Source: an uncultured Tateyamaria sp. (lineage in GTDB: Bacteria; Pseudomonadota; Alphaproteobacteria; Rhodobacterales; Rhodobacteraceae). Taken from it: a stretch of 64,000 bases of DNA. This document shows, piece by piece, positions 1 to 64,000 of this stretch. The stretch is taken from contig NZ_CANNGP010000001.1 in assembly GCF_947504105.1 (NCBI RefSeq), positions 244,003 to 308,002 on the forward strand. The letters run 5' to 3'. Numbering within the stretch: the stretch's first letter is position 1; every line of letters begins with the position of its first letter. Below the pieces are notes generated by a model, which had not been told where the DNA came from, ran no database searches, and saw only the letters and a list, made by a program, of their open reading frames with translations. Made by a program: the position numbers and the translations under genes.

Positions 1-165
1 GCCAAGCCTTACATTAAGCGAAACAAACCCGTCGCCCAAGTCTTGGTGGTCTGTATGGGCCGCCCCATCCACTTCAAACTCGCATGCTGCAATGCCCATA
101 GCGTGCGTCGCAGTTGCGACGACGACAACTATTGCAGAGAGTAGAAAAGATTGCCCAAGGGACAT
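1..165 (-). CDS. Partial secreted/hypothetical protein, C-terminus cut by window edge
   Basis: Reverse-strand reading from ATG at 165: MSLGQSFLLSAIVVVVATATHAMGIAACEFEVDGAAHTDHQDLGDGFVSLNVRLG...; signal-peptide-like N-terminus; follows nuoJ. Confidence 0.5.
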   Translation of the reverse strand, partial: MSLGQSFLLSAIVVVVATATHAMGIAACEFEVDGAAHTDHQDLGDGFVSLNVRLG

Positions 166-167
166 GG

Positions 168-770
168 TTATAGCCCCTGCCCCGGTGTGACGTCCTTCAG
201 TTCCATCGCCGTCGCCGGATCGCGCATCATCTGGGCAATCACATCCTGACGCTTCACATCCGAACGATGGCGCAGGGTCAGCACGATGGCCCCCACCATG
301 GCCACGAGCAGGATTAACCCTGCAAGCTGGAACAGCAGGAAATACTGATCGTACAGGATCATCCCAAGCGCCTCGGTGTTGTGCCGATCCACAGGCGTCA
401 CCTGCGCGCGCAGCCCTTCGGCGGCAGCATTCGATTCCCATGCCCCGAAGGCCATGACGAACTGCATCAGGATCACGACTGCAATCAGCAGCGCGAGCGG
501 CATGTATTTCGCCATCTCCGCCTTGAGCTCGGCAAAGTCCACGTCCAGCATCATCACCACGAACAGGAACAGCACCGCGACCGCGCCCACGTAGACGATG
601 ATCAAAAGCATCGCGACGAACTCGGCCCCGAGCAGAACGAACAGACCCGCCGCACTGAGAAAGGAGAGGATCAGCCATAGAACCGAATGGACCGGATTGC
701 GGCTGATCACCGTGAAGAGGCCGCCCGCGATCACGCTGATCGCAAAGAGGTAGAAGGCAAATACGGTCAT
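168..770 (-). CDS. nuoJ: NADH-quinone oxidoreductase subunit J
   Basis: 200-aa membrane protein with typical NuoJ N-terminus ([67 protein letters not shown]); operon context. Confidence 0.97.
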
Positions 771-1186
771 GTCTCGTCCTCGTCGTCACTCATGACTTCC
801 TGCGCCAAGGCAAGGGCACGTGTCATGGCGGGCACACCGGCAAACATCGCCATCATGCCCAAAGTCTCGGAAATCTGTTGATCGGTGGCGCCCGCCTCGC
901 GCGCATGGCGCACGGTTTGGCGAATGGCGGTGTCAGCGTGAGCACCCTGCATGGTCAACCCTGCAAGAGTGATCAACAGGCGTGTTTTGGCATCTAGGCC
1001 GTTCTCGTTGAACGCATTGCCGAACCACGTTTCCATCAGGTCCTTGGGCATCGTTGGCCACAAGGTTTCAAACATCTTCGGATCGAAACCTTTTGACGGA
1101 TCGAACGCAGCCATTTGCGGAAACGCCTTCGTCATCTCCTGCATCTGCGCCAGCATCGCGGCAAAGGGGTTCTTGTCGTCGGTCAT
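767..1186 (-). CDS. Carboxymuconolactone decarboxylase-like protein in nuo operon
   Basis: [55 protein letters not shown] resembles CMD/AhpD-like helical fold; 4-bp overlaps with neighbours. Confidence 0.75.
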
Positions 1187-1677
1187 CGGTAGGGTGCGTC
1201 CAATTCCAGGTTGCGCGCAATCTCGGCTTCCCAGCGCTCGCCGTTCTCCAACAGCTTGGCCTTATCGTAGTACAGTTCTTCCCGCGTCTCGGTGCTGAAT
1301 TCGAAATTCGGCCCTTCGACAATGGCGTCCACTGGACACGCTTCCTGGCAGAAGCCGCAATAGATGCATTTGGTCATATCGATGTCATAGCGCGTGGTAC
1401 GGCGGCTACCGTCCTCGCGCGGTTCGGCGTCTATGGTGATGGCCTGTGCCGGGCAAATAGCTTCGCAGAGTTTGCAGGCGATACAGCGTTCTTCGCCATT
1501 GGGATAGCGGCGAAGCGCATGTTCACCACGGAAGCGTGGGGACAAAGGCCCCTTTTCGTGCGGATAGTTCACAGTGGCTTTCGGGGCAAAGAAATACTTG
1601 AGCCCCAGCTTCATGCCTTGCCAGAAATCCTGCAGCAGGAAGTATTTGGCGGCGCGGCCGTAGTCGATCTGCGTCAT
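1183..1677 (-). CDS. nuoI: NADH-quinone oxidoreductase subunit I (2x[4Fe-4S] ferredoxin)
   Basis: [12 protein letters not shown] and [24 protein letters not shown] motifs. Confidence 0.98.
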
Positions 1678-1679
1678 TG

Positions 1680-1901
1680 CTAGTCTCCCTGTGTTCCGTC
1701 GTTGAGATGCATGTATGCCCAGGCCTTTAATGCCGAGACAACTTCCCCAGGATCAGCGCGGTCAAGCGCTCCTTCCTCATCCGTCGTGCCAATCGCAAAC
1801 TCGGATGTCAGGAACGACACAAGATCATCCAAGTGATGCTCAGGCGCTTCGTTGATGGCGGCGGCTAATCCCATGTCAGCCCCCCACGGCCCAGCGGGCA
1901 T
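1680..1901 (-). CDS. Small hypothetical protein between nuoH and nuoI
   Basis: 73-aa ORF overlapping the nuoH 3' end by 26 bp; coding status plausible only. Confidence 0.45.
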
Positions 1902-2913
1902 AGATGCCCCAGAACCAGTCGAACTTGGCTGCGAATGCCACGAACACGACCCAGACCAGGCTGAATGGCAGGAACACTTTCCAGCCCAAGCGCATCAACT
2001 GGTCATAGCGGTAGCGGGGCGTGATCGCCTTCACCATGGCAAAGAGGAAGAAGAAGAAGGCCATCTTCGCCACCATCCACAGCACGCCGTCCGGCAGGCC
2101 CGGGATGGGCGACAGCCAACCGCCGAAGAACAGCAGCGACATCAGCGCGCACATCAGGAAGATGGCGATGTATTCACCAGCCATAAACAGCAGGAACGGG
2201 GTCGAGGAATATTCGACCTGATAGCCTGCGACCAATTCGGATTCAGCTTCAGGCAGATCGAACGGCGGACGGTTCGTTTCAGCCAAAGCACTGATAAAGA
2301 ACAGGAACACCATCGGCAAATGCGGTAGCCAGTACCAGCCAAAGAAGCCGTATCCAGTGTTCTGTGCATTCACGATCGCGCCGAAGTTCAGCGACCCGGT
2401 GGACAGGATCACACCAATGATTATGAGGCCAATCGACACTTCATAGGAAATCATCTGCGCGGCAGAGCGCAACGATCCCAGAAACGGATACTTCGAGTTC
2501 GACGCCCAGCCACCGATAATCACGCCATAGACCTCGAGCGACGAGATGGCGAAGACATAGAGAATCGCGACATTGATATCGGATAGAACCCAGCCGTCAT
2601 TGAACGGGATCACGGCCCACGCCACCATCGCCAACACGAAACTGGTCATAGGGGCCAGCATGAACAGGGTCTTGTCGGCACCCGCAGGCACGACAACCTC
2701 TTTCACCACGTATTTCAGGGCATCAGCAACGGTTTGCAGCAGGCCATAGACACCCACCACGTTCGGCCCGCGGCGCATTTGGACCGCCGCCCAGATCTTG
2801 CGATCACCATAAACCAGAAACAGGAGAGAAATCATGACAAACGCCACAACAGCCAGCACCTGGGCCAAAATCAGGACGGCAATGCCGCCAGTAGTGGTAA
2901 AGAATTCAGCCAT
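1876..2913 (-). CDS. nuoH: NADH-quinone oxidoreductase subunit H
   Basis: 345-aa membrane protein with [39 protein letters not shown] and [26 protein letters not shown]. Confidence 0.98.
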
Positions 2914-2919
2914 CAGTCC

Positions 2920-3300
2920 TCACACCGTCGGTATTCCCTTTTCCGCGCAGGCTGCGGCCACGACTTCGGCGTCGATGGTCCGGATTCCACGCGGTAGGGC
3001 TGGCGAGATGGTGTAAACAGCATCCGCTCTCCACACGCCAGCCTCTTCATTCACATTTGTGCGCAAGTGACGCGCAAATCCCCACCCCCGGATCAATGTG
3101 TATCCGGCGGCAGCACATTCGGCGTAATCCTCAACATCCGCCGCAGTCAATGCATTCGTCATTTCCACGTTGAACTGCACCAAGTCCTCAGCCAACAGCC
3201 GTGTTTCCACCCCCCTGTAGTCAGGGATGAACTGTTCTGCCGTCGGCACCGGGTCGCATGCCATAAGCGGTGTCAGGGATATGAGCCAACTGGCCTTCAT
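2920..3300 (-). CDS. Hypothetical protein (possible signal peptide) in nuo operon
   Basis: 126-aa ORF between nuoG and nuoH, overlapping the nuoG stop. Confidence 0.6.
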
Positions 3301-5315
3301 TCGGCGGCCATGACCTCCGTCTGACGTGCCTTGGCATTCGCGCTGAGTTCGGCCATCAACTGGCTCGCACGTGCAATCGGGTTGGTCAGATAGAAATCGC
3401 TGACGGTTGATGTCAGAGTGCCGCCGTCGATCTTGCCCTGCTTCAATGCGTCGCCAGTATTCTCTGCGACAACATCCACATCACCCAGATGCGGGTGATC
3501 GGACACCAGTTTTGTCCGCAGAGCGGCCAGGCTGTCATACGGCAACGTCGCGCCCATCTCGCCCGACAATGCACGCAGGATGGCCCAGTTTTCCTTGGCT
3601 TCACCCGGCGCAAAGCCCGCACGTTGTGCCAGTTGCGGACGTCCTTCGGTATTCACAAACAGACCGCCCTCTTCGGTATATGCAGCGCCCGGCAGGATCA
3701 CGTCGGCGCGATGCGCGCCTCGGTCACCGTGGCTGCCCTGATAGATGACAAAAGCACCGTAGCCGATTTCAATCTCGTCAGCGCCAAGGTTGTAGATCAC
3801 GTCTGCACCGTCAACGGCGGCCATGGCATCAGGATTCGTCGCCCCAATGTCCATCGCACCGACGCGCGCGGCTGCCGTGTGCAGGATCATCAGGCCCGAC
3901 TTGGTGCTTTCGGCCAGCGCCTGCGCACCCGCCAGAATTGCTGCACCATCCGAACGGGTCAGTGCCCCCATGCCGACGATGATGACAGATGGCTTTTCCT
4001 GCACTTCGGAATGATCACGCTTGAGCAGATCGTTGATGATCGTCGCTTCGGCCCCGATATGGTTCGCTTCGTAGGTCAGGTCCGGCATCTGACCGATTAC
4101 ACCAACATTGGCACCGCGCGCCCAGGCCTTGCGGATACGCGCGTTCAGAACCGGCGCTTCAACGCGAGGGTCGGTGCCGATCAGCATGATAGCCTCGGCA
4201 CTGTCGATGTCTTCGATAGCGGCGGTTCCAACATAGGCGGCACGGTTGCCCGAGGGCAGTTTCGCCCCATCCGTCCGGCATTCAACAATACCGCCCTGCC
4301 CTTCAATCAGTTCCTTCAAAGCATACGCCGCTTCAACCGACGCAAGGTCCCCAATCAGACCAGCGAGCTTCGATGCGCCCTTGATCGCGTCGGACGCCTT
4401 GCCAAGCGCTTCGCCCCAGGTTGCAGGGCGCAACTTGCCGTCTTCACGGATGTAAGGCCGGTCCAAACGCTGACGACGCAAGCCGTCCCAAACGAAACGA
4501 GTTTTGTCCGAAATCCACTCTTCATTTGTGCCGTCATGGTTCAGCGGCAAAAAGCGCATCACTTCGCGACCTTTGGTATCCACACGGATGGACGAACCAA
4601 GTGCATCCATCACATCGATGCTTTCGGTCTTGGTCAGTTCCCACGGACGAGCCGTAAAGGCATAGGGCTTCGACACCAGCGCGCCGACCGGACACAGGTC
4701 GATGATGTTGCCTTGCAGGTTGGAATCAAGCGTCTCACCCAGATAGGATGTGATCTCGCTATCCTCACCACGGCCGGTCTGCCCCATCTGGGTGATGCCC
4801 GCGACCTCGGTCGTGAAGCGCACGCAGCGGGTGCAGGAAATGCAGCGGGTCATATGGGTTTCAACAAGCGGACCAAGGTCCAAATCGTCCACCGCACGCT
4901 TTGGCTCGCGGAAGCGGCTGAAATCGACACCGTAAGCCATTGCCTGGTCCTGCAGGTCACACTCACCGCCCTGGTCGCAGATCGGGCAATCCAGCGGGTG
5001 GTTGATCAGTAGGAATTCCATCACGCCCTCGCGGGCCTTCTTGACCATGGGCGAGTTGGTCTTCACGACCGGCGGCTGCCCTTCAGGACCGGGGCGCAAG
5101 TCACGCACCTGCATCGCGCAAGAGGCCGCGGGTTTGGGTGGACCACCTACAACTTCCACAAGACACATCCGGCAGTTGCCAGCGATCGACAGACGTTCGT
5201 GATAGCAAAAGCGCGGGATCTCGATGCCCGCCTCTTCACAGGCCTGAATCAGGGTCATTGCCCCGTCCACCTCGATCTCGTTGCCGTCGATGATGATCTT
5301 GCGGAGGTCGCTCAT
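3297..5315 (-). CDS. nuoG: NADH-quinone oxidoreductase subunit G
   Basis: [2Fe-2S] [44 protein letters not shown]; molybdopterin-oxidoreductase-like C-terminus. Confidence 0.98.
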
Positions 5316-5318
5316 GCG

Positions 5319-5723
5319 TCAGTTCATCCTCAGTAGGGCGCCGATCTGGCCGCCTTTTTTGATTTCTTCGCGGCCCAGCACACAGTAGCTTGCCGGTTGG
5401 CCAGCGGTCACGCCGCCTTGTTTCAGATATGCCCTGCGCTTTGCCTTCAGCCGCTCCCGTTCAGCATCAGACTTGCGGTAGGCATCAATCTCTTCGTCCG
5501 AATAGCCCAAGTTCCGGGCACGTGCCTTCAACCCGTTCGCAACGCTCAACGCCCTAAACATCCGGGCCGAAATACTCGGGCAGTGCTTGCGGATCTCGTC
5601 CGCGATCCCAATAGCTAGAATGGTACCATCAATCTCGGGCACATCCCGAAGGTGTGGCTTCGCCGAGGCTATCCCGGCAGTCAGGCTAAGGATCAGGGCC
5701 ATGGTCATGGTCATCGCGCGCAT
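5319..5723 (-). CDS. DUF5333-like secreted protein
   Basis: Signal peptide, conserved Cys, GYSDEEIDAYRKSDAER; position in nuo operon. Confidence 0.6.
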   Translation of the reverse strand: MRAMTMTMALILSLTAGIASAKPHLRDVPEIDGTILAIGIADEIRKHCPSISARMFRALSVANGLKARARNLGYSDEEIDAYRKSDAERERLKAKRRAYLKQGGVTAGQPASYCVLGREEIKKGGQIGALLRMN

Positions 5724-5846
5724 CGTTTTCTCTCCACGTACTGCATCACTTTGATGCCATGTGGGAAAGCAGGTCTGTGCTATGCAATAACACGGGCCGA
5801 CACAACCCGTTAGGACGCAAAATGTCGCCTTGAAAACGGGTTGTTA

Positions 5847-6188
5847 TCACGCTGGCGTGCAGGTGCCGCGCAAGAGCAGCTTGTCCCCGGAAATACGCAG
5901 CCTGCCGTCCTCGGCATCCGGCCCTTCGATCCATACGATATCAGAAGAACCGAACTGCTTGATGCAATAACGTACCGCTTCATACCGCCCCGCTTCATGT
6001 GCACCTTCAAGAGATGCAGATACGGGACTGACGCCAATTTCGAATTGTTCGCGTTGCTTGTCTACCTTGCCCGAAGTTGCACGGAAAAACACGCCGTCAA
6101 AAGCAACGCGTTCCGAGCGCCGTTCTTGACAGGCAGACAGAAGCAAGGCCGCGATCAACAGCGCACCAGTCAAAAGTGTTGGCCGCAT
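5847..6188 (-). CDS. Small putative lipoprotein
   Basis: Internal ATG gives MRPTLLTGALLIAALLLSACQ with lipobox LSAC; ORF extends upstream to 6236. Confidence 0.6.
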   Translation of the reverse strand: MRPTLLTGALLIAALLLSACQERRSERVAFDGVFFRATSGKVDKQREQFEIGVSPVSASLEGAHEAGRYEAVRYCIKQFGSSDIVWIEGPDAEDGRLRISGDKLLLRGTCTPA

Positions 6189-6248
6189 ATCGGGCAATGC
6201 GCGGGTTTTCGTCTGGATCAATGCGGTCTCCTCCACCGGATCTTGGCC

Positions 6249-6704
6249 TTAGTGCGGCAGGTGATCCCAGCCGAAGGCAACGTCAGTATTGCCATGGTTT
6301 TCAAGATGATGGAAGCGGTCGATTGCCTCTTTGATCGTGGGTATATGTCCTTCGAGAACCCACCACATGACAAAACGCAAACCCTGATCGGGGTCGTACC
6401 ACTCGCCCTTGCGGTCATAGAATTGCTTGTGAACGGTGTTGAAGGTGAAGGCGTGCAGGCTTTCCACGTCTTTCCAGACAGATAGCGTGCTGGCCGTGCG
6501 TGGATTGCCACCCAGCGGGCCATTGGGGTCAAGCTGCGCCACCTCCATCTCGTCGCCTTCCAGATGCCAGATATAACCCGGCGAGCGACGCGCGATGTCA
6601 TAGACACGGTCGAGGTTGTTCAGGAAGTCGGCCGCACGGGGGTCTTCCCAGTCGTATTTCAGAGTGCCGATGTTGAATTCAGCGAGGTGCATTGGCACCG
6701 CCAA
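6249..6704 (-). CDS. DUF3291-like protein
   Basis: MHLAEFNIGTLKYDWEDPRAADFLNNLDRVYDIARRSPGYIWHLEGDE...STLSVWKDVESLHAFTF. Confidence 0.75.
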   Translation of the reverse strand: MAVPMHLAEFNIGTLKYDWEDPRAADFLNNLDRVYDIARRSPGYIWHLEGDEMEVAQLDPNGPLGGNPRTASTLSVWKDVESLHAFTFNTVHKQFYDRKGEWYDPDQGLRFVMWWVLEGHIPTIKEAIDRFHHLENHGNTDVAFGWDHLPH

Positions 6705-6716
6705 ATCTCAAACGTT

Positions 6717-7109
6717 TCACTCTTTGCTCAGGAACTGACCAACCAGGTCGCGCTTGTTGGCAACCTTATTGGCGTGCGCGCACAGTGAACGCTTGTCTTC
6801 TAGCGAAGTACCAACACCAGCGAGCAACTGATTGCTTGCGGCCATAAGATCTTCAGTACGCGTGTAATAGACCTGCTTCAACACCGCTTGCCTACGAAAG
6901 CCCTGTTTTCTCAGCGTTTTTGAGGCACCTTGGATAAATGCATCTTCGTCGGAATAGCCCGCCAGCTCAACGCCTGAACAACTTCTTGCCATGTGAATCG
7001 CTGCAACCAAAACCGAAGCACCACGCAATGGACTGGCATTGGATTGAGCAAGCGTCGCGCTCGCGATGCTCACCAGAAAAACGCACGATGCAATCAGAGA
7101 CCTAAGCAT
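6717..7109 (-). CDS. Hypothetical secreted protein in nuo operon
   Basis: 130-aa ORF with signal peptide MLRSLIASCVFLVSIASATLAQS. Confidence 0.55.
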   Translation of the reverse strand: MLRSLIASCVFLVSIASATLAQSNASPLRGASVLVAAIHMARSCSGVELAGYSDEDAFIQGASKTLRKQGFRRQAVLKQVYYTRTEDLMAASNQLLAGVGTSLEDKRSLCAHANKVANKRDLVGQFLSKE

Positions 7110-7134
7110 TCATTACTCCTTCAAAAAAACCTCG

Positions 7135-8415
7135 TTACTCCGCCGCGATCCGCTTGCCTGCGATCCGATCCTCAATCTCATCCCGGAAGTTCCGGATCAG
7201 CCCCTGGATCGGCCATGCCGCCGCATCACCCAACGCACAGATCGTGTGCCCTTCAACCTGCTTCGTCACGTCGAGCAGCATGTCGATCTCTTCGACCTCC
7301 GCTTCGCCGCGTACCAGACGGTCCATCACGCGCATCATCCAGCCCGTACCTTCACGGCAAGGCGTGCACTGGCCGCACGACTCGTGCTTGTAGAACTTCG
7401 ACAACCGCCAGATCGCTTTGATGATATCGGTGCTCTGATCCATCACGATCACCGCCGCCGTGCCGAGACCCGACTGCAGATCATTCCGCAGATAGTCGAA
7501 GTCCATGATAGCGTCCTTCATCTTCTCCCCGCGCACACACGGCACGGAGGAGCCACCGGGGATCACGGCCTTGAGGTTGTCCCAGCCACCGCGAATGCCG
7601 CCGCAATGTTTTTCGATCAGCTCTTCAAATCTTATGGACATCGCCTCTTCGACGACACAGGGATTGTTCACATGGCCCGAGATGGCGAACAGCTTGGTTC
7701 CCGCATTGTTCGGGCGACCAAAGCCCGAGAACCACGAGGCCCCCCTGCGCAAGATCGTCGGCACAACTGCAATCGATTCCACATTGTTCACGGTCGTCGG
7801 GCAGCCATATAAGCCTGCGCCCGCCGGGAACGGTGGCTTCATGCGGGGCATACCTTTCTTGCCTTCAAGCGATTCCAGAAGTGCCGTTTCCTCACCGCAG
7901 ATATAGGCCCCTGCCCCGTGGTGCAGGTAAATTTCGAAATCCCAGCCCGAGCCTGCGGCGTTCTTGCCAACCAAGCCAGCGTCGTAGGCTTCATCAATGG
8001 CTGCCTGCAGCGCTTCCTTTTCCCGGATGTATTCGCCGCGGATGTAGATGTAGCAAGCGTTGGCGTTCATAGCGAAGGACGCAATCAAACACCCTTCGAC
8101 CAGCGTGTGCGGATCATGGCGCATGATCTCGCGGTCCTTGCAGGTTCCCGGCTCGGACTCATCCGCATTTACAACAAGATAGCTTGGGCGCCCATCACTT
8201 TCCTTGGGCATGAAGGACCACTTCAGACCGGTCGGGAAACCCGCACCGCCGCGACCACGCAGGCCGCTGTCCTTCATCTCTTGCACGATCCAGTCGCGCC
8301 CTTTCTGGATCAGCTTGTCCGTACCATCCCAATGCCCACGCGCCTGCGCACCTTTCAGCGTGCGATCGTGCATGCCGTAAATATTGGTAAAGATACGATC
8401 CTTGTCAGCCAGCAT
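7135..8415 (-). CDS. nuoF: NADH-quinone oxidoreductase subunit F
   Basis: [46 protein letters not shown]; start chosen at [14 protein letters not shown] (8415) inside a longer ORF. Confidence 0.97.
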
Positions 8416-8455
8416 GGGTGTCATCCTTTGCCTTGAAGCCCTGCGCGCGGGGCCG

Positions 8456-8674
8456 TCAGTTGTTACGGCTCTTTTGCCAAATCCTGATGGCAACCACCAG
8501 AGACCAAATGAACGCAGCCAGCGCAAAAAGCAAAATCAGAATTTCGTAACGTGCGGGTAAACCAAGGCCCCGCACAATCACCGGGGCGAACACGGACAAC
8601 AAAGCGGCCCCTGCAATGACAAGGGCCGCGATACGACCCTGCCGGGCCAGTTTCGGATCAAGCTGATCAGACAT
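8456..8674 (-). CDS. DUF5337-like small membrane protein
   Basis: 72 aa, two hydrophobic segments, between nuoF and the HhH protein. Confidence 0.6.
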
Positions 8675-8677
8675 GCG

Positions 8678-9436
8678 TTAGTAAACGTCGCCCTTTCCGA
8701 CCTTCTTTGAAAACTCGGTCTCACCGCCCTCAGCAAGAATCTTGGCCTGCGCGACCCAATCGTCGCGGCTGACACGGCCCTTGAAACCCTGCAGGTTCTG
8801 ATCGACCCAAGCCACCTCATCAGCACCCCAGCTTGCGACCTGATCGAAGTGGTAGAAACCCATGGAGTGCAAAAGAGCCTCCAGCTTTGGTCCGACACCC
8901 TTGATCTCTTTCAAGTTGTCAGGTCCACCCTCTCGCGCAGCAGACAAAGTCTCGGGCTTGGTACCCTCGCCCGCTGCAGCGGCAGGTGCTGCGGCCTTTT
9001 TCTTGGCAGCCGGTTTCTTGGCCGCCTTCTTAGCCTTTGGTTTTTCAGCGGCCTTCGGCTCGGCCTCGTATTTCCATTCACCCTTGCGCGCGGCCAGATC
9101 AGCTTCGCCCGGAAGCGGGGTCGAAGATTTGACCTCTGCCTCGTTTGCCGCAGCAGACGTTGTCGCTGCCGGAGCCACCGATTTTGCCGCTGGGCGCGAA
9201 ACATCATCCGGTTTTGCCGGTTCAACCGACGCCTCACCGACTGCCGGCAACGGCTTGCATATGATCCAGCTTAGCAAGGCGCCTGCGACGACAAACACGA
9301 CGACGCCCATAAACACGCCCTGCATAAACGTCCAACCGCCCAGCACCATCAGCAGCATCGCTGCCAAAACACCGCCCAGCAGTGCGACCAGCCAGCAACC
9401 CACTGTGCAGCTGATCATTCCCTCGTTCTTGTTCAT
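8678..9436 (-). CDS. Membrane-anchored Ala/Lys-rich protein with C-terminal HhH module like that of NuoE
   Basis: N-terminal TM segments, low-complexity KKAAKKPAAKKKAAAPAAAA linker, then [69 protein letters not shown]. Confidence 0.8.
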   Translation of the reverse strand: MNKNEGMISCTVGCWLVALLGGVLAAMLLMVLGGWTFMQGVFMGVVVFVVAGALLSWIICKPLPAVGEASVEPAKPDDVSRPAAKSVAPAATTSAAANEAEVKSSTPLPGEADLAARKGEWKYEAEPKAAEKPKAKKAAKKPAAKKKAAAPAAAAGEGTKPETLSAAREGGPDNLKEIKGVGPKLEALLHSMGFYHFDQVASWGADEVAWVDQNLQGFKGRVSRDDWVAQAKILAEGGETEFSKKVGKGDVY

Positions 9437-9462
9437 AACGATACCTCTCCTGTTTAAGGATG

Positions 9463-10581
9463 TTATTCTTTATAGATATCGTCTTTTTTCGCGCGTTGGG
9501 AAAATTCTGTCTCTTCTCCCCGCGCGAGGGCCTGCGCCTGCGTGACCCAATTGTCACGGCTCACCCGACCTTTGAACCCAACGAGGTTCTGATCGGCCCA
9601 AGCAATCTCGTCGTCGTTCCATGCCGCAATCTGGTCGTAGTGGAAAACACCGATGCCGTTCAACACCCCTTCAAGCTTGGGTCCAACGCCCTTGATCAGC
9701 TTGAGGTCATCTGCCCCACCCTCACGGGCTTTGGACAAGAGCGCGGGTTCTGTCCCCGTGGAGACGCTATCGGATGCGGCCTCCGGTTTGGCAGCAGCAG
9801 GCTTGGGCTTAGTGCTCTTTGCTTTCGCCGGTGCGGGCTTTTTATTGACGTTGTCGGTGTCAGATGCCGCGTTTGCCTTGCCCCATGGGGCGAGCAATGG
9901 CACTTCAGTGCCATCAATGCGCTTGACCGTATCGCCAATGTCCGCTGCCAGCTGGACAGATGCGTTGTATTTCGTGTGCCCGCTGTCAAAATCCTTGAGG
10001 CTGGTCAATCCGCTCAGCGGCTCGGATGCATAGCGTCCGTTCTGTGGGCCTGGAGTCGGCACTTTACCGGCGGCCAGTTCGTCAATGATTTCGCCCATCC
10101 GCGCGGCGGTCAGGTCCTCGTAGTAATCCTTGCCAATCTGCGCCATCGGCGCGTTGGCGCAGGAACCGAGACATTCGACTTCTTCCCAGCTGAACTTGCC
10201 GTCGGAAGAAAGTTGATGGGCCGTCGCGGCGATCTTGTTCTTGCAGACGGCCACGAGATCTTCGGCCCCGCAGATCATGCAGGAAGTGGTGCCGCACACC
10301 TGAATATGCGCAACAGATCCAACGGGTTGCAGCTGGAACATGAAGTAAAACGATGCCACTTCGAGCGCGCGGATATACGCCAGATCAAGCATATCTGCGA
10401 CCGCTTCAATCGCCGGACGGGTCAGCCATCCCTCTTGCTCTTGCGCGCGCCACAGCAGCGGGATGATGGCCGAGGCCTGACGGCCTTCGGGATACTTGGT
10501 GATCTGCGCTTCGGCCCACGCCTGATTAGCTGGGGTAAAAGCGAAGGTGTCGGGTTGTTCGGGGTGTAGTCTGCGGAGCAT
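9463..10581 (-). CDS. nuoE: NADH-quinone oxidoreductase subunit E with C-terminal HhH extension
   Basis: Thioredoxin-like [2Fe-2S] core ([38 protein letters not shown]) plus [29 protein letters not shown] extension. Confidence 0.96.
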
Positions 10582-10934
10582 TATCTTGCCTTAACCCAAA
10601 TGCACTCTGAGTTGCTTTTGTACATGAGTGCGCGTTTGTTGCGGCCGGATCCAAGCACAAAAAGCGCCCGAAAACCGTCTGCTGAAACGCGCGGGGTGCG
10701 GTTTTTCTTTGCCTCTTCGGCCAAGTCTTTAAATGTCGTGTAGATCACCTGATGGGTCGCGACATCGACGGAGTTTTTCGGCGCAGTTTTAAGCTGCCGA
10801 ACCAGCTTCGTATACTTGTCTGACCTAAGGTCAGAGCAAGCCTTAGCATCAATGAGGTGGTGCTGAGCAGTGGCGACACCTGCCGACGTCAAAAGTGCGA
10901 GGGTGGAGGCTGCAATCGAGAACCTTATTTTCAT
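10581..10934 (-). CDS. Hypothetical secreted protein in nuo operon
   Basis: 117-aa ORF with signal peptide [24 protein letters not shown]. Confidence 0.6.
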
Positions 10935-12148
10935 CGATCAATCTCCCCGAACACCACATCCATCGTGCCGATGATCGCGGCAACATCGGCTAGCTGGTGC
11001 CCTTTCGAGATGTAGTCCATCGCCTGCAGGTGCAGGAAACCCGGCGCGCGAATTTTGCAGCGGTAGGGTTTGTTGCTCCCGTCGGCTACAAGGTACACGC
11101 CGAACTCGCCCTTGGGGGCTTCAACTGCACAATACACCTCGCCTTCGGGCACGTGGAACCCTTCGGTATAAAGCTTGAAGTGATGGATCAGCGCTTCCAT
11201 CGACGTCTTCATATCCGTACGTGACGGCGGCGTGATCTTGCCGCGCGCCAGAACATCGCCCGGACAGTCGCGCAGCTTGCCGATGGCCTGTTTGATGATC
11301 GAGATGGACTGGCGCATCTCTTCCATGCGGACAAGGTAGCGGTCATAGCAGTCACCGTTCTTGCCCACGGGGATCTGGAAGTCGAACTCGTCATAGCATT
11401 CATACGGTTGCGAACGACGCAAGTCCCACGCAAGCCCACTGCCCCGCACCATGACGCCCGAGAACCCGTAGTTCAGGATGTCTTCTTCTGTCACGATTCC
11501 GATATCGGCATTGCGCTGCTTGAAGATACGGTTTTCGGTCAGTAGCCCATCGATATCGACCATGAAACCAGACATGAACTTGTGCGCCCACTCTTCGATA
11601 TCGTCGAGCAGTTCAGGTGGCAGATCCTGATGTACACCGCCAGGCCGGAAATACGCCGCGTGCAGGCGTGCGCCACAGGCCCGTTCGTAAAAGATCATCA
11701 GCTGTTCACGCTCTTCAAAGCCCCAGAGTGGGGGTGTGAGCGCGCCGACATCGAGTGCTTGCGTTGTGATGTTCAGCAGGTGGTTCAGAACGCGCCCGAT
11801 CTCGCAGAACAACACGCGGATCAGTGATGCACGGCGGGGGACTTCGACACCCGTCAGCTTTTCGATAGCAAGACACCAGGCGTGTTCCTGGTTCATCGGC
11901 GCCACGTAGTCGAGACGGTCGAAATAAGGCAGGTTTTGCAGATACGTCCGGCTTTCCATCAGCTTTTCGGTGCCGCGGTGTAGCAGGCCGATATGCGGGT
12001 CGCAGCGTTCCACGACCTCGCCGTCAAGCTCTAGTACAAGCCGCAACACTCCATGTGCCGCGGGGTGTTGCGGGCCGAAGTTGATGTTGAAGTTGCGGAT
12101 CTTCTGTTCGCCCGTCAGGGCATCGTCGAAATTGGAGCCGTCCATCAC
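10931..12148 (-). CDS. nuoD: NADH-quinone oxidoreductase subunit D
   Basis: [41 protein letters not shown]. Confidence 0.98.
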
Positions 12149-12213
12149 TATCGCCTCTCTTCGCTACGGTTTGCCACAACGTTCATGTTGCAAAGGGTTA
12201 TCGTCTTCATCAT

Positions 12214-13110
12214 TCAGGCCGCCCACCCGTCCGGTGTACGCCCAAAGGTCTCGCGCACATACTCATATTGCGGCGCCAGTTTTTGCCGCGTCCGCACCCT
12301 GAGTTCGTCAGGCATGCTGACATCGATCCCACGATTTGCGATTGGAAGATCACGATCAAAGGGCGAAATGCTCAAGAATTCGTATAGAGTGTTCTTGTGC
12401 GCTTCGTCGTTGCTGAACATCTCTTCGAAAAAGAAAACAGCCAGCTTGTCAGCTTCGATCACCGCATTCAATTCCATGAGAGTGCGCGCGTAGTTGCTGC
12501 GCAACGCAAATGCTTGATCCTCGTCCCCGAGGAGTTTTTCAAGATTCTGACACGCACCTTCGAGTACCAAGTCGGGATCTGAAATCCCGTCCCGCACCCG
12601 CGCCAAGTGACGTGCGTTTGACCAAGCGCGCTCTACCGGATCGCGCATTATGAAAATGAAGCGGACATCAGTGTGCAAATCGCGCATCTGAGCATAGACG
12701 TTTCGATCTTTTGTTGAGTAGCCTGGGGAAAAATCTGCGACGACCTGCCCCGGCTGTGCCCCATCGAAAAGATAGTCGCGAAACGCGTCGGCATCACCAT
12801 CAACGATCAATTCCCGCGCAGCTATAGTGTCCTTGAGCCGTTTCCGAAGTTGCGGACGTGGTTGCGTGGCCACATTCAATTCGGACGAAATCCGAGCAAT
12901 CCTTCGATCAAAATATGTCCGTGCGCCGGGCGCTTTTCTGTTCCGCGCAAAGAATCCTAATTCTTTAACGCCCCGGAAATGACAGTCTGGATGGTGCCGC
13001 AGATGGCCGAACAAACTCGTTGTTCCTGCCTTGTGCGCCCCGATGCAGAAGAGAACCACAGGCTCCGCAACTTGGGGCGCGGTTTCAGTCATCGGGCGTT
13101 CATTTAGCAT
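12214..13110 (-). CDS. Sulfotransferase family protein
   Basis: P-loop-like 5'-PSB motif CIGAHKAGTTSLFGHLRHHP; FIFIMRDPVERAWSNARH; start uncertain (13146/13110/13092). Confidence 0.85.
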   Translation of the reverse strand: MLNERPMTETAPQVAEPVVLFCIGAHKAGTTSLFGHLRHHPDCHFRGVKELGFFARNRKAPGARTYFDRRIARISSELNVATQPRPQLRKRLKDTIAARELIVDGDADAFRDYLFDGAQPGQVVADFSPGYSTKDRNVYAQMRDLHTDVRFIFIMRDPVERAWSNARHLARVRDGISDPDLVLEGACQNLEKLLGDEDQAFALRSNYARTLMELNAVIEADKLAVFFFEEMFSNDEAHKNTLYEFLSISPFDRDLPIANRGIDVSMPDELRVRTRQKLAPQYEYVRETFGRTPDGWAA

Positions 13111-13194
13111 GACATGGGCCCTGTCGGTTCTTGTCGCCCACAGCACCGGTGGCGCAGCTCTGCAACGCAGCTGTCGGCTTGGAATGTGCAGACA

Positions 13195-13362
13195 TCAACG
13201 CTTTTCCAATTCTTGCAGCTTCATTGCCATCACCCAAAGCAGCACAATAGTGCCCACCGGCAGGATGCAGAACAGCGCCCAGTACTGGTTGATCCCGAAA
13301 TGGGGCAGCAGCTTGAACATCGGGATGATGCTTGCCGCGGCAATAAGCAACCACCAGATCAT
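13195..13362 (-). CDS. 55-aa small membrane protein directly downstream of nuoC (absent from ORF track)
   Basis: Manual translation: MIWWLLIAAASIIPMFKLLPHFGINQYWALFCILPVGTIVLLWVMAMKLQELEKR*; two hydrophobic helices; starts 5 bp after the nuoC stop. Confidence 0.7.
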   Translation of the reverse strand: MIWWLLIAAASIIPMFKLLPHFGINQYWALFCILPVGTIVLLWVMAMKLQELEKR

Positions 13363-13367
13363 CTCCA

Positions 13368-13976
13368 CTACTTCGCCTCCGCTTCTTTTTCATCGCCAGG
13401 AAGAATGTATTCGGCCCCTTCCCATGGCGACATGAAGTCGAACTGGCGGTATTCCTGAACGAGGCTGACGGGCTCATAAACCACGCGCTTTTCCGCCTCG
13501 TCATACCGAACTTCGGTATAGCCGGTGGTCGGGAAATCCTTGCGCAGCGGATAACCACGGAAGCCATAGTCGGTCAGGATACGCCGCAGGTCCGGATGGC
13601 CCGAGAACAGGATGCCGAACATGTCGAACACTTCGCGTTCAAACCAGTTGGCCGAGGGGTGGATGTCCACAAGAGACGGAACGATCTGATCCTCGCGGAT
13701 CGACACGCGCAGGCGGATGCGATGGTTCTGGTACATCGACAGGAAATGGTAGACGACGTCGAACCGCTTGGCCCGGCCCGGGTAGTCCACGCCGGTGATG
13801 TCCACCAGGGACGAGAAGCGGCAGGTGCTGTCGGATGTGATGAACTCGACAAAACCGGTCAGGCTGGCGGGCGCAACATCCACATTCAGCTCACCATGGG
13901 TCACATCCCAGGCCAGCACGCAATCGGGGCGCTTGGCTTCTAGGTACGTGCCAAGTTCGGTCATTGCTTCGGACAT
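13368..13976 (-). CDS. nuoC: NADH-quinone oxidoreductase subunit C
   Basis: [69 protein letters not shown]. Confidence 0.98.
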
Positions 13977-13985
13977 GAAGCCTCC

Positions 13986-14881
<896 letters not shown>

Positions 14882-15031
14882 GTTGGGCTCCTTTTCTTGG
14901 CGCGAGCGTGTGTGCGCCAGGTCAAGTGGCAAGATTGACTGGACATGGGTTTACGCCCGCCGTTCGGCAGCGTCAATAAAGTCAGGTGCCGGAAGTCACG
15001 GAAATCGTCGGGTGATTTCGCCGCAGTATCC

Positions 15032-15964
15032 TCAATTCAGTGTTTTGGTCGCGTCGGTCCTGCTCCACTCTGCTAGCGTCAAACCCGCCTTCGGCGCATA
15101 AAGCTGAACGTGTAGTGCATGAGTAGGCCGCCCCGGCGCATCGATCGACACCGCACCGGAGCGCGCGCCATCACTTGCCAGCCGCTGCGCCAAATGCGGT
15201 AACGCCAACAATTCCTGATATGTCAGTTCCAAATCCGCACGAAGAGCGGCATTTGCAAAGACCAGTTCACCTGCATCATTGTGCACCGTAATTGCCTTGC
15301 CACTGGTCTCCGCAAGTGTTGTCAAAATCGCGTCATTCTCCGCCAACGCATCGCTAAGTGCTTTTTGCTCGTACCGCAGAACAAGGCGTTCAATCTTGCT
15401 TCCAACCAGGTCGGCAATCGCCTCAAGATATGACAGCTCTGCATTGTTCCAGATACGCGGTGCGGATGACACTGCGCATAATGCACCCACCGGCTCACCC
15501 TCGTTCAACCGCACGGGTACACCCAGATATGCGCCGATATTCATTTCGGACACCACCGGGGCATAGCGCCAACAACTGTGATTGCGGACATCGACAATGC
15601 GCAGGGGCATCCCTGCCTGCATGGTATATGTGCAAATCGTGTCCCGGGCTGAAAGAGCGCGTTCTTCGGCAGCATGTACGGCGCCCGAGCGCCCAAGAGC
15701 GGAAAGCCCATCATCCTTCTGGACGCTGATGAGGCTCAAATCGCAATTCAACTTGACCTTTACCGACTGCGCAAGTGTGTCAAATTCTGACAAACTGCTG
15801 AAATCGAATGCAATTCCCGCCAATAGCTTATTCCGTCCACACTTCACCCAGCCCAGCATAGCGCAGTGCGCCCGAGCTAAAATATCAAAAAGTTGATGCA
15901 GGGCAAATAATAGCCAGACGGGTGGCTTCGTCCCAAGGACTTCGTATGCGAATGAGATAGTCAC
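15032..15964 (-). CDS. GAF (plus probable PAS) domain protein without recognisable output domain
   Basis: IGAYLGVPVRLNEGEPVGALCAVSSAPRIWNNAELSYLEAIADLVGSKIERL; following segment PAS-like; start uncertain. Confidence 0.65.
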   Translation of the reverse strand: MTISFAYEVLGTKPPVWLLFALHQLFDILARAHCAMLGWVKCGRNKLLAGIAFDFSSLSEFDTLAQSVKVKLNCDLSLISVQKDDGLSALGRSGAVHAAEERALSARDTICTYTMQAGMPLRIVDVRNHSCWRYAPVVSEMNIGAYLGVPVRLNEGEPVGALCAVSSAPRIWNNAELSYLEAIADLVGSKIERLVLRYEQKALSDALAENDAILTTLAETSGKAITVHNDAGELVFANAALRADLELTYQELLALPHLAQRLASDGARSGAVSIDAPGRPTHALHVQLYAPKAGLTLAEWSRTDATKTLN

Positions 15965-16131
15965 GCATACCGCAATGGCGTTCCGGTCATTCGGTCACAT
16001 AAGCAGGATATCTGAGCTACCACTGGCGCGCCGCAAGTCTTGCCTCCCCTTAAGTTCCGGGTCGGCGATCCACGCCTCGGCACGGATGCGATCGGGAAAC
16101 CGTAAGATAGCAAGCACATCAGGTATGACCG

Positions 16132-16389
16132 GTGCACCTTGATGACATGGTGGCCATGCTGGGCGCGTTACGGGCCGATCTCGGCGCAGCGCGCGTGCCT
16201 TGTGTCCTGGATGCTTCCGACCCCAGTCTCGTGCGCCTCCTCGGCCTGCCGCCTATGCCCTACCCGCTCATCTGGGTACTGACCCACGCGGATCTGCACA
16301 CTGTGCCACGCATAGCTGCCTTTACCGAGTTTATCTCAATCGCCCTGCGCAAAAAGCGTTCAGTCTTCGCGGGTGGGGAAGACGGCTAG
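16132..16389 (+). pseudogene. LysR-family substrate-binding-domain C-terminal relic
   Basis: 85-aa ORF ARVPCVLDASDPSLVRLLGLPPMPYPLIWVLTHADLHTVPRIAAFTEFI resembles only the LysR C-terminus; no upstream HTH; in-frame TGA immediately upstream. Confidence 0.6.
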
Positions 16390-17171
16390 GACTGCACCCA
16401 TGCTGCCTTGCGCTTGGCAAAAAAGGCGTCGATGCCTTCCGCGGCCTCGTCCGTCTCCCAGCGCGTTTTGAGCGCGGCAATCGACATGGCAATGGTTTCG
16501 TCATCAATCCGGGAGCCAAATGTACGGGCCAATGCCTTGGCCGCAGCGACAGCGCCGGGTGCGCAACTCAGATATGGCGTGACTTCACACTCCACCGCCC
16601 GCGTCAGGTCACCTGCCGGAACAGCCTTGGCCAAGAGGCCCAGTTCCACAGCCTCTGAAGCATCAAAAAGCCGCGAAGACATGAACACACGACGGGCACG
16701 TCCTTCGCCCATCCGGGCAACGACGTACGGCCCAATTGTTGCGGGGATAATGCCAAGTCGAGTTTCGGTCAGGCCCATTTTGATGTGATCGGCCGCGATC
16801 ACCACATCGCAGACAGACGCCATCCCAACCCCGCCTCCAAAGGCGTTGCCATGCAAGGTGCCGATCAAGGGTTTTGGCATCGTGTTCAACGCATGCAGCA
16901 TATGGGCCAGCTTGCCCGCTTCCTGTGCCCGGGTTTCCGCATCCGATTGCATCTGGTCACGCATCCATCCCAGGTCTCCCCCGGCGCAAAAGGTCTTGCC
17001 TGCTGCGGCAAGAACAACAACCCGGACAGCGTCATCCGTGCCAAGAGCCTGGGCAGCTTCATGCAACTCGGCAATCATCGCAGCATTCATCGCGTTGTGT
17101 TTTTCAGCGCGGTCCAACAGCAATGTGGCGACGCCGCGCGCGTCGACAGTGATCGAAATAGTGTCCGTCAC
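16386..17171 (-). CDS. liuC: Enoyl-CoA hydratase/isomerase, probable methylglutaconyl-CoA hydratase
   Basis: GKTFCAGGDLGWM, NAFGGGVGMASVCDVVIAADHIKMGLTETRLGIIPATIGPYV; leucine-degradation cluster. Confidence 0.85.
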   Translation of the reverse strand: MTDTISITVDARGVATLLLDRAEKHNAMNAAMIAELHEAAQALGTDDAVRVVVLAAAGKTFCAGGDLGWMRDQMQSDAETRAQEAGKLAHMLHALNTMPKPLIGTLHGNAFGGGVGMASVCDVVIAADHIKMGLTETRLGIIPATIGPYVVARMGEGRARRVFMSSRLFDASEAVELGLLAKAVPAGDLTRAVECEVTPYLSCAPGAVAAAKALARTFGSRIDDETIAMSIAALKTRWETDEAAEGIDAFFAKRKAAWVQS

Positions 17172-17181
17172 AAGGTTGCTC

Positions 17182-18042
17182 CTAGCCTGCGTTCGGCCTG
17201 CGCATCGACCGAGCCAGCTGTGCCGCTTCTTCTATTACGGTTTGATCAAGCCCGGTTTCGTACCCCAACCGCGCCAGATGCGCCGCAACAGCTTCGGTAG
17301 CAACGTTGCCCGCCGCGCCGGGCGCAAAAGGGCATCCACCCAGACCGCCCACGGCCGCATCAAAAACCCGAACACCAAGCGAAAGCGACGCATCGATATT
17401 GTCCAGCGCGCGCCCACTTGTATCATGAAAATGCCCGGCCAGACGCCCAACCGGCACAACGTCACGCACTGCGAGTAGCATGCGTGCGATTTCATCCGGG
17501 GTACCGCGTCCGATGGTGTCGCCAAGGCTGATTTCATAACAGCCCATTGCGAACAGACGATCCGCAACACGGGCCACGGCTTCGGGTTCAACGGCGCCAT
17601 CGTAAGGGCATTCTACTACGCAAGACACGTAGCCACGCACGGGCAGATCCATGGCGCGGGCCGCATCGATAACCGGGGCAAAGCGGTCCAGCGCTTCATC
17701 GATGCTGGCATTGATGTTGGCACGTGAGAAGCCTTCGCTCGCCGAGCCGAAAACCGCGATCTCGTTGGCGCCAGCCGCACGTGCATCTTCAAAGCCACGT
17801 ATGTTTGGTGTCAACGCAGCATAGCGGATACCGGGTGCACGGGTGATACCTGCCAGAACCTCGGCACTGCCCGCCATCTGTGGCACCCACTTGGGGCTGA
17901 CAAAGCTCGTGCATTCGATCCGCCGAAAGCCTGCTGCACTCAGTTTATCGACAAGGGCGATCTTGTCGGCAACGGAGATTTCTCCCGCTTCATTCTGAAG
18001 ACCGTCGCGCGGCCCAACTTCGTAGATTTCAACCGCGTCCAT
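17182..18042 (-). CDS. liuE: Hydroxymethylglutaryl-CoA lyase
   Basis: VGPRDGLQNEAGEISVADKIALVDKLSAAGFRRIECTSFVSPKWVPQM; FHDTSGRALDNI; GGCPFAPGAAGNVATE. Confidence 0.95.
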   Translation of the reverse strand: MDAVEIYEVGPRDGLQNEAGEISVADKIALVDKLSAAGFRRIECTSFVSPKWVPQMAGSAEVLAGITRAPGIRYAALTPNIRGFEDARAAGANEIAVFGSASEGFSRANINASIDEALDRFAPVIDAARAMDLPVRGYVSCVVECPYDGAVEPEAVARVADRLFAMGCYEISLGDTIGRGTPDEIARMLLAVRDVVPVGRLAGHFHDTSGRALDNIDASLSLGVRVFDAAVGGLGGCPFAPGAAGNVATEAVAAHLARLGYETGLDQTVIEEAAQLARSMRRPNAG

Positions 18043-18708
18043 TCACGCCTCCCAAGCTGGATAAAAGTCCTGATTATAGAGTCGGCCCGCCTCATCCGGC
18101 AAACTCGCCCGGAACGCCGGTCGTTCCGTGATCCTCTCGAACCACCGGCCAAGCTCGGGATGATCGCCGAAGGTGCGAAAGTGACGGGCCATGTAGACAG
18201 CCTGTCCGACTGAAACATCAGCAGCCGAAAAGCCCGAGGTCAGAAGATAATCACGGTTCTCAACCGGTGTGGACAACCGTGCCTCTATTGCGTCATAGCA
18301 CTTTCTGACCCGTGCTGATTCAAGCTTCATCACGGTTGGACTGCGCATGCTGTCATCGTATATCGCCACGTGCTGCTGCGTCAGGGCTGCAGTATGCTGG
18401 CTGACCGTTTCGGCGAAATGCACCCAAACCAGCCATTCCATACGGCCCGGTGTACCGGCACTGCGGCCCAGGCCATCCGGGCTGAAACGTTCACACAAGT
18501 ATTCTGTGATTGCGCCGGTTTCGAACATCCGCTCTCCGTCAATCTCAAGCGCGGGCACCCGGCCCGCCGGGCTTAGGCTGAGGAATTCCGGCGCGCGCAG
18601 GGACTTGTCGAAAGGGTGAATCTGTACCTGAAACTCAACGCCAATCTCGTTGAGTAGCCAAAGGGTGCGCATCGACCGGGTCTGTGGGCAGTGATGCAAG
18701 GTGATCAC
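18043..18708 (-). CDS. Glutathione S-transferase family protein
   Basis: Thioredoxin-like N-terminus, RVPALEIDGERMFETGAITEYLCERF. Confidence 0.9.
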   Translation of the reverse strand: MITLHHCPQTRSMRTLWLLNEIGVEFQVQIHPFDKSLRAPEFLSLSPAGRVPALEIDGERMFETGAITEYLCERFSPDGLGRSAGTPGRMEWLVWVHFAETVSQHTAALTQQHVAIYDDSMRSPTVMKLESARVRKCYDAIEARLSTPVENRDYLLTSGFSAADVSVGQAVYMARHFRTFGDHPELGRWFERITERPAFRASLPDEAGRLYNQDFYPAWEA

Positions 18709-20639
18709 GTTTGATCCTCCAAACGCACAAGCGCAGCACCTGCCACGACCTGATCACCCTCGGCCGCAAGCACCTCGGCCACCGTGCCATCGCGCGCGGC
18801 CAGCAGAGCATGTTCCATCTTCATGGCTTCCAGGATCGCCAGCCTGTCGCCTTCGGCCACTATCGCACCAGGCATGGCGAACACGGCCTTGACCAGACCC
18901 GGCATTGGAGCTTCGACCAGGTTGCCATCGCCTGTCGCTTTGGCATCCACGTTCAGCGGATCGACAACTCTAAATGAAATGCCATAGTCGTCAAACACTG
19001 TGGCGACGCCCCCGGCAACATGGACATCCGGGGCAAGGTGACCGGCGATGATCCACTGGCCTTGCCGCCGCTCGGCCAAAACATCAGTTTCATCAAGATA
19101 CCAACGCTGCACATCTGTGCCCAAGACCTCAACACGGCATTCCAGCACATGCTCTCCCCGCATCAATGGTACCGATCGGCACAAGGGCTGCCACAGAGCA
19201 AAGCCCGCATCCGGCGCGGCTTCGTTCAAACCGGACACAGTCATCGCAGCCGCAATGGTATGGCGTGGCAGAGCCTCTATCCGCCGCGTCAGCGCATCAA
19301 TGTCGCGGGCAATCAGGCCGGTATCAACCTCGCCTGCGGCGAAACCTGCATGCCCAGCCAAAGCGCCAAGGAAAGCAAGGTTGGTCACCGTGCCAGCCAC
19401 CTCCGTCTGTGACAGGGCTTGTGACAAACGCTTCAACGCAACATCGCGCGTCGGACCATGCACGATGACCTTGGCAATCATCGGATCGTAATGTGGGCTG
19501 ATCTCGTCCCCTGCTCGCACGCCACTGTCGGCGCGGGCCATTTGAGGAAAGCTGAGATGTGTCAACGTGCCGGTTGCGGGCAAGAAACCGGCAGGCACGT
19601 CTTCGGCATACAGCCGTGCCTCAAAGGCGTGACCTGAAATCGATAGTTCGTCCTGCGCCGCAGGCAAAGGCTCACCCGCTGCCACGCGCAGTTGCCATTC
19701 GACAAGGTCCACACCTGTGATCGCCTCAGTGACCGGGTGTTCCACTTGCAGACGCGTGTTCATCTCCATGAAAAAGAAACCATCGGAACGGAGCGGGCCA
19801 GAGCCGTCGACGATAAACTCTACCGTCCCAGCCCCCTTGTAACCGATGGCCTCAGCGGCACGAACGGCGGCTGCCCCCATCGTCGCACGCATTTCTTCCG
19901 TCATTCCAGGGGCGGGTGCCTCTTCAATGACCTTTTGGTGGCGGCGTTGCAGGGAGCAGTCCCTTTCGAATAGGTGCACCGCGTGGATGCCGTCGCCAAA
20001 CACCTGCACCTCTATATGGCGGGGCTGGGTCACGAATTTTTCGACCAGCACATCCGGGTTGCCAAAGGCCGTCTGCGCTTCGCTTCGCGCACTCGCAAGG
20101 GCATCGGCAAAGCCGCCAGCTTCATCGACCAGCCGCATCCCCTTGCCGCCGCCGCCCGCAACAGCCTTGATCAGGACAGGATATCCCATCTTGTCCGCTT
20201 CGGACGCCAGCAAGTCATCTGACTGATCCGCGCCGTGATAACCCGGCACAACGGGCACCCCGGCCTCGACCATCAAGGCCTTGGCCGCGTCCTTGAGCCC
20301 CATGGCCCGGATCGCTGGCGCCGATGGCCCGATAAAGGTCAGGCCTGCCGCTTCGACCGCTTCTACGAAGTCCGGGTTTTCGGAGAGGAAGCCATAGCCG
20401 GGATGGATGGCTTGCGCGCCGGTGTTCAGCGCAGCTTGGATAATGGCATCGCCTTTGAGGTAACTGTCAGCAGGTGCCGCACCACCGATAGGCATAGCCA
20501 CGTCTGCCATTTGCACATGCTTAGCCGATGCGTCGGCCTCAGAATAGACCGCCACACAACTCAAACCCATGGTCTGAGCGGTTTCGATGACCCGGCATGC
20601 AATCTCGCCCCGGTTGGCGATAAGGATCGTGTCAAACAT
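18705..20639 (-). CDS. liuD: Methylcrotonyl-CoA carboxylase biotin-containing (alpha) subunit
   Basis: Biotin carboxylase (MFDTILIANRGEIACRVIETAQTMG) plus biotinyl AILEAMKMEH; liu cluster. Confidence 0.93.
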   Translation of the reverse strand: MFDTILIANRGEIACRVIETAQTMGLSCVAVYSEADASAKHVQMADVAMPIGGAAPADSYLKGDAIIQAALNTGAQAIHPGYGFLSENPDFVEAVEAAGLTFIGPSAPAIRAMGLKDAAKALMVEAGVPVVPGYHGADQSDDLLASEADKMGYPVLIKAVAGGGGKGMRLVDEAGGFADALASARSEAQTAFGNPDVLVEKFVTQPRHIEVQVFGDGIHAVHLFERDCSLQRRHQKVIEEAPAPGMTEEMRATMGAAAVRAAEAIGYKGAGTVEFIVDGSGPLRSDGFFFMEMNTRLQVEHPVTEAITGVDLVEWQLRVAAGEPLPAAQDELSISGHAFEARLYAEDVPAGFLPATGTLTHLSFPQMARADSGVRAGDEISPHYDPMIAKVIVHGPTRDVALKRLSQALSQTEVAGTVTNLAFLGALAGHAGFAAGEVDTGLIARDIDALTRRIEALPRHTIAAAMTVSGLNEAAPDAGFALWQPLCRSVPLMRGEHVLECRVEVLGTDVQRWYLDETDVLAERRQGQWIIAGHLAPDVHVAGGVATVFDDYGISFRVVDPLNVDAKATGDGNLVEAPMPGLVKAVFAMPGAIVAEGDRLAILEAMKMEHALLAARDGTVAEVLAAEGDQVVAGAALVRLEDQT

Positions 20640-21329
20640 TTACCACCAAGCTCCCGAAGCGCCATCATTTAAGTGTTGGCGCACATATCCTGGCAGTGGC
20701 CACGCGTCATATTCCAATTGCGCGCGCTTGCCGCGCCCGCCATCCCGGTAAGCATGATCGTATAGTTCCTCATGCAAACGAATGTGGATGTTCTCCAATG
20801 CCACATCCACCTTTGATTGAGTGGCTTCGATGCTTTCTTCCAACTTCGACGTGTCCGACTTCCCAGAGAGCCAGCTCTTGGGAAGAATTTGCGACAGAAC
20901 TTTGGTTCCTGCTGATGTCGCCACCAGCAGGACGAGGTTGGCCAGGAACGCTGACAGGTTTGCGCCGCGCAACTCCATGAACGTGCCAGACAGGAAGCCG
21001 AACCAACCTCTTGGTTTTACATCGCGGTCAGCCAGCTGCGCGCGTGCAATGTCAAATTCACGTGCGAAGCTTTCGCGGAATTGGCGAGCAAACAACGACC
21101 GCCGGAAATCCGCACGCCCTGACCAGACAGTCAAAGCAGGCCGGACAAACACACCGGCGCGGGTCTGTTCAACAAACTGCTCGAAGTCGAATATAAAGAA
21201 ATAGTCCTCTGAATCGAGCGAGTTGTGGATCACGTAGACTGGCAATTTCACCTCGCGTCCAAGCGTTGGTATGTTGATCTGCGGCAACGCGTTCTTAATC
21301 CTGCTGGCAATGTCACTGGGTTTGATCAT
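20640..21329 (-). CDS. Uncharacterised protein with TM segment between MCC subunits
   Basis: 229-aa ORF exactly filling the gap between mccB and mccA; hydrophobic LSAFLANLVLLVATSAG; possible coiled coil. Confidence 0.7.
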   Translation of the reverse strand: MIKPSDIASRIKNALPQINIPTLGREVKLPVYVIHNSLDSEDYFFIFDFEQFVEQTRAGVFVRPALTVWSGRADFRRSLFARQFRESFAREFDIARAQLADRDVKPRGWFGFLSGTFMELRGANLSAFLANLVLLVATSAGTKVLSQILPKSWLSGKSDTSKLEESIEATQSKVDVALENIHIRLHEELYDHAYRDGGRGKRAQLEYDAWPLPGYVRQHLNDGASGAWW

Positions 21330-21335
21330 ACCGCC

Positions 21336-22940
21336 TCACATCCGGAACACGCCGAAGCGTGTGTCCTCAATCGGTGCATTCAGGGCAGCGCTCAGGCTGA
21401 GGTGCAAAACGTCCCGTGCCTTGCGGGGGTCGATCACACCGTCGTCCCAAAGTCGCGCGGAGGCATAGAGCGGATGTGACTGCCCTTCGAACATATCAAT
21501 GGTCGGCTGTTTGAACGCGGCTTCTTCCTCGGCAGACCACGTGCCCCCGCCCCGCTCGATCCCATCGCGTTTCACGGTGGCCAGAACACCTGCCGCTTGC
21601 GCGCCGCCCATCACGGAGATGCGCGAATTCGGCCAGGACCACAGGAACCTTGGGGAATAGGCGCGCCCGGCCATGCCGTAGTTGCCCGCGCCAAAGGACC
21701 CGCCGACCAACATCGTGACCTTAGGCACAGACGTGGTCGCCACCGCCGTCACCATCTTGGCCCCGTGGCGTGCGATCCCCTCGTTTTCATATTTCCGGCC
21801 CACCATAAAGCCCGTGATGTTTTGCAGGAACACCAGTGGGATCTTGCGCTGCGAACACAGCTCGATAAAATGCGCCCCCTTCTGGGCCGCTTCGGAAAAC
21901 AGCACACCATTATTGGCGATTATGCCCACCGGTACGCCCTTGATATGGGCAAACCCACAGACCAACGTTTCACCGAACCGCGCCTTGAACGGATCAAAGC
22001 GCGAGCCGTCCACAATGCGCGCGATCACCTCGTGAATATCGTATGGCGTCCGCAGATCAGCAGGCACAACACCCAGTATCTCTTCGGGGTCGTAAGCGGG
22101 TTCTTCAACGCTTTGCAGGGTAACCGTTGTTGTTTTGCGCAGGTTCAGGTTCCCAACACTTCGACGTGCAAGGGCCAGCGCATGCTCATCATCTTCGGCC
22201 AGGTAATCAGCCACGCCTGAAAGCCGCGTGTGCACATCGCCTCCGCCAAGATCTTCGGCGCTCACAACCTCGCCCGTGGCGGCCTTGACCAGCGGTGGCC
22301 CCGCCAGAAAGATCGTGCCTTGTTCCTTCACGATGATCGTCACGTCGGACATGGCGGGGACGTAGGCGCCACCAGCGGTACAGGATCCCATGACGACAGC
22401 AATCTGCGGAATGCCCTTGGCGCTCATCTGCGCCTGATTGAAAAAGATGCGGCCAAAGTGGTCTCGGTCCGGGAACACCTCGTCCTGGTTCGGCAGGTTC
22501 GCACCGCCACTGTCGACCAGGTAAATGCAGGGCAAATGGTTCTGCTCGGCGATCTCTTGGGCGCGCAGGTGCTTTTTGACGGTCATTGGGTAGTAGGTGC
22601 CGCCTTTCACAGTGGCGTCGTTGCACACCACCATGACCTCGTGCCCCATGACACGGCCCACTCCTGCAATCACCCCTGCACACGGCGCGGCACCATCATA
22701 AAGCCCGTGGGCAGCTGTTGCCCCGACCTCAAGAAAGGGCGAACCCGGATCCAACAGATTGGCCACCCGATCACGCGGCAGCATCTTGCCGCGACTGATA
22801 TGCCGGTCTCGCGACCGTTCACCGCCGCCCTGCACGGCAGCCCAAGCAGCCTCTTCAACAACCCGCAATGCATCCAGATGCGCTGTTCGGTTGGAACAAA
22901 AAACATCGGATCCGGTCAGGACCGAAGAGCTCAGGCGCAT
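21336..22940 (-). CDS. liuB: Methylcrotonyl-CoA carboxylase carboxyltransferase (beta) subunit
   Basis: [60 protein letters not shown]; start chosen at 22940. Confidence 0.95.
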
Positions 22941-23077
22941 GGAATTACTCCGTTTGGGTTCAAGGATGTGGACCGAATGTCGCAACAAGAATTCAGTTCC
23001 GATTGATCTGGATCATCGCGGAAAAGTGCTGCGCTGGCAAAAGATATGCTGGAACTCAAAAACAGGTGAAAAAAGAG

Positions 23078-23683
23078 ATGAAACACACCAGCAGATTCGT
23101 TGTCGCCGCTTGCACCGCCTTGGCCCTTGCCGGGGGGGTATCCGCCCAATCGCAAGGGGACTGGACCCTTGGTGTCGGCCTTGGCGGCGTTTTCCCCGAC
23201 TCCGATAATGGAACCGTTGCAAGCAGCACTGCAGACGTCGATGAAGGCTATGCACTGACCATTACCGGCGAATACTTCTTCCTCGACAACTGGGGTATCG
23301 AGCTGTTGGCCGCGACCCAGTTCAAGCATGATGTATCCTTGTCCGGGTCCGGAGAAATCGGATCGGTCAAGCATCTGCCGCCTACCCTGTCGGTCAACTA
23401 TCACTTCCCGACCCAGACCGTCTGGAAACCCTATCTGGGCATTGGCGTGAACTACACCACCTTCTCGGACGAATCCTCGCGTCTTGGGGACCTTGAGTTG
23501 GACGACAGCTGGGGCGTGGCAGTACAAGCCGGTATCGACTATGCGATCAGCGATCGTGATGCATTCCGCGCCAACATCCGCTGGATCGACATCGACAGCG
23601 ACGTTCGCTTGGACGGCGCAAAGGTGGGCACCGCCGAGATTGACCCGATTGTCTTGAACTTCGCCTATGTGCGGCGCTTCTAG
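23078..23683 (+). CDS. OmpW-family outer-membrane protein
   Basis: Signal peptide MKHTSRFVVAACTALALAGGVSAQ; VNYHFPTQTVWKPYLGIGVNYTTF; terminal aromatic residue FAYVRRF. Confidence 0.9.
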   Translation: MKHTSRFVVAACTALALAGGVSAQSQGDWTLGVGLGGVFPDSDNGTVASSTADVDEGYALTITGEYFFLDNWGIELLAATQFKHDVSLSGSGEIGSVKHLPPTLSVNYHFPTQTVWKPYLGIGVNYTTFSDESSRLGDLELDDSWGVAVQAGIDYAISDRDAFRANIRWIDIDSDVRLDGAKVGTAEIDPIVLNFAYVRRF

Positions 23684-23700
23684 GGTCGTCAATGCGCGCG

Positions 23701-25167
23701 TCATGCGCGGATCTCACGGGCTGCACGCGCCTTGAGTTCTTTGCGAATAACCTTGCCTGTGACGGTCATGGGCAAGGTATCTAGAAATTCGATTTCTCTT
23801 GGGTATGAATAACTTGCGAGCCGATCCTTCACGAAGGATTGCAGCGCTTGAACGTCCGGGTTCGTTCCCGGTTTTCGCACGACATAGGCTTTGACGATCT
23901 CTGTTCGCAGCGCGTCAGGCTTGCCCACAACGCCGACTGTGGCAACATCGGGGTGGGTCAAAAGACAGTCTTCGATTTCCGCTGGGCCAATCCGATACCC
24001 GCCAGAGGTAATGACGTCATCGTCGCGCCCGATAAAGCGGATATCGATTCCGTCTTGGCGACCGCGGTCACCTGTCACCATCCAATCGCCCCGAAACTTT
24101 TCGGCTGTTGCCTCAGGCCGTTGCCAGTACTCCAGCATCATGGACGGCGCACCACGCCCAATTGCAATGTCACCTTCGCCATCCGTGATGTCGCCCTTCT
24201 CGTCAATGACGGCCACGTCAAAACCGGGAACAGGTCGTCCCATGCAACCCGGTTTGGTTTCGTACTGCGCCGCACAGGATGTAACGACCATGTTGCATTC
24301 CGTCTGGCCGTAGAACTCATTGATCATGACGCCCAGCGCGTGACGGCCCCAAACAAGCATTTCGGCCCCAAGCGGCTCACCCCCGCTCGCAACGGACCTC
24401 AAGCCGTCAAGTTGTGCCCCTTCGGCTTTCAGCATGCGCAAAGCGGTTGGAGGGAAAAATACATTCTTCACAGATGCTTGCGAGATGACCTTTGCACATC
24501 CGTCAACTGTGAACTTTGGCATACGTGCGGCGACAACCGGCACACCGATGGCAAGACCCGGCATCAGGACATCGAACAGCCCCCCTATCCATGCCCAGTC
24601 AGCGGGGGTCCACAGGCAGTCACCAGTCTGGCCAAGCCGGTTGTGGCTGAGTGTAACGCCGGGAAGATGCCCATCCAGAACGCCATGCCCGTACAACGCA
24701 CCTTTGGGCGTGCCGGTGGTGCCAGACGTGTAGATCACAATAGCAGGCGTTTCCGGTGCAGCAGGAAAAAACGGGACAGGATCCCCAAGAATGCCCGCAT
24801 CTTTAGCCAGCCAACAGGATGTTAGACCGCCAACCAGTTCCATGCCTTCTGCATCGGTCAGAACCAACAAAGCGCCTGCGTCATTGATGCGTGTACGCAA
24901 AGCATCAGACTTAAAGAGTTTGAATAAAGGTACTGAAATTGCGCCTATTTTCCAGATCGCCAAATGCGCTACAGCACACCAGGGCGTCTGCGACAGTAGA
25001 ACGCCAACGCGATCACCGGGTTTCACCTGTGCTTGCAACGCCCGGGCCAGCCCATCCACCATTTTAGACAAATCAGCATAGGTTACATCGACACGCCCGG
25101 TAGGCCGTAAATCTATGATCGCAACCTGATCTGCCGGTTGTGCCAGACATTGGGCCGCCATGTTCAT
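23701..25167 (-). CDS. AMP-dependent acyl-CoA synthetase/ligase
   Basis: IVIYTSGTTGTPKGALYGH; YGQTECNMVV; MTVTGKVIRKELK. Confidence 0.92.
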   Translation of the reverse strand: MNMAAQCLAQPADQVAIIDLRPTGRVDVTYADLSKMVDGLARALQAQVKPGDRVGVLLSQTPWCAVAHLAIWKIGAISVPLFKLFKSDALRTRINDAGALLVLTDAEGMELVGGLTSCWLAKDAGILGDPVPFFPAAPETPAIVIYTSGTTGTPKGALYGHGVLDGHLPGVTLSHNRLGQTGDCLWTPADWAWIGGLFDVLMPGLAIGVPVVAARMPKFTVDGCAKVISQASVKNVFFPPTALRMLKAEGAQLDGLRSVASGGEPLGAEMLVWGRHALGVMINEFYGQTECNMVVTSCAAQYETKPGCMGRPVPGFDVAVIDEKGDITDGEGDIAIGRGAPSMMLEYWQRPEATAEKFRGDWMVTGDRGRQDGIDIRFIGRDDDVITSGGYRIGPAEIEDCLLTHPDVATVGVVGKPDALRTEIVKAYVVRKPGTNPDVQALQSFVKDRLASYSYPREIEFLDTLPMTVTGKVIRKELKARAAREIRA

Positions 25168-25439
25168 GTGCCGCCACCTTGATCGATCAGCGATACCCGG
25201 CCCCATCTGTCCACCGAATACAGCGATGCAGCACAACGAACAAAAAAAACAGCCCTGTCATCACCTGGCCATCCTACACATTGGCTGCGATCCCCACCGT
25301 GTTGAACCACATGAGCATCGGCCACAGCTTCGATCACGCCGCTGGCGTCCAGCGTCACCTGTCGCTGACCCAGCCAGAACCCACCAAGCGCGGCCAGAAC
25401 GACCAAGGTGGCCGTGGTAATGACGACCTGAAGCGGCAT
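25164..25439 (-). CDS. Small hypothetical TM protein in liu cluster
   Basis: 91-aa ORF with one N-terminal TM helix; overlaps neighbouring genes by a few bp. Confidence 0.5.
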   Translation of the reverse strand: MPLQVVITTATLVVLAALGGFWLGQRQVTLDASGVIEAVADAHVVQHGGDRSQCVGWPGDDRAVFFVRCAASLYSVDRWGRVSLIDQGGGT

Positions 25440-26602
25440 TACATCATGGCCGAAACCAGTTCACGCCCCACCAGCATGCGCCTGATTTCCGACGTCCCGG
25501 CACCGATCTCCATCAGTTTGGCATCACGGAAAATGCGGGCAACCGGCGCGTCGTTCAAAAACCCTGCCCCGCCCATGGCCTGTATGGCCTGATGGGCCTG
25601 CTTCATCGCTTCCTCGGAGGCATAAAGGCAGCACGCGGCGGCATCCTGTCGCGTCACCTCTCCACGATCACAGGCCTTTGCCACCTCGTAGACATAAGCG
25701 CGTGCCGAATTCATGCCAGCGTACATGTCCGCAATCTTGCCCTGCATCAGTTGGAAATTCCCGATGGGCTGGCCGAATTGCTTGCGTTCGGTGACATAGG
25801 GCATGACTTCGTCCAGACAGGCGGCCATGATGCCAAGGGCAATCCCCGCCAGCACAACCCGTTCGTAATCCAGGCCCGACATCAGCACAGCAACGCCGTG
25901 CCCTTCTCGGCCCAGGATGTTCTCGAACGGCACTTCAACGTCTTCAAAGATCAGTTCACCCGTATTCGAACCGCGCATACCGAGCTTGTCGAAATGGGGA
26001 GGTGTGGAAAAGCCAACCATATCCCGTTCGATCAGGAAAGCGGTCATGCCTTTGGGCCCGGCATCCGGATCCGTCTTTGCATAGACAACCAGCGTATCTG
26101 CGTTAGGACCGTTGGTAATCCAGTACTTCGTGCCGTTCAGAATAAAGCGGTCGTTGCGCTTTTCTGCATGCAGCTTCATCGACACCACATCAGATCCCGC
26201 ACTCGCTTCGGACATGGCCAGCGCGCCCACATGTTGCCCACTAACCAGCCCAGGCAGGTACTTTGCCTTTTGTTCAGGCGTCGCATTCAGCTTGATCTGG
26301 TTCACACAAAGGTTGGAATGCGCCCCGTAGCTCAGAGACACAGAGGCGCTCGCGCGCGCAATCTCTTCCACGGCAACGGTATGGGCCAGATAGCCCATGC
26401 CAGCGCCACCATCCTCTTCCGAGACAGTGATTCCCAGCAGCCCCAGCTCACCCATCTCAGGCCAAAGTTCGGCCGGAAAGTTGTTGTCGGCATCGATCTT
26501 GGCCGCCATCGGCTTCACACGATCCTGCGCCCAACGGTGTACCATATCGCGCAATGCGCCGATCTCGTCACCCAGATCAAAGGTCATTGATGCGTGGAAC
26601 AT
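25439..26602 (-). CDS. ivd: Isovaleryl-CoA dehydrogenase
   Basis: Acyl-CoA dehydrogenase signatures (ALAMSEASAGSDVVSMKLHAEK; YWITNGPNADTLVVYAKTDP; ASCLYASEEAMKQAHQAIQAMGGAGFLND-like); liu context. Confidence 0.93.
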   Translation of the reverse strand: MFHASMTFDLGDEIGALRDMVHRWAQDRVKPMAAKIDADNNFPAELWPEMGELGLLGITVSEEDGGAGMGYLAHTVAVEEIARASASVSLSYGAHSNLCVNQIKLNATPEQKAKYLPGLVSGQHVGALAMSEASAGSDVVSMKLHAEKRNDRFILNGTKYWITNGPNADTLVVYAKTDPDAGPKGMTAFLIERDMVGFSTPPHFDKLGMRGSNTGELIFEDVEVPFENILGREGHGVAVLMSGLDYERVVLAGIALGIMAACLDEVMPYVTERKQFGQPIGNFQLMQGKIADMYAGMNSARAYVYEVAKACDRGEVTRQDAAACCLYASEEAMKQAHQAIQAMGGAGFLNDAPVARIFRDAKLMEIGAGTSEIRRMLVGRELVSAMM

Positions 26603-26692
26603 GGGTCCTCCCCCGATATTCGCCAATAAATTGAACGCTCGTTCAATAATAACGAGGAAGGATTTCAGTGTCGAGTCCCAGTCCGCGCGGCA

Positions 26693-27433
26693 TCAATGGT
26701 CGACGAATTCACGCAGGCTTACTTTTCCATCCTTGTCGGCGTCCAAAAACTCAATGGTTTCGGGAACTGTAGCCGCACCTTGCATGCCAATAGCGGCGCG
26801 GCAGTCGGCACTGATCTTGGCTTCGTCCAGACGGTAGGCTGCTACCAACTCCTCGGCGTTGACGTATCCGCTGCCATCCGCGTCAGCCTCAACAAAATCA
26901 CTGGCGCGTTGGCGCTCATGAGCGGCGATGTATTCCTTGAGTGTCGCCACACCATCACCGTTGCTATCATAAAACTCCATATGGCCATCGGCCAACTTTT
27001 CCGGCGTCGCGTTCCACCGCTCCTCCCATTGCGTGCCTTCGCAGGCAGGCGGCACGTCGGTCTCGGCAATGCGATGGGTCATCACGGCGACCAGTTCACT
27101 GCGGTCAAGCTTGCCGTCCCGATTGGTGTCCTTTCCGCGAAAATTGCCTTTGAAGTCTGTCTTGGTCTCCGCCTCAGCACCGACAAGCGATACGGATACC
27201 AGGACTAGTATGGTGATGAAAACCGGCGCGCCGGCGAAAATCAGTCTCGTCCACATTGGGGCCTCCTTGGTAAAAAGTCGAGGCACGGCATCTTCGGCAA
27301 TCAATCTTCGCAGGGCTGCACTCATGGATTCGCCGCGCGCCGCCGCACGGGCAGCGAACGCGGATTTCTCACTCAAGCTCACTCGGACTTCGAGCGTTTC
27401 GGATTTCTTTTCGTGGTGCATGATTGATGGCAT
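26693..27433 (-). CDS. RHH-like N-terminus + TM + periplasmic EF-hand protein
   Basis: N-terminus EVRVSLSEKSAFAARAAARGESMSAALRRLIAED; TM MWTRLIFAGAPVFITILVLVSVSLVGA; EF loops DTNRDGKLDRSE, DSNGDGVATLKE, DADGSGYVNAEE, DADKDGKVSLRE. Confidence 0.75.
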   Translation of the reverse strand: MPSIMHHEKKSETLEVRVSLSEKSAFAARAAARGESMSAALRRLIAEDAVPRLFTKEAPMWTRLIFAGAPVFITILVLVSVSLVGAEAETKTDFKGNFRGKDTNRDGKLDRSELVAVMTHRIAETDVPPACEGTQWEERWNATPEKLADGHMEFYDSNGDGVATLKEYIAAHERQRASDFVEADADGSGYVNAEELVAAYRLDEAKISADCRAAIGMQGAATVPETIEFLDADKDGKVSLREFVDH

Positions 27434-27443
27434 TGTTCTGTGT

Positions 27444-27468
27444 CGTGCTGCTGATCATAAGCCGCACG
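27444..27468. promoter_or_regulatory. 25-bp imperfect palindrome just upstream of the RHH/EF-hand gene (candidate operator)
   Basis: CGTGCTGCT-gatcata-AGCCGCACG, arms match at 8 of 9 positions; 10 bp upstream of the start codon. Confidence 0.35.
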
Positions 27469-27574
27469 TGATGCAACAGATGCTATCATGAGCATGCCGG
27501 GACGCACGGGAATTCGTGTCCGGACAACGCTTTTGCCCCCGCGTTAGCGGCGGTCATCCGCTCAATATGGTTTT

Positions 27575-28810
27575 TCAAGCAGTCATGCGATTGTTGATGC
27601 GTGTGACCTCGTCCCGAATGATCCGGGCAATCAAGGCACAGTCTTCCAGACTGAAGGTTAACGGTACGCGCATATCCACAATACCGGCCAACACTCGGTC
27701 GCTTGCTGCCATTGGCTTTGACGGAGCATAGCGCCAGCTGTCATAGCGGCTGGTGAACGCGACTGGTTCCGCCGCACCAAACCACTTCAGCTCAACACCG
27801 CGCGCAGCACAGCGGGCGACAACCTCGCGTACTGCGGATCCAGCCCAATCCAGAAGCAGGAACTGAATGGACGACCCGACAATTGTCTCCGCCTCTGGTC
27901 GATCAATAACCGTCAGACCGGGTGTATCACGCAGACCAGTCTCAAGAGCATAATACCGGTCGTTCCAACGCTGGCATTGCGTTGCCAGATCCGCAATCTG
28001 GGGCCTCAGGATGGCCGCACGCAGGTTGTCCATCCGGCCCGATATATTGGGCGTGTGGTATTTGATGTCATCAAAGGCCTCCTTCGGCGGCGCGGCGACA
28101 TGACGTTCGAACAACATATAGCTACCCGACAGCATGATTGACTTGGCCGCCAGACGTGGATCGTCGGTGATCAGAAAGCCGCCCTCGCCAGAATTGACAT
28201 GCTTATAGGTCTGGCATGAATAGCACCCGATGGCCCCGTGTCGCCCCGAAGCGATACCGTCCCATGCCGCCCCCATTGTGTGAGCGCAATCCTCAATCAC
28301 GGTCACGCTTGCCGCGTTGCACATGGCCATCAGGCGATCCATGTCACAGATATGCCCGCGCATGTGGCTGAGAAGCAGCACTTTTGCCTCGTCAAGCTTT
28401 CCCGCGAGATCATCCAGATCGATGGTCAGGCTGTCTGTCACCCCCACAAACACCGGCACGGCCCCGATGGACGCAATCGCCCCCGGAACGGGCGCAAGGG
28501 TAAAGGCATTGGACAGTACCTTTTCTCCGGCTTGCACCCCGACGGCACGCAGAGCCGTGGCCATTGCATACCCGCCGGATGCCACGGCAAGGCAATATTG
28601 CGCGCCAACTTGTGCCGCGAATTCCTGTTCCAGCAACGCCGTTTCCGACGCCTCGCCATCGGCGGTATTGTAGCGGTGCAAACGACCGTGCCGCATGACG
28701 GCAATAGCCGCTTCAATCCCCGCTTCGGGTATGGGCTCTTGCTGGGTGAAACTGCCGGTAAAACGTTCTGTCATGCTCGCGTTTGTGGGATGTGGCGCAG
28801 AACCCGTCAA
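27575..28810 (-). CDS. DegT/DnrJ/EryC1/StrS-family PLP aminotransferase
   Basis: CLAVASGGYAMATALRAVGV; VIEDCAHTMGAAWDG; SCQTYKHVNSGEGGFLITDD. Confidence 0.92.
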   Translation of the reverse strand: MTGSAPHPTNASMTERFTGSFTQQEPIPEAGIEAAIAVMRHGRLHRYNTADGEASETALLEQEFAAQVGAQYCLAVASGGYAMATALRAVGVQAGEKVLSNAFTLAPVPGAIASIGAVPVFVGVTDSLTIDLDDLAGKLDEAKVLLLSHMRGHICDMDRLMAMCNAASVTVIEDCAHTMGAAWDGIASGRHGAIGCYSCQTYKHVNSGEGGFLITDDPRLAAKSIMLSGSYMLFERHVAAPPKEAFDDIKYHTPNISGRMDNLRAAILRPQIADLATQCQRWNDRYYALETGLRDTPGLTVIDRPEAETIVGSSIQFLLLDWAGSAVREVVARCAARGVELKWFGAAEPVAFTSRYDSWRYAPSKPMAASDRVLAGIVDMRVPLTFSLEDCALIARIIRDEVTRINNRMTA

Positions 28811-28854
28811 GGTGCCTGCTGCTTATTTCAGGTTCCGAAAACGAAGCTGCGGGA

Positions 28855-29520
28855 TTAGCCCAGCGGGCACAGCGCCGTGACCACGGTGGGCAAGGCCGCG
28901 TAGTCATCCAACAGCGCCTCGGGCTCCAACGCGGCCATGTCTTCTCCTGACGGGCCGAAAGTCACCAGGACTGATGGCACACCTGCTGCACGGGCAGTAT
29001 TGCGATCAGTGTCACTGTCACCGACCAGAATACATGTTTGCGGATCGACCCCTAAACGGCGCGTCGCCTCAAACAGCGGCTCTGGATCGGGCTTGCGCAC
29101 CGGCAGTGTATCCGCCCCCACCAGGCTGCCAAAGGCATCGCGCACCCCAAGATCCTGCATCAACTGTTCGGCCAAACCTTCGGGCTTATTGGTGCAAATG
29201 CCTATGGCATAGCCCTGATCAGACAAGGCCGAGATTGCCTGCATGACACCAGGGTAAAGAGTGGTTCGACTGCTGATGTCAGCGGCATAAGCTTCGAGAA
29301 GCACGGGGTAATATCGGTCAACCACCGCGTCATCCATCTGGTCCAAACGCGTCAGTCCGGTGCGCAGCATCATTCGCCCACCGCGCAGGGCCACACCCGC
29401 ATCCTCAGCCCCCAGAACATCGCCAAGCCCCATGTCACGAAAGCAATGATTTGCTGCAGCCAAAAGATCACCACTGGTGTCAGCCAAGGTGCCGTCGAGA
29501 TCGAAAATCACTGCCGCCAT
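28855..29520 (-). CDS. gph: HAD hydrolase, probable phosphoglycolate phosphatase
   Basis: MAAVIFDLDGTLADTSGDLLAAAN; CTNKPEGLAEQLM; ILVGDSDTDRNTARAAGVPSVLVTFG. Confidence 0.92.
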   Translation of the reverse strand: MAAVIFDLDGTLADTSGDLLAAANHCFRDMGLGDVLGAEDAGVALRGGRMMLRTGLTRLDQMDDAVVDRYYPVLLEAYAADISSRTTLYPGVMQAISALSDQGYAIGICTNKPEGLAEQLMQDLGVRDAFGSLVGADTLPVRKPDPEPLFEATRRLGVDPQTCILVGDSDTDRNTARAAGVPSVLVTFGPSGEDMAALEPEALLDDYAALPTVVTALCPLG

Positions 29521-29647
29521 GCGTCGCCCCTTCTGGCGGATGACCGCCTGTTCCTGTTGCAAGCCGAAATCTTCTTTGATTGCCGCACGCTTGCGCCTTT
29601 GCGCCCAGCGGATAAACAGGGCCAAACAAAAATACAAAGAGAAAGCC

Positions 29648-31003
29648 ATGAGCGTTGCACTAATCATCCTGGCCGCGGGCAAAGGCACACGGATGAAATC
29701 GGACCTGCCCAAGGTCCTTCATCCCATTGCTGGCGCCCCGATGCTGCACCACACACTCAGGGCCGTTTCAGTACTTGAGCCGGCACACACAATCGTGGTC
29801 GCCGGACATGGCAGCGATAAGGTGCGCGCGTCAGCGATGGATTTTGAACCAGGCGTTCAGGTGGTACTTCAGGAAGAGCAGCTTGGCACCGGCCATGCCG
29901 TGGATCAGGCCCGCGCAGCGCTTGAAGGATTTGAGGGCGACGTGGTTGTCGTCTTTGGTGACACACCCTTTCTACAACCCGGCACCCTCACCCGCATGGT
30001 TGAGGCCCGGCGCACCCACGATGTCGTCGTACTGGGCTTTGACATCGCCGAGCTGCAGCCCCGCTACGGACGTCTGGTCATGGACGAGGACCGGCTGGTC
30101 AAGATCGTCGAATACAAGGATGCCACCGAAGATGAACGCGCCATCCGCTTTACCAACAGCGGGTTGATGGCCTGTGACGCAAAGGTGCTGTTCGAGCTTC
30201 TGTCTGAGGTCACAAACGACAACGCATCGGGCGAATACTACCTAACTGCCGTGCCAGAACTGGCCAATGCGCGCGGACTGAAGGTCACGGCGGTCAAATG
30301 CGATGAGGCCGAAACGCTAGGCGTCGATAGCCGCTCTGACCTTGCGGATGCGGGCGCCATCTTTCAGGCTCGAGCGCGCGCCGACTTGCTGGACAGTGGT
30401 GTGACAATGATGGCCCCCGACACGGTGTATCTGTCCTTTGATACCGTCGTCGGGCGCGACGCGCTGATCGAACCCAACGTGGTCTTTGGCCCCGGTGTAA
30501 CGGTCGAAAGCGATGCGACCATCCGCGCGTTCTCGCATCTGGAAGGGTGTCACGTGTCGCGCGGCGCAATCGTCGGCCCCTATGCCCGGCTGCGGCCCGG
30601 TACTGAGTTGTCCGAAGACGTGCGAGTCGGTAATTTCGTTGAAATCAAGAATGCAGCAGTGGCCGCAGGCGCCAAGGTCAATCATCTGTCCTATATCGGC
30701 GACGCGTCCGTGGGTGAGGCCAGCAATATCGGTGCGGGCACAATCACCTGCAACTATGATGGCGTCATGAAGCACCGGACCGAGATTGGCAAAGGCGCAT
30801 TCATAGGATCCAACACTATGCTGGTGGCACCGGTGTCCGTGGGGGACGATGCCATGACCGGATCGGGGTCTGTCATTACATCCGATGTGGAAGAAGGTGC
30901 ACTGGCCATCGCCCGCGCGCCACAGGTCGAAAAACCAGGTATGGCCCGTAAACTATTCGAAATATTGAAGGCCAAGAAGGCCCGTCAGAGCAGAGGCAGC
31001 TAA
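29648..31003 (+). CDS. glmU: Bifunctional GlcNAc-1-P uridyltransferase/GlcN-1-P acetyltransferase
   Basis: LAAGKGTRMKSDLPKVLHPIAGAPM; left-handed beta-helix hexapeptides; NYDGVMKHRTEIGKGAFIGSNTMLVAPVSVGDDA. Confidence 0.98.
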   Translation: MSVALIILAAGKGTRMKSDLPKVLHPIAGAPMLHHTLRAVSVLEPAHTIVVAGHGSDKVRASAMDFEPGVQVVLQEEQLGTGHAVDQARAALEGFEGDVVVVFGDTPFLQPGTLTRMVEARRTHDVVVLGFDIAELQPRYGRLVMDEDRLVKIVEYKDATEDERAIRFTNSGLMACDAKVLFELLSEVTNDNASGEYYLTAVPELANARGLKVTAVKCDEAETLGVDSRSDLADAGAIFQARARADLLDSGVTMMAPDTVYLSFDTVVGRDALIEPNVVFGPGVTVESDATIRAFSHLEGCHVSRGAIVGPYARLRPGTELSEDVRVGNFVEIKNAAVAAGAKVNHLSYIGDASVGEASNIGAGTITCNYDGVMKHRTEIGKGAFIGSNTMLVAPVSVGDDAMTGSGSVITSDVEEGALAIARAPQVEKPGMARKLFEILKAKKARQSRGS

Positions 31004-32824
31004 ATGTGTGGAATTGTTGGAGTTCTGGGCAACCATGAAGTGGCGCCCATTCTGGTCGAGGCCCTGAAGCGGCTCGAGTATCGCGGTTATGACAGTGCTG
31101 GGATCGCGACGATCAACGGAGGTACCCTGGATCGGCGTCGTGCTGTGGGAAAGCTGGTGAACCTGAGCGACAAGCTGGTGCACGAACCGCTTGCCGGCAA
31201 GGCGGGTATCGGACACACACGCTGGGCGACACACGGAGGACCAAGCGTGGGCAACGCGCACCCTCACCGCGCAGGTCCAGTCGCCGTCGTGCACAACGGG
31301 ATCATCGAAAACTTCCGCGAGTTGCGTGCCGAACTGGCAGAGTCCGGTATCAGCTTTGAAACCGAAACTGATACAGAAACTGTCGCCCTCATGACGCACC
31401 ACCACATGCAGCAAGGTGCGGCACCGGTCGAGGCTGCCTTCAAGACACTGGCCCGGCTTGAGGGCGCATTTGCCTTAGCTTTTCTTTTCGACGGGCACGA
31501 CGACCTGATTGTCGCCGCGCGCAAGGGGTCACCCCTTGCGATCGGTCATGGCGATGGTGAAATGTTCGTAGGTTCAGACGCGATTGCATTGGCCCCATTG
31601 ACGGACCGCATCACGTATCTGGAGGAAGGCGACCGCGCCGTTGTCACCCGCCAAGGGGTTGAAATCCGGGATGTCAACGGAACGCTGGCCAATCGCGCAG
31701 TACGTCAGATCCAGATGGACGCTGCCCGCGTCGACAAGGCTGGGCACAAGCACTTCATGGCCAAGGAAATCGCCGAACAGCCCAGCGTGCTGAACAATAC
31801 GCTTGCAAACTACTTGAGCAGCGATGGTACAATCACCCTGCCGGATCCGGGCATCGACTTCAAAAACATTGACCGACTGACCATGGTCGCCTGCGGTACA
31901 GCATACTATGCCTGCCTGACGGCGAAGTATTGGTTCGAACAGATCGCGCGCATACCAGTCGAGGTCGATGTCGCCTCGGAATTCCGGTACCGTGAACCTC
32001 CCATCCCGGGCCGCACCTTGGCCCTGTTTGTCAGCCAATCGGGCGAAACGGCCGACACACTCGCCGCTCTACGTTATTGCGAATGCAAGGCGGACAAGAT
32101 CGTATCGGTGATCAACGTTCCCGAAAGCTCCATCGCACGCGAAAGCGATCTGGCCCTGCCAATCCACGCGGGCGTTGAAGTTGGTGTGGCGTCGACCAAG
32201 GCCTTCACCTGCCAATTGACGGTTCTTTTGATGTTGGCCTTGCGTGCAGCGTTGGACCGTGGGGAAATCGATGCAACAGCATTTGCCGACCACGTATCTG
32301 CCCTGCGCAGCCTGCCGGCACTTATGACCCATGGCATAGACCGGAGCGCTGCGATGAAGCGTACTGCGCGCAAGTTGGCCGAGGCGCGCGATATCTTGTT
32401 CCTGGGGCGTGGCGTTATGTATCCGCTCGCGCTGGAGGGAGCCCTTAAATTGAAAGAAATCAGCTATATACATGCCGAAGCTTATGCATCAGGCGAATTG
32501 AAGCATGGTCCTATCGCACTGATCGACAAACATGTTCCCGTAGTTGTCATGGCGCCCAAGGACGGGTTGTTCGACAAAACGGTGTCGAACATGCAGGAGG
32601 TCATGGCGCGCAAGGGTAAGGTGGTCTTGGTGTCGAATGCAGATGGCATTTCAGAGGCTGGCGATGGCGTTTGGTCCGAGATCGCGATGCCGGACTGCCC
32701 CGATATCGTGGCGCCGATCCTATACGCCCTGCCAGCGCAGCTGCTTGCCTACCACACAGCTGTCGCCAAGGGCACGGACGTAGATCAGCCCCGTAACCTT
32801 GCCAAGTCCGTGACTGTGGAATGA
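31004..32824 (+). CDS. glmS: Glutamine--fructose-6-phosphate aminotransferase (isomerising)
   Basis: MCGIVGVLGNHEVAPILVEALKRLEYRGYDSAGIAT; two SIS domains; QPRNLAKSVTVE C-terminus. Confidence 0.98.
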   Translation: MCGIVGVLGNHEVAPILVEALKRLEYRGYDSAGIATINGGTLDRRRAVGKLVNLSDKLVHEPLAGKAGIGHTRWATHGGPSVGNAHPHRAGPVAVVHNGIIENFRELRAELAESGISFETETDTETVALMTHHHMQQGAAPVEAAFKTLARLEGAFALAFLFDGHDDLIVAARKGSPLAIGHGDGEMFVGSDAIALAPLTDRITYLEEGDRAVVTRQGVEIRDVNGTLANRAVRQIQMDAARVDKAGHKHFMAKEIAEQPSVLNNTLANYLSSDGTITLPDPGIDFKNIDRLTMVACGTAYYACLTAKYWFEQIARIPVEVDVASEFRYREPPIPGRTLALFVSQSGETADTLAALRYCECKADKIVSVINVPESSIARESDLALPIHAGVEVGVASTKAFTCQLTVLLMLALRAALDRGEIDATAFADHVSALRSLPALMTHGIDRSAAMKRTARKLAEARDILFLGRGVMYPLALEGALKLKEISYIHAEAYASGELKHGPIALIDKHVPVVVMAPKDGLFDKTVSNMQEVMARKGKVVLVSNADGISEAGDGVWSEIAMPDCPDIVAPILYALPAQLLAYHTAVAKGTDVDQPRNLAKSVTVE

Positions 32825-33495
32825 CACCGGAAGAGACACTGGATCAGATCAAGGCCCATGCTGACGCAGAACGTGCGACAGGGGCCAAAGCCTACCACAA
32901 GTCCGAGCGGCTGCATTTGGGCGTGCCCAACCCGGTGCTGAATGATCTGTCCAAACAGTGGCGGCAAGCTCTGGATGTACCTGCCCGCGTCGCGTTGGCA
33001 GGTGGATTATGGCAGACAGATATATACGAAGCGCGCGTCGCTGCAGCCAAACTACTGACCCAGGCGCGCATCCGGCCCGATGATGAGGCTTGGGCACTGA
33101 TTGCATCATGGGTGCCGGATTTCGACAGCTGGGCCATCGCCGATCACGCTTGCATGGCCGGTCAGAAACGGCTCGTTGCCGATCCGACACGTTTGGATCA
33201 GGTCGAGAAGTGGACGCACTCAGACCGCATGTGGACACGCCGCGCGGCCCTTGTCATCACCTTGCCATGGACCAAGCAAAACAATCCCAAACCGCTGGAT
33301 ATCGAAATTCGCGACCGGGTGCTGGGCTGGGCTGCAACCTACGTGCCGGACCATACATGGTTCATCCAGAAAGCAATTGCATGGTGGGTCCGCGAGCTCT
33401 CAAAACACGACACACCGCGTGCATTGGCATTCCTTGAGGCGCACAGCGAAGCAATGAAACCTTTCGCGCGACGTGAAGCAGGCAAATACCTCTGA
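32821..33495 (+). CDS. DNA alkylation repair (AlkD-like HEAT) protein
   Basis: HEAT-like: WADHACMAGQKRLV-like segment; WTHSDRMWTRRAALVI; WFIQKAIAWWVRELSKHD; ATGA overlap with glmS. Confidence 0.88.
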   Translation: MTPEETLDQIKAHADAERATGAKAYHKSERLHLGVPNPVLNDLSKQWRQALDVPARVALAGGLWQTDIYEARVAAAKLLTQARIRPDDEAWALIASWVPDFDSWAIADHACMAGQKRLVADPTRLDQVEKWTHSDRMWTRRAALVITLPWTKQNNPKPLDIEIRDRVLGWAATYVPDHTWFIQKAIAWWVRELSKHDTPRALAFLEAHSEAMKPFARREAGKYL

Positions 33496-33520
33496 CCGCC
33501 ACGGACCGACCGGCAAACAG

Positions 33521-33970
33521 CTATCCGGCAAAGACGTCAACGTCAGGCAAACCTGTCAACGGCGCTCCCAAGGCCTGCATCGCCTCAAGCGATAGACGGC
33601 TGCCGGCAGTGTCCGGTCCATCGATGGGGATCAGTGTCACATCCACCGTCTTGTTGGTTTCGGCGTAATACACCCGACCGTTCTGTTCGACGGATACCAG
33701 CGGCGTTTTCAGCCACAAGCCGGGCTCTGCCGCATTTCCAAGGGATGCAACGGTGCGCCCGAGCGTCCCCACCGAAACCTCCGGTTTACCTTCGGAGCCG
33801 GTGGTTGACTGATTCTCACCCGGATCATCCGCATCAGTTTCCGGAGCGGAGACACCAGTGTCGACGGACTGCTCGGCAGTTGGCGCAGGCCTGGAACCGC
33901 CTGCCCATTCAGGCAACGCATCGCATCCCGCCACACCCAGAACGCAGGCACTCAACACAATCCAACGCAT
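33521..33970 (-). CDS. Hypothetical lipoprotein
   Basis: MRWIVLSACVLGVAGCDALPEWAGG lipobox; start chosen at 33970. Confidence 0.65.
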   Translation of the reverse strand: MRWIVLSACVLGVAGCDALPEWAGGSRPAPTAEQSVDTGVSAPETDADDPGENQSTTGSEGKPEVSVGTLGRTVASLGNAAEPGLWLKTPLVSVEQNGRVYYAETNKTVDVTLIPIDGPDTAGSRLSLEAMQALGAPLTGLPDVDVFAG

Positions 33971-34046
33971 TCTCACACCTCGACTTTGGTCCATTGTCGC
34001 GCAATGCCCCTTGCAGCTAGGCCACGCGATGCCTACCAATTAACCT

Positions 34047-35054
34047 ATGACAGCCCCTTTGATCGACCCCTTCCAGCGCGCCATCACCTATCTGCGCGTT
34101 TCCGTCACCGACCGGTGTGATTTCCGATGTGTTTACTGTATGTCGGAAAACATGACCTTTCTGCCGAAGAAAGAGTTGCTGACCTTGGAAGAACTGGACC
34201 GCATGTGTTCAACCTTTGTCGACCTCGGCGTGCAAAAACTGCGGATCACCGGCGGCGAACCGCTGGTGCGGCGGGATATCATGACCTTTTTCAGCGGCAT
34301 GGGGCGGCATCTCGAGGCCGGATCGCTCAAAGAGCTGACACTGACGACCAATGGCAGCCAGTTGGAACGGTTCGCTAAAGATCTGTATGCCGCTGGTGTA
34401 CGCCGCGTGAACGTGTCGCTTGACACTTTGGATGAGAGCAAGTTCGCGGATATCACCCGCTGGGGCCGTCTGCCTCAAGTGCTGCGCGGCATTGATGCCG
34501 CACAGGCTGCGGGGCTGCGGATCAAGATCAACGCCGTTGCGCTCAAAGGCTTCAACGAAGACGAACTGCCAACAATCACCCAATGGTGCGCCGAGCGCGA
34601 CATGGACCTCACGTGGATCGAGGTCATGCCCATGGGCGACATCGGCAACGAGGATCGCTTAGGCCAGTACTGGTCATTGAAAGATGTGCGTGCCCGATAT
34701 GCCGAACACTACACCGTCACCGACTTGGCCGAGCGTACGGGCGGTCCTGCCCGATATGTGCGGCTCGAGGAAACTGGTCAGAAGATCGGCTTCATCACGC
34801 CACTGAGCCACAACTTCTGCGAAAGCTGCAACCGTGTGCGGATCACCTGCACGGGTGAGATTTATATGTGCCTCGGCCAAGAGGACATGGCCGAGCTGCG
34901 CGCGCCGCTGCGTGATTTCCCCGAAGACGACGGCCCGCTCAAGAATGCAATTCGCGCGGCCATTGCGCTCAAACCCAAGGGGCACGATTTCGACTATTCC
35001 CGGCAACGGTTGGACGGACAGATGCCTCGGCACATGAGCCACACGGGCGGCTAG
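34047..35054 (+). CDS. moaA: GTP 3',8-cyclase (molybdenum cofactor biosynthesis)
   Basis: [26 protein letters not shown] radical-SAM; [24 protein letters not shown]-terminal cluster. Confidence 0.98.
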
Positions 35055-35061
35055 GTACATC

Positions 35062-36357
35062 ATGCGGCCCACGGCCCTGTTCCGACTCTATCGCGCACTC
35101 AGCGCGGTAGCCCTTCCCTTTGCCGCGCGCTCTGCCGTGAACAAGTTACGCCGGGCTGGTGTTACCGTGGATCGCGCACATGAACGTTTGGGACACGCCA
35201 GCGCCGAGCGTCCACTTGGTACAGTGATCTGGTTTCACGGAGCGTCGGTGGGTGAGGCGAAATCGGTCCTGCCGCTGATCACCCGCATCTGCGACGTGGC
35301 CCCGGAGGTGAAGGTCCTACTGACATCCGGCACCGCCACATCGGCCGAAGCCGTTGCTCCCCACCTGCCTGCAGGCACTATACACCAATTCAGCCCGCTG
35401 GACGGCACTGGCCCGCTTACCCGCTTTCTCGACCATTGGCGCCCCGATCTGTGTGTGCTTGTCGAATCCGAACTATGGCCCAACCTGCTCGACATATGCG
35501 CGCGCCGTGACCTGCCCATTGCCTTGCTCAACGCACGTTTGTCAGATCGCAGCGCTGACGGATGGAAGAAGTTTCCTGCAACTGCATCTTACGTTCTGCG
35601 GGGGATCACATGGGCACATTGCCAAGACCGACGCAGCCGCGATCACCTGCGCGACATGGGACTGGCCGCGGCTGAACAAGCCACTAACCTGAAATCCATT
35701 CTCGGATCACCACGTGTGAAGCAGGAACAGCTGGATGCGGCATACAACGCACTGGGTGGACGGCCTGTCTGGGTCGCCGTCTCGACCCATCCCGGCGAGG
35801 AAGAGCAGGTGCTGGCCGCGCACAGTGCCCTGTTGACGGCACACCCGAACCTATGCCTGATCCTTGTTCCTCGGCACCCTGAGCGAGCAGACGATATCCT
35901 GACCCTGATCCGCGATGCCAGCCTGAGCGTTGCGCAGCGCAGCAAAGACCAGACACTGGATGACCCTGCACAGGTCTACCTTGCCGATACGATGGGCGAG
36001 ACAGATCTGTGGTACGCTCTCAGCCCAATAGTGTTTCTGGGTGGATCATTTTCCGATGTCGGGGGGCACACTCCGTTTGAACCTGCTGCAGCCCATACAG
36101 CGATCTTGCATGGACCAAACTACGCGAACTTTGCCGAAGCCTATGCCGCCTTTCAGATGAAGGATGCGAGCGTACAGGTCAAAGACAGCACAGCCCTTGC
36201 AAGAGAAGTCGATGCTCTGCTCACACACCCAAGCCGGGCCGCACAACTGGCCGCCAATGCCCGTCCCCTCGCCCCTACGGGTACAAAGGTGCTGGACTCG
36301 ATTGCGCAGCACCTCTTCTCTCTGATGGATGGTCAGGCTATGGACCCCCATGCCTGA
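35062..36357 (+). CDS. waaA: 3-deoxy-D-manno-octulosonic acid transferase
   Basis: WFHGASVGEAKSVLPLI; VESELWPNLLDICARRDLPIALLNARLSDRSADGWKKFP; VFLGGSFSDVGGHTPFEPAA. Confidence 0.95.
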   Translation: MRPTALFRLYRALSAVALPFAARSAVNKLRRAGVTVDRAHERLGHASAERPLGTVIWFHGASVGEAKSVLPLITRICDVAPEVKVLLTSGTATSAEAVAPHLPAGTIHQFSPLDGTGPLTRFLDHWRPDLCVLVESELWPNLLDICARRDLPIALLNARLSDRSADGWKKFPATASYVLRGITWAHCQDRRSRDHLRDMGLAAAEQATNLKSILGSPRVKQEQLDAAYNALGGRPVWVAVSTHPGEEEQVLAAHSALLTAHPNLCLILVPRHPERADDILTLIRDASLSVAQRSKDQTLDDPAQVYLADTMGETDLWYALSPIVFLGGSFSDVGGHTPFEPAAAHTAILHGPNYANFAEAYAAFQMKDASVQVKDSTALAREVDALLTHPSRAAQLAANARPLAPTGTKVLDSIAQHLFSLMDGQAMDPHA

Positions 36358-37399
36358 TCTTGCCGATATCGACGTCATTGCCCCGAATTTCAAACGGCGG
36401 CTTTCCGGGGTAACGGCAACTGTCGCACGGCTTGTGCCGTTGCAGGCACAATCCATCGCCATCACCGCCTGCGCACCGGAAATGCCGGATGACGTACCGA
36501 ACATCCCCTGGCCACGCCTTCTGACCATGCCGCGCAGCGGGCCCTCGGGCGCGCGGGTCTGGCACGCCCGGCGCAATGTCGAGATGATCGCGGGTTTGGC
36601 TCTGAGCGGTCTGCTGGGCAAGCGGCTCAAGCTGCTCTTCACCTCGGCCAGCCAGCGCCACCACACCGGACTGACCAAGGCGCTGATCGCGCGGATGGAC
36701 GCGGTCATCGCCACATCTGCCAAGACGGCCAGCTACCTCGAACGCGAGGCTACGGTCATCCACCACGGCATCGATACCGACACCTTTGCGCCGCATCCTG
36801 ACAAGGCGGTGTTGAGAAACGAACTCGGCCTGCCCAGTGGGCCGCTTGCGGGTTGTTTCGGACGCATTCGGGCGCAAAAGGGCACGGATGTCTTCGTTGA
36901 TGCAATGATCCGGGTACTGAACGATCATCCAAACGCAGCCGCCATTGTCATGGGCCGGGCCGTCGAAAAGGACCAGGGTTTTCTCGACGATCTCAAAGCT
37001 CGTGTGCAGGCAGCCGACCTCGCTGATCGGCTGCTCTTCCTGCCGGAGATTCCCGTCTGGGAAACCCCCCGCCTCTACCAGGCTCTCGACATCTATATTG
37101 CGCCGCAGCGATGGGAGGGCTTTGGCCTCACTCCGCTTGAGGCCATGGCCTGCGGTGCGCCCGCCATCGCAACCCGCGTCGGCGCGTTCGAAGAGCTGAT
37201 TGTCGATGGGCGGACAGGAACACTCATCGACGCTGGTGATGTCGACCAGATGGTAGATGCATCGACCGCGCTGCTGGCCGATCCAGACAGATTGAAGGAA
37301 TGGTCAAGCAACGCTCGTCAACATATGGTCAACCACTTCCAGCTTCAGCAGGAAGCGGACGCCATCATCGCGATCTACAGAGAACTTCTAAGCTCCTGA
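36350..37399 (+). CDS. Glycosyltransferase family 4 (LPS core type)
   Basis: GCFGRIRAQKGTDVFVDAMIRVL; QRWEGFGLTPLEAMACGAPAIATRVGAFEELI; 8-bp overlap with waaA. Confidence 0.9.
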   Translation: MPDLADIDVIAPNFKRRLSGVTATVARLVPLQAQSIAITACAPEMPDDVPNIPWPRLLTMPRSGPSGARVWHARRNVEMIAGLALSGLLGKRLKLLFTSASQRHHTGLTKALIARMDAVIATSAKTASYLEREATVIHHGIDTDTFAPHPDKAVLRNELGLPSGPLAGCFGRIRAQKGTDVFVDAMIRVLNDHPNAAAIVMGRAVEKDQGFLDDLKARVQAADLADRLLFLPEIPVWETPRLYQALDIYIAPQRWEGFGLTPLEAMACGAPAIATRVGAFEELIVDGRTGTLIDAGDVDQMVDASTALLADPDRLKEWSSNARQHMVNHFQLQQEADAIIAIYRELLSS

Positions 37400-37440
37400 A
37401 GGGACGGCGGGTGGGGCGATCTGCCAAAGGCAGGAGCGTC
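37395..37440. repeat. Dispersed hairpin repeat, copy A
   Basis: CCTGAAGGGACGGCGGGTGGGGCGATCTGCCAAAGGCAGGAGCGTC; shares CCTGAAGGGACGGCGGG and the hairpin position with copy B (48834-48896). Confidence 0.65.
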
Positions 37441-37448
37441 ACACGAAG

Positions 37449-38615
37449 TCACGATGCAATCGGTAACCGCTGCTCCACAATCTCCGCCCACCATGAACAA
37501 CCCGCAGGAATCGCCTCGTCATTGAAGTTGTATTCCGGATGATGAACCATAGCCGTGTCACCGTTACCCATAAGGATATAAGCCCCGGGACGTTCCTCCA
37601 GCATAAAGGCGAAATCCTCGCCTCCCATAACCAACGCAGCCTCTTCGCATTGCCCTGACACCGACCGCGCCACGTCAGCAGCAAATTCCGTCTGCTCATC
37701 ATGGTTCACCATCACCGGGTAGTTCCGGTTGTAATTCACCCGTGCCACACCGCCAAAGGTGCTGGCAACGCCCTCGCAGATCTCGACCACCCGCTTTTCA
37801 GCCAGATCTCGCGCCTCGGCACTCATGGTGCGTACCGTACCCATGATCTGCACCGTTTGCGGGATCACGTTAAACGCCTTAGACGATGTCTCGAACGACG
37901 TGATGGACACCACGATCCGGTCGATCGGGTCCGCATTGCGGCTCACGATCGATTGCAGCATCGTCACGGCATGAGACGCCATCAGGGTCGTATCGATTGT
38001 CTCGTGCGGCTTGGCAGCATGTCCGCCAAGACCTTCGAACTCGATTTCAAGCAGATCGGTTGCCGCAAAAAACGGCCCCGGACGGATAGAAAACTCGCCC
38101 ACAGGCCGACCCGGCCAGTTGTGCATGCCGTAGACTTCGTGAATGCCCCACCGATCCATCATGCCGTCATTGCACATCTCGCGACCGCCGCCGCCGCCCT
38201 CTTCCGCAGGCTGGAAGATCACGACAACCGATCCGTCAAAGATCCGCGTTTCCGAAAGATACTGCGCGGCCCCAAGCAGCATCGCCGTGTGCCCATCATG
38301 GCCGCAGGCATGCATGGCCCCGTCGGTTTTCGACGCATATTCAACGCCGGTCGCCTCGTGGATTGGCAGCGCATCCATATCTGCGCGCAGACCAATGACC
38401 TTGCCCGATCCATCAGCCTTCCCTTTGATCACGCCCACGACGCCGGTGCGTCCGATCCCTTCAACCACTTCATCACAGCCAAAAGCGCGCAGCTTTTCGG
38501 CCACCAGCGCGCTGGTGCGATGGGTATCGAACAGAATTTCGGGATGCTGATGGATGTCACGTCGCCACGCAGTGATGTCGGCGTGCATTTCGGCAAAGCG
38601 GTTCTTGATGGGCAT
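37449..38615 (-). CDS. M20-family amidohydrolase (hippurate-hydrolase-like)
   Basis: GLRADMDALPIHEATGVEYASKTDGAMHACGHDGHTAMLLGAAQYL; FQPAEEGGGGG. Confidence 0.95.
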   Translation of the reverse strand: MPIKNRFAEMHADITAWRRDIHQHPEILFDTHRTSALVAEKLRAFGCDEVVEGIGRTGVVGVIKGKADGSGKVIGLRADMDALPIHEATGVEYASKTDGAMHACGHDGHTAMLLGAAQYLSETRIFDGSVVVIFQPAEEGGGGGREMCNDGMMDRWGIHEVYGMHNWPGRPVGEFSIRPGPFFAATDLLEIEFEGLGGHAAKPHETIDTTLMASHAVTMLQSIVSRNADPIDRIVVSITSFETSSKAFNVIPQTVQIMGTVRTMSAEARDLAEKRVVEICEGVASTFGGVARVNYNRNYPVMVNHDEQTEFAADVARSVSGQCEEAALVMGGEDFAFMLEERPGAYILMGNGDTAMVHHPEYNFNDEAIPAGCSWWAEIVEQRLPIAS

Positions 38616-38630
38616 TCATGCGTCCTTTGG

Positions 38631-39797
38631 TTACTGCGCAGGCATACGTTGTTCGACCAGTTCCACGAACCAGCTGGCGCCAGCGGGAATAGCTTCGTCA
38701 TCGAATTGATATTCGGGGTGATGCACCATCGGCCCATCCCCGTTCCCCAGCATGATGTAGGCGCCGGGACACGCATTCAACATAAACGAGAAATCCTCGG
38801 CCGCCATGATCGGGGGGATATCAGTGATCACATCCCCAGCAACGGCGCGGGCTGCCGCTGCAGCATACTCAGTATGTTCATCATGATTAATCGTGACCGG
38901 GTACCCAACGGTGTAATCCACCTTGGCTTCGCATTGGTAGGCTTGCGCCGTGGCGGTTACGATCTCGCTCACGCGCGCCTCCACGAAATCCCGCACCTCT
39001 GGGTCCAGCGCGCGAACCGTACCGGTCATCCGTGTGACCTGTGGGATAATGTTGTGCGTGTCGATGTCGGAATGCAGCGCGCAGACTGACACAACAGCCG
39101 AGGCTAGCGGGTCCACGTTCCGGCTCGCAATACTTTGCAAGCCCAGAATGATATGGGCCGCCGCCACATTGGGGTCGATGGACTGGTGTGGCGCGGCGGC
39201 GTGGCCGCCTTTGCCTGTCACCGTCACCTCAAATTCATCTGCTGAGGCCAGCAAAGCCCCCGGCCGAATGGCAAAGCTGCCCGTGGGCAGACCCGGCATG
39301 TTGTGCAGTCCATAAACTTCCTGAATGCCCCAACGATCAATCAGGCCATCATTGACCATCTCACGGCCCCCGCCGCCACCTTCCTCGGCAGGTTGAAAGG
39401 CGAGCACGACCGTACCGTCAAAGTTCCGCGTCTCGGCCAGATATTGCGCCGCACCCAGCAGGATCGATGTGTGCCCGTCATGGCCACAGGCATGCATTTT
39501 CCCTGGGTGCTTTGACGCGTAGTCGAGCCCTGTCGCTTCTTCGATCGGAAGCGCATCCATGTCGGCACGCAAACCAATAACGCGAGCATTCGTGTCCGTA
39601 CGGCCCTTGATGACTGCAACCACGCCGGTCTTGCCGATGCCCGTTGTGATGTCGTCAACACCGAAGTCTCGCAGCCGTTCCACAACGAAAGCCGCCGTTT
39701 CATGCACGTCGAAATCCAGCTCCGGATGCGCGTGCAGGTGTTGGCGCCAGCCCGTGATCTCGGCATGGGTCTCGGCAAGGCGGTTCTTGATGGGCAT
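38631..39797 (-). CDS. M20-family amidohydrolase (tandem paralogue)
   Basis: GLRADMDALPIEEATGLDYASKHPGKMHACGHDGHTSILLGAAQYL; FQPAEEGGGGGREM; start chosen at 39797. Confidence 0.95.
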   Translation of the reverse strand: MPIKNRLAETHAEITGWRQHLHAHPELDFDVHETAAFVVERLRDFGVDDITTGIGKTGVVAVIKGRTDTNARVIGLRADMDALPIEEATGLDYASKHPGKMHACGHDGHTSILLGAAQYLAETRNFDGTVVLAFQPAEEGGGGGREMVNDGLIDRWGIQEVYGLHNMPGLPTGSFAIRPGALLASADEFEVTVTGKGGHAAAPHQSIDPNVAAAHIILGLQSIASRNVDPLASAVVSVCALHSDIDTHNIIPQVTRMTGTVRALDPEVRDFVEARVSEIVTATAQAYQCEAKVDYTVGYPVTINHDEHTEYAAAAARAVAGDVITDIPPIMAAEDFSFMLNACPGAYIMLGNGDGPMVHHPEYQFDDEAIPAGASWFVELVEQRMPAQ

Positions 39798-39810
39798 CGT
39801 TGTGATCCTG

Positions 39811-41156
39811 TCAGACAGATGGGCCGAGGCGCATCTTGCTGCCATCGGAAAAACGGCTCAGGCGGAACCGTGACAGATCATGGCCCGGATCGTTGCCCGT
39901 GACCAGAGCGGCCAGCACCTTTCCCATGCCCGGCCCGATACCAAAGCCATGACCACTCATACCCGTTCCGATGGTCAGACCGGGCAATGCAGCCACCCGG
40001 TCCACGACAGGCACGACGTCGGGCATGGTGTCGATCATGCCCGCCCAGGCGGTCTTGATGCGAATGGGACCAAAATCGGGAAAAGCTCGTGAAACCCGCG
40101 TGTGAGTTGCGCAACTTTGCGGTGGTTTGGGGCCGGATTGAGAATCCGCATATCCTCGAACGGGCTCTGGCCATCCGCATCCCAACTGCGCGGCGTCGAC
40201 CACGCATCAGGATAGCAACGCGGTGCCGCGGGCAAAAACCGTGTGCCAAAAGGATCGGCGCGCAATTGGGCCAGGTATTTCGGCAATGCGCGAAACGCAT
40301 CCGGTCCCACAAAAAGCTCATGGAAGCCGCCTGCGGCAAGAGAATAGCCGCCATCCTTGCGCGGACGAAATGCGATGTCGTCATCTGCGCCACCACCCGG
40401 ATAGACCATCGGGAGGGGATCGGTTGCCGCCACCGTCGCACGCACTGACAACTGTGGCAGCGCAATACCATGACGACGAAGAAATAGTGCGGACCAAGCG
40501 CCCCCCGCCAGCACGACCCCGGACGCAGCAATACGGCCCTTTTCGGTGACGACACCCGCAACCCGTCCCGCTTGTATATCGAGTGTGCGCACGGCACAGT
40601 TCTCTACAATCGTTGCGCCAGCACGCGCGGCCACGCCGGCAAGTGCCGGCACCGCCACCCAAGGCTCAGCACGCATGTCGGACGCCGTGTATAGTGCCCC
40701 AGCGTACGCCCGGGACATTCCAGGGATCAGTTCGCCCACCTCGGCCGTACTCAAAAGGCGGCTGTCCACGCCATTTGCCTCGGCATATGGCAGCCAGTCT
40801 GCATAGCGGGCCATATCTGCGTCCGTTTTCGCAAGATAGGTCACCCCACCTTGCGTCAGGCCGATATCGACATTGGTACGCTGCGCCAGTTCGCGCCATA
40901 GACGGTTGGCTTCTGCCATGATGGGCAATTCATCCGGATCGCGTCCCTGTTGGCGGATCCAGCCCCAGTTGCGGCTCGATTGTTCGCCCGCAATACGCCC
41001 CTTTTCCAACAAGACAACCCCCTGCCCCGCCTCAGCCAGATAGAGAGCGGTACACACTCCGATGACCCCGCCTCCGATCACCACCACATCCGTCTCTGCC
41101 GGTGGCGGGCCCGGCCACGCAACAGGCAGATCTTCGTGGATGGGGAAACCCGTCAT
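39811..41156 (-). pseudogene. FAD-dependent oxidoreductase (DAO family), frameshifted
   Basis: Frame A 41156-40035 (VVIGGGVIGVCTALYLAEAGQGVVLLEKG ... TRGFHELFP) continues in frame B 40203-39811 (FPDFGPIRIKTAWAGMIDTMPDVVPVVDRVAALPGLTIGTGMSGHGFGIGPGMG). Confidence 0.85.
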
Positions 41157-41234
41157 CGCAGCCTCTCACGATTTGCATATTCGTTCCGAGGCGCAAAACT
41201 GCTATGAACCGGAAACTTTGCAGGCACCGCCCCG

Positions 41235-42395
41235 CTACGCAAGCCGCGCCACAAGATCACGCATAAACGCGTGTCCAGCCTCGAACTGAGCGATGGTGAT
41301 AAATTCATTGGGTTGGTGTGCTTGCGCTATGTCGCCCGGTCCGCAGACAACCGCGGAATAACCCGCAGCCTGAAACTGACCAGCCTCTGTCCCGTAGCTG
41401 ACCACGTGAGTGCCATTGTCGCCTGTGATGGCGCGCGCGAGGCTCTCTGCAGCGCCATTCTCCTCGGGCTTTAGGGGTGGCACGTCAAAACGCGTTTCAA
41501 TCTCTACGCGGGCTTCGGGACGTGTTGCTTTCATCCCCTTTTCAATCTCTGCCACATGGGCAAGGTACGCCTCTTTCAATACCACAACATCATCGCCGGG
41601 CACCGCTCGAAAATCCATGGCGAACCGGCAATCTTTGGCAGTGATGTTGTGGGCGGTTCCACCCTGAACCTGACCAACGTGCCACGTGGTGAAGGGCGGG
41701 TCGAACATGGCGGCTAGTGCCGATGGCTCGGCCGCCATGTTCTCGGCATTTCGGTGGTTGGCAAAGTCGATGATCTTGGCGCCTTCGAGAATCGCGCTCA
41801 CGCCTTGCGGCAACAGCGACGAATGCACTTCGAACCCAACCACGTGGGTGTCGAACCCTTGCCCGCCCTTGTGACCCGTAACCGCCTTCAACATCGACGG
41901 CTCACCTACGATCACCGGACCACCCTTGGGCACGACACCCTGCATGGCCGCGATCATGGGCGGGGCACCCAGACAGCCGATCTCTTCATCGAAACTCAGC
42001 GCCATCTGCAGTGGTGTTGTGACACCAGCGTGATGCGCTTCGACCAGCGCCCAGAGCGCCAGCGCATCAAACCCTTTCATGTCGCAGGTGCCGCGCCCGA
42101 AATACTTCCCATCCCGTTCGGTCACGACAAAAGGGTTAGTATCCCAGAGCTGTCCATCTACAGGCACAACATCCGTATGCCCCGAGAGAACAACGGCCCC
42201 CTGAACCTCGGGCCCAACATGCGCAAAAAGGGCCGCCTTCGGCTGATCTGGATGGTGGTACCGGTGCGCCGAAATACCGTGATCATTCAGATATTCCTCA
42301 ACCCAATCCACCAGGGGCAAGTTGGTATCGCGGCTCACTGTCGGAAAGCTGATGAGTTTGGTCATCAGCTCAAGTGGCGTCATTCTGCGTGTCAT
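41235..42395 (-). CDS. argE: Acetylornithine deacetylase-like (M20)
   Basis: LSGHTDVVPVDGQLWDTNPFVVTERDGKYFGRGTCDMKGFDALALWAL; LSFDEEIGCLGAPPMI. Confidence 0.88.
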   Translation of the reverse strand: MTRRMTPLELMTKLISFPTVSRDTNLPLVDWVEEYLNDHGISAHRYHHPDQPKAALFAHVGPEVQGAVVLSGHTDVVPVDGQLWDTNPFVVTERDGKYFGRGTCDMKGFDALALWALVEAHHAGVTTPLQMALSFDEEIGCLGAPPMIAAMQGVVPKGGPVIVGEPSMLKAVTGHKGGQGFDTHVVGFEVHSSLLPQGVSAILEGAKIIDFANHRNAENMAAEPSALAAMFDPPFTTWHVGQVQGGTAHNITAKDCRFAMDFRAVPGDDVVVLKEAYLAHVAEIEKGMKATRPEARVEIETRFDVPPLKPEENGAAESLARAITGDNGTHVVSYGTEAGQFQAAGYSAVVCGPGDIAQAHQPNEFITIAQFEAGHAFMRDLVARLA

Positions 42396-42479
42396 GTGGA
42401 TCCTGTTTGAAGCCCAATCAGCTTAGGCATAGTCCTGCACCACCTCCAGTGCAAAAAACCACGGAACGATGCGGAGCAG

Positions 42480-42925
42480 ATGATAGATCATTACAAAGAC
42501 AGTTGCGCCTTCTGCGCAATTATCTCGGGCAATGCGCCGGCAAGTGTCGTACACCGCGATGATCGGTGCATGGCCTTCATGACCCTGCGCCCATTGCATC
42601 TGGGCGAACTCATGGTGATCCCGCTACAGCATATCGACCACTTCACCGATCTGCCCGACGATCTGGCAGCACATATCATGGTGACAGGACAACGGTTGGG
42701 GCGGAAGGTGATGCAAGTGTTTCGGCCCACACGGGTCGGATACGTGGTGCACGGCTTCGGCGTCGCACACGCACATCTCAATTTAGTGCCCCTGCGGGAC
42801 AGCGGAGACATCGTATCGGCAAAGCATATAGTACAGACAGACATGGGGATGCGCATAGCCTACGATGCCGTGCCATTGCGCCCATGTCCCAATCTGGACG
42901 CAGACGCGGCGAAGCTCCGAAGCGA

Positions 42926-42932
<7 letters not shown>
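42480..42932 (+). CDS. HIT-family protein
   Basis: CAFCAIISGNAPASVVHRDDRCMAFMTLRPLHLGELMVIPLQHIDHFTDL; HGFGVAHAHLNLVPL. Confidence 0.9.
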
Positions 42933-44758
<1,826 letters not shown>

Positions 44759-45050
44759 TTGTATCCCCGTATTCGAGCCTTTTTGGCTCAGCTTTTCCAA
44801 AGAGTGGGCGAAGGCACAGGCACTGTCAAATACAGACCTACGAAAATTATCGTTGACCGCACGCAACGCTTGCATTTTCCCCAAAAGCTGTTTCGATACT
44901 GCCGTGCGCTTGGGGGCCAAGAGTAAAAATCACGGGGAAACCGTGGGTTATCGCGTACACGTATCCTCCCCCAGGCTGGACTTGCGCTACATCCAAGGTG
45001 GCGTGCATTTGACGCGCAGGGCAAACCTGCGGTCCAACAAGGAGTATGAT

Positions 45051-46754
45051 ATGACCCTTAAAACCCTTCTTATGGGTGCTGTGGCGTCCGTGGCATTGGC
45101 CCCGGCTGCATTCGCCGAGCGTGGCTCGGATGGTGAGCTGAAGATCATTTATTGGCAGGCCCCGTCGATCCTGAACCCGTACTTGTCGGCCGGCACCAAG
45201 GATATCGAATCCGCCTCGATGATCATCGAACCGCTTGCGCGCTATGACGAAACTGGCGCCCTGACACCCTGGCTGGCTGCAGAAATTCCAACTGTCGGCA
45301 ATGGCGGCGTGAGCGAAGATCTCACCACCATCACTTGGAAGATCAAGGAAGGCATCACTTGGTCGGACGGCACCCCGTTCACCTCAGCTGACGTGAAATT
45401 CACCGCGGAGTACTGCATGCACCCGGAAGGCGGCTGTGCGCAGTTGGCATTCTTTGACGGTGTTGAAAATGTCGAAGCCCTGGACGATCTGACCGTGAAG
45501 GTCACATTCAACCAACCCAAACCGAGTCCGTATGGCCCATTTGTGGGTGGCCAGTCGCCCATCATCCAAGCAGCTCAGTTTGCCGATTGTCTGGGTGCCA
45601 AGGCCCCCGAATGCACCGAGGCGAACTTCAATCCCATCGGAACCGGTGGCTTCAAGGTCGAAGAATTCCGCCCCAATGACGTGATCACCATGGTCGCGAA
45701 TGACAATTACCGTGATCCAGCCAAACCCGCCTTTGCGCGCGTGACGTTCAAAGGTGGTGGCGACGCGACCGCCGCAGGTCGTGCTGTGCTGGAAACCGGC
45801 GAGTTCGACTACGCATGGAACCTGCAATTGGCCCCCGATGTGATCGCCAAGATGGAAGAAGGTGGCAAAGGCACTGCGGTCGCAGGCTTTGGTCCACTGG
45901 TCGAACGCATTGAAATGAACCTGACCAACCCGTCATCCGATCTGTCGGCGGACACGCGCTCCACCGTCGCGGAACCGCACCCGTTCCTAAGCGACATCAA
46001 CGTGCGACAGGCACTGTCGATGGCGATCGACCGCGCGCTGCTTGTCGAAGTTGGCTATGGTCAGGCAGGCAAGATCACATGTGACCTTGTACCCGCACCG
46101 GACCTGTTCGCAGGCGGTGACCAGCATTGCTTTGAACAGGACATCGAAGGTGCCAAGGCACTGCTGGAGGAAGCCGGTTGGGTTGACTCGAACGGCAACG
46201 GGTCACGTGACAAGGATGGTGTTGAACTCAGCATTCTGTACCAAACGTCGACCAACGCCGTCCGTCAGGACTTTCAGGCTCTGATCAAGTCATGGTGGGA
46301 AGAAATCGGTGTCGAGACCGAGCTGCGTAACCTGGACGCATCCGTGTTCTTTGGGGGTGACCCGGGCTCGCCCGACACGTTCCAGAAATTCTACGCCGAT
46401 GTTGAAATGTATGCCAACACGTTCAACGGCACGGACCCGCAGCAATATCTTGCGGCCTACCGTTGCGGCAACGAACCCCGGCCTGCAAGCCAGTGGCAGG
46501 GTGAAAACATCAACCGCTTCTGCGATCCCGAATATGACGCACTGATCGATGAACTGGCCCGCACGGGCGACATCGAACAACGCGCCGAAATCGCGATCAA
46601 GATGAACAACATGCTGACCAAGGATACGTTCACCATCGTACCGCTGGTACACCGTGGTCGTGTGTCGGCCCATGCCGACAGCTTGGGCGGCGTCAAGCTG
46701 AACGTCTGGGACAGCGAGATCTGGAACACTGCGGACTGGTACCGTATCAAGTGA
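45051..46754 (+). CDS. Peptide ABC transporter substrate-binding protein (SBP_bac_5)
   Basis: Signal peptide MTLKTLLMGAVASVALAPAAFA; ITWKIKEGITWSDGTPFTSADVKFTAEY. Confidence 0.94.
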   Translation: MTLKTLLMGAVASVALAPAAFAERGSDGELKIIYWQAPSILNPYLSAGTKDIESASMIIEPLARYDETGALTPWLAAEIPTVGNGGVSEDLTTITWKIKEGITWSDGTPFTSADVKFTAEYCMHPEGGCAQLAFFDGVENVEALDDLTVKVTFNQPKPSPYGPFVGGQSPIIQAAQFADCLGAKAPECTEANFNPIGTGGFKVEEFRPNDVITMVANDNYRDPAKPAFARVTFKGGGDATAAGRAVLETGEFDYAWNLQLAPDVIAKMEEGGKGTAVAGFGPLVERIEMNLTNPSSDLSADTRSTVAEPHPFLSDINVRQALSMAIDRALLVEVGYGQAGKITCDLVPAPDLFAGGDQHCFEQDIEGAKALLEEAGWVDSNGNGSRDKDGVELSILYQTSTNAVRQDFQALIKSWWEEIGVETELRNLDASVFFGGDPGSPDTFQKFYADVEMYANTFNGTDPQQYLAAYRCGNEPRPASQWQGENINRFCDPEYDALIDELARTGDIEQRAEIAIKMNNMLTKDTFTIVPLVHRGRVSAHADSLGGVKLNVWDSEIWNTADWYRIK

Positions 46755-46765
46755 TCAGATTTTCG

Positions 46766-46790
46766 GGGTGGGCGATGTCGCCCACCCTAC
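46766..46790 (-). repeat. REP-like palindrome with GTAG head
   Basis: Minus strand GTAGGGTGGGCGACATCGCCCACCC; perfect 10-bp arms GGGTGGGCGA/TCGCCCACCC, in the gap after the substrate-binding-protein gene. Confidence 0.7.
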
Positions 46791-46836
46791 ACTCTGACCA
46801 AAAACAAAAAGACCTCCGCAAAAGGATTGGCCCCAT

Positions 46837-47844
46837 ATGCTGACCTTCACAATCCGCCGGTTGATCCTCTCGGTCCCGACGCTTTTGTTCATCAGCCTTG
46901 TTATTTTCCTGCTGTTGCAACTCGCCCCGGGCGATCCAATGGCACAGGTCCCGCTGACCGTTCCCCCCGAAGTCAAAGAAAAGATGCGCGAAGCGCTTGG
47001 CCTCGGTCAGCCCATCCATATCCAATACTGGAAATGGATCGTTCAGTTCTTTTGGATCGAACCCCAGGTGCTCATCGACCACTGGTTCGGCACTACCTTC
47101 GCCGACGGTAAGCAACGCGTGATCTCGTGGCAGACCCGCAGCCCGGTCATGGACATCGTGGTGCAGCGCATCCCGCAAACGCTCTGGGTGGTTGGTCTGT
47201 CCTATATCGTTGGCATCCTGATTGCTCTGCCCATCGGCATATACTCCGCCTACAAGCAGTACTCGGTCTTCGATCAGTCTGGCACGTTCATCACGATGAT
47301 CGGCTTTTCGATCCCGCCCTTTTTCACCGGCCCGCTGCTGATCGTAGTCTTTTCGGTCCAGCTCGGCTGGTTACCGTCAATCTATGACACCACCCACGTG
47401 GTCACCGACTGGGCCAGTTTCAAAGTACAGTTCATGCAAATGGTCATGCCAGTGATGGTGCTGGCGTTGCAGACCACAGCGCAGATCAGCCGCTACATGC
47501 GGTCCTCCATGCTCGACAATCTCGGGCAGGACTACGTGCGCACGGCGCGGGCCAAGGGGCTGCGTGAAGGCGTTGTGGTCATGCAGCACGTCCTCCGCAA
47601 CTCGATGATACCGGTGATCACCGTGATCGCACTTGGCGTCCCATCAATCTTTGGCGGCGCCATCATCACTGAAAACGTGTTCAAGGTGAACGGGATTGGG
47701 CAGCTTCTGCTCACCGCCCTCTTTGGCAACGATATTCCGATGGTCATGACACTGACTTTCATCTTCGCGATCCTGATCGTGCTCTTCAACCTGATTGCCG
47801 ACGTGCTCTACGGCGTGCTCGACCCGAGGATCCGCTATGACTGA
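46837..47844 (+). CDS. Peptide ABC transporter permease (DppB-like)
   Basis: MLTFTIRRLILSVPTLLFISLVIFLLLQLAPGDPM; permease EAA-type ARAKGLREGVVVMQHVLRNSMIPVITVIAL. Confidence 0.95.
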   Translation: MLTFTIRRLILSVPTLLFISLVIFLLLQLAPGDPMAQVPLTVPPEVKEKMREALGLGQPIHIQYWKWIVQFFWIEPQVLIDHWFGTTFADGKQRVISWQTRSPVMDIVVQRIPQTLWVVGLSYIVGILIALPIGIYSAYKQYSVFDQSGTFITMIGFSIPPFFTGPLLIVVFSVQLGWLPSIYDTTHVVTDWASFKVQFMQMVMPVMVLALQTTAQISRYMRSSMLDNLGQDYVRTARAKGLREGVVVMQHVLRNSMIPVITVIALGVPSIFGGAIITENVFKVNGIGQLLLTALFGNDIPMVMTLTFIFAILIVLFNLIADVLYGVLDPRIRYD

Positions 47845-48808
47845 TCAAACAGCAGACGCCTATGCAGCACTCCAGGACAAGGAACCGCCCAAGGCGCCGC
47901 GCAGCCAGTGGAAGGACGTTTGGGACCAATTCAAACGACACAAGGGCGCGCTGTTTGGCGGTGGGTTCCTCGTGTTCATCACGCTGGCAGTGATCCTCGG
48001 CCCGTATATCTGGCAGGTCGATCCGCAAAAGCTGGATATCCGGAACAAGGACATGCGACCGATCTACGTGGCTCTCTGGAATGGGGACGCCAAGGTCGGA
48101 TGGTTCCGCCCGCTTGGCACCGACAATCTGGGCCGCGATATCCTTGCCAACCTGATCGCAGGGGGGCGCGCCTCCATGGCCGTCGGCTGGGCCGCCATGG
48201 TGCTGGCCCTGGTGATAGGTACATCCATCGGCGTGATCGCCGGTTACTTCAAAAGGGCCGACTTCTGGCTGATGCGTTTCACTGACCTGGTTCTGTCTCT
48301 GCCCATCCTGCCCCTGCTCCTGGTGGCCGTGACCCTGTTCCGCGAACCGCTCAGGGCCAATTTCGGCCCCGAAGGCGGGATGTTCATCTTGATCGTGGGT
48401 GTCGTCGGTCTGACCAGCTGGATGCAGACGGCACGGATCGTTCGTGGTGACATCCTTGCGCTCAAGGAACGTGAATTCATCCTTGCCGCGCGGTCCATCG
48501 GCACCACCTCGGGCAAGATCATCCGGCGGCACCTGCTGCCCAACGTGATCTCTCCCATAATGGTATCCGCCACACTCGGCCTCGCTACGGCCATCATCAC
48601 TGAAAGCGCACTTTCGTTCCTGGGCGTCGGCTTCCCGTCAGACTTCCCCACATGGGGCAAACTGCTGGCAGACGCTGTACAGCGGATGGAGCAATATCCG
48701 GAGCGCGTTGTGCTGCCGGGGATCCTGATCTCACTGACAGTGCTGGGAGTGAACTATCTGGGCGACGGTCTGCGCGACGCATTGGACCCAAGAATCCGCG
48801 GGCGCTGA
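47837..48808 (+). CDS. Peptide ABC transporter permease (DppC-like)
   Basis: PLGTDNLGRDILANLIAGGRASMAVGW; AARSIGTTSGKIIRRHLLPNVISPI; start chosen at 47837. Confidence 0.95.
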   Translation: MTDQTADAYAALQDKEPPKAPRSQWKDVWDQFKRHKGALFGGGFLVFITLAVILGPYIWQVDPQKLDIRNKDMRPIYVALWNGDAKVGWFRPLGTDNLGRDILANLIAGGRASMAVGWAAMVLALVIGTSIGVIAGYFKRADFWLMRFTDLVLSLPILPLLLVAVTLFREPLRANFGPEGGMFILIVGVVGLTSWMQTARIVRGDILALKEREFILAARSIGTTSGKIIRRHLLPNVISPIMVSATLGLATAIITESALSFLGVGFPSDFPTWGKLLADAVQRMEQYPERVVLPGILISLTVLGVNYLGDGLRDALDPRIRGR

Positions 48809-48833
48809 TTTTTCCGACTGCAAACACCAAAGA

Positions 48834-48896
48834 CCTGAAGGGACGGCGGGCGGAACACATTTGCCGAGGGCAAACAGCGTCCGACCCCGTCCCTAC
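48834..48896. repeat. Dispersed hairpin repeat, copy B, with outer inverted repeat and GTAG end
   Basis: CCTGAAGGGACGGCGGGCGG...TTTGCCGAGGGCAAA...CCGTCCCTAC; outer GGGACGG/CCGTCCC, inner TTTGCC/GGCAAA. Confidence 0.65.
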
Positions 48897-50176
48897 CTCT
48901 CCACCTTGCTGCGCAAACGCCGGATCACCGACCACACAAGGAACACAACCGGCACGGTCACCAGCGCAGTCATCAGGTTCTTTGAAAGTCCGGTGGTCGC
49001 CTCAAGCGAGTAGAACAGGTAGGATAACAGCGACACGGAATAATAACTGATGGCAACGGCCGAGAACCCTTCGACCGTGCGCTGCAACCGCATCTGAAGG
49101 TCTGACCGCCTGTCCATGCTCTCAAGCAACGCCTGGTTCTGGGCCGACCGTTCCACATCCACTTGCGTTCGCAAAAGGTCGGCCGCGCGCACGCTGCGCG
49201 CCGACATGGCAGCGAGCCGCCCCTCAGCCGACTGCACCGTCCGCATCGCGGGCTGATACCGGCGCATCATGAACTCCGCAAAGGTCTGACGTCCCTGGTA
49301 GCGGTCCTCGCGCAAGGCCTCGATCCGCTCGTTCACGATCGCCTCATAGGCCCGGGTTGCCCCGATGCGAAACGATGATTGCGCGGACAAGCTTTCCAGC
49401 TCCGCAGAAATCGACAGCAGCGCCCGCAGGGTCTCCTCGGCCTCTGCATGCTCACCCGACATGCTCTCAACAAGCTCAATCAACCGAGTGTCGAGTGCGG
49501 TCAACTGCTTGCCGGTGGTTCGGGCGCGGGCAAATCCCAGCATCGACATGGATTTGTATGTCTCGATCTCGCACAGACGCTGCACGATCCTCCCAACACG
49601 ACGCTGGCCCGTCTCTTCAGAAATGAAGGCGGCAAAGCGCATATGCCCATTCTGATCGATACGAAAATCCCCAGCAATGACCGCCGCATCGTCAAGAACG
49701 GAACTGACAGCCAGGCTTTCGGGCACGAACCAATCGGCGAGACGCGCGCGAATATCTGCCTCCTGCGGTCGGGGTTCAACCCGGATCAGGATCGACGTGA
49801 ACCGCTGGCCAGGCGCGGCCTCCAGCCACTCCTGCGGAAACGGCTCAAACGCACGGGCATCAAAGGGCCGGTCCTCCACCCCTTCCGAAAAGACTGTGTA
49901 AGTCACGAACTCGGTGTGCTGTTCCCATTTCAGCCAATGGCGTCCGATCTGACCGTAGTAGTGCGTGGCACCGGGCTGAGGATGCGGTGCGCCATAGCGA
50001 TCCAGCAAGGCATGCAAATGCGCCAGATCCTTCGCACGATCACGGTTTGCAGCCATCTCTGGCTGCTTGAATGCGACATAGGCCGCCGCGCAAGGCGCGC
50101 GCATGGAGGGGAATGGGCGGGCATGCAGCTCGTTTGCCAATTGATAGCGCAAGGGATGATCTTCGATGGGGGCCAT
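48893..50176 (-). CDS. DUF3422-family protein
   Basis: HPLRYQLANELHARPFPSMRAPCAAAYVAFKQPE; C-terminal two-TM region; start chosen at 50176. Confidence 0.85.
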   Translation of the reverse strand: MAPIEDHPLRYQLANELHARPFPSMRAPCAAAYVAFKQPEMAANRDRAKDLAHLHALLDRYGAPHPQPGATHYYGQIGRHWLKWEQHTEFVTYTVFSEGVEDRPFDARAFEPFPQEWLEAAPGQRFTSILIRVEPRPQEADIRARLADWFVPESLAVSSVLDDAAVIAGDFRIDQNGHMRFAAFISEETGQRRVGRIVQRLCEIETYKSMSMLGFARARTTGKQLTALDTRLIELVESMSGEHAEAEETLRALLSISAELESLSAQSSFRIGATRAYEAIVNERIEALREDRYQGRQTFAEFMMRRYQPAMRTVQSAEGRLAAMSARSVRAADLLRTQVDVERSAQNQALLESMDRRSDLQMRLQRTVEGFSAVAISYYSVSLLSYLFYSLEATTGLSKNLMTALVTVPVVFLVWSVIRRLRSKVER

Positions 50177-50631
50177 GTCTGCTCCGGCAAGTGTCTCGCA
50201 TCGAAATAACGACAAACTGCACAAAATCAAGATATTTGCTTTTGCTTTTCAATACCTTATATGAATGCAACGGTATACAAGCAGGGCCCATCTTGCCGCA
50301 AAGGCCAAGATGGCAACGAGGGCGCTACCTCGTGCGCTTACGCGCGTACCGCCTTTCGCGCCGTGTAAAGCAAAAGCAGAAAGGACAGATCGGGGCGGTT
50401 GATCTCCGGTTTTTGAGGACACGCGCCACCAGTTTGGGGTGCCCTTGATCCAGTCCCGCCCGCAGCACCAGACGATGCCCCCATGCGATTGAAGAAAGTC
50501 GCGGCATAATTGGGTAGTATTTGGCAAAATGCGTGTGCGACTGCGGTACGACCGGTTTGCCGATGTCTTTCATCCAAATTCATGGCGTGCGCTTCAGCTG
50601 GGACCGCGGGGAAAGGCAACAAGTAACAAAA

Positions 50632-50656
50632 AAGGGCGGGATCAAACCCCGCCCTT
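50632..50656 (-). terminator. Rho-independent terminator downstream of pntB
   Basis: AAGGGCGGG-loop-CCCGCCCTT perfect 9-bp stem followed on minus strand by TTTTTTGTT. Confidence 0.8.
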
Positions 50657-50677
50657 CTGCATTCAATTTCAGACGTA

Positions 50678-52174
50678 TCAGTCGATCATCGGCAACAGTT
50701 TGTCGATGGACTGCTTGGCGTCACCATAGAACATGCGCGTATTTTCCTTGAAGAACAGCGGGTTCTCGATGCCGGAATACCCGGTGCCCTGCCCACGCTT
50801 GGACACGAACACCTGCTTGGCCTTCCAGCATTCCAGCACCGGCATACCAGCGATAGGACTGTTCGGGTCGTCCTGTGCGGCCGGGTTCACGATGTCATTC
50901 GAGCCGATGACAATGGCCACATCCGTGTCCGGGAAGTCATCATTGATCTCGTCCATCTCCAGCACAATGTCATAGGGTACCTTCGCCTCAGCCAGCAGCA
51001 CGTTCATGTGACCGGGTAGACGACCCGCGACGGGGTGGATCGCAAAGCGGACTTCTTTGCCAGCAGCACGCAGCTTACGCGTCAGCTCGGCCACGCCCTG
51101 CTGGGCCTGCGCCACAGCCATCCCGTAGCCGGGGATGATGATGACGCTGTCGGCTTCGTTCAGAGCCGTGGCGACGCCATCCGCCTCGATCGCGATCTGT
51201 TCACCTTCCACGGCCATCTGCTCACCTGCAGGGCCGCCAAATCCGCCGAGGATCACGCTGACGAACGACCGGTTCATCGCCTTGCACATGATGTAGGAAA
51301 GGATCGCACCGGACGAACCCACAAGCGCGCCCACGACGATCAAGAGGTCATTGCCAAGCGAGAAACCAATGGCCGCCGCTGCCCAACCGGAATAGCTGTT
51401 CAACATCGACACTACGACCGGCATGTCCGCGCCGCCAATGCCCATGATCAGGTGCCAGCCAATGAAGAGCGCCAGCAGTGTCAACAGGACCAGCGGCAGT
51501 AGGCCGCCCGTGCTGAAATAGATGATCGCCAGTATCAGCGACGCACCCGCTGCCGCAGCGTTCAACATATGCCCGCCCGGCAGCTTGGTGGCGGCGCTGT
51601 CGACCTTGCCCGATAGCTTGCCCCAGGCCACGTAGGACCCGGTAAAGGTCACAGCACCAATCCAGACACCCAGCACCAGTTCGATCTTCAGAATGGTGAC
51701 CTCGACGGTTGTCTTCTTGGCAATGAGCTGGCCAAAGGCCGACAGGGGCTCAAGCACAGCCTTTTCGACCGATTGCACCCATTGCCCATCAACCAGTGCA
51801 CCACCCAGAACCGTACCATGCTCCATCAGGTGATTGTCTACATAGCCAATCATGATGTGTGCATTGAAACCGATAAAGACGGCAGTCAGCCCCACAAGGG
51901 CATGCATGCCCGCCACAAGCTCGGGCATCTGGGTCATCTCGACCTTGGTGGCAAGCTGGTAGCCAACGATGCCCCCGCCCGCGATCAGGACCAGCGACAA
52001 CAGCCACAGGCCCGCACCTGGTCCGATCAATGTGGCAACCACGGCGATGAACATGCCAACGATGCCGTACCAGACGGCCCGCTTGGCGCTTTCCTGACCG
52101 GACAGACCGCCCAAGCTCAGGATGAAAAGAACAGCCGCAACGACATAGGCGGCAGTGGTAAATCCGAGTTCCAT
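50678..52174 (-). CDS. pntB: NAD(P) transhydrogenase subunit beta
   Basis: [66 protein letters not shown]. Confidence 0.97.
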
Positions 52175-52189
52175 TAGTCCTGCCCCTAC

Positions 52190-53764
52190 TTACGATTTCT
52201 GGAACATGGCGAGCATGCGCCGTGTCACGAGGAAGCCACCGAAGATGTTGATGGCTGCCATGAATATCCCGAATATCGCCAGGAACGTGATGACCCCTGA
52301 ACTTGATCCGATCTGTATGAGTGCGCCAAGGATCACGATGGACGAAATGGCGTTTGTCACCGCCATAAGCGGTGTGTGCAGACTGTGCGCCACGCCCCAG
52401 ATCACCTGGAAGCCGATAAAGACGCTCAGCACGAAGACGATAAAGTGCTGCATGAAGCTGGCCGGGGTATAAAGCCCTGCGAGCAGCACCAACCCGCCAC
52501 CAATGGCCAGCAAGGTGACCTGGTTCTTCGTCTGGGCCTTGAACGCCGCCACTTCTGCAGCGCGTTTTTCTTCAGGCGTCAGTTCCTTGGCCGCTTCCTT
52601 TTTTGGGGCTGCGGCAATCGCGGCCACCTTGGGCGGTGGCGGTGGGAACGTGACTTCGTTTGCGTGGGCGATCGTCGCGCCACGGATCACGTCATCTTCC
52701 ATGTCATGGTTGATGACACCGTCTTTTTCCGGCGTCAGGTCCGTCATCAGATGACGGATGTTCGTGGCATAAAGGCTCGATGACTGCGTCGCCATGCGGC
52801 TGGGGAAGTCGGTGTAGCCGATGATGGTCACGCCATTGTCGGTCACGATCTTCTCATCCGCGACGGTCAGCTTGCAGTTCCCGCCCTTTTCCGCCGCGAG
52901 GTCCACAATGACCGAACCGGGTTTCATGGAGGCAACCATGTCCTCGGTCCACAGCTCGGGGGCCTCACGGTTCGGGATCAGGGCCGTGGTGATAACAATG
53001 TCCACCTCAGGTGCCAGCTCACGGAACTTGGCCAGCTGCGCCTCACGGAATTCAGGTGAAGAAACAGAGGCATATCCGCCCGAGGACGATCCGTCCTGCT
53101 GCTCTTCCTCGAAATCGAGATAAACGAACTCGGCCCCCATCGATTCAACCTGCTCAGCCACTTCGGGCCGCACGTCAAAGGCGTATGTGATGGCGCCAAG
53201 GCTGGTCGACGTCCCAATGGCGGCCAGACCGGCCACACCGGCACCGACCACCAGAACCTTGGCCGGTGGGACCTTACCGGCGGCAGTGATCTGCCCGGTA
53301 AAGAAGCGGCCAAAATTGTTGCCTGCCTCGATGACAGCGCGGTAGCCCGCAATGTTTGCCATGGACGACAATGCGTCCATCTTCTGGGCGCGGCTGATCC
53401 GGGGGATCATTTCCATCGCCACCACGGTGGCTCCCTTCTTGGCGGCAGAGGTCATCTTGGCCTCGTCCGCCACGGGGCTGAAGAACGAAATCAGGGTCTG
53501 ATCTTCGCGCAGACGCTTCATCTCGGTCGCGTCAGGCGCGCGTACCTTGGCAACCACATCTGCGGCTTTCCAAAGGGCGGCAGCCGTCTTGACCACCTCG
53601 ACACCCGCGGCCTTGTAGTCGGCGTCGGAAAAACCGGCCCCGAGCCCCGCACCTGTTTCGACCACACAGATGTGGCCCAGCTTTTGAAGAGCCGTTGCGC
53701 TCTCGGGCGTCATGGCGACGCGGCGCTCTCCCTCAAATATCTCTTTTGGTGTTCCGATCTTCAT
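52190..53764 (-). CDS. pntA: NAD(P) transhydrogenase subunit alpha
   Basis: MKIGTPKEIFEGERRVAMTPESATALQKLGH; VLVVGAGVAGLAAIGTSTSLGAITYAFDVRPEVAEQVESMGAEF. Confidence 0.97.
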   Translation of the reverse strand: MKIGTPKEIFEGERRVAMTPESATALQKLGHICVVETGAGLGAGFSDADYKAAGVEVVKTAAALWKAADVVAKVRAPDATEMKRLREDQTLISFFSPVADEAKMTSAAKKGATVVAMEMIPRISRAQKMDALSSMANIAGYRAVIEAGNNFGRFFTGQITAAGKVPPAKVLVVGAGVAGLAAIGTSTSLGAITYAFDVRPEVAEQVESMGAEFVYLDFEEEQQDGSSSGGYASVSSPEFREAQLAKFRELAPEVDIVITTALIPNREAPELWTEDMVASMKPGSVIVDLAAEKGGNCKLTVADEKIVTDNGVTIIGYTDFPSRMATQSSSLYATNIRHLMTDLTPEKDGVINHDMEDDVIRGATIAHANEVTFPPPPPKVAAIAAAPKKEAAKELTPEEKRAAEVAAFKAQTKNQVTLLAIGGGLVLLAGLYTPASFMQHFIVFVLSVFIGFQVIWGVAHSLHTPLMAVTNAISSIVILGALIQIGSSSGVITFLAIFGIFMAAINIFGGFLVTRRMLAMFQKS

Positions 53765-53910
53765 TCGAAGAACCCCCATCCGTTCGTGGCAGTCAATTTC
53801 AGGCTTAAGCCAAAGGCGATGTGGCGCAGCGCCATGGGCCGTCCACTACCCAACCCATCCGCGAGATACAAGCAGGGCCCCTGCGTCATAAGAGTAAGAT
53901 TCGAAAAATA

Positions 53911-54363
53911 TCAAACCCACCTGCGCACTTTTTGTTCGTAGCGGGCAAACTCTGCCTTGAAAATGTGCCGCATCCGATCCTCTTCTGGGACGATGAACTG
54001 ATGCTCGATCCACCAGACAAAGATCGGCACCAGCACCAGCGAAGGCACCGCATCAAAGCGCAGGATCAGACCTGCAAGCAGAAGTGCATCGCCCAGGTAG
54101 ATGGGATTCCGGGTCCGGGCAAAAACGCCGTCGGTGATCAGCCTTTGCGGTGCCTGGTGTGGGATCACGGTGGTCTTGTGGCGCCAGAATGCGCGCAATG
54201 CCGCTGCCATCAAAAGCAGCCCGGCACCAATCATCAACCCCGCCATCATATGGGTGACAGGGTGATCAACACTCAGCCCAAGCGGCAGAAAGCGGCCCTG
54301 GCACCACGCCAGGAAGACGCAGAACGCAAGCCAGACAGGCGGGATGTGCAAAAGATTGATCAT
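53911..54363 (-). CDS. Isoprenylcysteine carboxyl methyltransferase-like membrane protein
   Basis: LITDGVFARTRNPIYLGDALLLAGLIL signature; start chosen at MINLLHIPP (54363), ORF otherwise extends antisense to the SDR. Confidence 0.85.
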   Translation of the reverse strand: MINLLHIPPVWLAFCVFLAWCQGRFLPLGLSVDHPVTHMMAGLMIGAGLLLMAAALRAFWRHKTTVIPHQAPQRLITDGVFARTRNPIYLGDALLLAGLILRFDAVPSLVLVPIFVWWIEHQFIVPEEDRMRHIFKAEFARYEQKVRRWV

Positions 54364-54532
54364 GGCGAACACAAATATTGATTTTATGCACCTGACGAGA
54401 AAGGGGGCTACCCTGTCAACGCTTTGCAGGGATAGCGTGACCAATGGCGCAGTTCCACGGTGAATTGTGATTGATCCTGCGGCGCGGACAGCCCACTCTT
54501 GCCCTACCGCTGGGCATCGAAGGAACAACATC

Positions 54533-55300
54533 ATGACATCTGAAACGTCCCTAAGTGAAAAACACGCCCTTGTGACCGGCGGGGGCACCGGTATTGGCCT
54601 CGCCATCGCACGCGCCCTCGCCCAGCGCGGCGCACAGGTCACCATCACAGGGCGACGGCAAGAGGTTCTGGACGAAGTCGCCGATGATGGTCTCTGGGGG
54701 GCTGCCATGGACGTACGGGATGAAAGCTCGGTTGAAACCGTGATCGCAGAGGCCATCGCCGCGCGTGGCCCCATCCAGATCTGCGTGCCGAATGCTGGGG
54801 TCGCCGAAGGGCGCGCCTTGCACAAAACCAAATTGGACTTCTGGCGCAACATGATGGCCACGAATCTTGATGGCGCCTTCCTGACCATCCGGGCGTGCTT
54901 GCCCGGCATGCGACAAACCGATTGGGGCCGGGTGATCGCCGTCTCATCCATTGCAGGCTTGCGCGGCTTGCCGGGAGGAGCGGCTTACGCCGCATCCAAG
55001 CATGGGCTGATCGGATTGATCCGCAGCCTGAGCGAGGATTACATGGGGCAACCCTATACTTTCAACGCGCTTTGTCCGGGCTATGTGGACACGCCGATCG
55101 TCGACCGCAATGAGGTCGCTATTGCCGAGCGCACGGGAATGACCACGAAAGAAGCGCGCCAAGTGATGGTTGATGCCAATCGTCACAAACGGCTTCTTGA
55201 TGCAGACGAAGTGGCCGCAGCAGCCCTGTGGCTCGTCGGCCCCGGATCACAAAGCATAAACGGTCAATGCATCCAGATCTCAGGAGGGCAGACCGTGTAG
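54533..55300 (+). CDS. SDR-family oxidoreductase
   Basis: ALVTGGGTGIGLAIARALAQRG; YAASKHGLIGLIRSLSEDY; NGQCIQISGGQTV. Confidence 0.93.
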   Translation: MTSETSLSEKHALVTGGGTGIGLAIARALAQRGAQVTITGRRQEVLDEVADDGLWGAAMDVRDESSVETVIAEAIAARGPIQICVPNAGVAEGRALHKTKLDFWRNMMATNLDGAFLTIRACLPGMRQTDWGRVIAVSSIAGLRGLPGGAAYAASKHGLIGLIRSLSEDYMGQPYTFNALCPGYVDTPIVDRNEVAIAERTGMTTKEARQVMVDANRHKRLLDADEVAAAALWLVGPGSQSINGQCIQISGGQTV

Positions 55301-55344
55301 GTCGGATTCTGATCCGCCAATGGCGGAGCATACCTCCGCCTTAC
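55297..55344. repeat. BIME-like pair of inverted REP elements between SDR and RAYT genes
   Basis: GTAGGTCGGATTCTGATCCGCCAATGGCGGAGCATACCTCCGCCTTAC: GTAG + imperfect palindrome, then palindrome (7-bp stem GGCGGAG/CTCCGCC) + TTAC (GTAA on minus). Confidence 0.75.
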
Positions 55345-55913
55345 ATGGCCAAGGGTCCGGCATGGTACGGCGCACGTGCCGTGCGCCCAACCAACGGCAA
55401 AGGGTGGTGCGCTCGACCAACTGACCCGCCCGAAACCAATCTGCCCTGCGCTATTGCCCTGTGGATCGACGAATGCGGCCACTCTTCTGGCCGGTTCACC
55501 AACCCCGCCTGCACAGGTGCTGCAAAAATCATGTGCCGATGGGCCTCCAGATCATCCGCATCCCGGATGACATGTTCCCAGAACCGACGCTGCCAAAGTC
55601 CCTTTTCTCCGGGGCGCAGACGCAACGCCCCAGTATCCGTCGGCGCATCCACAGAACGGGAAAATAGGCTTTTCAGCATCCGCCAGCGCGTCGAGAAATC
55701 GGTATCCCCCTCGGGCAAGCGCCACAGGGTATGGATCACATCCCCCAACACGACAATCTCTTCAATGGAAAAGGGGTACCTGTCGCGGGTCTTGCGCATG
55801 GCCGCACGTAACGGATCAATCTCGCGCAGGAACAGGTCAGTGCCACGGCGCGCGGCGCGGGCAGTAAAGAAGTAAGTGGAAACGGGGCAATCAGAGCGGA
55901 CATAGCGAGGCAT
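55341..55913 (-). CDS. REP-associated tyrosine transposase (RAYT, TnpA_REP/Y1-like)
   Basis: MPRYVRSDCPVSTYFFTARAARRG; VVLGDVIHTLWRLPEGDTDFSTRWRMLKSLFSR; WQRRFWEHVIRDADDLEAHRHMIFAAPVQAGLVNRPEEWPHSSIHR. Confidence 0.93.
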   Translation of the reverse strand: MPRYVRSDCPVSTYFFTARAARRGTDLFLREIDPLRAAMRKTRDRYPFSIEEIVVLGDVIHTLWRLPEGDTDFSTRWRMLKSLFSRSVDAPTDTGALRLRPGEKGLWQRRFWEHVIRDADDLEAHRHMIFAAPVQAGLVNRPEEWPHSSIHRAIAQGRLVSGGSVGRAHHPLPLVGRTARAPYHAGPLAM

Positions 55914-55948
55914 GGCACCACCCTGCCCGCTGTTTGGTTAACGCGCGT

Positions 55949-56728
55949 TTAAGCCGAGCGCAAAACCGGCCGTGCCCGGCCACCATCGGCCCAATCCCGG
56001 CAAGCTTCACCAAGGGCTTCGAACAGCGGGCGCGAAACGGGGTCGCATTTGGCATTCCATTCCGGGTGCCACTGCACCGACAGGGTGAACCCGGGCGCCC
56101 CGTCAATGTAAATAGCCTCTGCCGTGCCATCAGGCGCATGCCCGTCCACCACGACGCGCGGACCAGCGGTTTTGATCCCCTGACCATGCAGCGTGTTCGT
56201 CGGCACGGACTGACGGCCCATCAGGCGGTGAAACACACCCCCTTCGGAAAAGGTCACATCGTGGCGCAACGCAAACTTCTCTTCCAAGGTGCCATCGGGC
56301 GGCATACGGTGGTTGTCCCGTCCGGGCAGATCACGGATCTCGGGATACAGCGATCCCCCCATAGCCACGTTCACTTCCTGGAAACCCCGGCATATGCCAA
56401 GAAAGGGCTGACCGCGCTCTACACAGGCGCGGATCAAGGGCAAGGTCACACCGTCCCGGTTGCGGTCAAAGGCACCATGCGCGTCGGTCGGCTCTTCGCC
56501 ATACTCTTCCGGATGCACGTTGGCGCGCCCGCCGGTAAAGACAAAGCCCGCGCAATGCTCCAGCAGGTCCGAGATCCGTACCTTCTCGGGCTCTGCAGGG
56601 ATCAGCATGGGCAAACCCTCGGCCACATCCGCTACGGCCGATACGTTGATCAGGCCCGCGGCCTGCACCTCGTATTCATCATTGATCACGTGGTGGTTCG
56701 AAATGATGCCGATGATGGGCCGCGCCAT
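55949..56728 (-). CDS. Gamma-glutamyl-gamma-aminobutyrate hydrolase family (peptidase C26)
   Basis: CVERGQPFLGICRGFQEVNVAMGGSLYPEI; SVQWHPEWN; start chosen at MARPIIGI (56728). Confidence 0.93.
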   Translation of the reverse strand: MARPIIGIISNHHVINDEYEVQAAGLINVSAVADVAEGLPMLIPAEPEKVRISDLLEHCAGFVFTGGRANVHPEEYGEEPTDAHGAFDRNRDGVTLPLIRACVERGQPFLGICRGFQEVNVAMGGSLYPEIRDLPGRDNHRMPPDGTLEEKFALRHDVTFSEGGVFHRLMGRQSVPTNTLHGQGIKTAGPRVVVDGHAPDGTAEAIYIDGAPGFTLSVQWHPEWNAKCDPVSRPLFEALGEACRDWADGGRARPVLRSA

Positions 56729-56840
56729 AGAGTCCTCTGCACTGGTTGCGTTTGACCCGGTATACGCCGCACACCCGCCTCCTGAACAGAGAGACGGACG
56801 CGCAATGGCATGTGCAAAAAGCCGCAGATGCGGCCGCCGC

Positions 56841-57266
56841 TTAAATTTCAGCCGCCAATGACGCCGCTTCGATACCCGCAACGGCAGCAATGGCATCGTT
56901 GTCGGACGTGTCACCGGTCACGCCAACAGCCCCGATCACGGCGCCCTTCTTGTCGCGCACCAGAACGCCACCGGGCACGGGCACAACCTGCCCGCCAAAA
57001 ACCCCGTTCACCGACGCAATGAAATACGCCTGCTGTTCCGCCCGCGCCATCTGCGCGGTCCCTGCCATACCCAGCATCACTGCGCCATAGGCCTTGCCCT
57101 GTGCGATGGCAAAACGGCCCGGCGCGGCCCCGTCCTCTCGTTCAAAAGCCTGCACATGCCCGCCAGCATCCAGCACCACAACGGACAGGGGCTTCAGCTC
57201 CATCTCCCGCCCCGTCTCGAGTGCTTTACGAATAATGGTCCGCGCCTTGCGCAACGAAATCGACAT
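56841..57266 (-). CDS. GlcG/HbpS-family heme-binding-like protein
   Basis: LSVVVLDAGGHVQAFEREDGAAPGRFAIAQGKAYGAV; VPVPGGVLVRDKKGAVIGAVGVTGDTSDNDAIAAVAGIEAA. Confidence 0.9.
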   Translation of the reverse strand: MSISLRKARTIIRKALETGREMELKPLSVVVLDAGGHVQAFEREDGAAPGRFAIAQGKAYGAVMLGMAGTAQMARAEQQAYFIASVNGVFGGQVVPVPGGVLVRDKKGAVIGAVGVTGDTSDNDAIAAVAGIEAASLAAEI

Positions 57267-57331
57267 GTCTTGTCTCCTGATCAGGGCTATCGCCCCAGTT
57301 TCTTCTGACTGAAAATACGACGGGGAGCACG

Positions 57332-57350
57332 AGGGGCAGCGCCCCTCGGT
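57332..57350. repeat. Perfect 8-bp hairpin between glcB and GlcG-like gene
   Basis: CGAGGGGC-AGC-GCCCCTCG, in the 105-bp intercistronic gap. Confidence 0.7.
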
Positions 57351-57371
57351 CCCGCCATTTCAAAACGCGGC

Positions 57372-59513
57372 TCAGACCGCCTTGAACTCCAACCGACGTG
57401 CATGCAGCACCGGCTCGGTATAGCCGGACGGCTGCACCCGGCCCTTTAACACCAGATCGCACGCGGCCTGAAAGGCCACGCCGCCAAAGCCCGGGGCCAT
57501 CGGCAAATACTCGGGATCATTCGCATTCTGACCATCCACAACCTCTGCCATCTTCCGCAAGGCCGCCATCACCTGTTCCTCACTCACCACACCATGATGC
57601 AGCCAGTTCGACATGGCCTGCGCACTGATACGACAGGTCGCACGGTCCTCCATCAGGCCCACATCATTGATGTCCGGCACCTTGGAACAGCCCACGCCCT
57701 GATCCACCCAACGCACGACATAGCCAAGGATGCCTTGCGCGTTGTTCTCCATCTCGCGGGCAATTTCTTCGGAAGAGAAATTGCGCCCCACGGCGACCGG
57801 AATGGTCAACAGGTCCTCAAGCGTTCCACGCGGACCACCTGCTTTCAATTCATCCTGCCGCGCCATCACGTCGACCTTGTGGTAATGCGTGGCATGCAAC
57901 GTGGCAGCGGTCGGAGATGGCACCCAGGCACAAGTGGCACCGGATTGCGGATGCCCGATCTTGGTCTCCAGCATCTCGGCCATCCGATCCGGCATGGCCC
58001 ACATGCCCTTGCCGATCTGCGCCTTTCCTTTCAGGCCACAGGCCAGACCAATATCCACATTGCGATCCTCATAGGACGCAATCCACGCGGCCCCCTTCAT
58101 CTCGCCCTTCGGGATCATCGGTCCGGCTTCCATCGAGGTATGAATCTCGTCACCAGTCCGATCCAGGAAGCCGGTGTTGATAAAGGCCACACGCGACTTC
58201 GCGGCCCGGATACACTCCTTGAGATTGGCCGAGGTGCGCCGCTCCTCATCCATGATGCCCAGCTTCACGGTATTCGCAGGCAGGCCCAGCACCTTCTCGA
58301 CGCGGCTGAAAATTTCGTCAGCGAATGCCACCTCGACCGGCCCATGCATCTTGGGCTTTACAACGTATACCGACCCACAAACCGAATTGCGCAGCCCTTC
58401 GGTCTTCTGCAGATCGTGCATGGCAATCAGCGTGGTGATCATGGCATCCATCAGCCCCTCACCGACCTCGTTTCCATCGCGGTCGTGAATGGCCGGGTTG
58501 GTCATCAGGTGGCCCACATTGCGGATCAGCATCAGGCTGCGGCCCTTCAAGCTCACAGCCGAGCCGTCAGGTGCGGTATAGGACCGGTCACCTGCCATCC
58601 GGCGTGTGACAACCTTGCCCCCCTTCTCAAAGCTCTCTTCCAGATCGCCTTTCATCAGACCCAGCCAGTTGCCATAGGCCAGAACCTTGTCCTCGGCGTC
58701 GACCGCGGCCACGCTGTCTTCACAATCCATTATAGTGGACAGGGCGGATTCAAGGTTCACGGCAGCGATGCCCGCAGGATCAGTCGCACCGATCACATCA
58801 TTGCGGTCGATCACGATCTCGATGGCCAGATGGTTGTTGCGAAAAAGGTAAGTCTGCGCCTCCTCGTCCCCGCCATACCCCAGATACTGCGCCGGGTCGG
58901 ACAAGGACACCGCCCCCAGATCCAGCTCATCCCCCGACAGACCCAGGGAGGTGACATCGGACCATGTGCCGCCCGTCAAAGGAACCGCTTCATCCAGAAA
59001 TCTCTTGGCCCATGCAATCACGCGCGCACCCCGGGCGGGATCATAGCCTTTCCCACCGGGCAGATCGCTCAAAGCATCCGTGCCGTAAAGCGCGTCATAC
59101 AGGTTGCCCCACCGCGCATTCGCCGCGTTCAGGGCAAAGCGCGCATTCATGATAGGCACCACCAGCTGCGCACCGGGCGTGCTGGCAATCTCGGGGTCGA
59201 CATTCTGGGTCTCAATTTCAAAATCAGGGCCCTCCGGGACGAGGTAGCCGATCTCTTCCAGAAACGCGCGATAGACCGCCGGATCATGATCCCCGCTGCG
59301 ATGTGCCACGTGCCATTCATCGATCTGGGCTTGAACACCTTCGCGCTTGGCCAAAAGATCGCGGTTCTTCGGTCCCAGATCATACACCAGCGCAGAAAAA
59401 CCGGCCCAGAAATCAGCCGAAGCGACGCCCGTGCCGGGCAATGCATGGGTTTCAATGAAATGTGCGAGGCTGTCCGCCACCTTCAAATCGCTGCGATCCA
59501 CATAAGCAGTCAT
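57372..59513 (-). CDS. glcB: Malate synthase G
   Basis: 713 aa; [69 protein letters not shown]. Confidence 0.98.
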
Positions 59514-59583
59514 AGGATGCCCTCCTGGCCTTGGATTACGACTCGTCGCAAGGCTTAGAGAAAAAGTTTCCTATCGTAAACAT

Positions 59584-59608
59584 CATTGGTCAAAAAAATT
59601 TACCAATG
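59584..59608. promoter_or_regulatory. Perfect inverted repeat upstream of glcB (candidate operator)
   Basis: CATTGGT-CAAAAAAATTT-ACCAATG, 70 bp upstream of the glcB start. Confidence 0.45.
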
Positions 59609-59615
59609 CTTTGCG

Positions 59616-60599
59616 CTAAGTCAAAAGCGCGGCTTCATAGGATCTCAGGCACAGGCGCGCAGTGCGCGGCAAGACCTGCGATGCATCTCCTGCCAGTTCG
59701 GGAAATAGGGCGAACAATTCGTCCCGCGCGGCACGGTCCAGCCCATGCAAACCCATGATTTCCGGCAGAAAGCTTTCGGTCCGCGCCCCGTTGGCCCAGA
59801 TCACCTCATGGGTGTCGAACATCAGGTGATGATATGTAACGGCAGCGCACGGTGTAACCCGGCCGCGCCGCCCATCACACAGATGCTTGGCCGCAACAAA
59901 GGCGCTGTCGACGCCAAACATCAGCTCAATATCCGCGCCCTCTACCAACATGCGATGCTGCGGAGACACGAACAGGGGCTGCTCCAGCCCCAGAAACCCG
60001 GCACTCAACCGGACGGGCGCGAAGTCACCTACACCCGCAACCGTGCGTGCACCAACCCAACGTACCGGCTGCGGACCGGCATCCTCTGTCTGAACCAGAT
60101 CCCCTACACGCAAGGTCTCCACCGCGCGCGAGCCATCAGGGGTCAGGATCATGGCACCGGATGCCAGGCAGGATACGAAATTCGCATACTGGTTCGGCTG
60201 CTGGTGCGATGTCCGCTCAGTGTTGAACGTGTATGCCGTGCCCGGCACCAATTCGACCGTGCTGGCGATGCCATCGACCGCCCCCTGCTGAAATCCATCG
60301 CCGCCAAAGTGAAATGAAGTGACCTGATGACCCGTTGCAGTATTGATCAGGTCATAGGCCGTGTTGATGGTCGTGCCGACGGCATAGTTGGTGCCATCAA
60401 GATCGACAGCTTCACCCAGACTTTGAGTTGCATCGACCTCATCAAACACCGCGTCATCATCATCGATGAAAACGCGGGTACCTGTCGCCCCAGGGCGCAG
60501 CTGCAACGTGAATGTCGGCGACCCCGCCGCCTGCGCCCCCTGCTCGGCCGGTGGTGTGTTCACAAAATCGCTGGGGCTGTAGATAAAGATGTAAGGCAT
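59616..60599 (-). CDS. Hint-domain-containing protein
   Basis: SCLASGAMILTPDGSRAVETLRVGDLVQTEDAGPQPVRWVGARTV...PLFVSPQHRMLVEG...TYHHLMFDTHEVIWANGARTESFLP. Confidence 0.88.
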   Translation of the reverse strand: MPYIFIYSPSDFVNTPPAEQGAQAAGSPTFTLQLRPGATGTRVFIDDDDAVFDEVDATQSLGEAVDLDGTNYAVGTTINTAYDLINTATGHQVTSFHFGGDGFQQGAVDGIASTVELVPGTAYTFNTERTSHQQPNQYANFVSCLASGAMILTPDGSRAVETLRVGDLVQTEDAGPQPVRWVGARTVAGVGDFAPVRLSAGFLGLEQPLFVSPQHRMLVEGADIELMFGVDSAFVAAKHLCDGRRGRVTPCAAVTYHHLMFDTHEVIWANGARTESFLPEIMGLHGLDRAARDELFALFPELAGDASQVLPRTARLCLRSYEAALLT

Positions 60600-60803
60600 G
60601 ACACCACACGGCTAGGTTGCGATGTGTATATGCTGAGCCAATGCGCTCACAATGTGGCAAGCGTGGTTCATCCTTGGGTCAAATACCTACCTTCGCAATC
60701 TACCGATCCCCGTCGAGATCTGAAACCAAGCGTGAACTCTCACAGACGCCGCCGGCTGCCGATCAAACCCGTTGGGAGCGGCGGGACCACTCCAACCGAT
60801 CTG

Positions 60804-61265
60804 TCACGCAAGGACATCAAAGCGTTTGCAAATCAGACCATCGGGCGTTCTGTAGGTTCGAAAGCCTATTGCTTCGTAATACGCCAGCGCTTCGGCATTC
60901 GTGGACGCAATGCTCGCATCAATATGGGACAACCCAGCTTCGCGCGCCGCATTCCGCGTGGCTGTAAAAAGGGTGCGGCCCACACCACGCCGCGCAGCAG
61001 AGGGCCGTATATGTGTGCCAACAATACCCCACCCGGGCTCAACGCCCCATTGGTTGCCAGCCTGCGCGCGCTTTAGCGATTGAAACCCAAGTACGAAACC
61101 GCCGTCATCAGCCACTGAGCAGCGGACCTTGTCCACGTCCTCGATATAATGCGACCTCACGAATTCTTCGCTATCGGGGCTCACCCTTTTGCCAGATGCG
61201 GTCAGCTCGCGCAGAAATGCGCTCATCTGCTCGACATCTGCGATGGTTCCCTCTCTGATGATCAT
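60804..61265 (-). CDS. GNAT-family N-acetyltransferase
   Basis: WGIVGTHIRPSAARRGVGRTLFTATRNAAREAGLSHIDASIASTNAEALAYYEAIGFRTYR; start chosen at MIIREGTI. Confidence 0.92.
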   Translation of the reverse strand: MIIREGTIADVEQMSAFLRELTASGKRVSPDSEEFVRSHYIEDVDKVRCSVADDGGFVLGFQSLKRAQAGNQWGVEPGWGIVGTHIRPSAARRGVGRTLFTATRNAAREAGLSHIDASIASTNAEALAYYEAIGFRTYRTPDGLICKRFDVLA

Positions 61266-61438
61266 CGTCGATTTCTCCGTATCGCCACTTACAGAATGTG
61301 CGGAATTCATCTGCGGCCGCAAGTTATCGGGCAAAGCAAAAAATCGTCGATTGCCAACGCTTTTTGGTCAGAGCTCTGGCGTGGTGGACCATACCGTTAT
61401 GCATTTAGCGTCAGCCCTATCATCACAGACGCACGCCC

Positions 61439-61663
61439 ATGTCGCGCAACGAGCCTATCAGGCATATCAACAAGGTCTTTCAGGATGGCATGGACGAGAT
61501 TGTCGTGACGGCGCCGCTTCAGTCACCCAGATTCTTCGACGCGGGCACTCTTGATTTCATCAATACTGGCCCCGACGAAAGCTATGTTTTGGCCTATGAC
61601 CATACCAGCAGAGTGGGCGTGTTGTATGCATCTGGCCCCAGTGGCGAACCAGCAGCCGAGTAG
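61439..61663 (+). CDS. Small hypothetical protein
   Basis: 74-aa ORF MSRNEPIRHINKVFQDGMDEIVVTAPLQSPRFFDAGTLDF...; no recognised family. Confidence 0.4.
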   Translation: MSRNEPIRHINKVFQDGMDEIVVTAPLQSPRFFDAGTLDFINTGPDESYVLAYDHTSRVGVLYASGPSGEPAAE

Positions 61664-62032
61664 TTTCATCGACCGAGCGAGCGCCCGCATCATCATAACA
61701 CGCCATCGCAGGTGATTTTCCGAGATGTGCCAGTCGAATGCGACAATTTTCAAAGCCGTCCGCAGGCGCGGGTATAAGAGGGGACTAAGCAGTACAAAGT
61801 TCAAACGTGTAGGCTGGCGTTTGATAGACGTCGCGCAACGTATCTTATGTCTTGCTGTATGCCCGGGCGACACGCGACAACGGCGAGCATACTTGTCCCT
61901 GAGATGCAGCGTGACACTTTTCCGCCACGACGCATGCACCGCAACCTGCCAAGCGATACCAGAATTGCCCGCCAGAAATATGATGTTGAACGTCAGATGA
62001 CACCAGTCTCCTTTTCGTCGCACACCCGACCT

Positions 62033-62917
62033 TAGGCTCAGGACCTGTTAATTTGATTGAGGTTGTCCGTTCGATGTGATTCAAGCTCTCAAACTGTGGG
62101 GGTTATATAAGCAATCTTTACTGGCTGAGCGAAGATCAAATGGCACGGCTTCGGCCCTATTTTCCGAAGAGCCATGGCGTGCCAAGCGTCGATGATCAGC
62201 GGATATTGAGCGGCATTATCTTCATCAATCGCAATGGGTTACGTTGGTGTGATGCGCCAAAGGAGTATGGTCCATCCAAGGCGCTTTATAATCGGTGGAA
62301 GCGGTGGAACGACATGGGCGTGTTTGCCCGGATTATGGAGGACCTTGCCGCTGAAGCTCCTGGCAACAAACGATCTCAATCGACGCGACTTACCTCAAAG
62401 CTCATCGAACAGCGCCCAGCTTATCAGTTAAAAAGGAGGGCGTGGGCGTCCGATAGGTCGCGCCAAAGGGGGTATGAATACCAAGCTTCATGCTGTGACG
62501 GACACGATTGCACGACCTATCGGTTCTTCATGACCGCTGGTCAGGTCAGCGATTATACTGGGGCCAGAGCTCTTGTGAGCAGCCTGCCAGCGGCGGACTG
62601 GCTGCTCGGCCCCTCTCGGGATATTCGCTGCGCGAATACCCTGCCGGTCAATAGATCGTGGCTATGATGCGGATTGGTTCCGTGAGGCCCTGCAAGACAA
62701 GGGTTTACGTTCAGGCATGCCCAGTCGAAAATCTCGCGCCAAAGCTACCAAGTATGACAAGCGTCGCTACAAAAGACGCAATCGAACTGAGATCATGTTC
62801 GGTCACCTGAAAGATTGGCGGCGCGTCGCAACTCGCTATGACCGATGTCCAAAGGTATTTCTGTCAGCAATCGCTCTCGCCGCAATAGTCATACTCTGGC
62901 TATGAAGCCTGAGCCTA
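62033..62917 (+). mobile_element. Decayed IS5-family (IS427-like) insertion sequence
   Basis: Matching ends TAGGCTCAGG (62033-62042) and CCTGAGCCTA (62908-62917) flank a transposase pseudogene. Confidence 0.8.
62107..62905 (+). pseudogene. IS5-family transposase, multiply disrupted
   Basis: ISNLYWLSEDQMARLRPYFPKSHGVPSVDDQRILSGIIFINRNGLRWCDAPKEYGPSKALYNRWKRW ... KSRAKATKYDKRRYKRRNRTEIMFGHLKDWRRVATRYDRCPKVFLSAIALAA; ATA at the expected start, frame changes, 43-nt internal insertion. Confidence 0.88.
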
Positions 62918-62961
62918 GGGTCCGCAATAAGCCCTGAGTTGCCCAGCCTTGGTTTAGGCGT

Positions 62962-62993
62962 ATACATAAATGCACGAACTGCATTTTATGTAT
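62962..62993. terminator. Strong AT-rich hairpin at the 3' end of the phosphotransferase gene
   Basis: ATACATAAATGCA-CGAAC-TGCATTTTATGTAT, 13-bp stem with a single-nt bulge, spanning the stop codon at 62986-62988. Confidence 0.45.
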
Positions 62994-63912
62994 CGTCATT
63001 GAGAATTTCGCTCAATGCACGAGCCTGAACACCTTCTGTATCTGAGCTCGATAGACCGTAGATGCTGACCAACGCCTTCCAAAGCCCCCATGCTCTTGCT
63101 CGATACCAAGTATCATCATCGACTTTGACTGCTTCCCGGAAATGTTGGCGGGCCGCCGCATCGAAATATGTCCATGCGATAGTAAGGTCACATGCAGGAT
63201 CACCGACACCGCATGCTCCAAAGTCGATCAATGCGCTTACCACATCGCCCTTCATGAGAACGTTGCCTACGGCCACGTCTCCGTGGAACCAAACCGGATC
63301 AACGGACCATGCCGACACCATCCCACGCTGCCAGACTTTTAGACACTGCTTCGCCTTAGACGGGTCCCCCATTCTTTTTAGACATTCCATCACTTCGTCG
63401 CTGTAGACGCTTGGGTGGCAACCGCGGTAAAATGAGTGCTTTCCCGCGCTTAGGGAAATATCTGCCGGTGCAGATCGCAACTCCACAAGTATTTCCGCAA
63501 GGCTACGGGCCAGCGAATTTTTATCCAACACTTGTGTGTTTTCCCAAGTTTCCCCGGCAAGCCAATAACGGATCGACCAGGGTAAGGGATACGCATCGCA
63601 TGGCCCCCCCAATCCGAAAACCTTTGGAACAGCCACAGATAAATGACCCTCCAATGCTTCCAAAGCCGTAGCTTCTTTCTGAACGGCATCAGCATATGAA
63701 GGATGACTTGGAAGGCGAACTGTCAACTCATCACCAAGTCTAAACGTTCGGTTATCATGACCCTGTTTCTTGATAGCCATGACTGGCAGGCTGCCGAGAT
63801 CAGGAAACTGGTTTGCAATAAGATTTGAAACCAAAGAACCATCAATTTTTACGTTCAATACTATGATCCTTGCTACAACTTGGTTTTGAAACACGCCTAC
63901 ACGTTTCCGCAT
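62986..63912 (-). CDS. Aminoglycoside phosphotransferase (APH)-family protein
   Basis: VWFHGDVAVGNVLMKGDVVSALIDFGACGVGDPACDLTIAWTYFDAAARQHFREAVKVDDDTWYRARAWGLWKAL; start uncertain. Confidence 0.88.
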   Translation of the reverse strand: MRKRVGVFQNQVVARIIVLNVKIDGSLVSNLIANQFPDLGSLPVMAIKKQGHDNRTFRLGDELTVRLPSHPSYADAVQKEATALEALEGHLSVAVPKVFGLGGPCDAYPLPWSIRYWLAGETWENTQVLDKNSLARSLAEILVELRSAPADISLSAGKHSFYRGCHPSVYSDEVMECLKRMGDPSKAKQCLKVWQRGMVSAWSVDPVWFHGDVAVGNVLMKGDVVSALIDFGACGVGDPACDLTIAWTYFDAAARQHFREAVKVDDDTWYRARAWGLWKALVSIYGLSSSDTEGVQARALSEILNDDT

Positions 63913-64000
63913 TTAGTGTCATCAGAGGTGGTCGCGGAATTTCGGACCGGTCGTTAAGGTGGATCGCATGATGAAAGTGACGATCCAGAATGAAGAAACG

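Follow-up and report, generated by a model that had tools for sequence, protein, structure and literature searches.

A candidate autoregulated ribbon-helix-helix regulator predicted to be tethered to the membrane and to share its reading frame with an exported EF-hand protein

Does a single bacterial reading frame encode a DNA-binding protein anchored in the membrane, a secreted Ca2+-binding protein, or both? The question is raised by a frame of 246 codons on the minus strand (26693-27433) of the 64,000 nucleotides of a Tateyamaria-like genome that we refer to as the window. The initial annotation of its product had described an N-terminus resembling a ribbon-helix-helix (RHH) domain, a transmembrane segment and four EF-hand loops, and had proposed a one-component receptor coupling periplasmic Ca2+ to DNA binding, with an ordinary secreted EF-hand protein starting at M60 as the main alternative. 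Residue numbers in the following refer to this frame, with M1 at 27433, except for the helices of structural models, which are numbered from M5. The features of the gene are:

26693-27421, minus strand: coding sequence of the predicted long form (RHH, transmembrane segment, EF-hands), from codon 5 to the stop codon inclusive; homologues align from M5
27284-27409, minus strand: predicted RHH domain, residues 9-50, assigned from selection, AlphaFold2 and structural matches and operator covariation
27380-27400, minus strand: putative DNA-contact strand ETLEVRV, part of the RHH domain
27395-27397, minus strand: candidate specificity residue T13, covarying with the operator
27262-27268, minus strand: internal Shine-Dalgarno sequence AAGGAGG, with a spacing of 5 nt to the M60 codon, assigned from duplex energy and conservation
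27254-27256, minus strand: internal start codon M60 of a predicted secreted short form; Met conserved in 9/9 Tateyamaria
27182-27244, minus strand: predicted transmembrane segment or hydrophobic core of a signal peptide, residues 64-84, assigned from hydropathy and charge
27095-27130, minus strand: EF-hand loop 1, DTNRDGKLDRSE, residues 102-113, EF-hand_1 match
26933-26968, minus strand: EF-hand loop 2, DSNGDGVATLKE, residues 156-167, EF-hand_1 match
26849-26884, minus strand: EF-hand loop 3, DADGSGYVNAEE, residues 184-195, EF-hand_1 match
26708-26743, minus strand: EF-hand loop 4, DADKDGKVSLRE, residues 231-242, EF-hand_1 match

In the window, the gene is flanked by frames that, when read by eye, resemble an aminotransferase and an acyl-CoA dehydrogenase. 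The adjoining genes vary between lineages, so that the unit is a single gene; the neighbourhood was uninformative.

The pattern of substitutions in nine Tateyamaria species bears on the reading of the N-terminal part. Residues 10-50 have accumulated many synonymous but few amino-acid changes (pS 0.479, pN 0.029, pN/pS 0.06), compared to values of pS 0.738, pN 0.184 and pN/pS 0.25 for the EF-hand part of the same species. As judged from these ratios, the RHH frame is translated and under tighter purifying selection than the EF-hands. Codon 5 (27421) is the most probable start of the long form, in preference to M1 (27433), because residues 1-4 lack conservation and one of the species has a frame that is closed immediately upstream. 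We found no Shine-Dalgarno site at this start in the window (anti-SD energy +0.2 kcal/mol) and the level of the long form may therefore be low. Within the same alignment, codons 47-51 (27281-27295, minus strand; GAA GAT GCC GTG CCT), which are located slightly upstream of the internal ribosome-binding site, exhibit zero synonymous change across the nine species, which suggests an extra constraint on the level of RNA or DNA.

The proposed fold of the N-terminal segment is borne out by structure prediction and profile comparison. An AlphaFold2 model of the RHH part shows a pLDDT of 94-98 over residues 11-40 and helices at positions 16-28 and 33-45 (all counted from M5), with the strand unassigned in this single-chain prediction of a monomer. 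Its matches in Foldseek are almost all RHH proteins, including AtaR, Arc, AmrZ, VapB12, PutA and FitA, with probabilities up to 0.91 and E values of 0.7-8, which are weak owing to the chain length of 50 residues. In the full-length model, the pLDDT is about 75-79 in the RHH helices, below 50 in the linker and the transmembrane segment and above 80 in most of the EF-hand part. A profile of the relatives matches the PDB chains of DinJ (E=8e-5), MazE7 and ParG, and the β-α-α arrangement with its G-x-[ST]-x-S turn, by which we assessed membership of the RHH superfamily, was found. On its own, the segment of the window protein stays below the Pfam cut-offs, with 19.2 bits against 27 for the NikA-like model and 13.6 bits against 20.5 for RHH_1. 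The RHH part often falls below such library cut-offs, and the family is thus easily overlooked in annotation. We also considered the RHH accessory proteins of plasmid relaxosomes (NikA/MbpA/MobC) and rejected this assignment, as the scores are below the cut-offs and the neighbours in the window are not mobilisation genes.

To place the protein in a broader context, we collected its relatives. A genome search with the RHH profile across the class, in which sampling was too thin, found few of them, whereas searches on the level of families around known relatives succeeded and resulted in 255 loci, which were reduced to 111 non-redundant members with strong RHH matches (70% clusters, E<1e-10), the starts of distant members being assigned automatically. 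Full-length relatives are found in 9/20 genomes of the same genus, and matches including the RHH part in 10/397 genomes of the window's own family; hits were obtained in 52/105 genomes of the family of Henriciella and in 63/119 of the family of Maricaulis, a few weak ones being included in the latter two counts. There are a few relatives in sphingomonads and single loci in Roseibium, Sneathiellales, Caulobacteraceae and Kordiimonadales. The link between the RHH segment and the EF-hands, whose conservation the initial annotation had left to a homologue search, is thus maintained in the genus and in other alphaproteobacterial orders. Among the C-terminal parts of 110 scanned members, 73 match EF-hand models and 5 match TonB_C, the remainder being of other kinds. 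A TonB_C-like domain appears to replace the EF-hands behind the RHH-transmembrane cassette in two Henriciella members (L060:3992-4588 and L067:3992-4603). In some genomes of the Maricaulis and Henriciella families, RHH-transmembrane genes lie in tandem side by side (L239, L182, L229, L218, L254), with some of the copies carrying different exported domains. In the window's family, EF-hand proteins that lack the RHH part abound: 295/397 genomes contain some match, few of them with RHH, and the exported domain may have come from such proteins.

The organization of the polypeptide is uniform throughout this set, with a hydrophobic transmembrane segment located behind the RHH domain in 111/111 members. 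The calls of transmembrane segments and signal peptides are based on hydropathy and simple patterns. The N-terminal side of the segment carries the higher net charge in 108/111 members (mean +2.8 on the N side and –0.7 on the C side, 111 members), and 110/111 contain either 0, 2 or 4 cysteines after it. The charge bias and the even cysteine counts provide good support for the N-in/C-out topology that had been predicted from the basic residues of the single protein, with disulfides predicted in the periplasm. An AxA-like motif is found behind the segment in 105/111 members by a loose pattern, and as AEA at residues 86-88 in the window protein; since this resembles a signal-peptidase site, the long form could be cleaved as well. 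In the window protein, the Pfam model EF-hand_1 (E=1e-18) identifies four canonical 12-residue DxDxDG loops, exactly as initially described. Two assignments to known EF-hand families were rejected, namely lanmodulin (34.4 bits in the NCBIfam equivalog model against a cut-off of 135, with the proline absent from loop position 2) and effectors of the XopAW type (54.1 bits in the NCBIfam subfamily model against a cut-off of 120).

If the N-terminal domain binds DNA, its target might be recognizable in conserved non-coding sequence, and a candidate was found in front of the gene itself:

27517-27526, minus strand: TGTCCGGACA, a palindromic candidate operator located between genes in the promoter region, assigned from a footprint in the genus and Roseibium, with an exact match in the window
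27495-27504, minus strand: CGTCCCGGCA, a weaker additional copy of the operator located 22 bp downstream, assigned from aligned sites

In the aligned upstream DNA of nine genes of the genus and of Roseibium, TGTCCGGACA is almost invariant. Within 300 nt and with up to one mismatch, it is found upstream of 74/111 genes, compared to 0.9 in shuffled sequences, at a median distance of 108 nt from the gene start; as a control, the initial 300 nt of coding sequence contained it in 0/111 members. The aligned sites contain a weaker second copy, GCGTCCGGAC, at +22 to +31 and thus 22-23 bp downstream. The 14-mer TGTCCGGACACGAW occurs once each in 8/9 gene-bearing Tateyamaria genomes, always at the RHH-transmembrane-EF-hand gene, whereas the ninth contains a site with one mismatch; among the genomes of the genus that do not contain the gene it is found in 1/11, inside fabH. 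At the stringency used, we found no second target in the gene-bearing Tateyamaria genomes, and autoregulation through the candidate operator at the gene's own promoter would be the simplest reading, although further targets with weaker sites could exist. A search for a regulon with the shorter TGTCCGGACASG in 28 genomes, which extended to other families, returned mostly chance matches in coding sequence and promoters of RHH-transmembrane genes; as there are matches also in genomes devoid of the gene, the short motif alone is unspecific.

RHH proteins read bases by alternating residues of their strand, such as Gln9, Asn11 and Arg13 in Arc. In the family described here, the strand conforms to E-X13-L-E15-V-R17, with R17 being invariant and E15 conserved in at least 90% of 110 members, and the residue at X13 covaries with the center of the operator. 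Thr, Ser, Met, Ala and similar residues are accompanied by CCGG-like centers (51 members), Lys by CATG (13 members) and Arg by ACGG or CCGT (6 members). Three exceptions are of the Arg type with a CCGG center, all of which have Asp in place of E15, and one is a Thr-like member with ACGG. The concordance between X13 and the center is 70/74, compared to a mean of 41 and a maximum of 53 in 10,000 permutations of the labels, a test that ignores relatedness and is partly post hoc, as the classes were named after the first table. On the best tree, calculated from RHH domains after masking of the trait columns, the Lys type arose five times, with two of these events being forced by well-supported branches. 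The operator switched along with the residue in every sampled pairing of Lys and Thr rows; on well-supported branches, only 2 independent Lys/Thr switches can be counted. In several genes of the Arg and Lys types the second operator copy switches with the first. The covariation argues strongly, if indirectly, for the RHH domain itself as the reader of the candidate operator, and in this computational form it substantiates the suggested specific DNA recognition. Such a one-residue code opens DNA binding to swap tests. The Lys-type members L175, L178, L201, L254 and L255 form groups with the operator TGTCATGACA, usually without an internal start, and in several members of this type the exported part does not contain an EF-hand.

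The sequence preceding the transmembrane segment contains the features of a second start. In the window, M60 is preceded by a near-perfect Shine-Dalgarno site with an anti-SD energy of –11.2 kcal/mol; the methionine is kept in 9/9 Tateyamaria, with GAGG located 5 nt upstream in 9/9 and AAGGAGG in 6/9. Throughout the family, a methionine is found between the RHH domain and the transmembrane segment in 78/111 members, where 45.6 would be expected from the background frequency. The mean SD energy at this position is –5.54, compared to –2.58 at 285 other internal methionines (Mann-Whitney p=7e-17) and –3.61 when codons are shuffled synonymously (Wilcoxon p=3e-10). The frequency of purine SD triplets is highest 6-10 nt before it (51% at 8 nt, against 4%), whereas their distribution before control methionines is flat (mostly 4-10%). 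The placement of these triplets at initiation spacing from an over-represented methionine constitutes an initiation signature, and M60 is probably a genuine second start from which a short form is made as well. This product would consist of a signal peptide followed by the EF-hand domain and is predicted to be exported. Among the members with four EF-hands, 32/34 have kept the pre-transmembrane methionine. It is absent from 33/111 members, and an internal ribosome-binding site is present in only 1/18 of the Lys type and 1/10 of the Arg type, but in 53/77 of the rest; dual products are therefore not universal and the long form can occur by itself. Roughly one member in three does not contain the internal methionine or a detected operator.

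Taken together, we consider it likely, with some reservation, that the gene encodes an autoregulated, membrane-tethered one-component regulator of the RHH class, which also makes its own exported domain from an internal start. The long form would combine a cytoplasmic RHH dimer, one transmembrane helix and a periplasmic domain with four EF-hands, and, in the promoter of its gene, it would bind TGTCCGGACA in tandem at a spacing of 22-23 bp. As the operator sits in the likely promoter region, the long form would probably repress its own gene. Judged by the strength of its Shine-Dalgarno site, the short form starting at M60, with its signal peptide and EF-hand domain, would be the main product and be exported. 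Binding of Ca2+, or the quantity of periplasmic domain in the folded state, might alter how the long form dimerises or clusters at the membrane and in turn the occupancy of the operator, with the gene acting as a feedback device that sets how abundant its exported Ca2+-binding product is. A coupling of Ca2+ to DNA binding is plausible; that Ca2+ is the signal we regard as somewhat less likely than not. More tentative still is the generalization to a widespread kind of alphaproteobacterial regulator, in which an RHH-transmembrane cassette with swappable exported domains would repress only its own gene, with the center of the operator set by one strand residue, the same domain freed by an internal start and Ca2+ serving as signal in the members with EF-hands.

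The main rival to this proposal is an autorepressor coupled to export, where the long form would repress until it is inserted into the membrane or cleaved, as when the export machinery is busy or demand is low, the signal being the state of export and the EF-hands mere cargo. The attachment of the cassette and its operator to unrelated exported domains, about two thirds with EF-hands and 5 with TonB_C, fits this idea, as does the loosely defined AxA-like motif found after almost all transmembrane segments, and PutA, itself an RHH protein, is known to switch between DNA and membrane. We nevertheless regard it as rather unlikely: EF-hand domains predominate, and the domain appears to matter in view of the internal methionine retained by nearly all members with four EF-hands. 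As for the translation from M60 only, with a fortuitous RHH reading upstream, the strong and conserved site at M60 and the missing one at codon 5 are what would be expected, but as an account of the sole product it is refuted by the synonymous changes that dominate residues 10-50, and the conservation of the RHH-transmembrane fusion across orders and the covariation of the strand residue with the upstream palindrome make it hardly tenable. M60 has thus been retained as a probable additional start while being dismissed as the only one.

Two further readings concern single elements. SD-like pauses near transmembrane segments have been proposed, and the conserved motif might accordingly aid membrane targeting by slowing translation instead of serving initiation; this appears improbable, since a pause requires neither the spacing of 6-10 nt nor the enrichment of a methionine. 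Finally, TGTCCGGACA could be the site of another regulator or, as its two palindromic copies could pair in RNA, part of a hairpin. This we regard as even less probable, because a strand residue of the RHH domain predicts the center of the element, including the five transitions to the Lys type on the best tree, and the split between Arg members with Glu or Asp at position 15 also follows this center. Moreover, the degenerate second copy would break an RNA stem, and the exact Tateyamaria form is found only at the RHH-transmembrane-EF-hand gene, bar one chance match in coding sequence.

How does this arrangement relate to known systems? The DNA-binding domain of ToxR and CadC is a winged helix-turn-helix. 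With these proteins (PMC5430869, PMC6320335), the family shares a cytoplasmic DNA-binding domain, one transmembrane helix and a periplasmic sensory domain in one chain, a layout that we find in 111/111 members. It differs by containing an RHH domain where a winged helix is not found, by its own promoter being the sole detected target and by the internal start that would make the periplasmic domain separately. The protein thus works like a one-component regulator of the ToxR/CadC type, but, having an RHH domain instead of a winged helix, falls outside that family. PutA is a soluble or peripheral enzyme, and RelB and MobC are soluble. An RHH dimer reading its own operator is common to PutA, Arc/CopG/MetJ, RelB (PMC2812701) and MobC (PMC4175270), and PutA also resembles the present case in the fusion of RHH to a functional domain. 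In PutA, RelB and MobC, however, the RHH domain is not followed by a transmembrane helix and an exported EF-hand domain, whereas here it is predicted to be anchored in the membrane. Regarding the EF-hands, neither CaBP of Caulobacter nor EfhP of Pseudomonas aeruginosa is known to us to contain a DNA-binding domain. Both proteins are similar in their exported or membrane-associated EF-hands and Ca2+-linked gene regulation (PMC13171946, PMC11559002), with CaBP being a signal-peptide protein of 133 residues in a circuit with sigV (PMC13171946), in whose description the word 'ribbon' is absent (PMC13171946). Two isoforms from one frame are also known from Caulobacter, where 75 in-frame alternative starts have been described (PMC4117421); in contrast to these, the internal start would here separate a form that binds DNA and sits in the membrane from one that is secreted, and it is conserved across bacterial families. 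In the open-access literature, we have found no description of the operator sequence, of an RHH protein with a transmembrane segment and an exported sensory domain, or of a bacterial system with the RHH-transmembrane-EF-hand arrangement.

If the proposed mechanism is correct, it would add the RHH class to the transmembrane transcription factors and provide a genetic path that leads directly from Ca2+ in the periplasm, or from the state of export, to transcription. The RHH-transmembrane unit would then constitute a built-in cassette for autoregulation that has become joined to various exported domains in the course of evolution, with sensor and product sharing one reading frame.
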